From positions 2,840,501 through 2,904,500 of the forward strand of contig JAVTLE010000005.1 in the NCBI GenBank assembly GCA_033439295.1: DNA of 64,000 bases, read 5' to 3'. A program made the translations under genes and the position numbers. The notes below the pieces were generated by a model. The model was not told the DNA's origin, searched no databases, and saw only the letters and a program-made list of their open reading frames with translations. Position 1 is the stretch's first letter; every line of letters begins with the position of its first letter. Below are positions 1-64,000 of the stretch, in pieces. The DNA is from Deuterostichococcus epilithicus (Eukaryota > Chlorophyta > Trebouxiophyceae > Prasiolales > Stichococcaceae).

Positions 1-1882
1 GACCTGTTCGATAGCCCGCCGCTTGTTGAATTGAAATGGGTGCTGACGAGGCCCAAGTCACCACTGGCACACGGTGGTCGGCCTTTACGGCCATGACGCC
101 CTTTCACTGCCTCGCATGCGCCGCACTTCGAGCAGAAGTTTCACGCGACATTAATGTTGTACTTGCCTCCCTCCTGTTTTCTGTCACATTTATAAGGAGA
201 CCGAGCGACTGGCCAGAGCCTTCGCTCTTGATCATCGTCACAGGCGGAGCTGGCAGCCGAAAAGGTGAACGGCGCCCGCGTCACGGCGGCGCTGGAGGCG
301 GCGGTGCACAGGCTGCGGCACGCGGACGGCACGGAGCGGCGGCGCTGCGCCGAGCTGGCGGCCTGCCGCCAGGATCTGGCTGCGTCCCGCGCCGCACAGG
401 TGGGACTGGCGGTTCCGGTACAGCTACCCTTTCGTGCTGCAGCTCTTTGCCCCCTCGCTGGCCCACCTCGAGAGGTCAGTCCTGGCGGTGAGAAAGTGGT
501 ATCCAATACTCTCTGTGTGACCTTTGAGAAATGCGGTCAAAGGCACAGATCGGAACCGGCAGGAGCTCACCGGCAGCGTGGCTGTGGTTTGGTTGCGCAG
601 GAGACGGCGGAAGCAGAGGCGGCGCGGTGGTGTGAGAAGACGGCCGAGCTGCGCACATCCCTGCATCAGAGCGCCGCCGCGCTGCAGCTGCAGATCGACG
701 CTGAACAAGAGGCACGCCGGCAGGCGAGCGACACCGCTGCGGAGCTGCGGGCGGCACAGGCGCGGGCTGCCGCCCTGGAGGCAGACGTCAGCAGGTGACA
801 AAGGAACATTTTCCTGCACTCTAGTTTCGTGCAGGTCGATGATGAAAGGCAGCAACCTGCAAGCTGCGATCACCAGATATTTCGTTGACCAGAACTGCAT
901 GGCGTAGGGCAGTCTAGAAATCGCTGCCTATCCTGCGGTGCAGGGGGGGTGGCGAGGCGCTGGTGACAGCCCATGCGCTAAGCTCTGCGCAGTCAAGTCC
1001 ACACCAGGCTGCGAAGGCAGGCGCAGAGGTGGAGCGGCACGGCGCCCGCACGGCAGCGGCGGCGACCGCCGACGCGGCCACCGGCGCGCAGGGTCGCCTG
1101 CAGGCGCTCGCGCAGGCGCTTCGGGACGTAATGGCGCTGGCGCTGCGGTGCTGCGAAGCGCTGGGGTTCGCGGCCGCGCCGGTGGCGCCATCGACGCCCA
1201 CGCTCGACCGCTCGAGCGAGGTGCTTGGCCACGCTGCTCGATAGTCAGCTTCTGCAAGTGTGCTGCTTCGCAACGTTTCCACGCCGCTGACGTGAGATCA
1301 ATTGATATGCAACAGTCTGCCACAGGAATCTTGGCTTCGCTACCCGTGAGTTTCGGGACCTGACGTGCCTGTACACTTGACAGGCGGATGCTCGGCGGTG
1401 GCCCGAGAGCGTCGCTGCAGCAGCGGGCCTGTCGGCTGCCGAGGTGGCGGCGCTCTTCAGGCCGGGCCACAGCGCATCAAGTGTGGATGCCCACGCTGAT
1501 GGCACCAGCGCGTCGCTGCGGCAGCTGGCGCAGCTGCTGCAGCGGGTGTGCGAAGGCCTGCCTGCAGATCCTGCGGCAGGTGCGGCAGTTCACTCTGTTG
1601 GTGAGCTTGTACTCGGCCTTCTCATCCCCTATGCCCTTGCCATGTGAGCATGCTCTCTGCAGATTAGGGGATTTCATGTCCAAATTAGTATCTCCTGTGC
1701 CAGTAGCCTTCTCGCACAAGTGCTGCGCCAGAGGGGATCATTAGAGAGATGGACTGCGCACAGGTGTTGACGAGGGCTATGGCAGGCGCGGGCAGCTGGA
1801 GCAGTGCCTGGGAGATGTGCAGGAGCTGGTCCAGACATTGGACGCCAGAGTCGACAGTGGCATCGAACATGTGCTGCATTGA
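1..1882 (+). CDS. Coiled-coil protein, 3' part (5' end outside window)
   Basis: I do not recognise the family. At least five exons are visible: about 249-400, 601-795, 990-1220, 1388-1600 and 1763-1882, each preceded by a CAG acceptor and most followed by a GT donor. The translations are rich in Ala, Glu, Arg, Gln and Leu with heptad-like spacing (for example ELRTSLHQSAAALQLQ and QLEQCLGDVQELVQTL), typical of a long coiled coil. The last exon ends at a TGA at 1880-1882. No enzymatic motif is visible. The gene is convergent with the HMCES-like gene. It may be a structural, ciliary or cytoskeletal protein, but nothing in the sequence decides this. Confidence 0.55.
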
Positions 1883-2207
1883 AGAAGACCAGCAATGTCT
1901 TTGCAGGGTCACCCTGTGTATACGTATTATGAGTGAGATTCGAGTTGCGAACCTGCCGGCAGCTGCGAACAACGACAGTGTGTTCCTGGCTAACGCCTAC
2001 GCTTGAAGACCGGCAAGCATTTGGTAGGATATATGGCTGTAGTCTGTAACTTGCCGTTTGTCGGGTGCTTGACGTGACATTTGATTTTGATAGCATCACG
2101 GGCCTTGTCCATCAGGCACTGTCTACCCAGCGCAGTATCTGCAACCCAATCAGCCAACGGTCAAATCAAGCGACAACAAAACAAAAGCATGCATGGTAAG
2201 CTGCCTC
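1883..2207. other. Intergenic, convergent 3' ends
   Basis: Lies between the 3' ends of the coiled-coil gene (+) and the HMCES-like gene (-). I see no coding signal; it probably holds both 3' untranslated regions. Confidence 0.5.
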
Positions 2208-4831
2208 TCATTTGGCCGCAAAGAATGAGTTCATCGTCTTCTGGCCCTTGGCTGGCATCGTGTTCTTCTTTGCGCGCTTGCCGCCGCCCGGTGTTTTTAA
2301 AGCAGGAGCACTGCCGCCCGCCAGCCGCTTCCGCGCAGTTGATTCGGGAGGCGTTGACTGCGGCTCGGATGCCGACTGACTCTGCTGCTGCTGTTGCTGC
2401 TGCTCCTGCTTGACCTGCCCAGCGTCCTCGTCGGGGTTCAGCGGCAGCGCTGCGTGGCAAGCCACATGCATTCAATCTCTGTTGGGCTGGCAAAAACAGC
2501 TGGCTGGGCAACAGGTCGCTTGATCAAATGCTTTCATCTTTGCCAACATCATGAATACACAATCAGGCGTGCTAGCCGACCAATGCATCGTAGCAAGCAG
2601 GGTTGCACCACCGCGCATGTCATGAGACTCTGAGACATTTGTCATGGGTGCTGTACACCACAGCCACACTGGGCATGCTCTCCGACGGTAGCACACCTGG
2701 GCCAGCTGCTGGGTCGTCTGGTGGCCGCACATCCTCGTGTTGCACCGGCCCACCCGCCGCTGCGCCAGATGTCATGTCGCCCGGCTGCCTGGCCGCTGCC
2801 GCGGCCTCCGGCTCTGCCGGAATGCCACCGGCCGAAGCATCAGTGTTTCCGTTCACCTGGCGTTCTTCCGGGGAGCTCTCTTCGGTTCTCAAGGACGGTG
2901 CCGCATTGCCGCCGCCGCACTGCCGTCCGCTGCTGTGCTGCGCCGCCTCATCGTGCTCCAATTTGACGCCTGCCGCTGCCAGGCTTGACGGTGCCGCATC
3001 TCGCGCGCCAGGGCCGGCGCCGTTGCTTTCCCTTCCCGCAGCGGCTGCCGGGGGCTGCTTTGCCGCCGTCGCCGCCGCCGCCGTCGTGGACTCTTCGACT
3101 GCCGCCGCCGCCGCCGCCGGCTTGGCTGCCGGCTTCTTGAAGAAAGCCGTGATGCCGGGGCCCTTTTTGAGCGGCTTGCAGCACTCGGGGCCCTGAAACT
3201 GCTGCGACCCCATCTGCGGCGTGACCTCGTGCCAAACCAGGTCCTCCCCATTGTACGGCACCGCCAGCTGGTTGAGCGACCTGCGGCGGGCGGGTGCAGG
3301 TTGCTGGTTTGAATGGGCGGCATAGCAAGGTTATATGAACCACGCTGTGCCAGACATCGCTGGCTCCCTCATCTGCTACGCGCCCCAGACAAGCGCAGAC
3401 AGGAGGCAGATATTCGTGCACGTGTCGACCGATGCATACACGAATTGCACAGCAAGACCGACGCGCCCAACTCTGTCAACATGTGCAGCTCCAGAGTCCG
3501 AAACCTGACGGTGTTCCATGGCCAGGCTGTCAGAACATGCCAGGCTCGCACTTAAGGTTGACCTCCTCGGCCAGCCAGGCGTCCTGCGCCTGCGGGGTGG
3601 TAAGCAGCACCGGCATCCTGTCGTGCAGCCTGCGCAGCCAGGCCCCCAGACCGTCAATGCTTTCCGAGCTGATGAGTTCAGCTTGCGCACAAGCCCCTTG
3701 TTAGACACAGCGAACCTCAGGTCGCCCACCCCAGGGTGTTAGCAAGCTGGGTCGCAAGGCGCGTACGCATTGGCATTCGCAGAAGGTGGTTTTGGGAGGA
3801 TGAGGTCCGAAGCACACGCGCACCAGCGCAGGCGCTTAGAGCTATCCGTGGTCAGGATGGTGAAGGTGTGCAGCGTGCGGCCGTCCTCGTCGGCGCGCCA
3901 CACGTCATACAGGCCCGCCATGTGCAGCACGCTGGCCTCGCCCATGTGGATGTAGTACGGCTGCTTCTTGCTGCCGTCCTGCAGAGAATCTCATGTGGCA
4001 GAGAAGAGATGAGCGCGTCGACGAAGAGCATGCGCTGGATCTATGGCACAGTGGTGCCACAGATCCGTATGGGTTTGAAGTCGGCTGGATCTGGCACATC
4101 GCGTGGAGAAGAAGGCACAAATGATGGTCATGAAAGACACATACGGACGAACGAGCGTGTGCAACCGGCTCGCCTTCTTCCACTCGTAAAAGCCCTCCGC
4201 CAGGAAGATGCACCGCTGCCGCGACATCAAGCGGCTGAACACGCTCTTCTCTGCCACTGTCTCGCTGCGCGCGTTGAACTGCAGCACAGACGGGTGGGAT
4301 TATGTGCCTTTGGTACCGCCGCAGGACGTTCGCTGACTGATGATACCACGGCGAATGTCATGCACAAAGGCACACCATGCGGAAGTGGTCGGGCTTGGTG
4401 CCCTTCTTCGTCCAGCTGGGTACAAGACCCCACCTGCAAGGGCAAGGGTAGCAGCGGAATACTAATGAGCGCACAAGAATGCCGCACACGACAGGCCAAC
4501 CGTCGACCACATGCTGAAAGCCACAGTCAAGAGAAAGCCGAGATACCGCGCAAAGACAAGTCGCCACCACCCACCGCATGGTTTGCACCTCCGGGTGGCC
4601 ATCACTGCCACGGATAACGACGGGCGCATCATGCCCAGGTGCCAGGTTGTAGCTCGGCTGGAAGCTGCAGGCCAGCCCCACATGGTCTTTAATACGATTC
4701 AAGCGCGGAAGAGTCACACATCATCTTTGAACCCAAGTGCACCTTTCCTCATTGCGCCAGCGTTCAGGAGCAACTCTCGCTGCTGCCGCAACCTGCTGCC
4801 GGTTCAGCGTCGTCCTGGATCGGCCACACAT
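2208..4831 (-). CDS. HMCES: HMCES-like abasic-site processing protein (SRAP domain)
   Basis: Translation starts MCGRSR at 4831. Cys2 becomes the N-terminal residue after Met removal and is the known nucleophile that crosslinks to abasic sites in single-stranded DNA. Following exons give GLVPSWTKKG, the FLAEGFYEWKK active-site segment with its Glu, the MAGLYDVWRADEDG segment, and LHDRMPVLL with the conserved His. Together these make a complete SRAP domain. The C-terminal tail is long, Ala/Pro/Gln-rich and poorly conserved, with a basic KRAKK patch likely to act in nuclear import. It carries a degenerate PIP-like motif (GPGITAFFKK, near 3155) and ends in a canonical PCNA box (QKTMNSFF, near 2215). 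Human HMCES also has a C-terminal PIP box. About seven exons. The gene is divergent from the snoRNA cluster. Family call is secure; exact splice sites were not all checked. Confidence 0.9.
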
Positions 4832-5389
4832 CGTCTCTGGGATTCACCAAGAAATTTGCGGTTGTGGATGCAACAGGTTGCAAATTATAAACACTCCTCT
4901 CTCTCTGCTCGTGCTTACAAGACTTGGTTTCGTCACGTCTGATGAATTGATGATGTCGAGCACCCCTGAGTGTGCAATGTCAGCTACAGCACTGCGTTCG
5001 CTCAGCACGCACAGCATGGCCCGGAAGGCTGGATGCTGGAAGCTGAACGGCTATGAGATTCCAGTTCATGATGACTTGCAAGCACTCCCCCTGGCCTGCA
5101 ACTTTGCAGTCGCCGCCAGCTGCCTGCACTTCTCCCTTGCCTCGCCTCGCCCTCGAACTTTTCGCGTGCGTTGGCATCGATGTGATGCTCGACGGGCGGC
5201 GGGCGCTGGCGCCGCCATGCTGCGCTGCCAGGCCCTGCCTTCCAGCTGCGATCGGCTTTCGAAAGCCGGCTCGACAGCCTCCGACGGCTGCAGCCGCACC
5301 GAATGACTCTCAAGGTGCGCAATGTTGCGATGATGTCCTATTAGTTCGTATTCTAGCCTTGGACTCTCTTAGCCGCCGGCCAAGCACAC
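4832..5389. other. Intergenic between HMCES-like gene and snoRNA cluster
   Basis: Separates the HMCES-like start codon (-) from the first recognisable snoRNA (+), so it probably holds two divergent promoters. I see no supported gene. A polypyrimidine-rich stretch lies near 4890-4920, but I cannot assign a promoter element. Confidence 0.4.
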
Positions 5390-5495
5390 GGGGATGTGAT
5401 GAGGAATGATTGTCGCCCCAGTCCTATCTGGCTCCAACACCTGGGAGCAGACAATGAGGATTGACTACTTCGGGTGCAATGCACCCCTGATCCCT
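5390..5495 (+). ncRNA. C/D box snoRNA 1 of cluster
   Basis: Box C GTGATGA at 5396-5402 and box D CTGA at 5487-5490 are closed by a short terminal stem (GGGA before C, TCCC after D). The segment TGTCGCCCCAGTC (near 5410) is complementary, with one G-U pair, to the conserved 25S rRNA segment GACTGGGGCGGCA, so it may guide a 2'-O-methylation there; the D' box that would fix the site is degenerate. A perfect small hairpin (GGGTGC/GCACCC) sits just before box D, which is unusual. Confidence 0.75.
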
Positions 5496-5592
5496 CATAA
5501 GTGCTGCCGTCGGCCTGCATGCCCGTGTCAAACTTGTAGGAACTCTGTTGTGTCTGCCGCCTGTTGTGGCTGTGCAACGCTAGCGAGCGCCG

Positions 5593-5695
5593 TCCGCAAT
5601 GACGATTCGCGATCCCAGCTCGCTTTGAGTGCTGCAGCTTTTGCTGGCAGCGTGAAGAAAACTCTGCGTTCTCACAAATACATTCACTGAGCGGA
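5593..5695 (+). ncRNA. C/D box snoRNA 2 of cluster
   Basis: Box C is the variant ATGACGA at 5599-5605 and box D is CTGA at 5687-5690. The terminal stem is perfect over five pairs (TCCGC at 5593-5597, GCGGA at 5691-5695). A possible internal C' (GTGAAGA) is present. I could not match the sequence before box D to an rRNA segment, so the target is unknown. Confidence 0.7.
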
Positions 5696-5731
5696 GAACG
5701 CGGCGCTCCTGCACTGTCCTCCCTCAGGGAT

Positions 5732-5825
5732 GGGAAGGAATGATGACACTTTCCCCGAGTGATCGAAGCTGAACGCAAACTTGCTACTAGTCCTTCGGGA
5801 CCAAGCCAGTGTACCTGACCTTTCC
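5732..5825 (+). ncRNA. C/D box snoRNA 3 of cluster
   Basis: Box C ATGATGA at 5740-5746 and box D CTGA at 5815-5818 are closed by a seven-pair stem (GGGAAGG with CCTTTCC, one G-U). An internal CTGA near 5769 could be D'. The interior carries a UUCG tetraloop hairpin (GTCC-TTCG-GGAC, about 5790-5802). No rRNA target was recognised. Confidence 0.8.
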
Positions 5826-5843
5826 AGTCCTGGCGTCCACTTG

Positions 5844-5931
5844 TGCGGAGATGATGATCCCTACTTGGTCCGTGTTTTGTATAGAGCCTACTCTCATGCC
5901 GAGACCATATTTTCCAAACCACTGATCCGCC
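5844..5931 (+). ncRNA. U18: U18-type C/D box snoRNA (25S rRNA guide)
   Basis: Box C ATGATGA at 5851-5857 and box D CTGA at 5922-5925 have a perfect five-pair stem (GCGGA/TCCGC). The segment CTTGGTCCGTGTTTTG after box C pairs with the conserved 25S segment containing AAACACGGACCAAG over about 14 Watson-Crick pairs. The same guide core (TTGGTCCGTGTTT) is the D' guide of vertebrate and yeast U18, which directs methylation at two adjacent 25S sites. The D' box itself is degenerate here. The second guide, before box D, was not matched. Confidence 0.85.
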
Positions 5932-5977
5932 AATAGACCCTTGCAACTGTCGCAACATCCAGAGGGGCGCCCCTCGT

Positions 5978-6059
5978 GAGTGCAATGATGAAACGAGTAT
6001 GGACTAGAGTTTCCGAATAACCAGTGACGATAGAGATTCTCTTGGCTGTCTGAGCACTC
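5978..6059 (+). ncRNA. C/D box snoRNA 5 of cluster (25S rRNA guide)
   Basis: Box C ATGATGA at 5985-5991 and box D CTGA at 6050-6053 are closed by a perfect six-pair stem (GAGTGC/GCACTC). An internal C' GTGACGA is present. The 13 nt directly before box D (TTCTCTTGGCTGT) pair with the conserved 25S segment ACAGCCAAGGGAA with one G-U pair. The D+5 rule then points to the first C of GCC in that segment. This may correspond to the yeast snR64 site, but that is from memory and unverified. Confidence 0.85.
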
Positions 6060-7170
6060 TGCAAGGGCGTCCTGCTACATTTTTGAGTCAGTGCTATAAG
6101 TTCTGCATAGTGTGTGTCTCTGTACGCCTCCATAAACTGGTGGCAGTGGTCTCTTTTTCGTCTGCTGTCAACCCGTTCCCGGACGCAACATTAACGAGGC
6201 CGTTAGCCGGTTTGATCAAGACCTGCGGCGGCTGCCTCTACCTGGATCATCGCTATCCTGCCACTGCTGACGGTGCAGATTGCAGGACGATTGATCTGGA
6301 CACTTTTGCGCACGCAGGTGCGAATTGATGGGCAGGCAGCGCGGGCGGTACGTTCATCTCCCGTGTCTGCTGCGGCCGTGCTCCGCCTCGGCTCCGTTCA
6401 CAGCAGGTGGGCTACGATTCTTCGGCATGTGGATGACCTGTTACACACACAGTCTGCCCTGCACATGCTCCACGCACGATGGATCGGCATTTCAGGCAAC
6501 TGGGCTGCTCTTTCCATAGCGTGACCCGGTGTTCAGCCATCCAGACAGCACGCTGTTTGCAGCCCATGTCAGTTTGAGTGCCCCTGATTTCAATGACGAG
6601 GGCATATAGAAGACATGGACATGTCTCGCGCGCATAATGCAAAGACTTTTCTTCGTCCTCTCACTGCCATGCTGATGCTGGTGTCTCTGCCCCTGAACAC
6701 AGGCCCAACCTCTGACGTCTCGTCTTTATGACAACTCACCTCAATGAACAAGGCAAGTGTGCTGCATACTCCGTTTCTCATGCTGTTTGTGTTGCAAACG
6801 CTGAGACCAGCAGCAGAGCTGCTACGAAGACGGTCGAGCGGAAGCATCACTTACTGCTTCCGCCCAACTTTATCATATCGTAGCTAGATTGATCTGAGTC
6901 GGTTTCAGTGCCCCTGATCCGCATGAAGGCGGCATGTATATGCACTCGGACAAGTGTCATCCTACTCACTTCTTCTCGTCTATGTGACTCAGGGAGTTGC
7001 TGGAGTCGACATTGCGGATGCAACTCCTCGCAACTGTTTCTCCCGCCAGAACTGCGGCGCCAAACATCAGCAACAATGCGCCTCCTCGTCTGCACCCAAA
7101 CAGAAGGTGAGCTGGCAGACGCTTTGGGCCCATGAAACCCATCCTACTGGCTGCTTCGTCAGCAAAGAAA
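6060..7170 (+). other. snoRNA cluster spacer, unassigned
   Basis: No complete C/D box RNA or protein gene could be supported. Two segments about 330 bp apart (6570-6660 and 6900-6985) share a 12-nt block AGTGCCCCTGAT followed by loosely similar sequence, and a perfect 9-bp hairpin lies at 6838-6863. H/ACA RNAs, degenerate snoRNA copies or exons of a non-coding host transcript are possible. Confidence 0.4.
6838..6863. repeat. Perfect 9-bp hairpin
   Basis: Arms GCGGAAGCA and TGCTTCCGC flank an 8-nt loop. It sits within the snoRNA cluster and may be part of an unrecognised structured RNA. Confidence 0.6.
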
Positions 7171-7264
7171 GAGCGCTATGATGATCCTTTGAGGCTGTTT
7201 CCGATGACCCTCGGGTCCTGATGAGAACCTCAATCAAATCGACTTTTCCTTCCTCTGAGCGCTC
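7171..7264 (+). ncRNA. C/D box snoRNA 6 of cluster (18S rRNA 3'-end guide)
   Basis: Box C ATGATGA at 7178-7184 and box D CTGA at 7255-7258 are closed by a perfect six-pair stem (GAGCGC/GCGCTC). The 15 nt directly before box D (CGACTTTTCCTTCCT) pair with the conserved 18S segment AGGAAGGAGAAGTCG near the 3' end of the rRNA, with one G-U pair. By the D+5 rule the target is the fifth base, an A. Internal CGATGA and CTGATGA elements resemble D'/C' boxes. Confidence 0.87.
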
Positions 7265-7657
7265 GAAAGAAACAACATGCCTAGATAACACTACAGTCCT
7301 TGTAAAGCAGCGCAGCCTTCCCGCTTGTCGATGATGAAGCTCGCCGCCTTTGTGCAATGTCGTGGGGATGCGTTGGGCGCTGCGCAAGCAGCATCGAACC
7401 TACCCAGCCGCCTCACAGACGGCGGCACACCAATGGGCTGCACTTTGCGGTCCGCTGTGGCCTGCGTCCCTGCACTCCCTGCAGACCGCGCTTTGGCGCA
7501 CTGCAGGGCTGTGCAGTCGGTGTTCTGGCCCGTGCCGTGTCGCCGGCTGTTGCACACACGGCGCAGCTCTGCTGCGGTCTGAGACGCTGCGCACGCGCTG
7601 CGTTGCATCCTCAAGTGCACTTGATCTGGATTTGCTTGCATTTGTGTGTAGCTAGCT

Positions 7658-7787
7658 GGCACCGATGATGAAAATTTCCACATAAGGGCGTTTCTCAGAA
7701 CACATTCGCAGTGCCCGCTGTAGAGCTTTCGCCTTGCCGGGTTTGAGAGCTGGTGCCACCCAACCTTCCTTGGATGTCTGAGGTGCC
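7658..7787 (+). ncRNA. U14: U14 snoRNA
   Basis: Box C ATGATGA at 7665-7671 and box D CTGA at 7778-7781 have a perfect six-pair stem (GGCACC/GGTGCC). Both diagnostic U14 elements are present: domain A ACATTCGCAG at 7702-7711, complementary to 18S ACTGCGAATG, and domain B CCTTCCTTGGATGT directly before box D, complementary over 14 nt to 18S ACATCCAAGGAAGG. Domain B guides methylation of the C equivalent to yeast Cm414; domain A is needed for 18S processing. The 130-nt length is close to yeast U14. Confidence 0.95.
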
Positions 7788-7961
7788 GAATGTCCGAACC
7801 CTGCGCTGCACAAACTTCCATCCAGCGTTCCTGTTGATGACGTTTAGCACTTGTCTGTGGCGCAGGTCGTCAGAAGATGCACCCGGCTGCATGCGACTGC
7901 ACTGCGCCAGCAGGGTGCGCCACTTGTCAGATCTGACAGCTTTCACCCGTTGTTTTCGCCA

Positions 7962-8057
7962 TGTGCTTTTGGATGATGATATCCTATACCTTCACGACGG
8001 TCAACGTACCAACCTGCCCGGTTCTGACGACCACTTAATATATCTGACAATTGCACA
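7962..8057 (+). ncRNA. C/D box snoRNA 8 of cluster
   Basis: Box C ATGATGA at 7973-7979 and box D CTGA at 8044-8047. The closing stem is interrupted: TGTGC pairs with GCACA and TTG with CAA around a TT/TT mismatch. CTGA at 8024-8027 could be D'. No convincing rRNA target; similarity to the 18S GTATATT region is broken after a few bases. Confidence 0.65.
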
Positions 8058-8461
8058 AGGCGCTCCAGTACATCTGATGTTCTGTTCCTGCGTGTGTGTC
8101 ATTTTTGCGAGTTTCAGTGTAGAGATTCCTGCTTCTAGTTCAAAAACCTCGTTTCACTCGCTGTCGGATGTGCTTGCAGGCCTTCACACCTACCACACGA
8201 TTCAGTGGAATACCGCAGTCTTATGGTGGAGAGATGACGGATTGGGATAGTGCTTGCATCTGTCTCAAGTCTGTGTAACTTTGCCAACCGATGTCCCTCT
8301 TTTCGGGTTTGTAAAATTACAGAAGACTCTCCAATCCACATTCAATAGGTACTGCTGGTTCAATGACACGCGCCGACGAATTGACAAACGCACTGCGGAT
8401 GGCCAAATCTCTGAAATTTTTTCACACCCACCCCTCAGCCAGCCATATGGATTTCTGGAGG
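8058..8461. other. Intergenic after snoRNA cluster
   Basis: Between the last recognised snoRNA (+) and the stop codon of the PTH2 gene (-). No supported gene; a CTGA near 8410 lacks a matching box C and stem. Confidence 0.4.
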
Positions 8462-9690
8462 TCACAGCGTCTTCAAGTGTCCGGTCACCCTGTCCACGGC
8501 CTCAGAGAAGCCGCCGAGACCAATGACCGTCAGAGCTCCTGCTGCCACCTCCGTGCGCCCGGCATCCCTCACTGCGTATGGATGAAGCGAGGCAGCCTCT
8601 GCGCGATACGCTAGCGCCTGCAGCTCCCTGCTGCTGTCCACCGCCAGGACTACCGTTTTCTCCCCGGCATCCTGGGTGCATGCCCAGCGCTTCATCAGCC
8701 ATTCTGCCTCACTGTACTTGTCAGAAAGCGCACTCCCATGCGCGTAATGCGCAGTAATGCGGCAGTCCAGTCCGAAGCACGTCGAGTCTGAAAGCTGTGT
8801 GGCTCTCTGGACCCTCGATCTCGGTAGGGCTACTGGCCAGAGAGTGTTGTGTAGAGCGTCAAGGCCTCGCCTCCCATGCGCGCAGCCAGGGCGCCCGGCG
8901 GCAAACCAGCTGCTTGAAGAGGCCCACAGCGGCATGCGCGCACTGTGCGCCGACCTTGCCCGGGGACATGCCGAGATCCCGAGCCACCACCAGCACCACC
9001 TGTTGCAGCAGACCATTCGCAGCCGACTCGGTGCTGCGACACAACACCATGGCGCCACTCGGACAACATGCCAATGCTGGACCCGCTCCCATCCACGCAC
9101 AAGATCCATGGAGTCCAGGGCAGCAGGAACCGTCAGCCTTGCCTTGGTCTCTCCTTGCACGCCGACCACGTGCGCCGGCGCGTGGACGCCGTCTGGATGC
9201 ACGACCAGCGACGTGTCCGTCAGCGGCACGCCCATGACCGGCTGTGATGTCGATGGCGGACCGGCGGCGGCCCTGGAGGCCTGCGGCGGCAAAGATGCCT
9301 ACAGCGCCGTGCGTCAGAACGGTTTTGGCGTGGGTTTCAGTGCGGCGTCCCCTGGCTGCGGCATCTGCTATGTGGGCTGCTGTGGGGCAGAATGCGCGGC
9401 AAGCTGCTGTCGGCGTGTCCGGGGAAGTACCTCGAGCGGCGTGTCGATGTCAGCGTCGTCAGCGTGCTCAATCAACCAGTTCACGGCCGCCTCCAGGCCG
9501 ACATTGTGCGTCAGAATTAGCGCCTTCTCTGCGCGCCCATGCGGAAAGCCCTGGATGGCGTCATGGCGGTTCAGTGTGTGGGCCGTGCAGCGAGGTGCCA
9601 CCGGCAGGGCCAGTATATGGGGCCCTGCAGCCAGGGCTCCTTCGAGAAGTGAAGTGTCTTGGGTGCATGCAAAATGGCGGAGCGGCTAAA
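8462..9690 (-). CDS. PTH2: UBA domain plus peptidyl-tRNA hydrolase 2
   Basis: The C-terminal half is PTH2: [33 protein letters not shown], then [32 protein letters not shown] and VTGHLKTL at the stop (8462). PTH2 releases tRNA from peptidyl-tRNA that has dropped off the ribosome. The 5' exon (about 9420-9580) encodes a UBA-like ubiquitin-binding domain ([35 protein letters not shown]). The PTH2 domain is split by an intron that needs a GC-AG donor (after TGGGAG, near 8875; acceptor near 8684) to give [10 protein letters not shown], which matches the family spacing. The exon linking UBA and PTH2 and the start codon are not resolved, so the 5' end is approximate. The two domains could belong to separate genes, but orientation and spacing favour one. 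Confidence 0.8.
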
Positions 9691-10354
9691 CATGCATGAA
9701 TGAAAGGCCGAGGAGGTACCATGCCGGTGAGGTCTTGTAGAAACATGGGTTCTGCGCGGCCCCCTGGGCCCTGCATCATGTGTCAAGTGAGCACGCGAGC
9801 AATCAACGCCACACTGATCGACGTGTGCTCATTTTTACAGCGGGCCAGCGCTTCAGGTTCGGTTGTCAAAGCCGTACTTTTTCCGTAGAGCCCACTGCAA
9901 ACGGTGGGTTCCTCCGAGCACAAGCTACAAAAGCTGTTGCGCGCAGCACCGACGTCAGCTTCCCTTCACGTAACCTTCTGACCGGCTTGCAGGTTGCAAG
10001 CCAGAACGCCGTTTGCTGTTTGCAACCTTTGCATCTCTCCTGCGACGAGATCTTGTCATAGTCTCGCAGAAGCGCGCAAAGGTCAAGGCGGAAGCCGACT
10101 GCACAAGGAAATTTGCACACCATGGTAGGGAGGGCTTCAGGCCGCCTGCAAACCCTGCTAGGAATATAGCCGTCCTTTTGCAGTACAACATCCTCCATTC
10201 CTTTCAAAGAGGTCATGTCTACGCTGCTTGTGACTGTCGTTTGTCCTAGTCGATGCGCGGCCTGCACTGCCGAGCTGGCCGCGGGCATGGCGCCTGTTAC
10301 TGCTCGGATACAGCTTGGACAATCGAAAAGCTACATGTACGATTCCTGCAGGGG
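9691..10354. other. Divergent intergenic region
   Basis: Lies between the 5' ends of the PTH2 (-) and PRXL2-like (+) genes. It may hold first exons of either gene: an in-frame ATG for the PRXL2-like gene exists at 10253. Otherwise I see nothing defined. Confidence 0.4.
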
Positions 10355-12227
10355 ATGGGCGTGCCGCAGCTTAGCACGTTCTCGGACGCAACGCTCAAAA
10401 ACGCCGCCGGCAGCACGCTGACGGCGTCGCAGATCTGGGCAGGCCAGCCCACCGTGCTGTACCTCGTCCGCCGGCCCGGCTGCGGTGAGTCGTCGGACGG
10501 TGTTGCGCCAGGTCACTGCGTGTATAAACGACGACTTGCCCTGTGTGGCACACGTCATGCCAGCGGCAAGTACCTGCACCGCGACCGGAGCTCGCCCTGA
10601 TGGTTGGATGGAGAAAGGACCCGCGGTTCGCGCACCCGCCGCACTGTTGTGCCGGCACTGATGTCAAGGTGCCCAGCGCCCTGCAGTGTTGTGCCGGGAG
10701 GAGGCCGAGGACCTGTGGAAGAACAAGGGCAAGCTGGACGCCCTGGGCGTGAAGCTGGTGGCCATCACCAAGGAGTGGGACGAGGCCGAGATCAAGGTGC
10801 CGCCCGGATCCTGTGGAGGGTTGCATGCCCGGAGCATGCAGCGCACACACCAACTCCTCGCGGATGCTTCAGAGTGGCTGGTCCTCACGGCTCGTCAGCG
10901 GGTGGCTGCGACCTGCGCCCTGTCGCGGGGCACCGCCAGTCGCACAACGTCGCGGCCTGCGCGGCACATCCCCGTCTGCATGTGCTGGGAAGAGACCGGC
11001 GCAGCCTCAGGCGCCAGGGTCCTGACGCCCTGACGCTGCTCGCACCCTGCACGCAGGACTTCACCTCAAAGTTCTGGCCGGGTGACATCTTCTTCGACGA
11101 GAAGAAGGTGACGCGCTGGCGCTGTCGCATCTGCAGTGAGCTGCAGGATCAACATGGTGACATACGCCCTGTGCACCGCCCGGAAACGTCCTGCTGATCA
11201 CCAGCCCATATACAATGCCGAGCACCAGCCCATATACAATGTGTGCCTGCTGTGCTGCTGGCTGAGTGGAACAGCCGGTGGTGAGTGGGTCTGCTGCAAA
11301 GCAACACCTGCGCGTTTGAACCGATTTCGTGCCCGGGTCAAGCAATGCCCGCGCCGCGCAGGAGCTGTTTGCGTCGCTGAGCAACGGCGAGATCCGAAAG
11401 CTGGCGATGACGGACCTGCTGAACCCCTTCAGCGCCGCCTGGAAGAACGTGCGGCGCGCCAAGAAGGTGGTCACGGACCACAACTACAAGGTGTGGAGGG
11501 TTGCGCGTGCGGGGGTTTCGCAATGCCGGAGCTTCACCTCGGGGTTTCCGACGCGAGTGCGATTACTGTCTGCCGTTCGCGGCCCGTTCTGCATCGACGC
11601 GGCCACGCAGCGCAGTAGCGGCGTGGGCGCGGCTTGCAGCGGCAGGTCCTTCTGGTGGAGCTGTGGCGCTGTTTGCATTGACATGGCCTCCCCACCCACA
11701 TGCAGATCGCAGCGGCGCGGCCCTGCAGCGGCACAGCTTCCCTGTGCAGTCGTGGTGTCGCTTCTGCACTGGCATGCGCTGCCCCTGCCATGCTGCGGCG
11801 AGCATGCAGCCTGGGGAGCAGTCTGGGATGCCACAGCCGGGTGACCGCTGTGTCGGATCCGTGACGTTTGCGCATTTGACGAGGTCGGCTGACGCTGTGG
11901 AGCCGCGCTGCAGGGCGAGGGGCTCATCCCGGGTGGCCTGATGGTGCTGCGCAGCGGCACCGGCGGTGTCGTGTATGCACACCAGGAGGCAACCTTTGGC
12001 GACCATGCGCCCCTGAACGAGGTGAGAACCTTGTCCTCGTCAGACTCTGGTTCCCGACGCGGTGCCGCCAGGCTCAAGCGGGTATGCGCAGGGTGTCGGC
12101 TCGTTGCAGCACCAAGTTTTGGCATTGAGGAATACTGTACCCTTTGCACACCCTTTGCACATTGGCCCCTGATCTGCAATGCCCTGCCGCGCAGGTGCTG
12201 GCAGCGGCAAAGAAGGCGGCTTCGTGA
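10355..12227 (+). CDS. PRXL2/FAM213-type peroxiredoxin-like protein
   Basis: Six exons give a thioredoxin-fold protein of the AhpC/TSA-like PRXL2 (FAM213) family. Exon 1 reads MGVPQLSTFSDATLK and ends YLVRRPGC. Exon 2 continues VLCREEAEDLW, so the redox motif C-V-L-C is completed across the intron (donor near 10486, acceptor near 10686). Later exons give LGVKLVAITKEWDE, KFWPGDIFFDEKK, a region with NPFSAAWKNVRRAKK, EGLIPGGLMVLRSG and the C-terminal VLAAAKKAAS. The matches to human PRXL2A run throughout (RRPGCFLCREEA, GEIFLDEKK, LGGVFVVGSG). Likely role: a redox-active protein with a CXXC site; its substrate is unknown. The start is uncertain: the ATG at 10355 follows a CAG and could lie inside an exon of a longer, transit-peptide-bearing form beginning at 10253 or upstream. 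Confidence 0.85.
11193..11241 (+). repeat. Short tandem duplication in intron
   Basis: The block CACCAGCCCATATACAATG occurs twice about 24 bp apart inside an intron of the PRXL2-like gene. It looks like a recent local duplication. Confidence 0.7.
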
Positions 12228-12821
12228 GGCGGCGTGGAGCACGACATTCACCAACTGTCTTGCAGGCGCCGGCTATGGCCAAGAAGCCGGCAGAATGAGC
12301 TGGCAGGATGCGTGCGAGCACCTATTAATGACTTTTACGCGGTGGGCGGGTTGCATAGGCAGTCCTGTCAATCTTCTGCTTTTAGGTGGTGTCCTGGTCA
12401 GTCAGTAGCTGCCCCTGTCGCGAGGAATCTGCGGCCTATGTGCATTGTTATTCTGGAGCTCGAATTTGCTCTTGTATGCCATTGGTTTGAGACAGAAGAG
12501 ACTGTTGGACAAGAAATGTTCCAAGCGATTCCGGTCGTTGAGCACTTCATCGACTCAGCTGGTGTGTTTTCCTGTGGTCGTTTCACGAATCTTTCAGCCG
12601 GAGTTCGGCATGCTGACCATACTGACTATACCAGCTGCCTGTGCGCTGTGCTACCGCTGCCAGTTGCTGCTCTTCTCTCGATGAGCGCAAAAGGATGGTG
12701 GCTGTGTCCCGGCTCGCTCATTGGACAGGCTTTTGTGCTGCTGCAACGCGGCGGTAGCGGCAAGAGCGGCGCTCGTCATTACACGAAGCCCCGCCTTGCC
12801 GCCGCCGCCATGTGAAGGCAG
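12228..12821. other. Intergenic, convergent 3' region
   Basis: Follows the stop codon of the PRXL2-like gene. No supported gene is visible; probably 3' untranslated sequence of the flanking convergent genes. Confidence 0.4.
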
Positions 12822-12953
12822 CTATGATGGATGCGTCGGCGGCCAGCTTGCCGTGTGTGGGGCAGGTCCCACTCCGCCAACGGTTGCAGCCGTTGAGCCA
12901 GGCGGCGCAATGTTTGCATGCGTCTCGAGTGGGCTGGCGCCTGTGGAAGTGCA

Positions 12954-13020
<67 letters not shown>

Positions 13021-15164
13021 GAGATGGCAGCAGCGCAGCTGGCGCCTGCGCCTGCGACCGCGCCACCGGCAGCTGCGCCCGCTCCTGCGCCCAGCTGTGC
13101 AGCCGGGCCTGCTGGCGGCTGTTGGGCTGGGGTAGCGCATGCTGCGCCCACATGATGCGATGCCTCCATAAATGCGTAGAACAGGTCGATCATCGTGTCA
13201 ACTCTGCAGAGTATACGACCCGCCACCCGTCAGCAGCAGACTGGCGTGCTACCAGTTGCAGGGCTTCAATCGAACCGAGGCCTAGAACCGCTGCTGCCCT
13301 GACGAGCAGGCCTTAAGGTTGTAAGGCTGCTCACGGAGCAATCAGACATGAACTCCGACAGGCGACAATGCCCACTCCCGTGCAGTACAACGGCTGCAGC
13401 TGCATCGCTCGATATGTCACCTGGCAGTCAGCAGCGACAGGTCAAGGGATGCGCTGGCGGCGGCCTGCGGCGAAATGGCACCCTGCAGCAGCAGTAGCTC
13501 CAGCGCCGCGAGGGAAACTAATGGGGACAGGCCGGCGCCCTCCTGCAACAGGCGGGCCCAAGCTCAAAAGTAGTCGGTTAGAGGGAGCGCTAGTGATTTT
13601 ACTGCTCATGCAGATCGCGTGCGATGCACCGGTGGTTGGTTGTAGGCCACAGCAGGGATATCGGGGAGGCTGCCGCAAGGTGACAGCAGGGACGCCAGGA
13701 CGTGCGGCGCTGCCCAGCTGGGCTACAGGCGCCGTCCCAGCAGCGAGAAGCTAGTCCAGCCATCAGGGGATGTGAACCCCCCCCGCCGGGAGGTGTCGAC
13801 GGCTAGCTGTGTCACACCTGCGTGGCGTGAGGAGATACCGCGGCACCCTGCGCCGAGACTGCCCGCGCCAGGGCCACGTCCAGGGCTGTGGCCCAACCCG
13901 GGGCGGGTGGCCGCTCGCCTGCGGTCCCAGCATTGGTTCCAGCGCGCAGGACGTCCGCCCAGTGCACGAAGAAGGCATGCACCTGCATGCAGGGGCAGCA
14001 GGCGCTTGATGGCCAACCTGGCATCCAGGTGTCCGAGGGAATTGCGAGAGGAACGCAGCGGGGGCGCACTGCACAACATCTGCATCAGACGGCCCCGGCA
14101 TGCGGGGTCAGATGGGCCCGGCCTGCGGTGCCGGGCGCCAATTGCGAGGCGCCCTGGCCAGACGGCTGGTCATGTGTGCAGGCTGTGCGGTAACACTTGG
14201 AAAGCGCGTGAAGTCACGTTGACCTGCGGGTGCTCCAGGCTGGCCAGGACGCGGTGCAGCTGCTCCAGCTTCAGCAGGCGGTGCACCCAGGCGGCGCCGC
14301 CGCGACGCATGCCGGGCCAGGCGGCGTCGACCGCCAGCGCCGCCGGCACGGAGCTAGCCTGCATCCCGCTCAGCCGCCGCAGCAGGAGGTCCCGCTGCAG
14401 GCCTGTCGCGTGGCTGCGCAGCAGAAATTATCCGTCATTGAGAGAACGGGGAGCTGGCTTGGTCATTGCGGAAGTGTCATCGTGTGGCACCGCGCATGTG
14501 AGCAGCGGCGTGCCCCTGCACCAGGGCGTCGTGGTCAGGTTTGGGTCGCTCGGCGCTTGTGCGTCAAGGTTTGTCTGAACGGCAGGTGCACAACTGCTGC
14601 GGATCCTGGTGCGGGCAAAGGCGTACGTGAGCACCGCCACCAGGAAGGCGTGCGTTGCGACGGGCAGCGCCTCGCGAGGCAGTACTATTTCCGGCGGCAG
14701 CAGCGCCTGCGCATGTGCGTGCACCTGCGGGAAACAAGAAACACGACTTGGGAAGTGAATGGCTGAGCGCAACTCGACCTTCGACCGCAGCTGAAGCGAG
14801 CGTCAACCAGGTCGGACACGATGCCTGTCATAAAAAGCTGCGGACTTGCAATGACAGGGGCTGATGGCATGTAAGGTGCGGCACTACTTCCAGCGGCTTC
14901 GGACCTTGTCCGGGCTGTCGAATCCGAAAGTGAGCAGCGCAATGGAGATCGCTGTAGCAATCTGGTCGCTGGTGGACTCCGCCGCATCGCCCGGCTGCGC
15001 AGTGACTGCGCCATGGGCGCCGGTCTGCACCGGAGCCGCAGCAAGCACGCCGCTGCTGAGCGCCGCCTTGGCCCGCGCAGCCCAGCCTGGGTAGCTTGAC
15101 GCTGCAGCGGCGCTGAAGGCTGCTTGGGCTGCTGTGGTGCGCCCTTGCTTGAAGGAAATGGCAG

Positions 15165-15215
<51 letters not shown>

Positions 15216-16597
15216 GTCGCCTCCTCTGCTGCTCAAGCATATCTGGCTTCAGGCACACCGCGACACCCTCGTCCAGCTGGCGCTGCCAGCTACGTTGCGC
15301 CGCAAGCAGCGCCGCAAACAGCGCATTGCACTCCCTCCTGCAGAACGGGATCAACCCGGTGCTCTTCAGACAGACATTCAGCGCCCCGGCAAAACACCCT
15401 GTTGCAGATGCATGGTTTCAAGGACATCGATGGTGAGGAGCTGTGTAACAAGCGAAACTTCAGAGAGGATCAGAATTTCTGAGCGCACTTGGATGTATTG
15501 ACGGCGGTGGCTATGGCGCGGTGGCGCGGGCCCCATATGCGTCCAGCCTCCTGCCGGCGCTTGGTCCCAACCTTGCGGTCGCCGTCGCCGCCCCCCCTCT
15601 GCGCATTCGCCGCGTGCTGCAGCGCTGCCCCGTCGTGCTCACAGGCCGGGCTGGACTGCTGATGTGGTTTGCCTAGTGGTGGCGCTAGCAGCTGCACCTG
15701 GCTCCCGCTCGGCACCGGCACAACCTGTGGCGACTGCGCTTTTGCTACACACGCAGAAGCCGCTTGATCTCGCGGCCCTGGCAGCTGATCGGGATTCGAA
15801 ATGGCTTCGACGCCTGGCTGCATACTGGCTGTCAGGCGCACAAGTGTCTGCAGCCATCTACCCCCTGCAGGCTGCAGCACCGTGTGGCGGATCCGTCCTG
15901 AAGCTGATGCTCGGCAGCCTGCCTGCTCTATGTTGGAGAATTCAAATCCTCAGCGCATGTGCACATGCCGCACGAACGTCGATCAGCACTCCCGATACTG
16001 TGAGCACCCCAAGGTGTGGAATGCTGCCGGGCCGTGATTGCTGCAACGCCGTCCTGGAGCTTTAGGCGATTCAGAAAATGATCAAGGTGATCGGACAAAT
16101 CGACGAGCAGTATTTCTGGCTCTCATCTAGGAGCGCCGCGTGCGAGATTGCACAAAGCTGTCCGACGGATCCCGTGCCTGTCGGACAGCACGAACTTAGA
16201 ATCCCAGCCTTGCATGATGCGAAAGCCGTGTCGAGGTGCAGCTGGCACACAATGCTTCGTTACGGCCAAGATTGCGGCGCAGACAGCCCTACGGGCTATT
16301 CTAGTCGCAGACTGGCCGCTCGACGGAGAGGGTACTGCTGACGGCAGCGCCCAGTCGGCAACTGTCCGAAAGACGTTTGTGCCGCGCGCGCTGGAACAGC
16401 ACGCGCGAGGTGGGCACCGCATACACTCTTGTGATCTGTTTAATGTTGTGAAAGGGGAAAACTCGACGCCTTGCCGGGGAGGGGGAGCGCCTGGAAATGG
16501 TGGGTTTCGGAGGCAAGGCAGGTCTTCCCGGTCCTGATGTTGGCCAATCCTCGGCCCCAACATCACTTGAAGCTGTATTTGCTTCACTCATCAGCTT
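12822..16597 (-). CDS. Hypothetical multi-exon protein with two polyGln tracts
   Basis: I do not recognise the family. Candidate exons on the minus strand include a start-like exon near 16597 (MSEANTASSDVGAEDW), one at about 14890-15350 (LDEGVAVCLKPDMLEQQ, a run of about 16 Gln, then IATAISIALLTFGFDSP), one near 14600-14720 (IVLPREALPVATHAFL), one near 14240-14390 (AAWVHRLLKLEQLHRVL) and a last one at 12822-13215 with TMIDLFYAFMEASHH, an Ala/Gly-rich stretch and about 22 Gln, ending at 12822. Long polyGln tracts are common in transcription regulators such as Mediator subunits, but no diagnostic motif supports that. Exon joins were not established and the region could contain two genes. Confidence 0.35.
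12955..13019. repeat. Uninterrupted (CTG)n / (CAG)n microsatellite, about 22 units
   Basis: A pure trinucleotide tract. On the minus strand it is in frame as polyGln within the last exon of the hypothetical gene. Its purity suggests length instability. Confidence 0.95.
15166..15215. repeat. (CTG)n / (CAG)n microsatellite, about 16 units
   Basis: Second pure tract in the same presumed gene, read as polyGln on the minus strand. It is preceded on that strand by an Arg-rich segment (QQRRRRQQ). Confidence 0.95.
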
Positions 16598-17286
16598 TCT
16601 GGATCCGTTGGGTCCTCTGCACGGGGCGAGCCGCAGGGCTTGTGCACAGACCGAAGGAGATGGTCCGAACAACGTTGCATATTAGAAGGTAGGCCTGAGG
16701 CGTCGCGCATGAGGTTACGATCAAATCAGGACTACACTCAGATCATACGAGTTCAGTATGCGCTTTGCCAGCCTAGGTTTGGCCCGTTGTGCACAAGACG
16801 CAACCGGCTGTCGACATGCACAATGCCGCAACGCAGCTTTCTACCACAGGATGGGTACCGCTCGTCATGGTTGGCGTTCGTTGGTGGAGTAGCAGCAAAA
16901 TTCGTCGGGCAGCATTATCTGTCGCTGCACCCGCGGCTGTTCGCTGCCATAATCAAGTTAGACAGCTGTACAGCAGTTCTTTTCATCATCGCATGTGAGA
17001 GCTCGCGGTCGAAATGACCGGCCACCTTAAATAGCAACTGCGCGAAATCTTCTGCGGCCCTGCACTCGTGGTGTCGCGAACTCCGTGGCGCATCGCGAGG
17101 CTGCATGTGCGCTGCTCCCTGACAGCAATCACATCATTTGCATGACCTCGCCGCCCCCGCCACGCAGGTGATCTCCTCGCACGTGCGGCTGAAAGACGCT
17201 CTTCCCAAATCGGCCAGCAATCGCAGCAGCAGCGCTGGCACTAAGGGAGGCCAGAGCGCGTGGCGAGGGGCACTCGCGCCAGCACT
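16598..17286. other. Divergent intergenic region
   Basis: Between the presumed start of the polyGln gene (-) and the GT2-GH9 gene (+). A CAG acceptor-like site at about 17167 opens a short frame that stops at once and does not join the GT2 frame. No supported feature otherwise. Confidence 0.35.
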
Positions 17287-20200
17287 ATGGTGACCCTGAC
17301 GCCCAAGCCGGAGCAGAAGACAGTGTGGAGCTGCGTCTCTTTGAAGTCGTCCCGCTCCTCTCAGTCGGGATCTTCACAGTCAGGTGAGGTTGCACGGCAT
17401 AGCATGGTACCGCACAATGCAGCACGGCACATGGCAGTTTTTAACGGCATGGCACGGCATGGTGTTGGTCTCGCATTGCAGATGGCCAAACGCAAGCAGC
17501 ATGACCAGGATGCTGCTGCTTGTCGGCTGGCAATGTCCGCCAGCCCCGCCGAGGAGGTGCAGGGCGTGCACTTGGCCCAGAGGTTGGCGTCCTGCACGGG
17601 TTTCACGCTGTGACGCCGTGCCCGCAGGCGATGAGCTGCCGTACTATGTCACGAGATGGAAGTGGTGGTCGTGCTTCTTGTGCCTACTGTTTTGCGGCGC
17701 GTGGGGTTTTTACTTCTATGTGCGGATCAAGTACACCATACCGAGCGTCTATGCATGGTATTCTTGGGTAAGCATCTGACAGCCGGCATGCTGGCATGTA
17801 CGCTCGCCGTCCGTGTGTTTGCTCATGTGCCCCCGTGTCTGAATGCATAGGTACGAGTGTTCAATGTCCCTCAAATATATGTAGCTTGGGCCCATTGCCT
17901 GGCACATGTGACTAAGTGCCTGGCAAGGTCCCTCTATTACAGCCTCTGATTAGCGGTCTGCCTGTGCATCGTCCAGACAATCTTCGGTTTCGAGCTTCTG
18001 GCGTCGTCCAACATGTTCGTCCACATGCTGTATATGCTGCGGATTCGGCACTACACGCAGGGTGAGCTGCCTGATACTCGATCTTGTCGCAGCGCTACTT
18101 GTCGTGCAGATTCCAGCCACATGTAGTGCTGGTGCAGCTTGCGGAGCACTCTCCTTGTGTCCTGCGCTGCGCGCCGATAGACAGCAGCTTTCAGGCACCC
18201 ATAGCCTGTAGCCGTGCCACTTTGCCTATGATTCGAGATTGCTGCCCATGTGCGGCGCGGCCGCAGCAGATCCATCTTCACGCCGTGGGTTTCATTTCCA
18301 GTTTCATGTCTGCAGTGCCGGACGATGAGGGCAATCACCCGCTGATCCACAACTACAGTGTGCACGTGCTGCTACCATGCTACAAGGAGTCGCTGGAGAT
18401 GGTGCAGGCGACAGCGCTGGCGGTGCTGGCAGCAGCACTGCCGACGGGCTGCACGCGCATTGTGTACATCTGCGATGACGGCGAGGACCCATGCAAGCAG
18501 GTGCACGGCCATGACTGTGCAAGCTGCTGCAGACGAGGAAGGCGGCTTGCTGAACTGCCGAGCTGATGTGACAAGGACAACGTTCCAGCTGTGCGGTGAC
18601 CCACTGCGCTGAGACGTCTGACTCAAGTCAGGGGGCATGCCAGAGTCACATGATTAGCACCATGTGACGCAGGCATGGGTCCTGGAGCAGGGGCGGCCGG
18701 ACCTGGTGTACATCACCAACAGGGTGCGCACGCCAGGGGAGATCAATGGCAAGAGCGCCAACCTGAACCACGCTCTATCCAAGATCTACCCGCCGGGCAC
18801 GCCCATCTCCTACAATGAGGTCAGCATCCGGACAATGGCCCGGCACCCCGCCGCAGTTGGCCATGCAGCCAGCTTGTCTGATGGTTCTGCTAGCGTCACT
18901 GAAACGTCGGGGACCAACTGCACCGCCGACCCGGAGTATCCCTCGCCGCTGCACGAGCCTTAGCCCCCTCGAGGCTGCAGGCTGCACGAGCCTTAGCCCC
19001 CTCGAGGCTGCAGCCATCAAGCCTGTGCCCTGTGCAATCAACAGTGGGCTCCGTCAGCAGTGACTGAGAGAGACCGCGGCTGCCGTGTGCAGGTGGTTGC
19101 GGTGTTTGACGCCGACCAGGTGGCGGCGCCCAGCTTCTTCACGCGCACCCTGCCGTGGCTCCAGGTACCTCAGAAGCAGCCTGGAAGAAGCGCCATGCGG
19201 TCCCTTCATTTCTGACATGTTTCGTGGAGAGGAGTTGCTGCTCACCAGCGGAAAAGTGATCCTCACGATGCTTCCGATCCAGGACGGCAAGGAGACCATC
19301 GTCCTGACACCCCAGTACTTCCACAACTACGACCCGGCGGCGGACATCTTCAACCACCGCCAAGCGAATTACTGGAATCTCATCTTGCCGGGTCAGGTGC
19401 GAGCTCAGGAGCTGTAGGCATTGCACCCAGCCCTCGAAAGGCCTTTGAAACAAGCAATGCGATTTGTCATTACCCAGATTATTTTTTCGAAGTTTGCATA
19501 TTTTGTCCGTCCTTCTGTCCAAAAGGACAAAAAATAAGTCGGGGACCGGACGACTCGAGCTTTTCATACATACTGCCGCAGGATGCATGGGGCAAGGCCT
19601 GCTGCACCGGCTCGAATTATGTCATCCGCGCAGCGCACCTCGCTGAGGCTGGGTACTTCCCTACCTACTCGGTGGTGCGCATTTCCCCATTGATCAAGAC
19701 AGAACCTCAGTACTTAAGCCTATGCCTGGCATCTGAGTAAGGCCTGGCATTCGGGCAAGGCAGCAGCAGTAGCAGCAGCAACAACAACATGTGCGTCGCC
19801 ATGCTGTGTCGGGCCGCCAACCCTGCTGGCGTCATGCTGCTCATCTGCAGGCGCCACGTTCTAGGCATAGCAGCAAGAGGTGTTTGGCCAGCCCGCCTCG
19901 GAACTGGCCCCGGAAAGAGCAAATCATCCCCACGCAGGGCGAGGACACCGCACTGGCGCTGGAGCTGCAGTGCCGCGGCCGCACCGGCGTGTACCTGAGA
20001 GAGATGCTCGCAGTGGGCGAGGTGCCTGTCGGCGTGCGCGCCATCTGCAGCCAGAAGTCCCGCTGGTGCAAGGGCGGCATGCAGATGTGAGCACCACAGC
20101 ACGACTTCAAACTATCTCGACTGTGACCGCAGAGGAGTAATGATTGGCGTATATGGGTCTCATGTTGGCAAACAAATCGACGCCAAGACGTAATTTGTTC

Positions 20201-23200
20201 CTGCGTGAGGTTGCCAGATGTCTGCGCTGACGCCAACTCTTCCCTGATGCGCAGATACTTTGACTGGCTGCACTGCCCGCTGATCCGGCCAGAGCTCAAC
20301 ATGTGGGAGCGCATACTGTGGGTGTACGGCATTCTGGTGAGCTGCTTCGGCAAGCTTCGTTGCTATTGCAGGAATGGGGCCGCCGGGGGGGGAGGCCGAG
20401 CTCTTAGCACGCACTTGGAACAACTTGGTCTTTGGCGATTGGACGAATTTTGCTGGCTGCTTGACCCACCTTGCTGATCAACTGCCGCTTCTGCACAGGG
20501 CTACATCACAAACATCCTGTGTACCCCCGTCATGCTGCTGCTCCCGGTGGTTGGCGTGCTGGTGGACGTCATACCAGGTGCACGTTGATGTGCTCTCTTC
20601 TTGGGCCAGCATGCGCTGCAGGGTCCCCAGCAGCGCGGTCTCATCTCGATCTGAGACACACTCAAAGCCCTGGACAGCATCATGAGGCGCCTTGCCCCTT
20701 GCGGCTCCGTGCAGTTGTCAACAGCTTCTGGTTCGCGCTGGCGTTCACGGCTTACATCGGCACGCTCTACGCGGTGATCTACCTGGGCGCCAACAGCTGG
20801 GAGACTGCGGCCGCCACCTGGTTTACCAACAACGCCAACAGCACTCTGTGGTACCAATATGGCAAGGCTGTCTGGCACGTTGTGTGGGGCGGCGTCCGCA
20901 AGAGGTGAGCTTTCTGAGGCATTCATCACATGGTGGCTTAGATCCAGGCCCACTGTGAACCCACTTGCCGGTCACCCTGCAACACAACAGTGGGCCCATG
21001 CTTCTGCAAACATTTGAAGATGAAATCATATGGAATTGAGTGATCCAATGCTCCTCTTGTGCAAACGTAACTTCTCGACGTGCAGGCCCAGCACATTCAA
21101 GGCGACTCCGAAAAGCGCAACAGTGGTTTCTGCTGTTATTCCCTCCGCTGACATGCCTGCTGCGCCCCCACCACCTACGAAGGCCAAGGTGAACACTGCA
21201 TCTTCAGCATGTGAACTGAGACGAAATCCATTTGAATGGCAGAAGGATTGCTGTTCGGATGCGCACCCCAGCAGCAGTGGGGCCTTTTTGGTACATTGGT
21301 ACTGGTACTGACGTCAGCAACAGGCGGCCTGCAAGGAGCTTGGAGGCGGCATCGCTTTGGACCATGTTCAGCTGCCTCCTGCTTCTGCGCAGGCCCGCGC
21401 CAGGGCCAGTGGCAAAGCACAGGGCGCCCTTGGTGACCTGTGGGTTTCGGCGCTGACGTTTCTGGTGCTGGGCGCCACCATCGGCATTGGCGCCTGGCGG
21501 CTGGTGGCTGACGGCATCGTCGGCAGCTCCTGGAACTTCGGGTAAGAAGAGACCCTGTCTTGGGATCTGAGAACCACTGAGCCGTGCACTCCGGCATGCG
21601 GCAGCTGATGCCGCGGCTCATGCGGCCACCGATACCTGTCGCTGCTGCAAAACCGAGCGAGGATAGTGTTTGCACAGATCGTCGCAGAACGTTGGCTGAT
21701 TTCAAGGCAGATGTAGCACTTGCGCAACCAGCATGACCTTGCGAGGCGCTGTCCGTTCTTGCGCGCAGGCTGCTGCTGAGCCTGGCCTGGTGCATCTTCA
21801 ACGTGGTGCCCTCGTACCTGATGCTGCACTATGCGGTACTGGGGGAGGCAGGCCTGCGCTTCGCCTGCCGCGCGTCCAAGCTGCTCATGCTGCTCGCCGG
21901 CGCAGGCGAGCCAGTCTGCATCTGTGCAACTCCTCCTTACACTGTCCTGGCGATGAGCACAGCCTGAGATGTGTGCCTGCTGGAGGCACCGCAGCCCGTG
22001 TCCGCCTTGCAGATGACAGCGTGTCCTCCTACTGGTCTGAGACACAACAATGAACGTCAACTTGTCAACCCTGCTCGGTGTCTGGACTCGCAGCTGTCAT
22101 AGGTTTGCTGTGGTGGCTGCAACCCAAGCACTACTCGTATGACCAGGCACTGGGCGACAGCATCCTGTTCTACGAAGCGCACCGCTCAGGTGTGCCCCCT
22201 TTCGCATGCCTGCCTGCCTGCGGCAGGTTCCTCCATGCACATGCCTCCCCCATACCCGTGCTCGTCGACGGCCAGCGTTGACGAAGAGTACAGTGTCCTC
22301 GAATGGCGTTGGGCGGGTCTGCTCGCCAAATTTTTTTAACACCACATACTTTAAGATCCGGTCCAACTGTACATCAGGCGCGTCAGGAAGTGACCTCAGG
22401 CATGCACAGGTCAGCCGGTTTGATGTCCACATGCGCCCTCATATTATCATATCATAGAGAGGCTCGCATGCTGCCGCACCTCAGGCGTGCTGCCGGCCGA
22501 CAATCGGGTGCCATGGCGCGGCAACAGCGGGCTGACCGATTACCTGACTGGCGGTGCGGAGGGCATTCCGCTGATCGGCGGCTACTACGATGCCGGCACC
22601 AGTTTCGTCAAGCACTCTTACCCCATCGCTACGACCACCGCGCTGCTGTCCTGGGGCCTGCTGTCCTTCCCCCAGGCGAGTGGTTTTGCCGCTGCGTCGC
22701 TGCCTAAATGTGTAATCGCAACTACACCAGGAACGGCAATGCCAGCATGGACACACGCATTGTTCTGCCGGCGCATTGAAACGCTCGACGACCGGCTCCT
22801 GACTGCCACAGATAAATGTGTACAGCAATCGTGTTGAGCAGGGGTACGCACAGTCGAACCGGACCGAGGATGCCAAGGCAGCTATCAAGTGGGGCGCAGA
22901 CTACCTGATGACGGCGCATTTTGAGCGCAACAGCTTCGTCGCCCAGGTCGGCGACCCCACCATCGACGGTGCGCCCTGAGTTCCACACCCATACCACAGC
23001 GCTAGCTTCTGTCACTTGTTTGGGCAGAACCAGAGCAGTTCCGATACCACATCCTGCTGCGCCTTGCTGTCAATAGGGCATCAACGCAGCGCGCACACCG
23101 TGCTCCTTGCTTGAAGCGACATATATGACAGGATGCTTACGGCTATCAGCTGCCGGCTGCACACAGGCAGGTACTGGACGCGGCCAGAGCAGCTGAACGA

Positions 23201-25976
23201 GACACGGCCGGTGTTCATCCTCGACGCCATTCACCCTGGCAGTGACCTGCTGGGTTCGGCGTCTGCGGCGCTGTCCGCCGTGGCAATGGCGCTGCGTGGC
23301 GATAACATCACCTACAGCTTGGCAGCCGCCAACCATGCAGTGCAGTTGTACAGGTGCGTGACGATGGGCCTCCGACACGGGCGTGGCACATCCCAAACAT
23401 GTCAGGGTCTGGTCCATGCCTTTTGCTCGTGGCGAGAGTGAGCACAGAGCTGCTGCGGCGATGCCAGTCCTGTAGCCCCTGCTGCAAAAGCCCAGCCTCC
23501 TCGCTGTGCTGCTGCCAGCTGCAGTGATGGTAAGAATCCAAATCAATGCTGCGCAGGCTGGCGACGAAGCAGCAGGGGCTGTACGCGCAGTGGGTGCGGC
23601 GCGGCGACACCAATTTGGCAGGGCCCTACGCCTCGGGCAGCTACCTGGACGACTTGGCCTGGTGCGTCGGAAATGCATCTGGATTCAAAAGAAGGCTGAT
23701 TATTCTGCTCTCTGAAGTGACGTCACACTGAAAGCAAGCGCCGATCGGAGCCCCTTGGCATGTCCCACAGAGACTGATGGTGTCCTTGAGGTAGGTTGCG
23801 GCTGGTGCGCCTTTAGCTTCAAATAGTCACGCACAGGGTGACTGGAGGTCGCAAGAGTGCTGCGGCGCAGGGCTGCAATCTGGCTGTACCGACTCACGCA
23901 CGATGCGGTGTACCTTCAGGATGCTGCAGTATACTACAAGCACCACCTGGACGTGAGTTGCCTCAAATTCACTGTCTGCACAGCTTGCTCGTGACACCCA
24001 CAGCAACTGGTCTGTCTCCACTATGCACTACAAGCAGCTCAGCTGTGCTGCATCTACCTGGCGTGCGTCTAGATGTTGGCCTGGGCTCCTTCCCTCTACT
24101 GCAGTGGGCGTCACCGGCTAAAGCAAGCGCATGGCTGCGGTAGAGTGTCGAAGCATTGCTGAGTGCCGAAGGTGGGGCTCTCATCCAGGTACTTGACTTT
24201 GCATGCTGTGCAATGTCTTACAGAAGGAGGCATCGGGGCAGGTCTCGTCGTTCGTGTTCGACTGGCAGAATGTGGGCCCTGGAGCCGCCATGCTGCTGGC
24301 ACAGGCCACGAGGTGGAAGATGCCAAACTTCCAGGTGAGGCATACTAGATGTCATCGTGAAGCCGGCCGGACAAAACTCATCACAGCCGATGCTTTGGAC
24401 AGTGCACTGCCGCTGCCGATTTCTGCTGGTGGCACCCCACTTCACTACGATGCATGTATGCGGGACAGCACATCTCCTGCAGGAGTTCCAAATGACAGAA
24501 CTGCAGCGGCGCCGCAATCACACTTCCAGGTGGACGGCGTCCGCCCGGCGTACGCAGCAGATGTGGACCGTTTCCTGGACACATGGCAGGCACGCCGTAG
24601 TGACAGCCCAGTGCGCTACACGCCGCACCTGCTGGCATGGAGCAACACGTCGGTGCGTGCCTTGCCTGCCCGCCTGCCTGCTCAATGCTGTGCCCGAGCG
24701 GAAAGACTTACCATGAGACACGCTGCAGAGTACGTTGGAATTTCTTCCTTCAGAAAGCGTGCACGAGTCTCTGACATGCTGTGCACTTCGTGCTGCCGCA
24801 GGCGCCGCTGCAGGCGGTGGCCAACGCGGCCTTCCTGGCGCAGGTTCACGCGCAAATGCACGTGGGACACTTGAGCGTGCACACCTGCTGGGCAGGTGGG
24901 ATCTCGAGGGCAGCAGATGCAGGTTGCAGCCACGACTGCAGATCACTTCTAGAGACGCCTTTGACTGTCGCTACCTTTTGTGCAACTGCTGCGGATATCA
25001 GTGAGCCACAGCGCCCGCAGCACACTTCGGCTAGCGCAAATGGCAATCCGCCTCACACGCAGATCTGGCCCTCCTGATTCACCAACCTCTCTGTGCCAAT
25101 GTTAACAGAAAGCCAGGCGCGATACATCCTGGGCATGCGCGGCGGCACCAGCTTCGTCGTTGGCGCCGGCAGGCGCAGCCCGCAGCAGCCACGCGATAGG
25201 GCGGCGTCCTGTCCCTCCGATTACCGCACCCCCTGCACCAGAGCCAATGCGCTGCTACCGGATCGCGCCAACCCGCACACCCTCTTCGGTGCCCTGGTGA
25301 ACTGCCTGTGCACGCGGGCTCGTTTGGAAGGTTTACACGGCCGCTATGGAATTGAACGCGCCGGACTGACGTCAGTGGCACGTTTGTGCCCACCAATTCC
25401 CATTGACATGTCTGAACGCTGTAACGAGTCCCATTTGCATGTGCATGCCAGACTGCCGCAGTGACGGGCGTGGCGGGGGGAGGGTGGCCAGCGCCATGTG
25501 TTACGTGCAGCACGAAAGCAGAGCTCTGTTTGCGCTGCATTGCAGGTGAACGGGCCAGACCACAGGGACCAGTACACTGACCGCCGCACCCATGTCAACA
25601 GCGGCGTCTCGCTCACGAATAACGCCGCATTCACAGGTGCGGTGTGGGACATAATGGTGGCGTTGTGATTCAGAGATGGATTACAAAATTGCCTGGACGT
25701 GTGCCCCTGGTACCTGAATGCAAACCAGCATGTTGCAGCCGTCCTGCCCTGTCCCAAAGAACAGGTCGAGATTGTCCAGTTGTGTGCCGCCTGCCTGCTA
25801 GCTGATAAGCCATTATGGCTGCATCGTGGCCTTCCCCGCCCTGACATGACATGGCTCCTTTGCAGGCCTGCTGGCAGCGCTGGCACAGCAGCCGCACAAT
25901 CACTGGCAGCAGTGCACGACGCTGCCAAAGTACTTCTGGCGGGCATCGACCCACTGCCTGATCTAGCCGCGGGCAT
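17287..25976 (+). CDS. Cellulose synthase (GT2) fused to a GH9 domain
   Basis: About 27 exons, roughly 1,100 residues. The first half is a processive GT2 cellulose synthase: TM segments after WKWWSCFLCLLF, the CDDGEDP Asp motif, GKSANLNHAL, the DADQ (DxD) motif, CTGSNYVIRAA, a GED motif (GEDTALALEL) and QKSRW (QxxRW). A set of C-terminal TM helices includes a plant-like STFKATPKS loop. This polymerises UDP-glucose into beta-1,4-glucan at the membrane. The last TM helix reads LLMLLAGAAVIGLLWWLQP through a GC-AG intron (about 21906-22110) straight into a GH9 domain (YDQALGDSILFYEAHRSG, VPWRGNSGLTDYL, GGYYDAGT, WQNVGPGAAML, ARYILGMRGGTSFVVG, DQYTDRRTHVN, GLLAALAQQPHNHW), ending at TAG 25974. No PilZ domain is seen. 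The start at 17287 is the first in-frame ATG after a stop. Confidence 0.8.
18948..19013 (+). repeat. 33-bp perfect tandem duplication in intron
   Basis: Two adjacent 33-bp copies (each beginning GCTGCACGAGCCTTAG) lie in an intron of the GT2-GH9 gene. The identity of the copies suggests a recent event. Confidence 0.85.
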
Positions 25977-26882
25977 TCGAGAGTGGCCGCCGCCGCAGTT
26001 CAGACCGCGCGGCATCATTCATGGGCGGGGAATTCCAGGATCAGACGCGATTTGAGTCGCCGCGTCGTTCATTCGCCAGCCGTGGCCGGCGCTCAGGCAG
26101 GCCGTGCAACACGGCACGCTGCCATGATGAAACCAGTCAGAGGCCCTGTCGAAACTCTGTCGAAACTCTCTGCAGGATCGCTGAAAAGTTGAAATCGTTA
26201 GGGGTACTGCGAATCGCTGCTGTCGGATTCAGTGGGGTGCGGCAACGGTGGGGAGCAGGCGCCTGGGCCACCATTTACTGGTGTCCTGCTGGTGCCGCGG
26301 CCCTGTCTTACTCTAGAGAATATCACAGTATGTGCTGCGCATCGACCATCGTGAACTGTTTTGTTGGTTGGATAATGGGCTCTTCTGTCAGTCCGCAAGG
26401 AACTGTTGGGTGGCGTCTGTGTCCTGCCGGTGGATGTTTCCTTGAGTCTGAAGTTAATAGCATAAAATCTGTGGCTGTCCGGAGCTTGCTCATAGTGACT
26501 TTGATTCCAATATTTGTCATTCTCACACCCGCTGGGCATAGAAATAGGTAGCCGAATATGATGAAGGTTTATGAGTTCCAACGTCGCGGCAGAATGGGAG
26601 ACTGCCACGAAAAGCATTCCTCATGCCTGAAAAAGAAAGGCAAACTCCGCCCCTGCAGTCCGGTAATATCGCAATTGCTGCTTGAGGAACTACTCATTTC
26701 GCATCACCATGCACCGCCAGTCCCGTTACCGGCCAGCACAAACACATCCGAACACATTCTCATTGCAAGCTTCCATGTGTAGACTGTTTGCCGCCAACGC
26801 GGTCTTGGTACGAGTGCCCTCTGCAGTCTGCACCAGGCCTGGACGTCAGCCGTCGAGCACCAGTCCTTCCTGCAGGTGCCCA
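25977..26882. other. Intergenic, convergent 3' ends
   Basis: Between the stop codons of the GT2-GH9 gene (+) and OBAP1 (-). No supported gene. An ATGATGA at 26559 has no matching box D and stem, so it is not called a snoRNA. Confidence 0.4.
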
Positions 26883-28626
26883 TCACGGCTTCTTCACTTC
26901 CTGCTCCACCGCCTGCAACTGGGGCGCCTTGCCGGTGGTCCAAGCATCGCAGCCCGCGGCCAGCCTCATCGGCGGCTTGATGTAGCTCGCGCGCGCCTCC
27001 TTGCGCTGCTCGGTGCTGATGCCATAGTCCTCATCCCGCTTCTTGACCAGCTCCGGGTCCACCTGCCAAAGGGACACAGACGTAAAGCCTGCGGCAACAG
27101 CGTGGGTATGCCGCCACAGAATTGCAGTCTGCATCATGGCTCGCAGGAAATGCCAGACAATTCCAGATGGCTGGGGCAGCTCATGCTTCCGTCGGTACTC
27201 CGGCAGGCAGCAGGAAGTAAAGGCACACTTGTCCGTCTGCTGTGAAAGACATCATGAGCTGTGGCGGGCCTGCGGTGTAGGAGCAAGGTTGGTTCACCAA
27301 AAGTTAGCAGGAAAACTTGAGAAACTGCCATGTGCGCATTGTATGCTGGTGTGCATGCCTGAGGATGGGGGCCGGCACGATCTGAACTGCATGCCAATCT
27401 GCACACCACTGCGACCTTGACCAAGGCCAAAGACGCAGCATACAAGGCGCACCAAGCGGCAGCTCGTCTCCGCGGTCATACTGCCATGTGTGGACGGTCT
27501 TGCCGTAGCTGCAGCGCAGAACAGAACCTTTCAATCGGTGCACCGGGAGGGGTTTCTAACGTCAGGCATGTGCCTGCCAGGGCTATTGGCAATTCTTGGT
27601 GGGCGGATCGAGCTTGGAGTGCTCACGTATCCACCAGGCTGGCCATCTCGATGCGCTCTGCTGCCTCCGGCACGCGCGGCGCCACCAGCTGCCCCGACAT
27701 CACCTGTGCAGGAACTGCGCTCTGCTCGTAAGCACAGAAGCATCAGCGTCGAGTTCAGTGGCAACAGATCGATCTCAACAATAGCAGCACCTTGCAGCGC
27801 CGATTGACCACCCCCAGATGAGACGTTGGGCAGCAGTCACAAGACTCTCCTATCCTGGGACAACAGCATGGCGCACACCTCGTGCTCGTGGGAGTGCCAG
27901 AAGCGCTTCTCGTCGGCCGACAGGCCCTCGAACAGACGGCGCGAGATGATGTACTCGATGCCAATCAGGCGCGCGTTTGCCTTGTCGCTGTCTGTGAATC
28001 GTGCATGACAGATGTTAACTCGGATCATGAACACGAGTTGACGGGCAAGATCTGGACATGGCTCACAGGGGAGTGGCGTCCTCATTGCTCTTCTCACAGA
28101 CTCAGCTCAAAGACAGTCAGTGTAGCAAAGTGACGGGCGCAATTACCGTATATCACGCACTGCCTGAACTCTTCGTTGATGTGCGAGCTGCGTCCGATGG
28201 CATGAGAACATCTCAACAGACGCACTACACAGTGCATTGCGCGCCAGGAACGGGCATCGTGGTGCATGTAGCTGAGCAAGCGGCAAGTCATCGTACCAAA
28301 AGTGATGTGCTTGCACCACCCGCGTCATGTCATGCGCATAACCGTGGAACCCTGCGCAGCAGGGTCAGCACACCGCAAATTCAGGCAGGCGGTACACTGA
28401 CCACTCCCACCCACCAAGCCGAGGGTGCCATTCCTGCAGATGCCCTCGAAATGTTGCAAATAATCGCACCGCAAACGTGCTGGTGAATGCCCTTGATGGG
28501 TGCGAAGGATTGCAGCATGCCCTCGGCGGCGCCCAGGATGCGGCGGCCCAGGTGCTTGTCCTCGCCCGGAATATCCTCGGGTGTCGTAGGCTGCAGGTCA
28601 GTTCGGTTAGGTTTCAGTTGCATCAT
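26883..28626 (-). CDS. OBAP1: Oil body-associated protein (OBAP1, DUF1264)
   Basis: Exons on the minus strand match the plant OBAP family in order: LGRRILGAAEGMLQSF and APIKGIHQHVC (about 28480-28600), a segment with QVEAHHF and NEEFRQCVIY, ARLIGIEYIISRRLFE with EEKRFWHSHEHEV-like residues (about 27870-27990), SGQLVAPRVPEAAERIEM (about 27650-27710), YGKTVHTWQYDRGDELPLG (about 27430-27500) and the C-terminal VDPELVKKRDEDYG and EQRKEARASYI, ending KKP at 26883. OBAP proteins associate with lipid droplets and affect their stability in seeds; an algal member would suggest a lipid-body role. The WHSH segment with its two His is characteristic. The start ATG at 28626 (MMQLKPN) is tentative since an intron may precede PTTPEDIPG. 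Confidence 0.88.
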
Positions 28627-29720
28627 CTGTTGTGCAGATGGGAACTGCAGACTGGCGCTGCAAACCACCAATGTGGTGCGTTGTGCATCAGTTCCATCAC
28701 GGCATCACGGCGTTCCACCGATGCAGGAATGCATATGTGACGCATAAACAAGGTTTTAATTGCTTGAGTCGACAAGCGTGCCTTTCCTGGGCCCTGCGCC
28801 TTTGCTGTGCTTGAAGACAGCATGCCGGCCATTCCTGGCAAGGGGATTGTCGATTGGATCGTGAAGGCGGCAAGCGAGATGGTGACGTTCATGCAAGGCC
28901 GCAGCTTTGAGGCTTTCTGGCGTGGACTGGCAACACAAGAAAGAACCTGCGCTTGCATGCTGGACACCTTCTTGGGGTGTTCAGCCTCCCGCCAGATCCC
29001 ATTAGGCTCGAGATCTGGCGGGAACCAGTGCCCATGAAGAGAGGTGCAGATTGACATGCGGATGGATCATGAGCTTGATTTCCAGTCGTTCCTGACCCAA
29101 TCGAAGTCCTATTGAATAATATTTTGCGGGGCCGCTCGTACATTTTCAGGCATTCGCCGACGTCGGACATTCAGGCGAGCCGCAACACATATAGAATTCT
29201 TCTGAATTCTCCAGGAACAAACTGCATGCGCAATTGCATTCAGGCCGCTGTCGCATATGCAAGGGCGATCTCGTTGCAATGAGCATGAAGGCACCTGATG
29301 CGTATCCTCAAGCGTACCATGCGGGCTAGACATGCGGCGGACTGACTTGCACTGACTGAATCCCGTGCAGTCCTTCGCCGTCTACAGCACCCATAACTGT
29401 CGAAATCACACGACCTGCAATTTCAGTCGGCGGCAGCGACGTCCTTTAAAGTGGTGCCGCATCATCACAGCGGCAGGCTCACCGGCAGCAGGAGTTGTGC
29501 CCCTGCCTGACCACACAGCCTAAGGCGGCAGGGTCGGCTCTAGCATCAGCTCCGGCGGCCAGCGTCGCGGTGGCATCTGGTCCGGCTGTGGCGGCGGCTG
29601 GATCGGCTGCCGGACAGATTGACCCACCACCACAGTTTGCCGCACCGCCGCAGCCGCCAGGGGCAGGGCCGGACGGCGGTGGTCGGCTCGGCAGCAGCCG
29701 CCGCCTAGCTCGCAGCCAGC
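28627..29720. other. Divergent intergenic region
   Basis: Between the starts of OBAP1 (-) and CCDC25 (+). It should contain both promoters. The 200 bp before 29721 are GC-rich and probably 5' untranslated sequence. No other feature supported. Confidence 0.4.
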
Positions 29721-31514
29721 ATGGTGTTCTTCTTCGAGCCGCGTGGCTGCCAGCCGGGCGGCGAGGACTTCATGATCTACATGGGGCGTGACAAGTTTGA
29801 AAACGAGGACCTGATCCGCTATGGCCTGCCCAGCGACTTGTGGTGGGTCGGCCTGCCGCCATAATTTCAAGACATCCCCTCTTGCGTGTGCTTGTCGACT
29901 CGCACACTGGCCACTTGGTGCCATCGTGCGCCCGCCAGCAGCTGCCGGCGTCAACTCCTGCCGCCATATAGAGGAAGCACAGGCGTTCTGCCCATACCAA
30001 TTCTCTTTCTTGTAGCCTGTCCATTTCCTCGCTGTCCCCTCAAGGTTCATGTAGGCGACTTCAGTAGCGCAAATGCACCTGCCTCTGCAGAGCAATCAAA
30101 TGTGCTTAGCCTCAAACGTGTTTGCTGTTGTGTTCAGGTTCCACGTGGACGACCTGTCGTCGGCGCACGTGTACTTGCGGCTGCCGGAGGGGGTGAGCCT
30201 GGACTCGGTGCCGGAGGCCACCCTGGAGGACTGCTGCCAGCTGGTCAAGCACAATTCCATCGCCGGCAACAAGCTCAACAACGTGGGCATTGTGTACACG
30301 CCGTGGGCCAATCTGCGCAAGACGGCGTCCATGGAGGTTGGCCAGGTGGGTTTTCAGGCCTGCGTCTTTGGGGATTTGAGGGCCTCAGGGCATCTGGGGC
30401 TCTCGTTCCCACCTGCCGGCGAGGCGGCGTGCGGCAATGCACCGCCGGCAGCGCGGCAGGAGTGAGCGTGGCGCCGGCGGGGCGGCGCTCCTGCAGCCGG
30501 AGGCAGGCAGACCACAGCGCCACGTCACAGTGTTGGGGGTGCCAGTCCGGTGTCGCGGACGGCCTGCTGAGGAAGAGCGTGAGCGCCGCAGATCTGGGGC
30601 AGAAGGCCGGTCCCGCCTCCTGCCTGCTGAGCCCTACCGTGCGGCCTCCAGGTGAGCTTCCACGACAGGAAGGCGGTGCGCAAGACCAAGGTGGAGAAGC
30701 GCAATAACGAGATCGTCAACCGCCTGAACAAGACCAAGCGGGAGGAGTACCCCGACCTGGCCGCCCGGCGGGAGTCGCACGACCAGGTAAGCTGCTGTGC
30801 ACATGTTTGTGTCTCTCGTATGTCAGCCTTGTGCGCGGCGGCAGCCGCGCTGCATGTGTCTGCCTGCTGTGCGGCGGGCTCCGCGATGGCGAGCGCGGAC
30901 GCCTGCCCTGCGAGCCCTCCCTGGCATCGGTCAGCCAGCCTGGCAGCAGCACCGTGGAAGCTGCAGAGAGGGAACCCGAACCATCCGTGAGCAGCAGTCC
31001 TGAATACCTGAATGCACCTGGTGCTTCCCTACATGGTTCATAGGAGTTTTCCCTCCTGCAGGCGGAGCGGGCGGCGCGTAAGGCGGAGCTGCAGGAGCAG
31101 CGAGCCGCTGAGAAGGTGGCGCGGGAGGACGCCTGCCGCACCAGCGACCTGCGATCCTACTCCTCCCTCATGCAGGTGCGCCTACAAGCCATGCAGGCGA
31201 CCTCCAAACCATGTGAACCCAACTGCGGTGAGCCCTCTGTGGTTTTGCGCCCGCCGAGCTCTGGAGGCCATGCCGGCCGCAGCAGCGGCCTTGGCCGCGC
31301 CTCGTGCACACACCTTGGGCGACAGACTGTGCAGGCTGCAGATGGGGCAGCATTCGCATTGTGAACTTGTAGAGCTCATGGGGATGCACAGACTGCATTG
31401 CATTGCCCATGCACCGTCGGATCGCCTCGATCTACCGTGCGTGTCGCGTTGCAGGCTGAGAACATGATGTCCAACAGCGCAATGACAGAGGACTACGAGG
31501 ACGATTTCATGTGA
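29721..31514 (+). CDS. CCDC25: CCDC25 homologue
   Basis: Five exons reproduce the whole family. Exon 1 reads [20 protein letters not shown] then [21 protein letters not shown]. Exon 2 (about 30138-30345) gives [39 protein letters not shown] and [12 protein letters not shown]. Exon 3 (about 30653-30786) gives [20 protein letters not shown] and [20 protein letters not shown]. Exon 4 is a charged coiled coil ending [10 protein letters not shown], and exon 5 ends [10 protein letters not shown] at the stop (31512-31514). The protein has an NFACT-R type domain followed by a coiled coil. In animals CCDC25 has been described as a membrane sensor of extracellular DNA; the wide conservation into algae suggests an older role linked to ribosome or RNA biology. 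About 208 residues, as in animals. Confidence 0.93.
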
Positions 31515-32684
31515 AAGCCAGGGTGTGCAGGCAGACCTCAACTCAGTTCCCATATGACAAAGCACAGAGTATGGCGTGCAGAACTCCGGCAGTCGATTGT
31601 CGTTGGTGGTTACAGTTGCACAGTGTCACTAGGCCAACTTTACTCATTGAGCTCCCCAAATCCCGCATACTCGTCCCACGAGGTTTTGAATGCTGCGCAT
31701 TCGATCCTGCCGCCAGACCTGGCTTCGGCGATTCGGCCTGCCGCCAGCGTGCTCGAACCCAACTGCGTCATGGATTCAGCATAGCCGGGTCAGACCGTAG
31801 AGCCTGGTCGCACGGGGTGCGGCGGGTCTTCCCCCATGCCGAGGAGCAGCTCTTGGAGACCCCGCAGCCGTCCAAACATCGTTTCAAGGTGGTTGTCGTG
31901 TATGTCGTCTTCGGCTGTGCGCATGACAGCGTTCCACGTGCAGGCGTATTAGGCCGCTGAGGAGCTGCAGCGGCAGCACTTAATCGCTGCCAGCAGAATT
32001 GCTGCCGTCCCTGTGGAGGGACTGCAGCCTCGGCGCGCCGCCTGCAGTGGCCAGCTTTCGCTGCACAGTCCACCTTCCTCAGAAGGTCCTTGCACAGACA
32101 TCTGAGACGATTTGATCTGCACCGATATGCAGGCGCATGTTGCAGTTTGCGCCAGGATGCCGATACTCCAATGCTGCGGGTTTCCAAAAACATTCCTGCG
32201 TTATATGAAGGCGCACGCCCGCTACGCTGCCCAGGAAGTGCTGACCTGCAGCACGCCAAGCTCATCGCCGTCTGCGTCTGCACTCAGGCACATGTGCCGC
32301 CACAGGCCGCGGTCCAGCACCAGCTCCCGCCATCAATGGCTAACCAGCGGGGCCACCATCCGCGTAGGCAACCTTTAGAATGTGCCGCAGGCAGAAGAGT
32401 TCTGACATGAATGGTGGTTACCGAGGACATCATTGTGGAATTGCCTGGCATGATGCTTTGCAGGAGATGCAATGGCAAAGTCCTTGTGAAGGTGCGACTT
32501 GCTGAATTGCAAGCGGTGGCAAGTGGGCTGACATATGGTTGAACAGGCTGTGCATGCAGATTCTTGGTGATTGCTGCATGTTGTAGATCGCGCCAGACTT
32601 GGAGTTTGCAAATTGCGGGGTACTCTGCTTCATAGGGCCAGTGTGAGTTTGTGTTCAATCATGCGAAAGATGTCAAAAGGGCAG
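31515..32684. other. Intergenic, convergent 3' ends
   Basis: Between the stop codons of CCDC25 (+) and the PDI-like gene (-). No coding pattern or structured element could be supported. Confidence 0.4.
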
Positions 32685-35600
32685 TCAAAGCTCGTCTTGG
32701 TTCACTGCCGCCGCCGCCTTAGCCGCCTTGGCAGCGGCTTTCGCCTTCCGCTTGCGCTCGGCCTTCGCAGCTGCGGCTGCCTGAGCGGCTGCAGCAGCTT
32801 CTGCTTCTTGCCGTCGTCGAGCCTCCTCTGCCTCGGCCTGCAAACGCCGAGCAGAGGGTCCTTTGCAGCTAGCAAATCGCAGCCTGGCCTGTTCGGTGAA
32901 ATTGTGCTATGCGTTTTTCGCAAAGCCAGCATAATCCCAGCCCGCACTTCAAGGCGCGTGCGCACAGCCTGGATCGTCTCGCTTGCAGGCCGGCGCCGGC
33001 GCCGCACCCGGCGGCTGGCAACCGGCGCTCACAGACAATAATGCATCGCCCGCCGCACGCACCCTGAGCTGCGCGTCGATCTGTGCTAGGCGCTCCGCCT
33101 TCGTGCCGCCAGCACTGCTGTCCTCGATCTCCTCGGACATCAGGTCTGCCAGGTCGAACTCGTCCTCCACGGGTTCCTCCGCCGCTGCCGCCTCTGGCTC
33201 TGGCGCCGCCGAGGCGGCCGAGTCCGGCGCCCCGCCCATGGCGCCGATGTCGGCCAGCCCGGGGATGGCCTGCACAGCGGCATGCTGCGATGTGGGGTCC
33301 CTGGAGAGGTGCCACCTTTTGTGTGGGGTCCTGGCCTTCACAGGCACAGTCAGTGTGGCAGTTTTCACAGTCCAGCCAGGGACACCATATCACATGCAGT
33401 GGCCCTGTGGCCTGGCGCCACAGATCACATGCCACAGCCAGGTGCGCAGCACCTTCAGTCACAAAGCAACAGCCGCACACCTCCAGAGGCACGGTGCGCT
33501 GACGGCCGGCCAGGACGCTGCCTAGCATCGAGTCGAGGCGCTCCGGCGACGTCAGCCCACCCTCCAGCACCGCAAACCGCATCTGCCTGCAGAACATCAA
33601 ACCCAGAACTTAAATGTTAGATGAGTTGATGTCGGTTTTGCTCCAGAGGCAAGCCGGCAATCCGCAGCAGCAGTGTGCGCCTCCGGTCCTGCAGCAACGA
33701 GCGAGAAGAAAGAAATGACGTTCAGCCATATTGGAACGGCAAGCCTGCTGCGGGCAGAGCAGCCGAGGTGATGCACCAGCCACCCATCATTCGGATACTG
33801 ATGTAGCAGCCGCTGACCTGAGCCAGACAATGCTTTTCTCTTTTGGCAGGGCAGCCATCTGCCAATCTCGGCATTGGTCAGCGGCAGCAGGGCAGGCGAG
33901 ATGCGTGGCCAGTTTGCAGCTGGACCTCACCGAGGAGACACCACCAGCGCTGTTGGCGCGTCGCCGGGCCTCAGGCCAAAGGCCGCCGCAAAGTCTGCCT
34001 GTCGCCTGGCGTCCACCCAGACGAAGTGCAGCGGCTGCAGATGCGTGCGAACCGTGTCATCAGGCTGCCAGCATTGTTATGACCATCGACATGCGGTGCA
34101 GCTGAGCCTCGAGAGACAGTGCTTGGGAAGGGCGCAATCGAGACACGCAGGCAGCACGAATGGCAGCTGCACGTGACCACATCGAGCGCCCAAGAAGCAA
34201 CAGCATTGCATCATAGCTACGAAGTTCAACGGACCCCCTTGCTTGCCACTTATGCAGCTGTGGCAGCCGGCAACCCTCACCTGCCCCGAGTGCTTCATTG
34301 CGACCATGCCGAGCTGCTCCAGCTTCTCGACATGCTCCCCCGTCGCAGGGTTCAGCAGCGCGACCACACACAGGCCCGGGCGCCGCGCGCACAGCTGCTG
34401 CAGGTCCGCTGTGCTGTTGGCCTGCGGCACGGGCGCGCCCAGCGGCCCGCCACCCCCCGTCGACCTGTGCGGTCACCAGGCCTTCTGCTCTAAGGCTTGT
34501 GGAAGGCTGGAGACTGGAAGGCTGAAAGCTTGTGGACGGCTTTGTCAGTCAGCAGGCAGCAATGTGCCTTTAGAACAGGCACATTGCTGCCTGCCGACTG
34601 CGTCTCAGGCGCGCCAGCAGGGTTTGTGAGCTGCAGCCACGCGCATGGGCAGCAGGCCAAGGCCGCACGCCCAGGGCAGCAGGTTCGGAGCCCACACCCG
34701 TTGCCGTCGGACCGGGAGGCGATCATGCTGGCCATGAAGCCCAGCCACGATGCCATGGGGCGGTAGCGGAATGGCCCGGAGTATGGCTGAAGAGACGCGC
34801 CCATCATTGGTCGCCCCTCCGGATCCTTTTCCTCAGTCTCCGACACCCATGCCACCACCATGGCTGGCACCTGCCAGGGAGGCAGCACCAGGCTGAGGCA
34901 GTCCCTTCGTGGCACTGGCAAAGACCTGCGAGGCAGGCCGGACTGCGATGCTGCTGACGTACGCAATCACCAGCATTCACGCCTCCGAACTTGTTGTGGT
35001 TGAGGCGTCCGCCAAAGGAAGGAAACAGGGCGTCTCCTGACAGGCGCAATTTCCCTGCAGGGGTTCACGCGCGCCGCACTGCAGCGGCGCCCCATGTCAC
35101 CGCCACCGCACCTTTGCGACCTTGAAGTTCTGAAGCACCTCGGTCTCGCGCTCGTGCACCGCACCAAACAGGGTGCGTGTAGACCGCAGGTTGGCGGCCA
35201 GTGCCCTGAACAGCGGCGGCGCCTCCTCTTTGTTCGTAAAGAGCAGTACCTGCAGCAGGTGGGCTGCAGTCGGTTGCAGTGCTGTGCTTGCCGTGTGTGT
35301 GGCGAGGGCAGGAATAGAGTGGCCATCATCATGGCAGCCGAGCAGCAAATGAGGAAGAAGATGCCAAAGCACTGCGGGCTGAGCCTCCACGATAAAGAAA
35401 GGCGAATGTGAACAAAGGTCCTACCCTGGGCGACCGGCCGCCGTCAGCGCTCATGAAGGCGGGCATGGAGTCGCTTGTCAGCGATGCGACGGTGCCCGCC
35501 GGGAAGCTGCCCATAACAAATGTCTGCACCGTCTTTGCCGTGGGCTCGCCTGCATGAGTGCAACAGGCTACTTCTGGTGCTTTTGAGGAGTGGGTCGGCC

Positions 35601-38391
35601 GTACGTTCAGCAGCCTATGTTCAGCAGTTGTCGGTGCGGCAGCTTTCAGGGGAGCGTCCCGACAACAGCAAGGGACAACATAGCCGCGGGACACGACTGG
35701 CACGGCGTTGCAAGCTGCTGAGGCTGCGACGGTGCATTATCATCAGGGGGACATCAGGTCCTCGTCTGTGCATCAATGCGCATGAAAGCGATCATATTGT
35801 GCTGCATTTGACAGGCTCATGCTCGCGTGCTTGCACACTTCACAGCGACAACAACATCTGAAGATGCCAAATGCACACTCGGCGAACCAGGCACCTTGTA
35901 TCACCAAGGCATCACAACAAGTGATCAGCCTCCACTGTACCTGAGAAGACAGGAAAGGCATCTTCAGGCTCCGACTGCTCGCCGAAGGGCTTGAGCACCA
36001 GCGCGTGGCCGCAGCCGCCTGGCGGCGCCGCCTCGATGCCGTGCTCTGCCATCGCCGCAGCGTCGATGCCACTGGCGTTCAGCCGGCCGACCTTGGCCAT
36101 GCCGCCCAGGCTGTCTGCCAGTGCTGTCAGGTTGGCGGCCGCCTCGGTGCACTGCTGCCCCTCCGCCCCTGCGGCGCGGGCGGTGGACGAGACGTGAGGG
36201 GCGTGCACCAAGGCGAACTACTAGAGGTTACAGACGCTCGGCATCAGGCATTAGGGTCTTAAATGCCTGGACCCATGCCCATGTCAGCCAGGCGCGCCCT
36301 GGCACGGGCAAGCAGGTTCGAACGATCCAGCGGCTGCGGTCATTGGAGGCGAGCCTGATCCCCACACCTGCCTTCGGCCATAGCACCAGACCAGTGGCCA
36401 TGCTGTAGACCAGCCTCGCACGCCCTCCATGTAATGCCACAACATATGCACACGCCCAGCAGCTGGGCGGCCCACAGTCGAAGGACCACCCTCCTCCGGA
36501 TGGGAGGCCTCCACCAGATGGGACCACACCTTTAAAGACGCCCAGCAGCCAGGCACCCTCTTCCTCCAGCACCGCCGGCAGGTCGCCCTCCTCTAGCAGC
36601 ACCACACCCGACACCGCGTCCGAGTGCAGCGGCTCCGCCTTGGCGGCCTCTGCTGCTTTTTCGGCTGGCTTCTTCGTGGGCTTCTCGGCGAACGGCTTGC
36701 TGGTGCCCGCCGCGGGCTTGATGCCGTCAGAGTTGGGCGCCTTGCCGCCGACGCCGGCCTTGGGCCCGGCAAAGGTCTTCAGGAATTCCACCAGATCCTT
36801 CGCCTTGAGCTTGCCTGCAGCGGTAAACCTGTGGCTTGACACGGCGCATCAGCATTGCATAATGTCAATCTGAACAACGCAAGGACGGCTCAAGAACCTG
36901 TCCGAACACCTCGGGTGTTGAGTCGACAAGTCTGCCGTCCGCTTGACATGACTCTCCCCTCTCCAGACCGCCGCAGATCGCAGCATCCATGCAACTTGCA
37001 TTGTTGAGAAAGATCTGTTACAGAGGAGCTCGCCTTCGTAGGTGGTGGGCTTGCCCTCTCCGGGGATGACCAGCAGTGCGGGCGAGGAGGTGACGCCAAA
37101 GGTGTCAGCGATGGCGCCCTTAGTGTCTCGCACCTCGGCAAAGGCCAGGCGGTCGCGGAAGCGCATTGACAGGCTCTTGAACAGCGTCTGCAGGCGCAGT
37201 GCGAGGTGGCCTGTTGAACAGCTTTGTTTCACAGGATTTGGCTCTAAGTTGTATGCAGGGGACCGGAGCTGCTGCTGAGCAAGCTCACCAGAGCTTTGTC
37301 TTGATGCATGGCCATGTATGGCGTTGGCCTATCCTGCAGGGTTTCACGTATGATGACGTGCAGGGTGAGGGACTTACTGTCGTCTTGGGCTTGTCTGTAA
37401 ACAGCACGACCTTTGGAAGAGCCGAGCTCGTCCGAAACTTGTCAAAATCCGCTGCTGTGGAAGGCCGCTGAATGAACTTTGCGTGCAGCCCTGCCGTTGC
37501 GGCATCCGCAATGCCCTTGGCAGACCGTGGACCTGTGCAGTCACGGCTGTTCGATTTTAATATACTAACGGTTAGTGTCCCTGGATAGCAACCCCACCAT
37601 GTCGAAGATATGCAAACTTAGCATTGACAGCGAGGCAAGTATTGTTGATGTCCAAGTCGCCACATGCCTTGGTAGTCGCTTCCCGCCTTGCGGCCGCTCT
37701 TGGGCTTGTCGCCGGGGAAATACTTCAGGGTGGGAAACCCCTGCACCCCGTACTGGCCGCACAGGGGCTTGTTGCTTTCGACATCGCAGTCCACTGCCCC
37801 GACGGTCACGATGCCCTGCAGGCAGACATGAAAGTGGGTGTGGCTGCCCGGGACAGCAGACGCTTGGGCGTGGTGCAACACTAGCAGCAATTCAAACGTA
37901 TGGTAGGGCCAAAGGGCGCACGTGGAGGTTTTCGGCGACGCGCTGGTAGACTGGCGCGAGGTTTTTACAGTGCCCGCACCAGGGAGCGAAGAACTCCACG
38001 ATCTGCAAAAAATCAGCGAGGAGGCGGAGCATGGCTTGCCTAGTTGGCCACGTTGCGCTGCCGAGATTCGGCTTGGCAGAATATTCACATCGTGAGGCGC
38101 GTGTTATGTCTGTCATATACAGGGTTTTGACTGCTGGGCACGATGCCGCGAACGCACCGCTGGAACGTCAGAGTCGAGAATGGCTGAGTTAAAATTCTTG
38201 GAGCTGAGCTGCTTGACCGGTCCACCTGCGTGCCATCGTTATGATACTGGATCGAACTTGGACGTGCGCATGCTGTCATGCTGCAACACGACGAGACAAG
38301 CTAAGTGAGACAGACCTGAAGTATAGAGTGCGCTGGCAGCGGGCACCAGAGCCAGTGCCAGCGCCAAGGCGATTGAACGTATAGCAGCCAT
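32685..38391 (-). CDS. Large ER protein disulfide isomerase-like protein
   Basis: The start at 38391 begins a signal peptide ([20 protein letters not shown]). The next exons form a thioredoxin domain with the active site [19 protein letters not shown] (about 37930-38000) and [19 protein letters not shown], followed by a second, CXXC-less thioredoxin-like domain ([49 protein letters not shown]), as in P5/PDIA6-like proteins. Unlike those, the protein continues for several hundred residues: a Lys/Pro/Ala-rich linker (about 36620-36760), further thioredoxin-like segments ([17 protein letters not shown] near 35230; [20 protein letters not shown] near 34330; [17 protein letters not shown] near 33960), an acidic stretch ([16 protein letters not shown] near 33150) and a Lys/Ala-rich helix. 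It ends NQDEL at 32685, an HDEL/KDEL-like ER retention signal. Only one CXXC was found. Divergent from DNAJC25. Confidence 0.85.
34546..34600. repeat. Near-perfect foldback in PDI intron
   Basis: Arms GCAGGCAGCAATGTGCC (34552-34568) and GGCACATTGCTGCCTGC (34578-34594) pair perfectly over 17 bp around a 9-nt loop. After one mismatch the pairing continues with CAGTC/GACTG. It lies in an intron of the PDI-like gene. Confidence 0.9.
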
Positions 38392-39209
38392 GACTAAGCG
38401 CGTTTGCTTTGCATGCGCCTGGCAGTGACGCTGGAACGCCGAGCTGCACCTCAAGGATCGGCTTGATCCAAGTGCTTCGCTTGGAGGAGTTGACCCAATC
38501 CGCAGGGAAGAGAGTATGCCAAAACACGAAAAGAAACAGGCCTCACTGCTGCTCCGGCACGAAGCAAGTGTGAAGTGGTCCCTGCACAGCATCAGAGCCC
38601 GGGATCTCCATGAGCTGGCGTGTTGACGCACGTGCATGCTCGGAACGCTCTGATTGGCGGTTGGAGTCGCTCAATCTGTTAGAGCCCTCTCAATTTGTCG
38701 GCACATCACCCACTGCGCACAGAAATTTGCAAAAATTAGCCAATTCATGATGCAAATGCAAGGCTCTCGCCGCATATGGCAATCTCCACGCAATGCCACA
38801 ACACAGCGCGGGAAGGGCGTGCCCTTTGAGTCGCGCAGGGGTGACCAGACCGCCAGCATGCGAGCGGACTTCCAAATTTACGTTCCGATGGCACGAACAG
38901 ACCTTCGCTGGACGCCTGCAAACCTGCCTTATGCTGGCGGCTTCGTTTGGCAGCGTGATCACCGCTGCTAAACTCGGCAGCGGCCATAGGGTATTCTCAT
39001 GTGGGGGCCATCATTTCAGACGCACAGTGATTGAGAGTGATGCACCCTTTATAATAATGTTCCACACCGTTGTGTAAAGCATCAAAGATCAGCAACGTAT
39101 AGTTACTGGCGGCGCCTCGCGCCGTGCTGTCACGTGAGATTGCCTGGATGGACGCCCGTAAAAGCGGAGGCGACGTGACGGCTTGAACTGCAAGATTGTT
39201 CGCGTAGAT
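38392..39209. promoter_or_regulatory. Shared promoter region of PDI-like gene and DNAJC25
   Basis: The start codons of two ER folding genes face away from each other across this 818-bp region. It contains CCAAT at 38495, an inverted CCAAT (ATTGG at 38653) and two CACGTG boxes (38629 and 39131). CACGTG-containing and CCAAT elements occur in ER-stress promoters of plants and animals, but no complete consensus ERSE spacing was found, so the regulatory role is inference. Confidence 0.4.
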
Positions 39210-42200
39210 ATGCACGTCATGAGTACTAGATCATCAGCACCGCGGCTACTGCTCCTCTTGGCCTGCACTGCTGCATTGCTGCAGACTGCCCAAGCTGCAT
39301 GGTGTGGCAGCGAGGGCTGCTACCAGGTCCTCGGGTGAGTGCGCAGCACTGGGGGCCGCGACATAGGGACTTTTCGTGCATGCAAGCCTTTTGCCTGTGT
39401 ATCTTGGTCCTTTGTACACACCAAAAATATGCTGGCTCCGCGGCTGCTGCGGCAGAGCATAACAGCTTCATACTCCATGGGGCACATGCCGAGTCGAAGA
39501 CGTATCCGCAAAATGACTATGTGGCGATAAACGCATGCTGTTGCAATTTCACAGGGTGAAGGAGAACGCTGAGCCGAAGGAGATCCGGACATCATACTAC
39601 AAGCTGTCTCGGCAATTGCATCCGGTGAGCTCACGCTGGCTAGCTGGAGAGTCCTTCGGCAGGCGTACTTGAATGCCCATGCATGGGAGACGGCGCCTGC
39701 CTGCTGAACTCTGCCAGTTTGCTTCTGCCGCAGGACAAGAACAAGGCCCCAGATGCGCAGAAGAAATTCCAGCGTGTAGCCAAGGCTTACGAGGCGAGTC
39801 GATGAACGGGCTCTCACCCTGAACGCCGGAGATGCATCCTCGCCTTGCATACCACCACCATCGGAAATGCAAATGCATACATGGCGCCGGGCCCTTGTCA
39901 GCACATTCGCGATGCTGGGGTCGATGCTGATCCAGCCAGACTGCCACGCAGGTACTGAGCGACGATCGGTCGCGCAAGCGGTATGACTACGCCCTGGAGC
40001 ACCCGGAGGAGGACATCCAGGTGGGTGTCATGCAAGCAGTCAGGTCGCCAGATGGGCACAAGCTCGCGCAAGCCACATGGCAGCGGCTGGAGCAGGCTGC
40101 TCGGAAACAACCAGCAGCTGGCATAGCGAGGCACTCGGGAGCACAGTGCTCATGCTGCCATGACTGTTCGACTGAGTGCACGGCAAAGCAGTGTGCGAGC
40201 GCAACTGAAGCCTCAGTCAAGCCGCATGCAATGCGGCGTGCAGCCTGTGCACGCATGCTTGGGATTGAAATAGAAAACTCGGCAGAGCCCCCTGCACGGA
40301 CCTCTGCACAATGCCTGGTCGTGATCTGCAGAGGCCCTGGTCCCATCCCGTGAGACATCCCGCCGCTGCATCGCCTGCAGGAGGAGCCATATGGCATCTG
40401 GAAGTACTGGCGCACAGACGCGCGCGCGGTAATCCTGGGCTTCCTGGCCGTCGTGTCCGCCATCCAGTACTTTGCCAAGCGCTCCGCCTATGACACGGTG
40501 GGTTTCAAGTCGCGACTTCCAGCAGGCGCAACCGTGTGTCCCCTCCAGACGGCCAAACTGGAGTGGAGGTTTGGAGTCGCAGCCGGGGCGCCCACAGAGC
40601 GGACTGTGGGACGGCGCTTCCTCCCTGCGGAGGCAAGATGGGCACACACCGGCAGACGTCGGCACAGGCAGTGGCCGATGTGAGCTTGCAAAAGCGGCAG
40701 CCCCGCAGGGAGTCGGTACATGCACAGCATGTCAGCGCTCCCCTGGTCGCTGCCGTCTGCTCGCTGTCTTCAGGTTTATGAGGAAAAGTGCATGAACGTG
40801 TCGTCCGCGCTGGCGCGCAGGCGCTGCGCAAGGTCATGCAATCGCCCAAGTACCTGAATCGGAGGGCGCAGCTGGCGGCAGAGTGGGAGGCCAAGAACAA
40901 GGCCAACAACAGTGCAAACGGCACGCTGTCGACCTACAAGGCAGCGGCGGCAGCGACGACGAGGCCGGCGCGGCGGGCCTCGGCAAAGGCCAAAGCAAAG
41001 GGTTCTAATCTGCCGCCAGAGGCGGAGAAGGAGGTTGACGAGCAGTGCATCAGCGAGGTGCCTGAACATGCAACTGCCAAAAGCTGCCCTAGCTGCTTCA
41101 GTTTGGGGGATCGCACGGGCAGCCGCCGGCCTTGCACGCTGTGAAAGCTTGTGGACAGGGCTGCGCGCGCCGGAGCGGGTGCCCTTTGCCTGCTGCGCGC
41201 ACAGGCGGTGCTGCTCTCAAACGATTGGGCCCGGCGCCTGAGGCATGGCCGCCACTCTGAGACTGGACCACCCCTTCAGGCGCCAATGGCGGTAGACCTC
41301 TCACTCGCAGGTAGGCATCCATGGCAGCTACAGCCGGCCGACGTACCGGGACACGCTGGCGTTCCAGGTCGTCATGGCGCCTGTGTGGCTGGGCCAGGTG
41401 CGCTGATTACGGCCTGCGTGCGGCGGGCGTCGACTCTTGCTGCAGCGTGACATGTGGGCATGTTACGGAGGATTTGAAGCAGTTCTGGCTCCAGTGCGCC
41501 TGAGCACACCGTGTTTTGGGGCGCCCCTGTGCAGCCTGATGCGTGTGCATGCTGCCGCGCCCTGGCCTGCGACCAGACACGCAGCCTCCAGGGGGAGTCC
41601 AATAAAACAATTGTGGTAGGCGAACACTGCATGTCTGCATCCTGCAGTGGGCATACTGGCAGGCGCACTGGCAGTGGGCCTACAGGTTGCGGAAGCAGGA
41701 CTACACGCCGGCAGACCGCGAGTATCTCACGTACACGGTGCGCATCTGATGGGCTGACCTCTTTTCCAAAACAAATACCTCCGTCCCGCTCAACTATGTT
41801 GCCTCGTGGCCTCGATATGGCAGAGGTCGCTCTGCGGCGTCACGCACTATCAACTGCTGACGACACTGATGGGGGACGAGACGGAGATGGCTCTGCGGTT
41901 CGTGGCTGTTCACTGCGGCATTTCGTAGCAGTGGACGTACGCAGCTGGCTGACATCAGCATGCACAGGCCCAGCAGTCCTGGGCGGTGGGAGGCTGACCC
42001 ACCGGGGAGGCGGCAATGGCAGCGATCGGGATGTGCAACAGCGCGTGTCCTCCCGGCTGGCGCAGGCGCTGAAGTGGACGCAGCCCATCTGGGAGGGGCT
42101 GCCGGAGGAAACGCAACAGGAGCTGTCGGAGCTGCAGCTGTGGGAGCGCGACAACATGGTCGCCTTCGGCCGCGAGGTCCGGCAGGGGTGAGCTTTCTCG

Positions 42201-42546
42201 CCAGTCGTCTGTCAGCCGTGTGTCAGCGGATGTTATCTCGCCATTGGCAGCCACTGCTGCTGCGGCAGCGCAACGGCGCAGAGACTCAGCTCGAGAGCGG
42301 GCACTGCTGCGGGGCTGCCATGACACACGTGCGAGACATATTGCAGCCTGGTGCGGTGGTGGACGGCCTGCAGAACGCTGTGCATGGGCTGTGCAACACC
42401 TGCGAGACGGCAGCCCTGAACAACTCACCCGGACAGATCAATAAGCCAGGCGTCATGTCCGCTGCAGACGGCGGCGGCTGCCCAAACTGGTGAGCCTGCA
42501 GAGCGAGCCTGGAGAGGACCCCTGGGCCGCCATTGGAGACGACTGA
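39210..42546 (+). CDS. DNAJC25: DNAJC25 homologue (ER membrane J-domain protein)
   Basis: The ATG at 39210 opens a signal peptide (APRLLLLLACTAALLQTAQA) followed by AAWCGSEGCYQVLG, then a J domain split by introns: EPKEIRTSYYKLSRQLHP-D with the HPD motif across an intron, APDAQKKFQRVAKAYE, VLSDDRSRKRYDYALEHPEE. A TM segment follows (VILGFLAVVSAIQYFAKRSAY), then a basic cytosolic-type region, SRPTYRDTLAFQVVMAPVWL, WQAHWQWAYRLRKQDYTPAD, WTQPIWEGLPEETQQELSEL and NMVAFGREVRQG. A final exon (about 42455-42546) adds RRRLPKLVSLQSEPGEDPW and ends IGDD. The order and the CGxxxCYxVLG and YRDTLAFQ signatures match animal DNAJC25. It should recruit and stimulate an Hsp70 at the ER membrane. Whether the J domain is luminal follows from the signal peptide. 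Confidence 0.92.
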
Positions 42547-43271
42547 GCACCGAGGCCTGACGGAGGCTTGCCGCTGCGCTGATGTCAAGCAACGCATCGG
42601 CGTGCAACATTCATTTGCACATTTCAGGGTGCATTGTATCGGACGGGGCACGGGACAGAACAGCGCCCCTGCCTGCCTGCCTCTAAGTGAGTGTCACCGG
42701 CAATAGGTTTTCAAAACTGCAACGGTTGGAGAGTGCGCCAAACCCATTCATCAGCACCGCAAAGCTCGTCGTTCGCGGACTATCTAGGTGGACAGGCGGA
42801 GACTGGTCGTGGCCCTTGGTAGGCACCTTGCTGAATCGTAAGCCTCGTAATTCGCTCGTGAACCACGACCTCCAGCTGTAATCGCTGTGACCCTTGGCAC
42901 CTTCTAGCAGGTTGGCGACATCAGCCATTTCTCACTATTCTAAGGCGGTGCTTGTGATGCTGCATGTCTGAAGTATGGGGCGAGCCAGAGCTGTGCCCGG
43001 CAAACCTGCCGCATCCATGTCGCCATGTCGTCTACCTTTTCCTGCGGCATGCCCAGGCGTCATGGCTGCTCCTGCACATGTACAAGCAGGCCAGCTGTGT
43101 CACATTGCTGTGATTGAGCACTTCTCCCCTGCGGCATGCCACATCATGCACTCAGAGGTCGCTTGTGCCAGACCGGCATGCCGCAATGCTGGTTTGTCGC
43201 CGGCTCCATATCTTTATGCATATCGGTGCACAAGGGACCACCTGAACTGCGCGCATCACGACCCGCCGCCG
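42547..43271. other. Intergenic
   Basis: Downstream of DNAJC25. No supported gene or structured element was seen. Confidence 0.4.
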
Positions 43272-43430
43272 TCATGAGACCGTGCTGACCACTGCCGCCA
43301 CAAGGACCGCCAGAAGCATCAATGCGGCGGCAGCCACGATGCACCGCGAGGCCTCGTTCAGGGACTCCTCGACAACCCTCAGCAGGTCCTCACGCATTGT
43401 GAAGGCAAAAACCTCATTCCGCCCCCTGCA
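43272..43430 (-). CDS. Exon of a small tail-anchored protein (partial)
   Basis: After a CAG acceptor at about 43430 the minus strand encodes about 50 residues: EVFAFTMREDLLRVVEESLN followed by a hydrophobic helix (IVAAAALMLLAVLVAAVVST) and a stop at 43272. This looks like the C-terminal membrane anchor of a tail-anchored or single-pass protein. Upstream exons were not identified and the family is unknown. Confidence 0.4.
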   Translation of the reverse strand, partial: CRGRNEVFAFTMREDLLRVVEESLNEASRCIVAAAALMLLAVLVAAVVSTVS

Positions 43431-44432
43431 AGTGGGAATGTGGGGCTTGCGCTTCCATCTGCATCTGCATGCAGCTCTATCTCGCTGCATCCTTGTTCTG
43501 ATCTGGTCTCTCACGGTGGAGGCTGTCAGCTGAATGGGAGTCGAGTCCGGCTGGCAACGTCGCTTTCGCATGTGAATCGGTTGCCGTGAAACAGCTGCAC
43601 AAGTTGGGAATGTGTACAATGTCATGCCAAGCGCGGTGGATGGAGCTTGACGAGAGGACTGCTCGCCTTTTGGAGGCCGCGGGTTTTTCGGCGGGCATGC
43701 TTTCGGCGGGCATGCTCCACGTTATGTCCTCCGGCAATATACTTCTTTTCAGTTTGAATTTTCGCGGAAAACGGACGCTTGGCTGCTGTCTGCCCCAGAG
43801 CAGCGAGCTGCGTATTGCCTGGGGTGGCTGTGGTAGGCCTCCAACGAAACCTACCCACAGAATATGCCTGATTGTAGCGCTATACTGTGCCTGGGCAGTG
43901 GTTGTTGACCTCACGTTCACATCCAACATTCTCGAATTTGGTGAGGAATTGTCTGAGACGACGACGCCCGTGTATGATTGAAAGTGGGATCAAGCAATCC
44001 ATCGATGGACCAACAGAATGTTTCGATAGAAGATGTTGATTTTGTTTTCATCCCATAATCAGCCTGAGTGAGCTTGCGCATAGTTCTCTTCTCTCTCTGT
44101 CTCACGCCGTCACCTCCCACCACCGACTGCATTTGAGAGCAGGCAGCCACCCATAAGTGTGTCCTGTACAATGCTAGCACTGGTTAATGCATTCCTCCTC
44201 AAGCCCGAGACCCCTCCAGATTGGCGGAAGGCTCAAGTACGCGGGGCAAGCGGCACTTGCAACTCCAGCTCAACAAGGAGATAACATGACAAATGCATGA
44301 TCCAAGCGCAAGCGCAAGAGGCAGTGCTGTCCAGCCTGGCTTGAAGTCACCTGGTCCGTCTGGAGTGTTGGCGCAGTACCCACAGACTGCGAGTGAGACG
44401 CCGCTAATCTGGTGCGCAGCTTCAGGCACGCA

Positions 44433-45342
44433 TCAAGTCTGAACCTTGAACTTCTGCATAACCTTGCCATCCTGCTGATACACCTGCAATGCCCAATTCT
44501 CCACACTCTTCACCTCTATCGGCAGCTCAGCCAACCAGAGCTCCAAGATGATCGAAACGCCTACAGTATGTGTCGACCTCTGAACTCGCAGATGCCAAGC
44601 GCACTCGCCTGTGTCACAATGCCAAAGCGCAGCGCCTCTGAGCCATCGTTGCCCCGCAAAATCGCCTGCGTTGGACTTCGATATCTGGACCTTATAGCTT
44701 CCGAGGTATCTCTCAGCACTGTGCATAATCAGCGAGGCAGTCATTCTCGTGATGGCGGGTCAGGGACCCACCGTCAGCAGCCCGATGTTCTGGACCTCGT
44801 GTGGCAGCAGCCCGCTAACATCAATCCCTGACGCCTGCATTGCAACTAATTGGCAGTTTAATCGCAGGTTCCTGCAGGGCAATCGTCGGTTGGGATGACG
44901 CCAGATGCGGGGCCCGGTATGACGCCTTGAACAGGAGCAGTTCAGAGGCAGCGCCCTGCAGCCGCACAGACCATCACCTCGAAGCTCATGCTGGATGGCC
45001 CGGGCTGCAGGTGCTCTCCCTCCGTCTTGCCGAGGGGCACAACCTGCTTGAGCGCCGCCATGTCCACCGTGAACTCGACCTGGAGGAAGCCGCGAGTGCA
45101 GGTCGTAGAAGTGTTGTGCACAAGTCTCGAGCGACAGAGAGAAGCGGGTGTGAACACCTGCGAGCGTCAAACAAGCATGCAACCTCTGGTCTGTGATCTG
45201 TGAGTCGACTGACCTGCCATGTGGCGCCGGGCAAAGCCTCTGCCAGGTTGAAATCTGCGGACAGGGTGAATGGTTGCCCGAGCAAGCCCTCTGTTGGCTC
45301 AACACCAGAGCGTGTGACGACGGCGGCCGCCGCTGCCGCCAT
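44433..45342 (-). CDS. Hypothetical small beta-rich protein
   Basis: I do not recognise the family. A likely first exon begins at 45342 (MAAAAAAVVTRSGVEPTEG, then QPFTLSADFNLAEALPGATW) and joins by a GT-AG intron to VEFTVDMAALKQVVPLGKTE and GEHLQPGPSSMSFE (about 44985-45088). Further exons include SGIDVSGLLPHEVQNIGLLT (about 44766-44850), one near 44590-44700 whose frame is unclear, and VYQQDGKVMQKFKVQT ending at 44433. Alternating hydrophobic residues suggest a beta sandwich. The next gene upstream (GroES-type) is divergent. Confidence 0.45.
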
Positions 45343-45830
45343 CTGATGCTGTTGAGGTTCGCAACCTCGTGCAGGTGCACCAATGTGGAATTGGCCGAAA
45401 AAACTTATTGGTATATGCTGACGAAGCGCCAGTAGACTGTGCAAGTGTGGGCGCTGGCGGTGCGCTTGCCACGGCGCAGTCAAGCGGCCATCAGGTTGTC
45501 CTGTGATAGCTTCCGCCGATCCGAGCGCATTCACAGTACAGGCAGAATTGTCTGGACTGAGTCTGGAGAGAGGTGCAAGGTGCTTACTCCAAGCGGCTGT
45601 ATGTCGTGCAGAGATGTCGTGTCATGTCGTGTTCTTGCGCCCGGATTCGCTGCACAACAACTCAGCGCTAGATTCTGCATTCATGTTCCGTTCCGGATCG
45701 TTGTCTCGAAACTTCGCAAGTGCACTGTGCGGCTACATCCGGTCATCGCACGCTTCGAAGTTGTTCAGCTTGACGTTGCGCGGCTCCTGTGACGTCCGCC
45801 GCCATTTTACTGCCGTCTCAAGAGACTGGA

Positions 45831-47165
45831 ATGGCGTTCTCCACCACAGCGGCGTCCCGGACCAGCGTTTGCACATCAGCGGCGCAGCGTACATCAGCAC
45901 CAGCGTTCAGCCATGCTCGTATTCAGTCCTGCCCGCACAGGACGCTCACAGGTAGTCTTGTCCGGGATGCTGTGCTGACAGCGAGTGTTTGGCCGCCAGG
46001 CCTCTAAGCGACCTGCTTCGTCACCGGATCAGTGGCAAGCTCTAGCAACTGCAAATTCAAGCTGATTGGTAACGCCTGTTTGTGTCAGAGCTGAGTCGCG
46101 AACACATTTTGCGGCGCTGCCCCGGCGGCGTCTCTGGCACGGCGTGCCTGACGACATTTGCCTGCCTGCAGTGCGGCGAGCACAGCCGCAGCGGCTGAGC
46201 AAGAACGCAAGGCTCTGCACGAGGGCGGTACTCACAGCAGAGGCCCAATCTCTGGACGTCACGAAGGTAGGAAGGCGGCGCATTGTACTCGATGCGTGCG
46301 CCAAAGCTGCTGCCATGACCTTAGGCGGTTGCATTGTGTTCGTGCCTGATGTGCCTCTGCGCATAAAATCTCTGCACTCCCGGATGACGGAGATGGCGCC
46401 GCGCTGCGCCATCTGGTCAAACAAAGCAGCTGGGAAGACTATTTCACTTTTGTGCAGATGGCGCCGCTCGGTGACCGGCTGCTGGTGCAGCCCGAGGAGG
46501 ATGCCAAGGTGACGTTGCACTGCGGAAGGCATGTTTGGGGCACGTGCACATCCTCTCAGAACTCTGCAACGTGCATCACTGCACAGCCTGGGACGAGCCC
46601 GTACCTTCGCAGGAGCACACACAGCGCCGCCCGCAAAGGCAGGAGTGCACACATGCCCTGACATTGCACCGCTGCCGGCATGCAGACGACGGCGGGCGGG
46701 CTGATCATGTCCACCAGCGGCACGAAGCAGATCCACGACGCGGTCATTGGTACGGTGGTCGCCGTCGGGGAGGACGTGGAGGTGTGTCCTGCCGGTCCCG
46801 GTGTCACTGACAGGGTGGCATGAAGGTGCAGAACACGCAGATCAGGGGGGCTCAGTCACGAGAAGGGTCGACGGTCAGGGCTGCAGCCCTGCTTCCGGCT
46901 TGCTTTGCCCTGCACCCTGGCGCACCCTGGCGCACACGGTGCATCTGATGGTTTCCGGTTCTGGGGACGTGCAGCGAGCCGAACAGCCTTCATCGCCCGG
47001 CGGTTCGCCCTCGTGCGCTCACGCCCCAAAGTGCCCGTGCCGCAGGTCACGGTGGCCAAGGGCGACACCGTGCTGTTCTCGAGGCAAGGATCGTCGGACG
47101 TGCCGGTCCCAGACGGCGAGGTCTGCTTCGTTCAGCAGCGCAGCATCCTGGCCAAGCTTTCCTGA
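45831..47165 (+). CDS. Plastid GroES/Cpn10-type co-chaperonin, single domain
   Basis: Five exons (45831-45951, 46172-46266, 46458-46508, 46686-46781, 47046-47165) give 160 residues with all joins in frame. The first about 73 residues (MAFSTTAASRTSVCTSAAQR onward, Ser/Thr/Arg/Ala-rich, few acidic) are a chloroplast transit peptide. The mature part is one GroES domain: MAPLGDRLLVQPEEDAK, TTAGGLIMSTSGTKQIHDAV (covering the mobile loop), GTVVAVGEDVEVTVAKGDTV and the C-terminal CFVQQRSILAKLS. It should cap the plastid Cpn60 chaperonin. Green algae have tandem-domain (Cpn20, Cpn23) and single-domain (Cpn11) plastid co-chaperonins; this is of the single-domain kind. Confidence 0.9.
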
Positions 47166-48175
47166 GGGTCTGCACAATCGTGCGGGGCGCATGCTGGCCG
47201 GTGGCACATGCCGGCAGCGGCACATGCCGGTGACGGCATGCACAGGGGGCAGCATGGCGGCGGACACAGGCTGTAGCAAGGTGTCCAGATCAGCAGGAGT
47301 GAGCGCGGCTGCGGAAACGCTGCAGACCCCAATTATCAAAGGGCTCGCCGATTGGAGCATGCTAGCTTGCAGCGGCATGATGGGGGTGTGCTGCAGCACA
47401 GCGGGCCTCGTGATGGCGAGCTCCACAGCGGCAATCACATGTGCGCGGTGGACGCAGTCCGACGTTGGGAATGTGGAATGGCAGCAGACGCTTGGGAGAG
47501 GGTCGCGCCTGCGCCCCTGTTGTTTGTCTGCTTGCAGCGCAGTCATGCCGGTCTTATCGGTCCGTGTGTTGACCTTAATGGGTGTTGATGAGGTTCTGCT
47601 CGACACTGACTCATGCAGCTTAGAGGTCTGCCTAACGAACGAGTGCTTCCAGTATGTTATCAGCAAGTCCGGTGACGACAGGCACGATTGCCAAGATGGA
47701 ACACGGTGAGTTTACATGCACTTCCTGGAACTGCGTGCTCGATGTGCCAGTACCCAACATGTAATCAACTCTCTGCCGTCATCGCTGCAAGAAATCAGCA
47801 ATGAAAGTCGGCGCAGCATTTAACGTCTGAATCATGTCGATACTTAGTGCTGGCTCAAAACAATGGCAGACTTCTGTAGCTGCCCAACCATCCATTCCTA
47901 CAGTAGTAGTACCGACCATCCACTCCTATAGTTTGCAAGCTCATGCTGCCAGGTCCAAAATATATATATTTTCCAAAAGTACCTAAACTTTGTGCAACGG
48001 GCTTGAGCTGTCATATACCGTTGCATATAGGGCTGTCGAAATTGCCGACCGCGATGTGCTTGGCTCCTACAGAAGCTGGTGTGCGGCATCAGCAGTTACG
48101 CGCCTTGAGGACTGGTGCATTGACGTCAAGGACATCAAGTGAAACAATAATGCGGCGGGCACAACGATGAAGAGA
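47166..48175. other. Intergenic, convergent 3' ends
   Basis: Between the co-chaperonin (+) and the dioxygenase (-). GGCACATGCCGG occurs twice near 47203-47230, and an AT-rich run lies near 47955. No gene supported. Confidence 0.4.
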
Positions 48176-50106
48176 TCAGCGGCCCCGCGCCGCCTCGACG
48201 GACGTGTCGCTGTCTAGGAACACCAGGTGGACCATTCGGGTTGCGAAGTCATAATTAGCCTCCGGCGTTGTGGAGTGGATGATGCGCCAATTGGCCCACA
48301 GCGCAAAGTCGTACGGCCGCCACTTGAGCGCAAACACCTCAGCGCCGGCGATGGCGACCTGCACGCGTTTGATCGCTATCAGACGGCTGAGAAACTCGGG
48401 AGATGATGGGGAAGACATGCAATGCAGTCTCAGATGACGATGCAGAGGGCAGAGTGCAATAGCAATTGGCAACCGGCAACCGGCAAGCCCAACAACCGGC
48501 GACCGACAACCGGCGACCGGCGGTCCCAAAATATACCTTCAGGCGCCCGAGCAGGTCCAGCTGTCAGCGCGGCTCAGCTCCCTGGCGGGGTTGGCCGCCA
48601 AGCAGAAGCTGGACACCCGCTGCACGCTGGCCAGCAAAGAACGCCGCCCCGCCGCAGGGTCGATAATGGCCAGCGGCACCGGTGGTGGCTCGATATACAT
48701 CTGTTTCACTTTCGCCATCTCGATGCACACATAGCGAGCTTCGCCAGTCCCGCAATTCTACCATGTGCTGTGGTCGGCGCTTTCATGTTCATCAATTGGC
48801 AAGGGTCCTGATTTGTTGATCAAATGCTCGGAATCAGGCACGAGTCTGGCAGGTGCAACACATGAGCAGCTTGACGAGAGACTGAAATTCTTACGACCCA
48901 ATGCAGCTCAGGCAGCATGTCCTGCACACCTGACGAAGATGTCGTCGAGGCGGCGTGTGCCGTCCGGCGTCACGTCCAGCCTGCCCATGACATCAGCGCC
49001 GGAGGCGCTGACGGTGTCCATGTCCAGAACTAGGCGTTGGGTGTCTTCGTCTAGATTCTGGTAGGCCGTCGCCGTCGACGCAAACATCGTCTCGCTGCCC
49101 GCCTCCGGCGTCAGCACCATGTACATGGCAGAGACCTGCATGGGCAGGAGTGCTCGTCATCGGCTTGTGCTGCTGCAGGCGTGGTGCTGCTGCCTTTGCC
49201 ACTGCCGATGGCTCATCTGCCCAGCGGGTGGACTGCTCCGTCATACCAGGCGCATGACATGTGACGATCAGGCAGTTCTTGAACCTCGTGCACAGTTCCA
49301 AAGATACGCCAAAAAGGCGCGAACCATTTTGATTGGCAGCTGCGCCACAGACAGCGCGCCACCGGCAGATCCCCCAGCCCAAGCCAGCTCATACAATGAG
49401 TGAACAGCCTCCACCTCTGGCGGCGTGCTGCTGTCCGAGCGGTCCATGTGCCAGACGCGGCTGCGGCAGTACAACTCGCCCTGGAAGTTGAGCTTCCGCA
49501 GCTCCTCACGCGTCAGGACGTGGTGCCCTTCCTCCAGGTCGATGCCGCCGCCGCGCACCGCCAGGTGCGCCGAGCAGCCTGTGGGTGGTCGTTCAAACTC
49601 TCAAGATCCTTCAAGCCCAGCCGAGGTCGCACTTTAGATGAGATCGCACTACACGGCAGACTCGACATAGGCTGTGACGCCATCTCCTGCACAGTGCCTA
49701 AAAACACCCAGGTCCATGCTGGTGGTCCAACGTGCCGTCCTGCTGCCAGGCGGTATTGCTGCTGCACTGTAACCAGGGTGGGCCTGACGAGAGATGCCTC
49801 ACCAGCGGGTCTGGAAGAAGCCATTTCAGAACTTTTGCTCCTCGATCGCCTGCGCGTCGTGTGGAAAGTACAGCAGCAGCCGCTGCTCGTCCGCCGGACT
49901 GAGCTCGTGGCCCCGGAACAGCAGCAAGTCATGCCGCCGCCAGGCGGCCAGCACCAGCGTCTGGTGTTCCTCGCTCAGGGGCGGGGTCAGGTCCAGGCCA
50001 CTGATTTGCACTCCAAAATTTTGTGCAGCGGCTCGAGCTCCACACTGCGCCGCTCCGCCTGCTGCTGCAGGTATGTCACTGGCGATGGCGCGGCGGAGGC
50101 GGCCAT
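48176..50106 (-). CDS. TauD/TfdA-family Fe(II)/2-oxoglutarate dioxygenase
   Basis: Exons give NFGVQISGLDLTPPLSEEHQ and RRHDLLLFRGHELSPADEQR (about 49830-50020), EEGHHVLTREELRKLNFQG with WHMDRS holding the His-x-Asp iron ligands (about 49400-49560), MYMVLTPEAGSETMFASTAT and AYQNLDEDTQRLV (about 49010-49140), PPPVPLAIIDPAAGRRSLLA (about 48620-48690), and YDFALWANWRIIHSTTPEAN with the distal His, followed by an Arg for 2-oxoglutarate (FATRMVH), ending at 48176. The substrate is unknown; family members hydroxylate taurine, aryloxyalkanoates and others. The N-terminus (from ATG 50106: MAASAAPSPVTYLQQQ, VELEPLHK) is in a different frame from NFGVQISG at an A/T run (50015-50022), so an indel or sequence error is likely. 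Confidence 0.82.
48465..48525. repeat. Degenerate CAACCGG/CGACCGG short tandem array
   Basis: At least six 7-10-bp units based on (A/G)ACCGGC follow each other within an intron of the dioxygenase gene. Confidence 0.75.
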
Positions 50107-51460
50107 GCTGGCTGACGCTGCTTGGCACGACTGGAGGATGATGTAGCGCCTGCAATGTTGGGAATGGGTGGAAAGCACCGCTCGCTGTCGGTGTCGGCTG
50201 GGCGCCTGCAATTGGCGGTCATCGGTCATCGATCTGCCTGGTACGCTGCCAATTGCTTGTCGGTGGGCACAAAGCCTTGTGACAACGCGCGTATCTTTCA
50301 GTGATTTCAAGCCACATCCTGAAGGAGACTCCATCATCCCCTGCAGCACTGCAAGCCACACACAGCGAGTGCACCTGCGGGTGGCACTGCCAAACTGCGC
50401 AGGGTCGCACACATTTTGGTGGTTGCGTGGCAGGACTGTTGCGCCTCTAACGACTGAGGTGGAGGCTATCATTGCATCGAGTGACCGTGGCTGGAGAACC
50501 GTGTTTTGGCTGGCTGCACCCCGTCGATCTGGCTGGCGTCATCTGACCGATCGGCGGCACGTGGGTGAACGTCGCTTTCGAAGGGGCAGAGGCAATAGGG
50601 TAGTGCAATGTGGAAGTGGCAAAGAGAAGGCAATGCTGAAATCGAGGTGCAGTTGGGAGAAGCGAAGCAGGAGTCCGATGGAGGGCAGGCTGGCCGAGCA
50701 GCTTACACGAAGGCACTGGCGGTTATTGATACCTGCCGAAAGCTCTGACTGAAAGACATGTAAACCAAGAGCAAGCATCTCAACGCTGCGTGAGCGGAGA
50801 TGCATGGCACCATGCAGCACTCAACAAGTGCTCTCGGGCCGTCAAGAGGGGATAATAACTGACGCTGGCAGTGGCCGAGGGCACAACTCAAATCCTGCAG
50901 TACCATGCCACCACGGCGTGCACCAATTCGTAAAACTAACAGCAAAAGGGGGAGACATCCAAACGTGCGCAATTCTGCTCTGCTCCCCGTGTGTGCGCTC
51001 GCCTTGGATCGAGTGTCGTGACCTTCGTGTGACTCGTGCCGAGTGGGCCGCGGCCCGAGTCGATCGTGCTTGATGTCTTGAACTTCTAGCCCTGGTTGTT
51101 ACCAGGGTATTTTGCTCCTTGTGGCAGCTACGTCCCGTGCCACGGTTCTATCGCTGGCTTCTGGACTGCTGCGTTTGTTGGCAGCTGCGTTTGTGGACCG
51201 GTCATGCTGCGGCCTGAACCGCGCTGGCACGGCGGCCGCGCTCTAAGGACGAAGCACTGCCGACCCTGCCGCCGCTGGTCTGCGACCGCGTCTTGCCGCC
51301 GCTCGTCTGCGCCGGTGTCAGGCATGCCGCATGCGCTGCCGCCTGCACATTCAAGGGAAGCAGATCCCCTTGAGCACATAATATCACGTTAGCATTGTCA
51401 GCTCGAGACCTCAGCCAAGGGGCCTCACAACCATGCAGTCGCAAGGGGGACCCTGCGTGC
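50107..51460. other. Intergenic
   Basis: Upstream of the dioxygenase gene and downstream of the TOC1-like gene. No supported gene or RNA was seen in this 1.35-kb stretch. Confidence 0.4.
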
Positions 51461-53349
51461 CTACTGCTGCATGCCAGGCGAGTCGGTGGGAAGAACATGC
51501 CGAACTGGAAAACGCAAGCCAGGTGTGCAGGCACGCACCTCGACAGCGGCGGCGGAGCGTGGGCTGCTGACGTCCTCGTTGTCAGATTGCGCTGCAACGT
51601 CCTCGGCGGCCACCGCGGCTGTGACAATTTCAGCCGTGTCCTGCAGGCAGGCAGGCCGCCGAGTCAGATCATGCTTGCCAAGCTTTAAGGCCCACAGAGA
51701 CTGCAAGTAGATCGAACATGCATGAGCGGTCTGCTGGGAGGGGCCAGACGAACACGCTCGGCCAGGTAGGAGCAGGCATGCGGGGACCCAGACGGCGCTG
51801 ACCTGGCCAACGACGCGGGCGGTGCCAGCCTCGATGGCGGCGGCGAGCGCCGATGGCGAGGCGGGCGTCTCGGCTCCGTCCAGCACCTCGACGTCGGTGG
51901 AGGTGACCCGCACGAACTGGCCCTTGACGCGGGGGCGCGCCTGCGCCAGCTGCTTGCGGCTCTCGTAGCGGATCTTTTTCGTGAAGCACAGGTTCTGCGG
52001 GGCAGCAGACACGGTGGTGAGCTGATGAGATAGGGATGTCGTCAGTACGAATCGGTGACTGCCTACGCTGAAGGCCCGGTCGTGCAGGGCAGAGGTGTGG
52101 CTGCTGAGCAGAATCTGACTACGCCAGCAAACAGCACAGCGGACACATGCTGATCTGTGCTTCACGAAGCGGACAAGGCCTTTCCCACCTTGCGCTTCTG
52201 CTTGTACTTGGTGAGCGCCTGCTGGCGGCGCTCGCGCTGCGTCGGCACACGGCCGCCACAGCCATCGTCCTCCAGGCCTCCACCGGCCGCATTGTTGCAG
52301 CCCTCCGTCGGCGCGGCATTCGACTCGGCCACCATGGTCGTGGGCGTGGGCGCGCGGGGCCCGCCGGGCGGCGTCGACGCCCGCAGCGAGGGGCCGTTGC
52401 CGTTCTGGCCGGCGTCGCCGGCGGCGTGGGCAGCGCCGTTCACGCTGGCGCCGCCGCCGCCACCGTACGGCTGCGCCATGTTGGCGGCCTCAGCCGTGAG
52501 CGAGCGCATGCGCGCCAGGTCCGCTGCGACGCTGCCGTTCTGCGCCGGCTGGTGCACTGGCGGCTTGGGCGGCAGCCCGGCGGCGGCGGCGGCGGCGGCG
52601 GCCTGCTGCTGCTGCGCCTGTTGCGCCTGCTGCTGTTGCGACTGTGCCTGCTGCTGGGCTTGCTGCGCCTGGCGCATCTGCGCCCAGCTCGGCTGGAAGC
52701 CCGAGAAGCCACCCTGCAGTGCAAGCATTGCAACACTTGCAAAAACCGTCAACCGTCCTAAGCACAGGAGCCGCTGGCGATCTCTCAGCTCCATGTGTAC
52801 TCTCATGCTGCAGCAAAGGCGCACCATGAAGGAGTTCATAAGGTAGTTGGGATAGCCCATCATGGCCTGCTGCATCTGCGCCTGCTGTTGCATCGCCTGC
52901 GCCTGCGCCTGCTGCTGCTGTTGGCTGTAGCCATACTGCTGCTGGCCGCCGCCGCCGCCGTTCTGCTGCTGCTGCTGCTGCGGCGGGGGCTGCTGCTGCT
53001 GCTGCGGCTGCTGAGCCTGGCCCTGCTGCTGCACCTGCTGCTGCTGCGCTGCCGCAGCGTAGCCGCCCCACATGCCGAAAGGCATCGGCGCAAAGTTCGG
53101 CGGGACCATGTGCGGTGGCATGCCCCCTGCACGGCAGACAGCAGGCGGAGGATTCGAAAGCTGTGTCCGTGGCCCTGGTGAAGGCGTTCTGTGACGAATG
53201 TGCGCTGCACGTGGCAGCCATCTGGAGGTTAGATGAAGCTTAGTTGCACAGTTGGCCACGTGGCCGCTCGCAGCGTGGCTCACCGTACTGGAAGTTGCTG
53301 CCACCGCCGAAGGCGCCGCGCATCTGCATCGACATCTGCTGCTGCGCGG

Positions 53350-53381
<32 letters not shown>

Positions 53382-56375
53382 GCGGCCTGCATCTGCTGCA
53401 TCTGCTGCAGCGCCGCGGCGCTGGGGCCAGCCCATGACGCGCCGGCACCATCATGCGGGCTGGCGGGCTGCTGCGCTGCGGCCACCGTCGGCTCCGGCCG
53501 CTGGGGCACAGGGGCAGGCAGTGGCGGCGGCTGCTGCGAGGTGCTCGAGGGCGGCGGCATGGCCGAGGAGACTGCTGGCATGTGTGCCTGTGTGAGACGA
53601 GGTTTTCGGTCAGCAACGATGAATGAACAAGCTGGAGCAGCCTGTAGACCCCTTTACACCAGCGCAGCGCCTGCAGCCATGCATGCACTCACGACCGGGA
53701 GCCTGATTGCATGCTGAAAGATGATATGACGGGACATATCCACACACACAAGCGCCCCGAAGTAGCACAGCACCAGGACATGGTCTCGCCTTGGGGCTCT
53801 GGCCGGAGCCATTGCGGTGCAGCGTGACGCTGGCGCCCAGCATGCCGCTGCCGCCAAAGTGCGTGCCGTCCGACGCGCCCGTCGCGGTGCCCGTGCCAGC
53901 GCTGCCGAAGCGGTCGCGCGGCGTCAGGCCGCCGGCCGGCGACGCCGAGGGGTGGGCTTTGGCCTTGACACTGCGCACCCCCAGGGGCGGCAGGATCGCG
54001 GCGTGGCCGAGGCTGGCCGCGCCGCCCATCGATGAGGCGCTGCGCTTGAGCAGGCCGCCGGTGCGGGCGCTGCCGTCCTCCTGAACCAACGGCGTCGCGA
54101 GGGGCGGGCTCACCCAGGCACGGAAGCCGACCTGGGGCGGCTCGGCGTCGGGCACCGCCCCGCCGCCGTCGGCGCCACCGGCGCCGGCGCCGCCGCTGCT
54201 GCCTTGGGCGAGTGGTGGCCGCCGAGGCGCGGGCTGCGACTCGCGGGCGTCGCGGCCAGTGGCTGCGGCACCACGTGTTTGCCCTGCGCTGTGCCGCACA
54301 GCGCAGCAGCGTGGTCTGCTGTCTCACGCTGTGCGGCCGTCTCGCGCTTCGCCGCGGCGACCGCCTCCCCCTCCATGTTGCCGACGCCACTGTTGCCGTT
54401 GCTGCCATTGCCACGGCGCGCCAGCGGCGCGTCGTCGCCGGCAGGCTTGGCCGCTGCCAGCTGATCCCGCAGCTCGGGAGACCCGGAGGCGAGGCGACGC
54501 CCGGCCGTCAACTCCTCGTTGCCGCTGCCGGAGCCCTGGCCGCTGCCGTCACCGTTGCCGCGGCTGCCGCCCGACCCACCGCCAGACCCCTCGCCGCTGC
54601 CAGCATCAGTGGTGCAGTACACGAGCGGCGCGTCACCGCCGCCGCCGCCGCCGCCGCCGTTGCTGGCATACACGTGCGTCGTGGAGGCGCCGATGCCGTT
54701 GTTGCTGCCATGCCCATTGGCGGTGTTGCTGCCATCGCCGTTGAGCATGCGGCCGCCGCCGCCGGGCTTGGTCGTGGAATTGCGGTTGGCCGAGCAGCCG
54801 CCGCCGTCGGGGTCGCGCATGGCCTCGGCGCCGACGGGCACGCTGCCCTCCTTCGAGGTGGGCTCAACCTCCTCGCTGCGGTAACAGCAGAAGCGAACGT
54901 CAAGAAGAACACTTCCTGCTGGTCAGGCATAGTCGGGGGAAGAACGCAGTGCGACAGGGGGTTCTGGCTTTAGCAGTAGCAGACAGGTCGAGGAAGGAGG
55001 GTCATGATGCACAGGCAGGAGCAGGCGCGCACATCCTGGTCTCGTCGCTGCCGCTGATGCTGAGGGTGGCGCAGCCGTCAGCAGCGACGGGCGCCAGCGG
55101 CGGGGCCGGTGAGCCTCCAGGCGCATGGATTGCCTGCATGTAAGAGTTGGAAATTAGCGCTGTCCGAGAACACGACGAGGCGTGATATGCAAACGAAAGT
55201 GCAAGTGCACAGCGGTTGGCGAAGTGCCAAGATGTCACGGAAAGGCTGCGGAAATATCTACGAAAAGTCTGCACACGGTGCATACGAGCGGGAACACGCC
55301 TGGTGCCACCAGACCCTCGTCCATATGTTGCGCAGCTCCTGCACGCGCAGTGGCTTGACCAGGTAGTCTGCTGCGCCCAGCTTCAGGCACTTGACGACCT
55401 GCTGCCGGTCATCCGCCTCGGAGACAACTGCAGCAGAAGCAAAGCGTCCGTCAGCAGCTTGCATGAAAGATCAAGCATGCTGTGGATTGACTTCTCCGAC
55501 GACCACAGCAGATGCGGACATGTGCACAGATAAGCTCTGATGGCATTCCGGACTTGCTGGCGGCGCACCGATGACCGGGATGCCGCTGGCCTTGCGCAGG
55601 AAGCGGCAGGCGTTGACGCCGTTGGCAGGGTCATGATTCTTGAGCACGATGTCAAAGGACCCCGTCTCCAACGCCTCCAGCGCCTCCTTGGCCGTCCGCA
55701 CGGCTGTCACCTGGATGCGCAACAGCGACAGGTTTGTGAGGCAGATCCTCAACAACAGATATCCAGATCTCAGGTCGCTCAACCCAAGTGCAAGTTTGCA
55801 GCGACGAAGTGCGCGCGCGCTTGGCAGCATGTTCCTGTTCCTGTTTTCTGCCCACGTGCCTATTCGTCATACGCGCCGAATGTTGCTGGACTGGCGCAAA
55901 CACTCCCCTCGCCAGCCGATCGCCACACATAGTCAGACACAAAGCAGGCTGTTGATGCGGCCCGACTGTCAGGCTTCCGCGTGACAGGTGTGCCGGCAAA
56001 GGCGCCAGTCGAAAAAGCGTGTGGCCACAAAAAAGTGCCCAGGTAAAATATCGGAGCCTGGTCCGGCATCCGGCGGCCGCGGCAGCCAGGAGGCCTGGCC
56101 CACGGTGGCGGCGGAGCGGCCACGAGCGGCTCCAGCAGCTGACTCGGGCGCCTGTCTCAGCCAGTGCGGCCTCCACAGAGCGGGTGCCAGCCAGGCTCGG
56201 GACTAGGACGATGGCTCCCCGGGCGCAAGCTGTGCTCAGCTCAGCGGGCCTGACGGCGCACCTTGTAATTGCACTCTTCAAGCAGGGCGAGGATGCACGC
56301 GCGCGAGGAGCCGCTCTCGATGAGCAGCACGCGGAGCCTGTCCAGCACCTCTGGACTGCCCACCGGCGCCTCCAT
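51461..56375 (-). CDS. TOC1/PRR-like pseudo-response regulator with CCT motif
   Basis: The ATG at 56375 starts MEAPVGSPEVLDRLRVLLIE, the first strand of a receiver domain. It continues with VTAVRTAKEALEALETGSFD, IVLKNHDPANGVNACRFLRK and ASGIPVI (about 55580-55720), then VVSEADDRQQVVKCLKLGAA and DYLVKPLRVQELRNIWTRVWW (about 55310-55440). The acid-pocket Asp pair is replaced (LLIESG) and the phospho-acceptor Asp position lies in VLKNHD, while the KP lysine remains, so it is a pseudoreceiver. A long Gly/Ser/Asn- and Gln-rich middle follows (52170-54860). The CCT motif is split by an intron: RRQQALTKYKQKRKVGK (about 52170-52235) and FTKKIRYESRKQLAQARPRV then KGQFVR (about 51910-51990). It ends at 51461. 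Plant PRR/TOC1 proteins are circadian transcriptional repressors that bind DNA through CCT. Confidence 0.88.
52890..53400. repeat. CTG/CAG-rich polyGln-coding region
   Basis: Several interrupted CTG runs (for example 52966-52980 and 53350-53380) encode Gln-rich segments of the TOC1-like protein on the minus strand. Confidence 0.8.
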
Positions 56376-56806
56376 GGTCTTTTCGCCTGGGGTTAACGCA
56401 TCTGCCGCTCTGCAGTCAGCTCTGAGCTCGCTGAGGCCGGTTGGCCACTGCCTGGCTGTGGACGTGACCTCGCAGAGTCGGAGGAGAAGATATCTCGCAA
56501 AAGTATCTTCGGCCGCAGGAAACTCTCGCTGGGACTCGCGGAATTGATTTGCCTACGTGGCGGTCCCGTCAGCCAAGGCCAGGTGTTCAGCAGGGTTTTG
56601 ACTCCGTACCGTATTGTCATCACGCTGTCTTGAAGGGCCCACGAGTCAAGCGATATGCCACATCAATCGTTGACCTCCAATTTACTTCCGTAGCATCGAG
56701 CCTGAGCAGCGAGCAGGCGCTCGGGTGATGCAGCCCTGTGTACAATTTATGGGAGCATCACTCACTGCATCCCGAGGCTCGAGCTTTGCCTGAGACAAAC
56801 AGCCGC
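56376..56806. other. Divergent intergenic region
   Basis: Between the starts of the TOC1-like gene (-) and RsgA (+). Presumed to hold both promoters. No evening-element type motif was recognised. Confidence 0.4.
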
Positions 56807-59800
56807 ATGAATCTATGTCTGTCACCCGTGCAGCATGCTCTGCTGCTGCCTCACGGTTCTGCTCGACGCTCCCTGACGAGCCTGATCTCGCTCAGAGGCT
56901 GGTCCGCAGCGGCGGCGCGCGCGCCGCACGGCCACGCCGCTCGATGGCGCGGCGCTCCGAGGGCCAGGGCCGCCGCAGTTGCTGCAGATGACGTGCAGAC
57001 TGAGCCCGCAGAAGCGCACGCCACGACAGCATTCGGCAAGGTGCACATGCCAGACCCAGCGCCGCATGCTGATACGGCGAGGCACTCCCGCAGCCCTGCG
57101 ATGGACACGTGATGCTGCCAGAACGATAACTCCTGACTGCATGATCCTCTCGCCCGTGCCAGGTCATGCAGGCGCAGGCCAACTTCGTGCGCGTGCGGAT
57201 CGACAGGCTGGAGGGGAGTGAGCCGCCGCCGGCGCCGCAGCTGCTGTGTGTGGTGCGCACACTGCTGAAGAAAATCAAGCAGACGGTGCTGGTGGGCGAC
57301 GAGGTCCAGGTCACCGGCATCGACTGGGCCGACGGTCGAGGTCAGAACTGTGCTTTTACTGCCGCTGCCATGCCAGTTGCACGTGCCAAGCCCCCACACC
57401 AATGCCAGCGCTGCTCATGCGTGGCCGCCAAGCCTTATCTACGCTTCTTTCTGTGGCGCGCCTGGGGGCATGAGCCTGCTGCGCTGCACGCCGCCCGCTC
57501 CGACCTCTACCACATGTCTGGCCCTTCCAGAGGAACCCTTGCTGCAGCGCAGGCATGGTGCAGGAGGTGCTGCAGCGGCGCAACTCGCTGTCGGACCCCG
57601 CCATCGCCAACATCGACCAGGCGCTCATGGTGTTTTCGCTGGCGCAGCCACCCTTCGAGCCGGCCAACGCGACGCGCTTCCTGGTGACCGCCGAGCAGGC
57701 TGGCATCCCCGTCACGCTAGTGCTGAACAAGGCGGACCTGCTGCCACCCGAGCAGCTGGCCGCCGTGGTTTCAAAGGTGCGGCGCTGCAGATGTCTCGAG
57801 GGTCCACAACCACTGTGCTCCCTTTGTGCGTCAAGCACGTAGTCTGGCCAACATGATGGCTGATCCTGTTGTATGCATTGCCCTGCCGCGGGAATATGAT
57901 GAGTCTCCAGAGACATGCTGGCATGAGTGATGCGATCGTCAAGTCTGTGCCCTAGTCACGACCGGTCACCCTGCCATCTCGATCACCACCAGTCACCTGT
58001 CTGACACAGGTGCAGGCGTGGGGGTACACCCCCGTTACCGTCAGCGCGCACAGCGGCCTGGGCCTGCAGCCGCTGCTGGACGCGCTCGTCGGCAAGGTGT
58101 CCGTTCTCGCGGGGCCCTCCGGCGTCGGCAAATCCTCAATTCTCAACGCGCTGAAGACCAGCGCCACCGAGGCGGAGGCGGGCTCCCCGGTGATGGCGGC
58201 GGCGGCAGCGGCGGCGCGTGAACCTGCGGGTGCAGATCCAGCGTCTCCGGCAGAGCCGCGAGAGGCAGCTGTGGTCGATGCGCCGGCGTCGCGGCCGCGT
58301 GCAGAGCCAGCAGATCGGCATGCAGCGCTGCCTTACGCTGGACAGGGCGCAGCCAACAGCACATCTGAGACTGACGCCACAGCGGCCGTCGCCGGGGCCG
58401 GCGCCGGGCAGCGGCAAGTGCCCTGGAGCGCCATCAGCAGTCGCCGAGCGGCAGCCACGCAGCGGACGCACGAGGAGAGCGACAACCTTCGGGGCGATGA
58501 GGTTGACCAGCTGCAGGTGACCCCACTTTTGAGTACCACTGCTTCATACCTCTGAGACAGGCTGATGGAGATGCGAAGCGACTTTGAGACTGTCGAGACG
58601 AGACCATCGAGACTTCCGCAGCCTGCACGCACTGTGCAGTAAGAGCTCGACAGATTTCTGCAGTGACAGCCCTGTTCGCAGTATCAGCGTTGTTGCAGTA
58701 TCAGCATTGTTGCAGTCTAAGGCGAGTCATCAATTGCCTCTGCCTCTTGCAGGCAGTGGGTAGCATCTCGGCGATTGGGCGCGGCAAGCACACGACGCGC
58801 ACGGTGACGCTGCTGCCGCTGCGCTCTGGCGGCCTCATAGCCGACACACCCGGCTTCAACCAGCCGGCCCTAGACGCGGTCACGACGGAGGAGCTGTCGG
58901 CAAGCTTCCCCGAGATCGCTGCCCGGCTGAGGGACGACAGGTGCTGCTGTGCTGCCGGTCACATCTGCTGTGTCCCTGTTCCAGGATCTGCAACACAGTC
59001 CGAACCAGTGGATCATCGGCCCCCAGTGCCTGGAGCAACAATGCCCTTGTGACTGCCGCCACGTCCACTGCTCCGGGTGCCAGTTCCGAGCGTGTTGGAA
59101 CAGCTCCTCGGTGGTATGCCCTCGATGCGTGGCTTGCAGCTGCCGCTTCTCCAATTGCCAGCACATCCACGAGCCCGGCTGCGCGGTGCGCGGCGACTGG
59201 GAGCGGTACCCCTTCTACCTGGAGATCCTGGAGGAGGTCAAAGCCAAGGAGGACCGCGAGCGCCACCGGTCTGCCAGCAAAAAGGCGCGTGGGACGCACG
59301 GGTCGTGCGTGGCGGCTCTTCCGCAGTCGACTGCCGAGCTTCTTCGGCTGTCAGGCTCTGTTGGAGGAGGGAGGGGCCGGCCAGAGGCTTCCCATTGACT
59401 CCATCGACTGTGTGACACGAGGCTTCGAGCTCGGCCGAGCATGGCACGCGCTGCTGGCAGCAGTTGTTGCGCTGCCGAAGCGCAGCTTCTCACTCGGCTT
59501 GATCACCACCGATTTCTGCCCGCTGATGTGCGCGTGCTGCAATTGCAGGCCCGGGAAGGTAACACGCGGGTGAAGTCTGCGGCCGGCGGCGTTGTCAAGC
59601 GGGAGGCGCTGCTCGACAGCAACAAGCACCGCAAGAAGTCCCGGAAACAGGTGAGGCCATGCAGCCAGCGCTCCGAAGAGTGTCTGCCCGACCTGTCTGC
59701 TCACCCTGACTGCGCATCTGCCACTCGTCGTGCACGGTTGCCGGCTGCTCTGCCGCTGTGCAGCCTCGTGACTAGCTGGGTGTTGCGCCTGCAGGTCAAC

Positions 59801-59860
59801 CAGAACATGCAGCAGGCAGTGTACGAGCAGCTCGATGAAGACCTGGAGGAGTATCTCTGA
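56807..59860 (+). CDS. rsgA: RsgA/YjeQ ribosome-assembly GTPase, plastid-targeted
   Basis: From ATG 56807 a basic Ala/Arg-rich N-terminus (SARRSLTSLISLRGWSAAAA) looks like a plastid transit peptide. An OB-fold follows (ANFVRVRIDRLEG, LVGDEVQVTGIDWADG), then a circularly permuted GTPase: IANIDQALMVFSLAQPPFEP, NKAD (G4, near 57727), the P-loop GPSGVGKSS (G1, near 58112), IGRGKHTTRTVTLLPL and DTPGF (G3, near 58842). The G4-G1-G3 order is diagnostic of RsgA. A zinc knuckle follows (CRFSNCQHIHEPGCAV, near 59143-59190), with ERYPFYLEILEEVKAKED and a basic C-terminal tail ending DEDLEEYL. It checks late small-subunit assembly, here presumably of the chloroplast 30S. An Ala/Pro/Glu-rich insertion of about 120 residues sits between G1 and the TT switch motif. 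Confidence 0.93.
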
Positions 59861-60429
59861 TGATGTGTCCGCCGCGGCGCATCACCCACCTGCAGCAGTG
59901 TTTCAAACCTGCCCAAGGTGCGTGCCCAGAGACACAATCCTGCTGCTCACCGGAAGCCAGCTGATATGTTCGGTCGTTCGGTCGTTTGTTTCATCGGGAA
60001 ATGATGCGTTTGGTGTCGTTGCTCTGCAGATGACGCCATGGTGGCTGCCGAGCGCTTCATGTCAGCAGCGCCGCCTTTGAGCTGGCCGAGGCTCTGTGAT
60101 TGCCAGACACAGAACCGCATGCAGATCTACTGCATTGGACCTGCTGGGTGGCGTCTTTGTACAAGCAGAACTCTGTAATACATTCCTGCGCCGCTAGACA
60201 AACCAGCTAGATGAATCGGGACGGCGCCTTCTGACTATGTGCATGTCTGATTAGTTCCGCCTGAATGCATCCTGCCCGCTCGTGCTTTGGTGCTGATTGC
60301 CATCATTGCGGGGAACGTGAACGTGACGGTGAAATGAGGAGAGATCATGCCCCATTCATTGCGTGCATGTGTACGACACTCACGTGCGGGTTCTCTCGCT
60401 CTTGTTGATCAACTGCGCTGGGCTGCAAT
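59861..60429. other. Intergenic
   Basis: Between RsgA and the PhyH-like gene, both on the + strand. It should contain the PhyH-like promoter. Nothing else was recognised. Confidence 0.4.
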
Positions 60430-61959
60430 ATGAGCCAAAACAGCATTTACGCAAGCAAATCACCGCACGCCCGCTGCACTGCTGACCAGGTGGCCTGCGG
60501 CAGTCGTCGTGTTCAAATCCTGTACATGCTGTCGACAAATTTGCTGCAGACATACCGTCGTCAACTGTTGGATAAAGGCTACGCTGTGATCCCTGATTTC
60601 ATCGGAGCTCAAGGCTTGGCCGATCTGCAAGAGGTAGGCCCGAAATTGCTGAGCAATCTGGGGACTTGCTGCAGAACCGGTGGCGCTGTCCCATGAATTT
60701 AAAGCTTCATGGGTGGTGGCTTCAGGAGTGCGAGCGTATTGTTGAGACAGCGAGGTGTGCGGAGGCCGACTCCGCCGACGGCGACCAGCAGTGGGAGGCC
60801 ACCTCCAGGTGGCGGACTTGGTTGCGCAGCGTCTGATGATGTTTCGGCAGCAACTCTCAAACTCACGGACACACCTGGTGCTGCTGCTTGTAGCCCTTTT
60901 TGACCATGCTCTGACTCGTGTGGGTGATTCAGGGGCTGCATCTTTGAGACCGTCGGCGGCCAGCATGACGACGCTGCGGCATTCCGGAGCCTGCGGCGAG
61001 CATCGCCGCTGCACCCGGCGGCAGCTGACCTGCTGTTCGGACCAGCTATGAGGCAACTGGTGCAAGCAGCGCTCGGGGCGCCTGGCTACCTGTTCAACGA
61101 TCAGGTGCATGTCTGTCGGGCGACACTGCAGTGCTGCATGGCAAGCGAGTATCATAGTCTGCATGCAGGTCTCAACGTGCTTGCACGTCTGTGCAGTACA
61201 TCGTGAAGCCGCCGCGGTCGCCGCTGTCGCAATTCAAGTGGCACTGTGACTCGGACTGGATGCACGATGCTGATGGCGAGCGGCACCCCTACATCTCGGT
61301 GAGCTTGGAGCGTGTGGGGCCTGAGCTGCTACGGAGCATGTGAAGTCAACACCTGCCGCACCACCGTGCACATCCTTCATCTATTAAGTGCGAGCGTGGC
61401 ATTGCGCCGCGGCAGGTCTGGTGTGCACTGGACGACGTAACAGAGGGTGCGCTATGCCTGACTCCTGGACATTGGCTCGAATTCCATTTTCATGCATGTA
61501 TTTCATTCTCGTCCACACCTGTGGCAAGCTGTGACTGAGGCGTGGACTCACGGCGCAGAGAACGGGTGCCTGCTCGTCAGGCAGCGTGCGGCAGATGCTT
61601 GCTGTCCTGCAGACGGCCAGGAAGAAATCGCGTTGGAGGTTGCAGCTGGCACCGCGGTGAGCATCCTGCAGACGCAGCAGGCCTTGCTGATGCTTTGCAG
61701 CGACCACGCCTGTCAATTCTGCCTGCCTTGCAGCCTGTCAGCATCTGGATCGAGCCATATTGAAGCCTGATGCGGAATGGCGCAGGTCGTGATGACGGAC
61801 TTGCTGCCACACAGCAGCCGGCCAAACATGTCTGCGCGCACTCGACTGGCTTGGATGCCGCAGTTCTCCGCAGAGCCGATGCGATGCAGCGGTGCTGGCC
61901 GGCATCCTGCTCTGGTGTCGCTGGCTATAGCGATGACAGATGAGCGACAGCTAGACTGA
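60430..61959 (+). CDS. Phytanoyl-CoA dioxygenase (PhyH)-like protein
   Basis: Exons give YRRQLLDKGYAVIPDFIGAQ (about 60560-60635), GCIFETVGGQHDDAAAFRSL through APGYLFNDQ (about 60935-61102), YIVKPPRSPLSQFKWHCDSD with the His-Cys-Asp iron ligands (about 61199-61300), VWCALDDVTE, ENGCLLVRQRAADACCP and LEVAAGTAVSILQT, and a last exon with LLPHSSRPNMSARTRLAWMP, holding the distal His and the 2-oxoglutarate Arg region, ending at TGA 61957-61959. It is an Fe(II)/2-oxoglutarate dioxygenase of the PhyH superfamily with unknown substrate. The start could be ATG 60430 or the in-frame ATG 60536 (MLSTNLLQTYRRQLLDKGY), which resembles the usual family start. Confidence 0.85.
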
Positions 61960-62248
61960 GGACGGGATGAATCGCCCGCTGCAGCAACCCTGGCCACTGA
62001 GACTTCTGAGGTTGCATCAGCGGCGGCATCAACTGCAGACGTGCAGCAGTCTCAGGTAGGATGCTCAAGTCGAAGACGATTGTGCCCTGCTCTTTTCTTG
62101 AAAATTCGTGCCACTGCTTTGTGCTGCGAACACACAGCCTCAAGCACGGTTGCAGGCTGCACAAGGGCATAGCCGGAGTGCCCTGAAATCCTGCGCCAGG
62201 CAGTCAACTCCACCCCACTCCGCCTCATTTCACTCCTCCCTTCTTACC
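61960..62248. other. Convergent 3' ends
   Basis: Between the stop codons of the PhyH-like gene (+) and DRG1 (-). No feature seen. Confidence 0.4.
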
Positions 62249-64000
62249 CTACACCTTCTTGACGATCTGTACGATGTCCTCGTCTTCCAGCACGTGGTCT
62301 TTCCCGACCTGCAGGCCAAGCAAGCCATTTTCCCATGCATTGGCTGTGGTCCGTGGCATGCTGTGCAGAATCATTCACACGGCAACGTGGCAAGAGCAAC
62401 TCGTGTGCAGGCGCAGGCAGGGCCAGAAGTCAGATAGGATGCACTACAGGAGGCGTAATGGAGAACACCCCCGCACCCGCTGCGGTCGGTGCTTGCAAGA
62501 GGTGCCCCAAACCAGCGCATACTTGAAGTTTTTCAGGATGCCCTGCAGCATACAGCGCAAACCCTCAGCATGCTGGGGCCACTGCATCTGGGGGTGGACC
62601 CCGTCTTCTTTAGGTGGCCCCGGACCTGCACCAGAAGCCGCCTCTGTGTGCGCCGCGCAATTTTTTCCCAATTCCATGTGCGATTCCAGGTTTGCACTTT
62701 CTGTGGCACTGTCAGAATTTGCAATTTCGGATGCTGCTGGTGGCATATCCACCTTGTGGATGCGGTTGCAGAAGTCCTCCACTGTGGCCAGCTGCCGAGG
62801 GATGATGACCGGCTCGTTGTAGTCCGGCAGCGACCCCTGCCGCAGCACAAGGAGCATCACCTCCCCACACCGCCCCCTTGGGACAGCAGGCCAAGATGGC
62901 GATGACGTGCTCCGATAGCACATTGCAGCATCAGCGCATTGCAAATGGCATCTCGAGCGCATTCACAGGGTCGCTGCCGGCAGCAGCTGCAGGCTTGCAG
63001 AAGGCCATCATGTGGACAGGTTGCGCTGGGGTAAAAGGCCTATAACAATTGCAGACGGAATGCAAAAGTCCACCTTTGGTTTGGTGTAGATACGCTGCAG
63101 GTCCAGATATTGCCACGCCAGCTCGACCAGGCCGTCCAGGTTCCACTCGTGGTACGCTGCGGGCCGGCAGCGGCGGAACAAGCCTCAGAAGCCTCGCGAC
63201 AGGCCGCTTGACAGGCCTCAGAACAGGCGTCACAACAGCCTCGCGGCAAGGCGTGGTGCTGGTGCACTGCTGCAACCCGGCATGCTTTCGAAAATCGGTC
63301 GAGCGGCACAGCAGGGCCGAACGACCGGCGAAACGCATACAAAGGGGCGCGCGGGCGACCAGTGGAACTCACCGCACACTGGGCAGTAGTGTGGCAACCG
63401 GTCCAGCACCTGGAAGCATGTGGAACGGACGAACGCTGGTTGATTTGCTCAGCAGAAACCCCAGGTCGTGCGGGGCCGCGCGGTTGCGCCTCTTCGTGCA
63501 AAGCCAATGCACAGACGCGCAGCACACGCCATGCAGTGCACAGTGGCGCATGGCAGCATGACAGCAGCTTCCACGTGCACGAGCAGGTGCAGGGCCCGGA
63601 AGGAAGGTGCAGGCCTCACGTTCAGCTCCTCCAGCGTGATTTGGTCCTGCAGAACACGTGCTTAACGCGTCAGCACATGACGCGTCGACAGCTGCAGGAG
63701 GTGCCCGTCGTTTGAGCAGCTTGAGGATGCAATCGGCCAAAGCCTGCAGATTCTATCGGGTGCAGTCGGCAATGCAGGCCTGTGTATCCAGCTTGGGAAC
63801 TAACAGCGGCTGTGCATGGGCAGATTGGCAGCGACAGGGGCGGCGCGAGACGCACGATCTTGTTGACAGCATAAATGGCGGGGATGTAGACGCGGCTGCC
63901 CTCAATGACGTCCACCAAGTCGTCGATGTCGCAGTCTTCCCGTATCTGGATGTCCGCATTGTGGCAGCGGTACTCGCCGCACACCGCACGCACCGCTGCA
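62249..64000 (-). CDS. DRG1: DRG1 GTPase, 3' part (5' end outside window)
   Basis: The minus strand encodes the C-terminal half of a developmentally regulated GTP-binding protein. From the window edge: [20 protein letters not shown] and [20 protein letters not shown] (about 63850-63990), which ends in the NKxD start; DQITLEELN (about 63620-63650) completes G4. Then [10 protein letters not shown] (near 63390), [20 protein letters not shown] and RIYTKPK (about 63075-63155), and the TGS domain: [28 protein letters not shown] (near 62770-62840), [19 protein letters not shown] (near 62510) and [18 protein letters not shown], ending at 62249. The GKDH-LEDED ending and VEDFC segment fit DRG1 better than DRG2. 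DRG1 with its partner DFRP1 relieves ribosome stalling. The N-terminal half, including the P-loop, is outside the window. Confidence 0.92.

Follow-up and report, generated by a model that had tools for sequence, protein, structure and literature searches.

A single gene in the window, the 64,000-nucleotide stretch of Deuterostichococcus epilithicus DNA (contig JAVTLE010000005.1) analyzed here, joins a cellulose synthase-type GT2 domain in frame to a GH9 domain, and the GH9 domains of this gene and of its fused paralogues look catalytically dead from their sequences. Our preferred explanation, to which we assign a probability of roughly 50%, is that the GH9 fold serves as a tethered, non-cutting guide for the glucan emerging at the channel exit.

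The spliced gene model of the window copy covers positions 17287..25966 on the + strand, to which all coordinates given here refer, and its 27 exons encode 1,114 aa with 0 internal stops. Exons 1-9 lie at 17287-17383, 17628-17767, 17977-18061, 18316-18500, 18673-18819, 19093-19164, 19283-19396, 19582-19671, and 19938-20086; exons 10-18 at 20255-20336, 20499-20577, 20715-20904, 21086-21188, 21393-21541, 21769-21905, 22094-22189, 22485-22675, and 22812-22968; and exons 19-27 at 23167-23353, 23557-23661, 23871-23952, 24224-24334, 24530-24652, 24802-24895, 25109-25296, 25546-25636, and 25866-25966. All 26 introns end in an AG acceptor, and the donor is GT except in 2/26 (introns 15 and 17), where it is GC; intron 17 (GC-AG) spans 22676..22811. 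The donor of exon 8 is ambiguous, and this exon possibly ends one codon further on. A spliced aligner recovered the 27-exon model again, with the same protein as the query. The stop codon ends at 25966, 10 bases short of the end at 25976 given in the initial annotation. The GC content of the window is 59-64% across its eight 8-kb blocks. The host had been taken to be an alga, which agrees with a PsaF gene in the genome, whose PDB matches are photosystem I subunit F chains.

The synthase half was characterized by Pfam on the spliced protein, with PF13641 matching at 18360..20072 (residues 123-355, E 2.2e-14) and PF13632 at 19096-20734 (residues 220-420, E 1.7e-13). The GT2 motifs mapped within 18468..20066 in the order DDG (18468-18488), DADQ (19105-19122), GED (19938-19955), and QKSRW (20052-20066), and the D, DxD, (T/G)ED, and QxxRW motifs are present in the window copy and five paralogues, the first reading DDGAN in paralogue C1a. 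The motif FKATPK at 21096..21113 resembles the gating-loop motif of cellulose synthases, and FKxTxK is kept in 6/6 fused copies. Neither Pfam on the window protein nor a search of the genome, exon by exon, found plant-type PF03552. Among solved structures, the GT2 half is closest in sequence to bacterial BcsA (5EJ1, 4HG6), which has a PilZ domain, whereas none appeared among the Pfam matches to the window protein up to E 0.001. The hydropathy profile of the window protein shows one helix before the GT domain at the chosen threshold, compared with two in the proposed model, and five peaks follow the GT domain in the window copy, C12, and C1b (peak list read by eye). In bacteria, BcsZ is a protein separate from BcsA.

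The GH9 domain lies behind the synthase on the same strand, at 22138..25873, and matches PF00759 over the full profile (residues 622-1084, profile positions 1-444 of 444, E 4.2e-100), so the order of four GT2 motifs and a full-length GH9 domain described in the initial annotation is borne out. The last synthase membrane helix (21881..22125) is interrupted by intron 15 (GC-AG, 21906..22093, donor gcgagc), and the junction peptide across this intron reads LLMLLAGA|AVIGLLWWLQPKHYSYDQALGD, as expected from the earlier observation that the helix runs on into GH9. The GH9 start is thus read from the last synthase helix, unlike in KORRIGAN, a separate GH9 protein with a membrane anchor of its own. 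The open frame at 22054-22281 contains no Met upstream of the GH9 start, in line with the earlier statement that no in-frame ATG precedes this part.

The junction intron of the window copy, being GC-AG, counts against a fusion protein for this gene, and read-through of exon 15 into intron 15 reaches an in-frame stop at 21967. Synthase and GH9 could then be made as separate proteins, for example by retention of intron 15 in a message ending at this stop. However, the sister gene C11 has its junction intron at the same residue, also with a GC donor (gcgcgt), and in 4/5 paralogues a single exon, with no intron in between, leads from the final membrane helix into the start of GH9. That exon holds 45/45 junction residues in C12, residues 2-45 of 45 in C10, 2-41 of 42 in C1a, and 2-41 of 45 in C1b. 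Together with the lack of a Met ahead of the GH9 start, these observations make separate products highly improbable. The sequence TGTAA, which we take to be an algal poly(A) signal, occurs neither in intron 15 nor in the 1 kb after the stop codon, and since it is missing at the second site too, its absence from the intron is uninformative.

Across the genome, five further loci (C11, C10, C12, C1a, and C1b) were found to carry GT2 and, behind it on the same strand, GH9, so that 6/8 GH9 loci found are fused. The recurrence of the same domain order at five other loci indicates that the fusion is more than chance, and the gene models confirm the in-frame CesA-GH9 join as real, strengthened by the five paralogues. 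A profile lead to a GH9 start behind another GT2 gene, C5:683k, was rejected as a chance chain of tiny exons. In the GT2 tree, this unfused gene is placed among the fused ones, with branching not resolved. In the GH9 tree, for which a midpoint root was used for drawing purposes, three groups join at one point: C10, C12, C1a, and C1b; the window copy and C11; and the termite, earthworm, and two standalone sequences. Because of this polytomy and the position of C5:683k, a single fusion event cannot be claimed. When bacterial and archaeal genomes were scanned for GT2, 59 stretches matched, with 0 relatives among them; viral scans gave no GH9 relatives and four distant GT2 loci (23-27% identity), where tblastn found no GH9.

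In active GH9 enzymes, the catalytic base is the Asp at the fourth letter of DAGD. The window copy reads YYDAGTSF at this site (22583..22606), with Thr for the base Asp, and NSGVSL at the acid site (25597..25614), with Gly for the catalytic Glu. The initial annotation had implied a synthase with a built-in cellulase, and the replacement of both residues in the window copy speaks against this. The acid Glu is present in 0/6 fused copies (G in the window copy, M in C10, and R in C11, C12, C1a, and C1b) and the base Asp in only one, being replaced in 5/6, compared with both residues in 80/80 bacterial GH9 controls; no GH9 with both was found in the genome. We found no earlier account of catalytic loss in CesA-fused GH9 domains in the open-licence PMC literature.

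An endoglucanase still able to trim newly made chains, the role thought to be played by plant KORRIGAN1, would be compatible with the full-length GH9 domain, with the retention of both Asp as DFGD in C11, with a Glu two residues away from the acid position in C12, and with the term cellulase used for the Coccomyxa domains in passages of Blanc et al. (PMC3446292). The loss of the acid Glu from all six copies and of the base Asp from five, against the 80/80 controls, makes a built-in trimming cellulase very unlikely. Like the protein proposed here, KORRIGAN1 is a membrane-anchored GH9 protein whose domain faces the extracellular side, and it contacts cellulose synthases via its membrane helix (PMC4226561). 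According to the passages of that source, however, it is a protein of its own and thought to function as a cellulase, whereas here the two parts are covalently linked and catalysis is apparently lost.

The cleft Trp (GRYWTRPE, intron-split, 22968..23189) and the cleft Tyr (GPYASGS, 23621..23641) are retained in 6/6 fused copies. At the site reading QPRDRAA in the window copy (25186..25206), compared with PHHR in active GH9, the His is lost and the Arg is retained. Among the fused copies, a cleft Arg is kept in 3/6, the second Trp in 5/6, and both the HxxW His and the Phe adjoining the cleft Tyr in 0/6; as several cleft residues are lost, glucan binding is no more than putative. A purely structural role, in which the GH9 fold joins synthase subunits or aids folding or transport with no glucan contact, would fit the loss of catalytic and several cleft residues, and such a role would equally predict a constrained GH9 half. 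The Trp and Tyr retained in every fused copy argue against it, and we regard this role as somewhat unlikely.

Selection on the two halves was compared by dN/dS. For the pair C1a/C1b, the ratio was 0.44 in the GH9 half (bootstrap 0.35-0.55) and 0.41 in the GT2 half; for the window copy and C11, it was 0.63 in the GH9 half (0.50-0.79), ranging from 0.57 to 0.63 depending on the filter, with a lower value of 0.48 in the GT2 half. The lost active-site residues and the raised ratio of the second pair could point to a decaying, functionless passenger of the synthase. Against such decay, the bootstrap intervals of the GH9 half stay below 1, the modelled exons of all six fused copies are without stops, and the full GH9 profile is covered in the window copy and in all paralogues scanned with Pfam (4/5). 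Decay therefore seems quite unlikely, and the GH9 half appears, judged by these ratios, to be still constrained.

The non-cutting guide preferred here draws on the gene structure, the in-frame join at six loci, the GT2 motifs, and the catalytic-residue loss, from which topology, product, glucan binding, and the role of the GH9 fold were inferred. The cleft Trp and Tyr kept in every fused copy, the constrained GH9 half, the hydropathy peaks, and the tunicate parallel described below also count in its favour. The single gene would yield a single membrane protein in which a processive GT2 synthase of the bacterial (BcsA-like) type, with about seven membrane helices (two before the GT domain and five after it), carries a GH9 fold at its C-terminus. 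With a cytosolic GT domain followed by five helices, the GH9 fold is predicted to lie outside the cell, where the glucan channel ends. There, its hydrolytic machinery lost, it would hold or order the beta-1,4-glucan as it emerges. Glucomannan synthesis in Arabidopsis requires the catalytic residues of two GH5 mannanases, according to passages of PMC13181414; a synthesis-linked hydrolase may therefore depend on cutting, which counts against the guide reading.

A similar arrangement is known from tunicates, whose CesA-GH6 protein pairs a GT2 synthase (PF13641) with a glycosidase fold that sits at the C-terminus and lacks the catalytic Asp, as described in passages of PMC7464555 and PMC10334666. 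It differs in belonging to an animal and to hydrolase family 6, whereas the window protein carries GH9 and no C-terminal GH6. Tunicates also have a separate GH6-1, which mostly retains the Asp in these accounts, whereas no GH9 with both catalytic residues was found in the present genome. The tunicate GH6 domain has cellulase activity according to Blanc et al. (PMC3446292, in part); in the passages of PMC7464555 and PMC10334666, this activity is possibly absent or the domain seems functionless. By analogy, the catalytic loss in the algal GH9 and tunicate GH6 fusions suggests convergence. We tentatively propose, as a possibility rather than an expectation, that one-protein cellulose synthases of eukaryotes gained a cellulase fold at least two times (GH9 in a green alga, GH6 in tunicates) as a chain guide at the exit pore, with cutting switched off. 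The old question is why cellulose synthesis needs a cellulase; if the proposal is true, such a cellulase matters for its grip on the chain and not for the cut. The algal proteins would then be a second independent example beside tunicates, from another hydrolase family, and a six-protein family with the cutting residues gone would make the question testable as binding versus cutting in one polypeptide.

The CesA-GH9 fusion as such was already known. The initial annotation knew of none described in a green alga, but four proteins that fuse a CesA-like domain to GH9 had been reported from Coccomyxa subellipsoidea C-169 by Blanc et al. 2012 (PMC3446292), who refer to the fused domains as cellulase domains, in passages silent on catalytic residues. 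The present genome probably belongs to another species, as indicated by the GC content of the window, which exceeds the 53% of C-169, and by PF00150, which had no match here in an exon-by-exon search, compared with 22 cellulase-family proteins in Coccomyxa C-169. In both green algae, GH9 and a CesA-like domain occur in one protein and in multiple copies, with 4 fused of nine GH9 proteins in Coccomyxa (passages of PMC3446292) and 6 fused of eight GH9 loci here.

The window fusion gene (17287-25966, + strand) was assembled by hand from the raw sequence in 27 exons, and this hand-built model encodes 1,114 residues with no internal stops. A GC donor is found in 2 of the 26 introns, including the synthase-GH9 junction intron, and the donor of exon 8 is ambiguous, with an alternative placement one codon downstream. 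Pfam analysis of the protein gave two overlapping GT2 models and one full-length GH9 model. By sequence comparison, the solved structure closest to the GT2 half is bacterial BcsA, and those closest to the GH9 half are the animal endoglucanases 1KS8 and 3WC3. Intron 5 carries a 33-nt unit in two exact tandem copies (18948-19013).

The GH9 family search of the genome returned at least 23 exon matches at eight loci, and a termite enzyme used as the query gave at least 20 matches at the same eight, both counts being lower bounds. Six of these loci have GT2 exons upstream of, and in the same orientation as, their GH9 exons: the window gene and five paralogues, named after their contigs as C10, C11, C12 and, adjacent on C1, C1a and C1b. 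The paralogue models were obtained with a purpose-written spliced aligner, in which short exons are uncertain, chiefly at the ends, and inferences were drawn solely from motifs within long exons. The residues from the last helix to the GH9 start lie within a single exon in C12 (45/45), as do nearly all of them in C10, C1a and C1b; the junction introns of C11 and the window gene occupy identical positions in the protein, and that of C11 likewise has a GC donor. Both domains, with GH9 across the full profile, were detected in all four paralogues scanned by Pfam (C10, C11, C12 and C1b). The in-frame synthase-GH9 join proposed in the initial annotation is borne out by the stop-free frame of the window gene and the recurring GT2-GH9 order. 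Its presumed novelty does not hold, as Blanc et al. (2012, PMC3446292) describe CesA-like/GH9 fusions in 4 of 9 GH9 proteins of Coccomyxa subellipsoidea C-169; the other algae in which they state that the CesA-like domain occurs are Chlorella variabilis and Emiliania huxleyi. The two genes on C1 (1618001-1646000, same strand) share 67% identity in their GT2 halves and 62% in their GH9 halves.

GH9 enzymes use the Asp in DAGD as the catalytic base and a Glu close to the C-terminus as the acid (T. fusca numbering). The window gene reads DAGTS at the base site and NSG at the acid site, each within one exon. In the window gene, C11, C10, C12, C1a and C1b, the base position is T, D, E, Q, A and A, respectively, with G, R, M, R, R and R at the acid position. 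The His of HxxW is missing from all six fused copies, and the cleft Trp and Tyr are retained in all six. As controls, bacterial loci from a genome scan with a GH9 alignment were used, and both residues are present in 80/80; this set, being the best 80 out of the 524 matches that were confirmed, is not a random sample. The first Asp of DAGD is contained in one of the two control search patterns, and the base Asp and acid Glu are absent from both. The two standalone GH9 loci, on C5 (2651058-2652091) and C14 (2475209-2475939), had no GT2 in the upstream stretch examined; both read EAGG at the base site and retain Glu at the acid position, which at one of them sits in an exon of uncertain splicing. 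None of the eight loci, six fused and two standalone, thus has both residues. The cellulase fold borne by this cellulose synthase family seems, from its residues, unable to cut. This apparent catalytic loss, overlooked in the initial annotation, is the part that deserves pursuit.

Each half was compared between two pairs of fused genes by a Nei-Gojobori count. The dN/dS of C1a vs C1b was 0.44 (0.35-0.55) for GH9 and 0.41 for GT2, and that of the window gene vs C11 was 0.63 (0.50-0.79) and 0.48. After exclusion of badly aligned segments, the values were 0.36 and 0.34 for C1a/C1b, and 0.57 and 0.43 for window/C11. Judged by these ratios, purifying selection is acting on the GH9 half in both pairs, more loosely in window/C11.

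All six fused copies have the GT2 motifs and an FKxTxK that resembles the gating loop. For the window gene, C12 and C1b, the hydropathy profile, read by eye, has five peaks behind the GT domain. If the GT domain is cytosolic, the protein would cross the membrane via these five helices, placing the GH9 fold outside the cell; the seven-helix plan of plant CESAs agrees with this topology. The GT2 motifs, FKxTxK and the predicted outside position lead us to prefer a reading in which the GH9 fold is a tethered guide that sits at the exit of the pore and does not cut, with a probability of about 0.5. The main rival, a purely structural GH9 fold, appears less likely. The fused hydrolase of tunicate CesA is GH6 rather than GH9, with the catalytic Asp lost (PMC7464555; PMC10334666); Blanc et al. 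had termed it an active cellulase (PMC3446292). KORRIGAN1 requires its membrane helix to contact plant CESAs (PMC4226561), whereas in the algal fusion the synthase-GH9 contact is covalent. For glucomannan synthesis, two Arabidopsis mannanases depend on their catalytic residues (PMC13181414), which speaks against the view that cutting can in general be dispensed with. Searches of the open-licence PMC literature turned up no account of whether an algal fused GH9 is catalytically intact.

Among the best 80 of 524 bacterial GH9 matches, some with partial flanks, there was no GT2-GH9 fusion, and a GT2 relative lay nearby at 1/80 (L068), on the opposite strand. Six-frame, exon-by-exon searches of the algal genome gave no match to plant-type PF03552 or to the cellulase family PF00150. 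A more distant GT2 gene lies on C6 (42292-42480), where GH9 was not detected. No GH9 was found in ~14 kb downstream of a same-type GT2 gene on C5 (683526-683678), whose coding part stops close to WWIQ, where GCAAGT resembles a splice donor.
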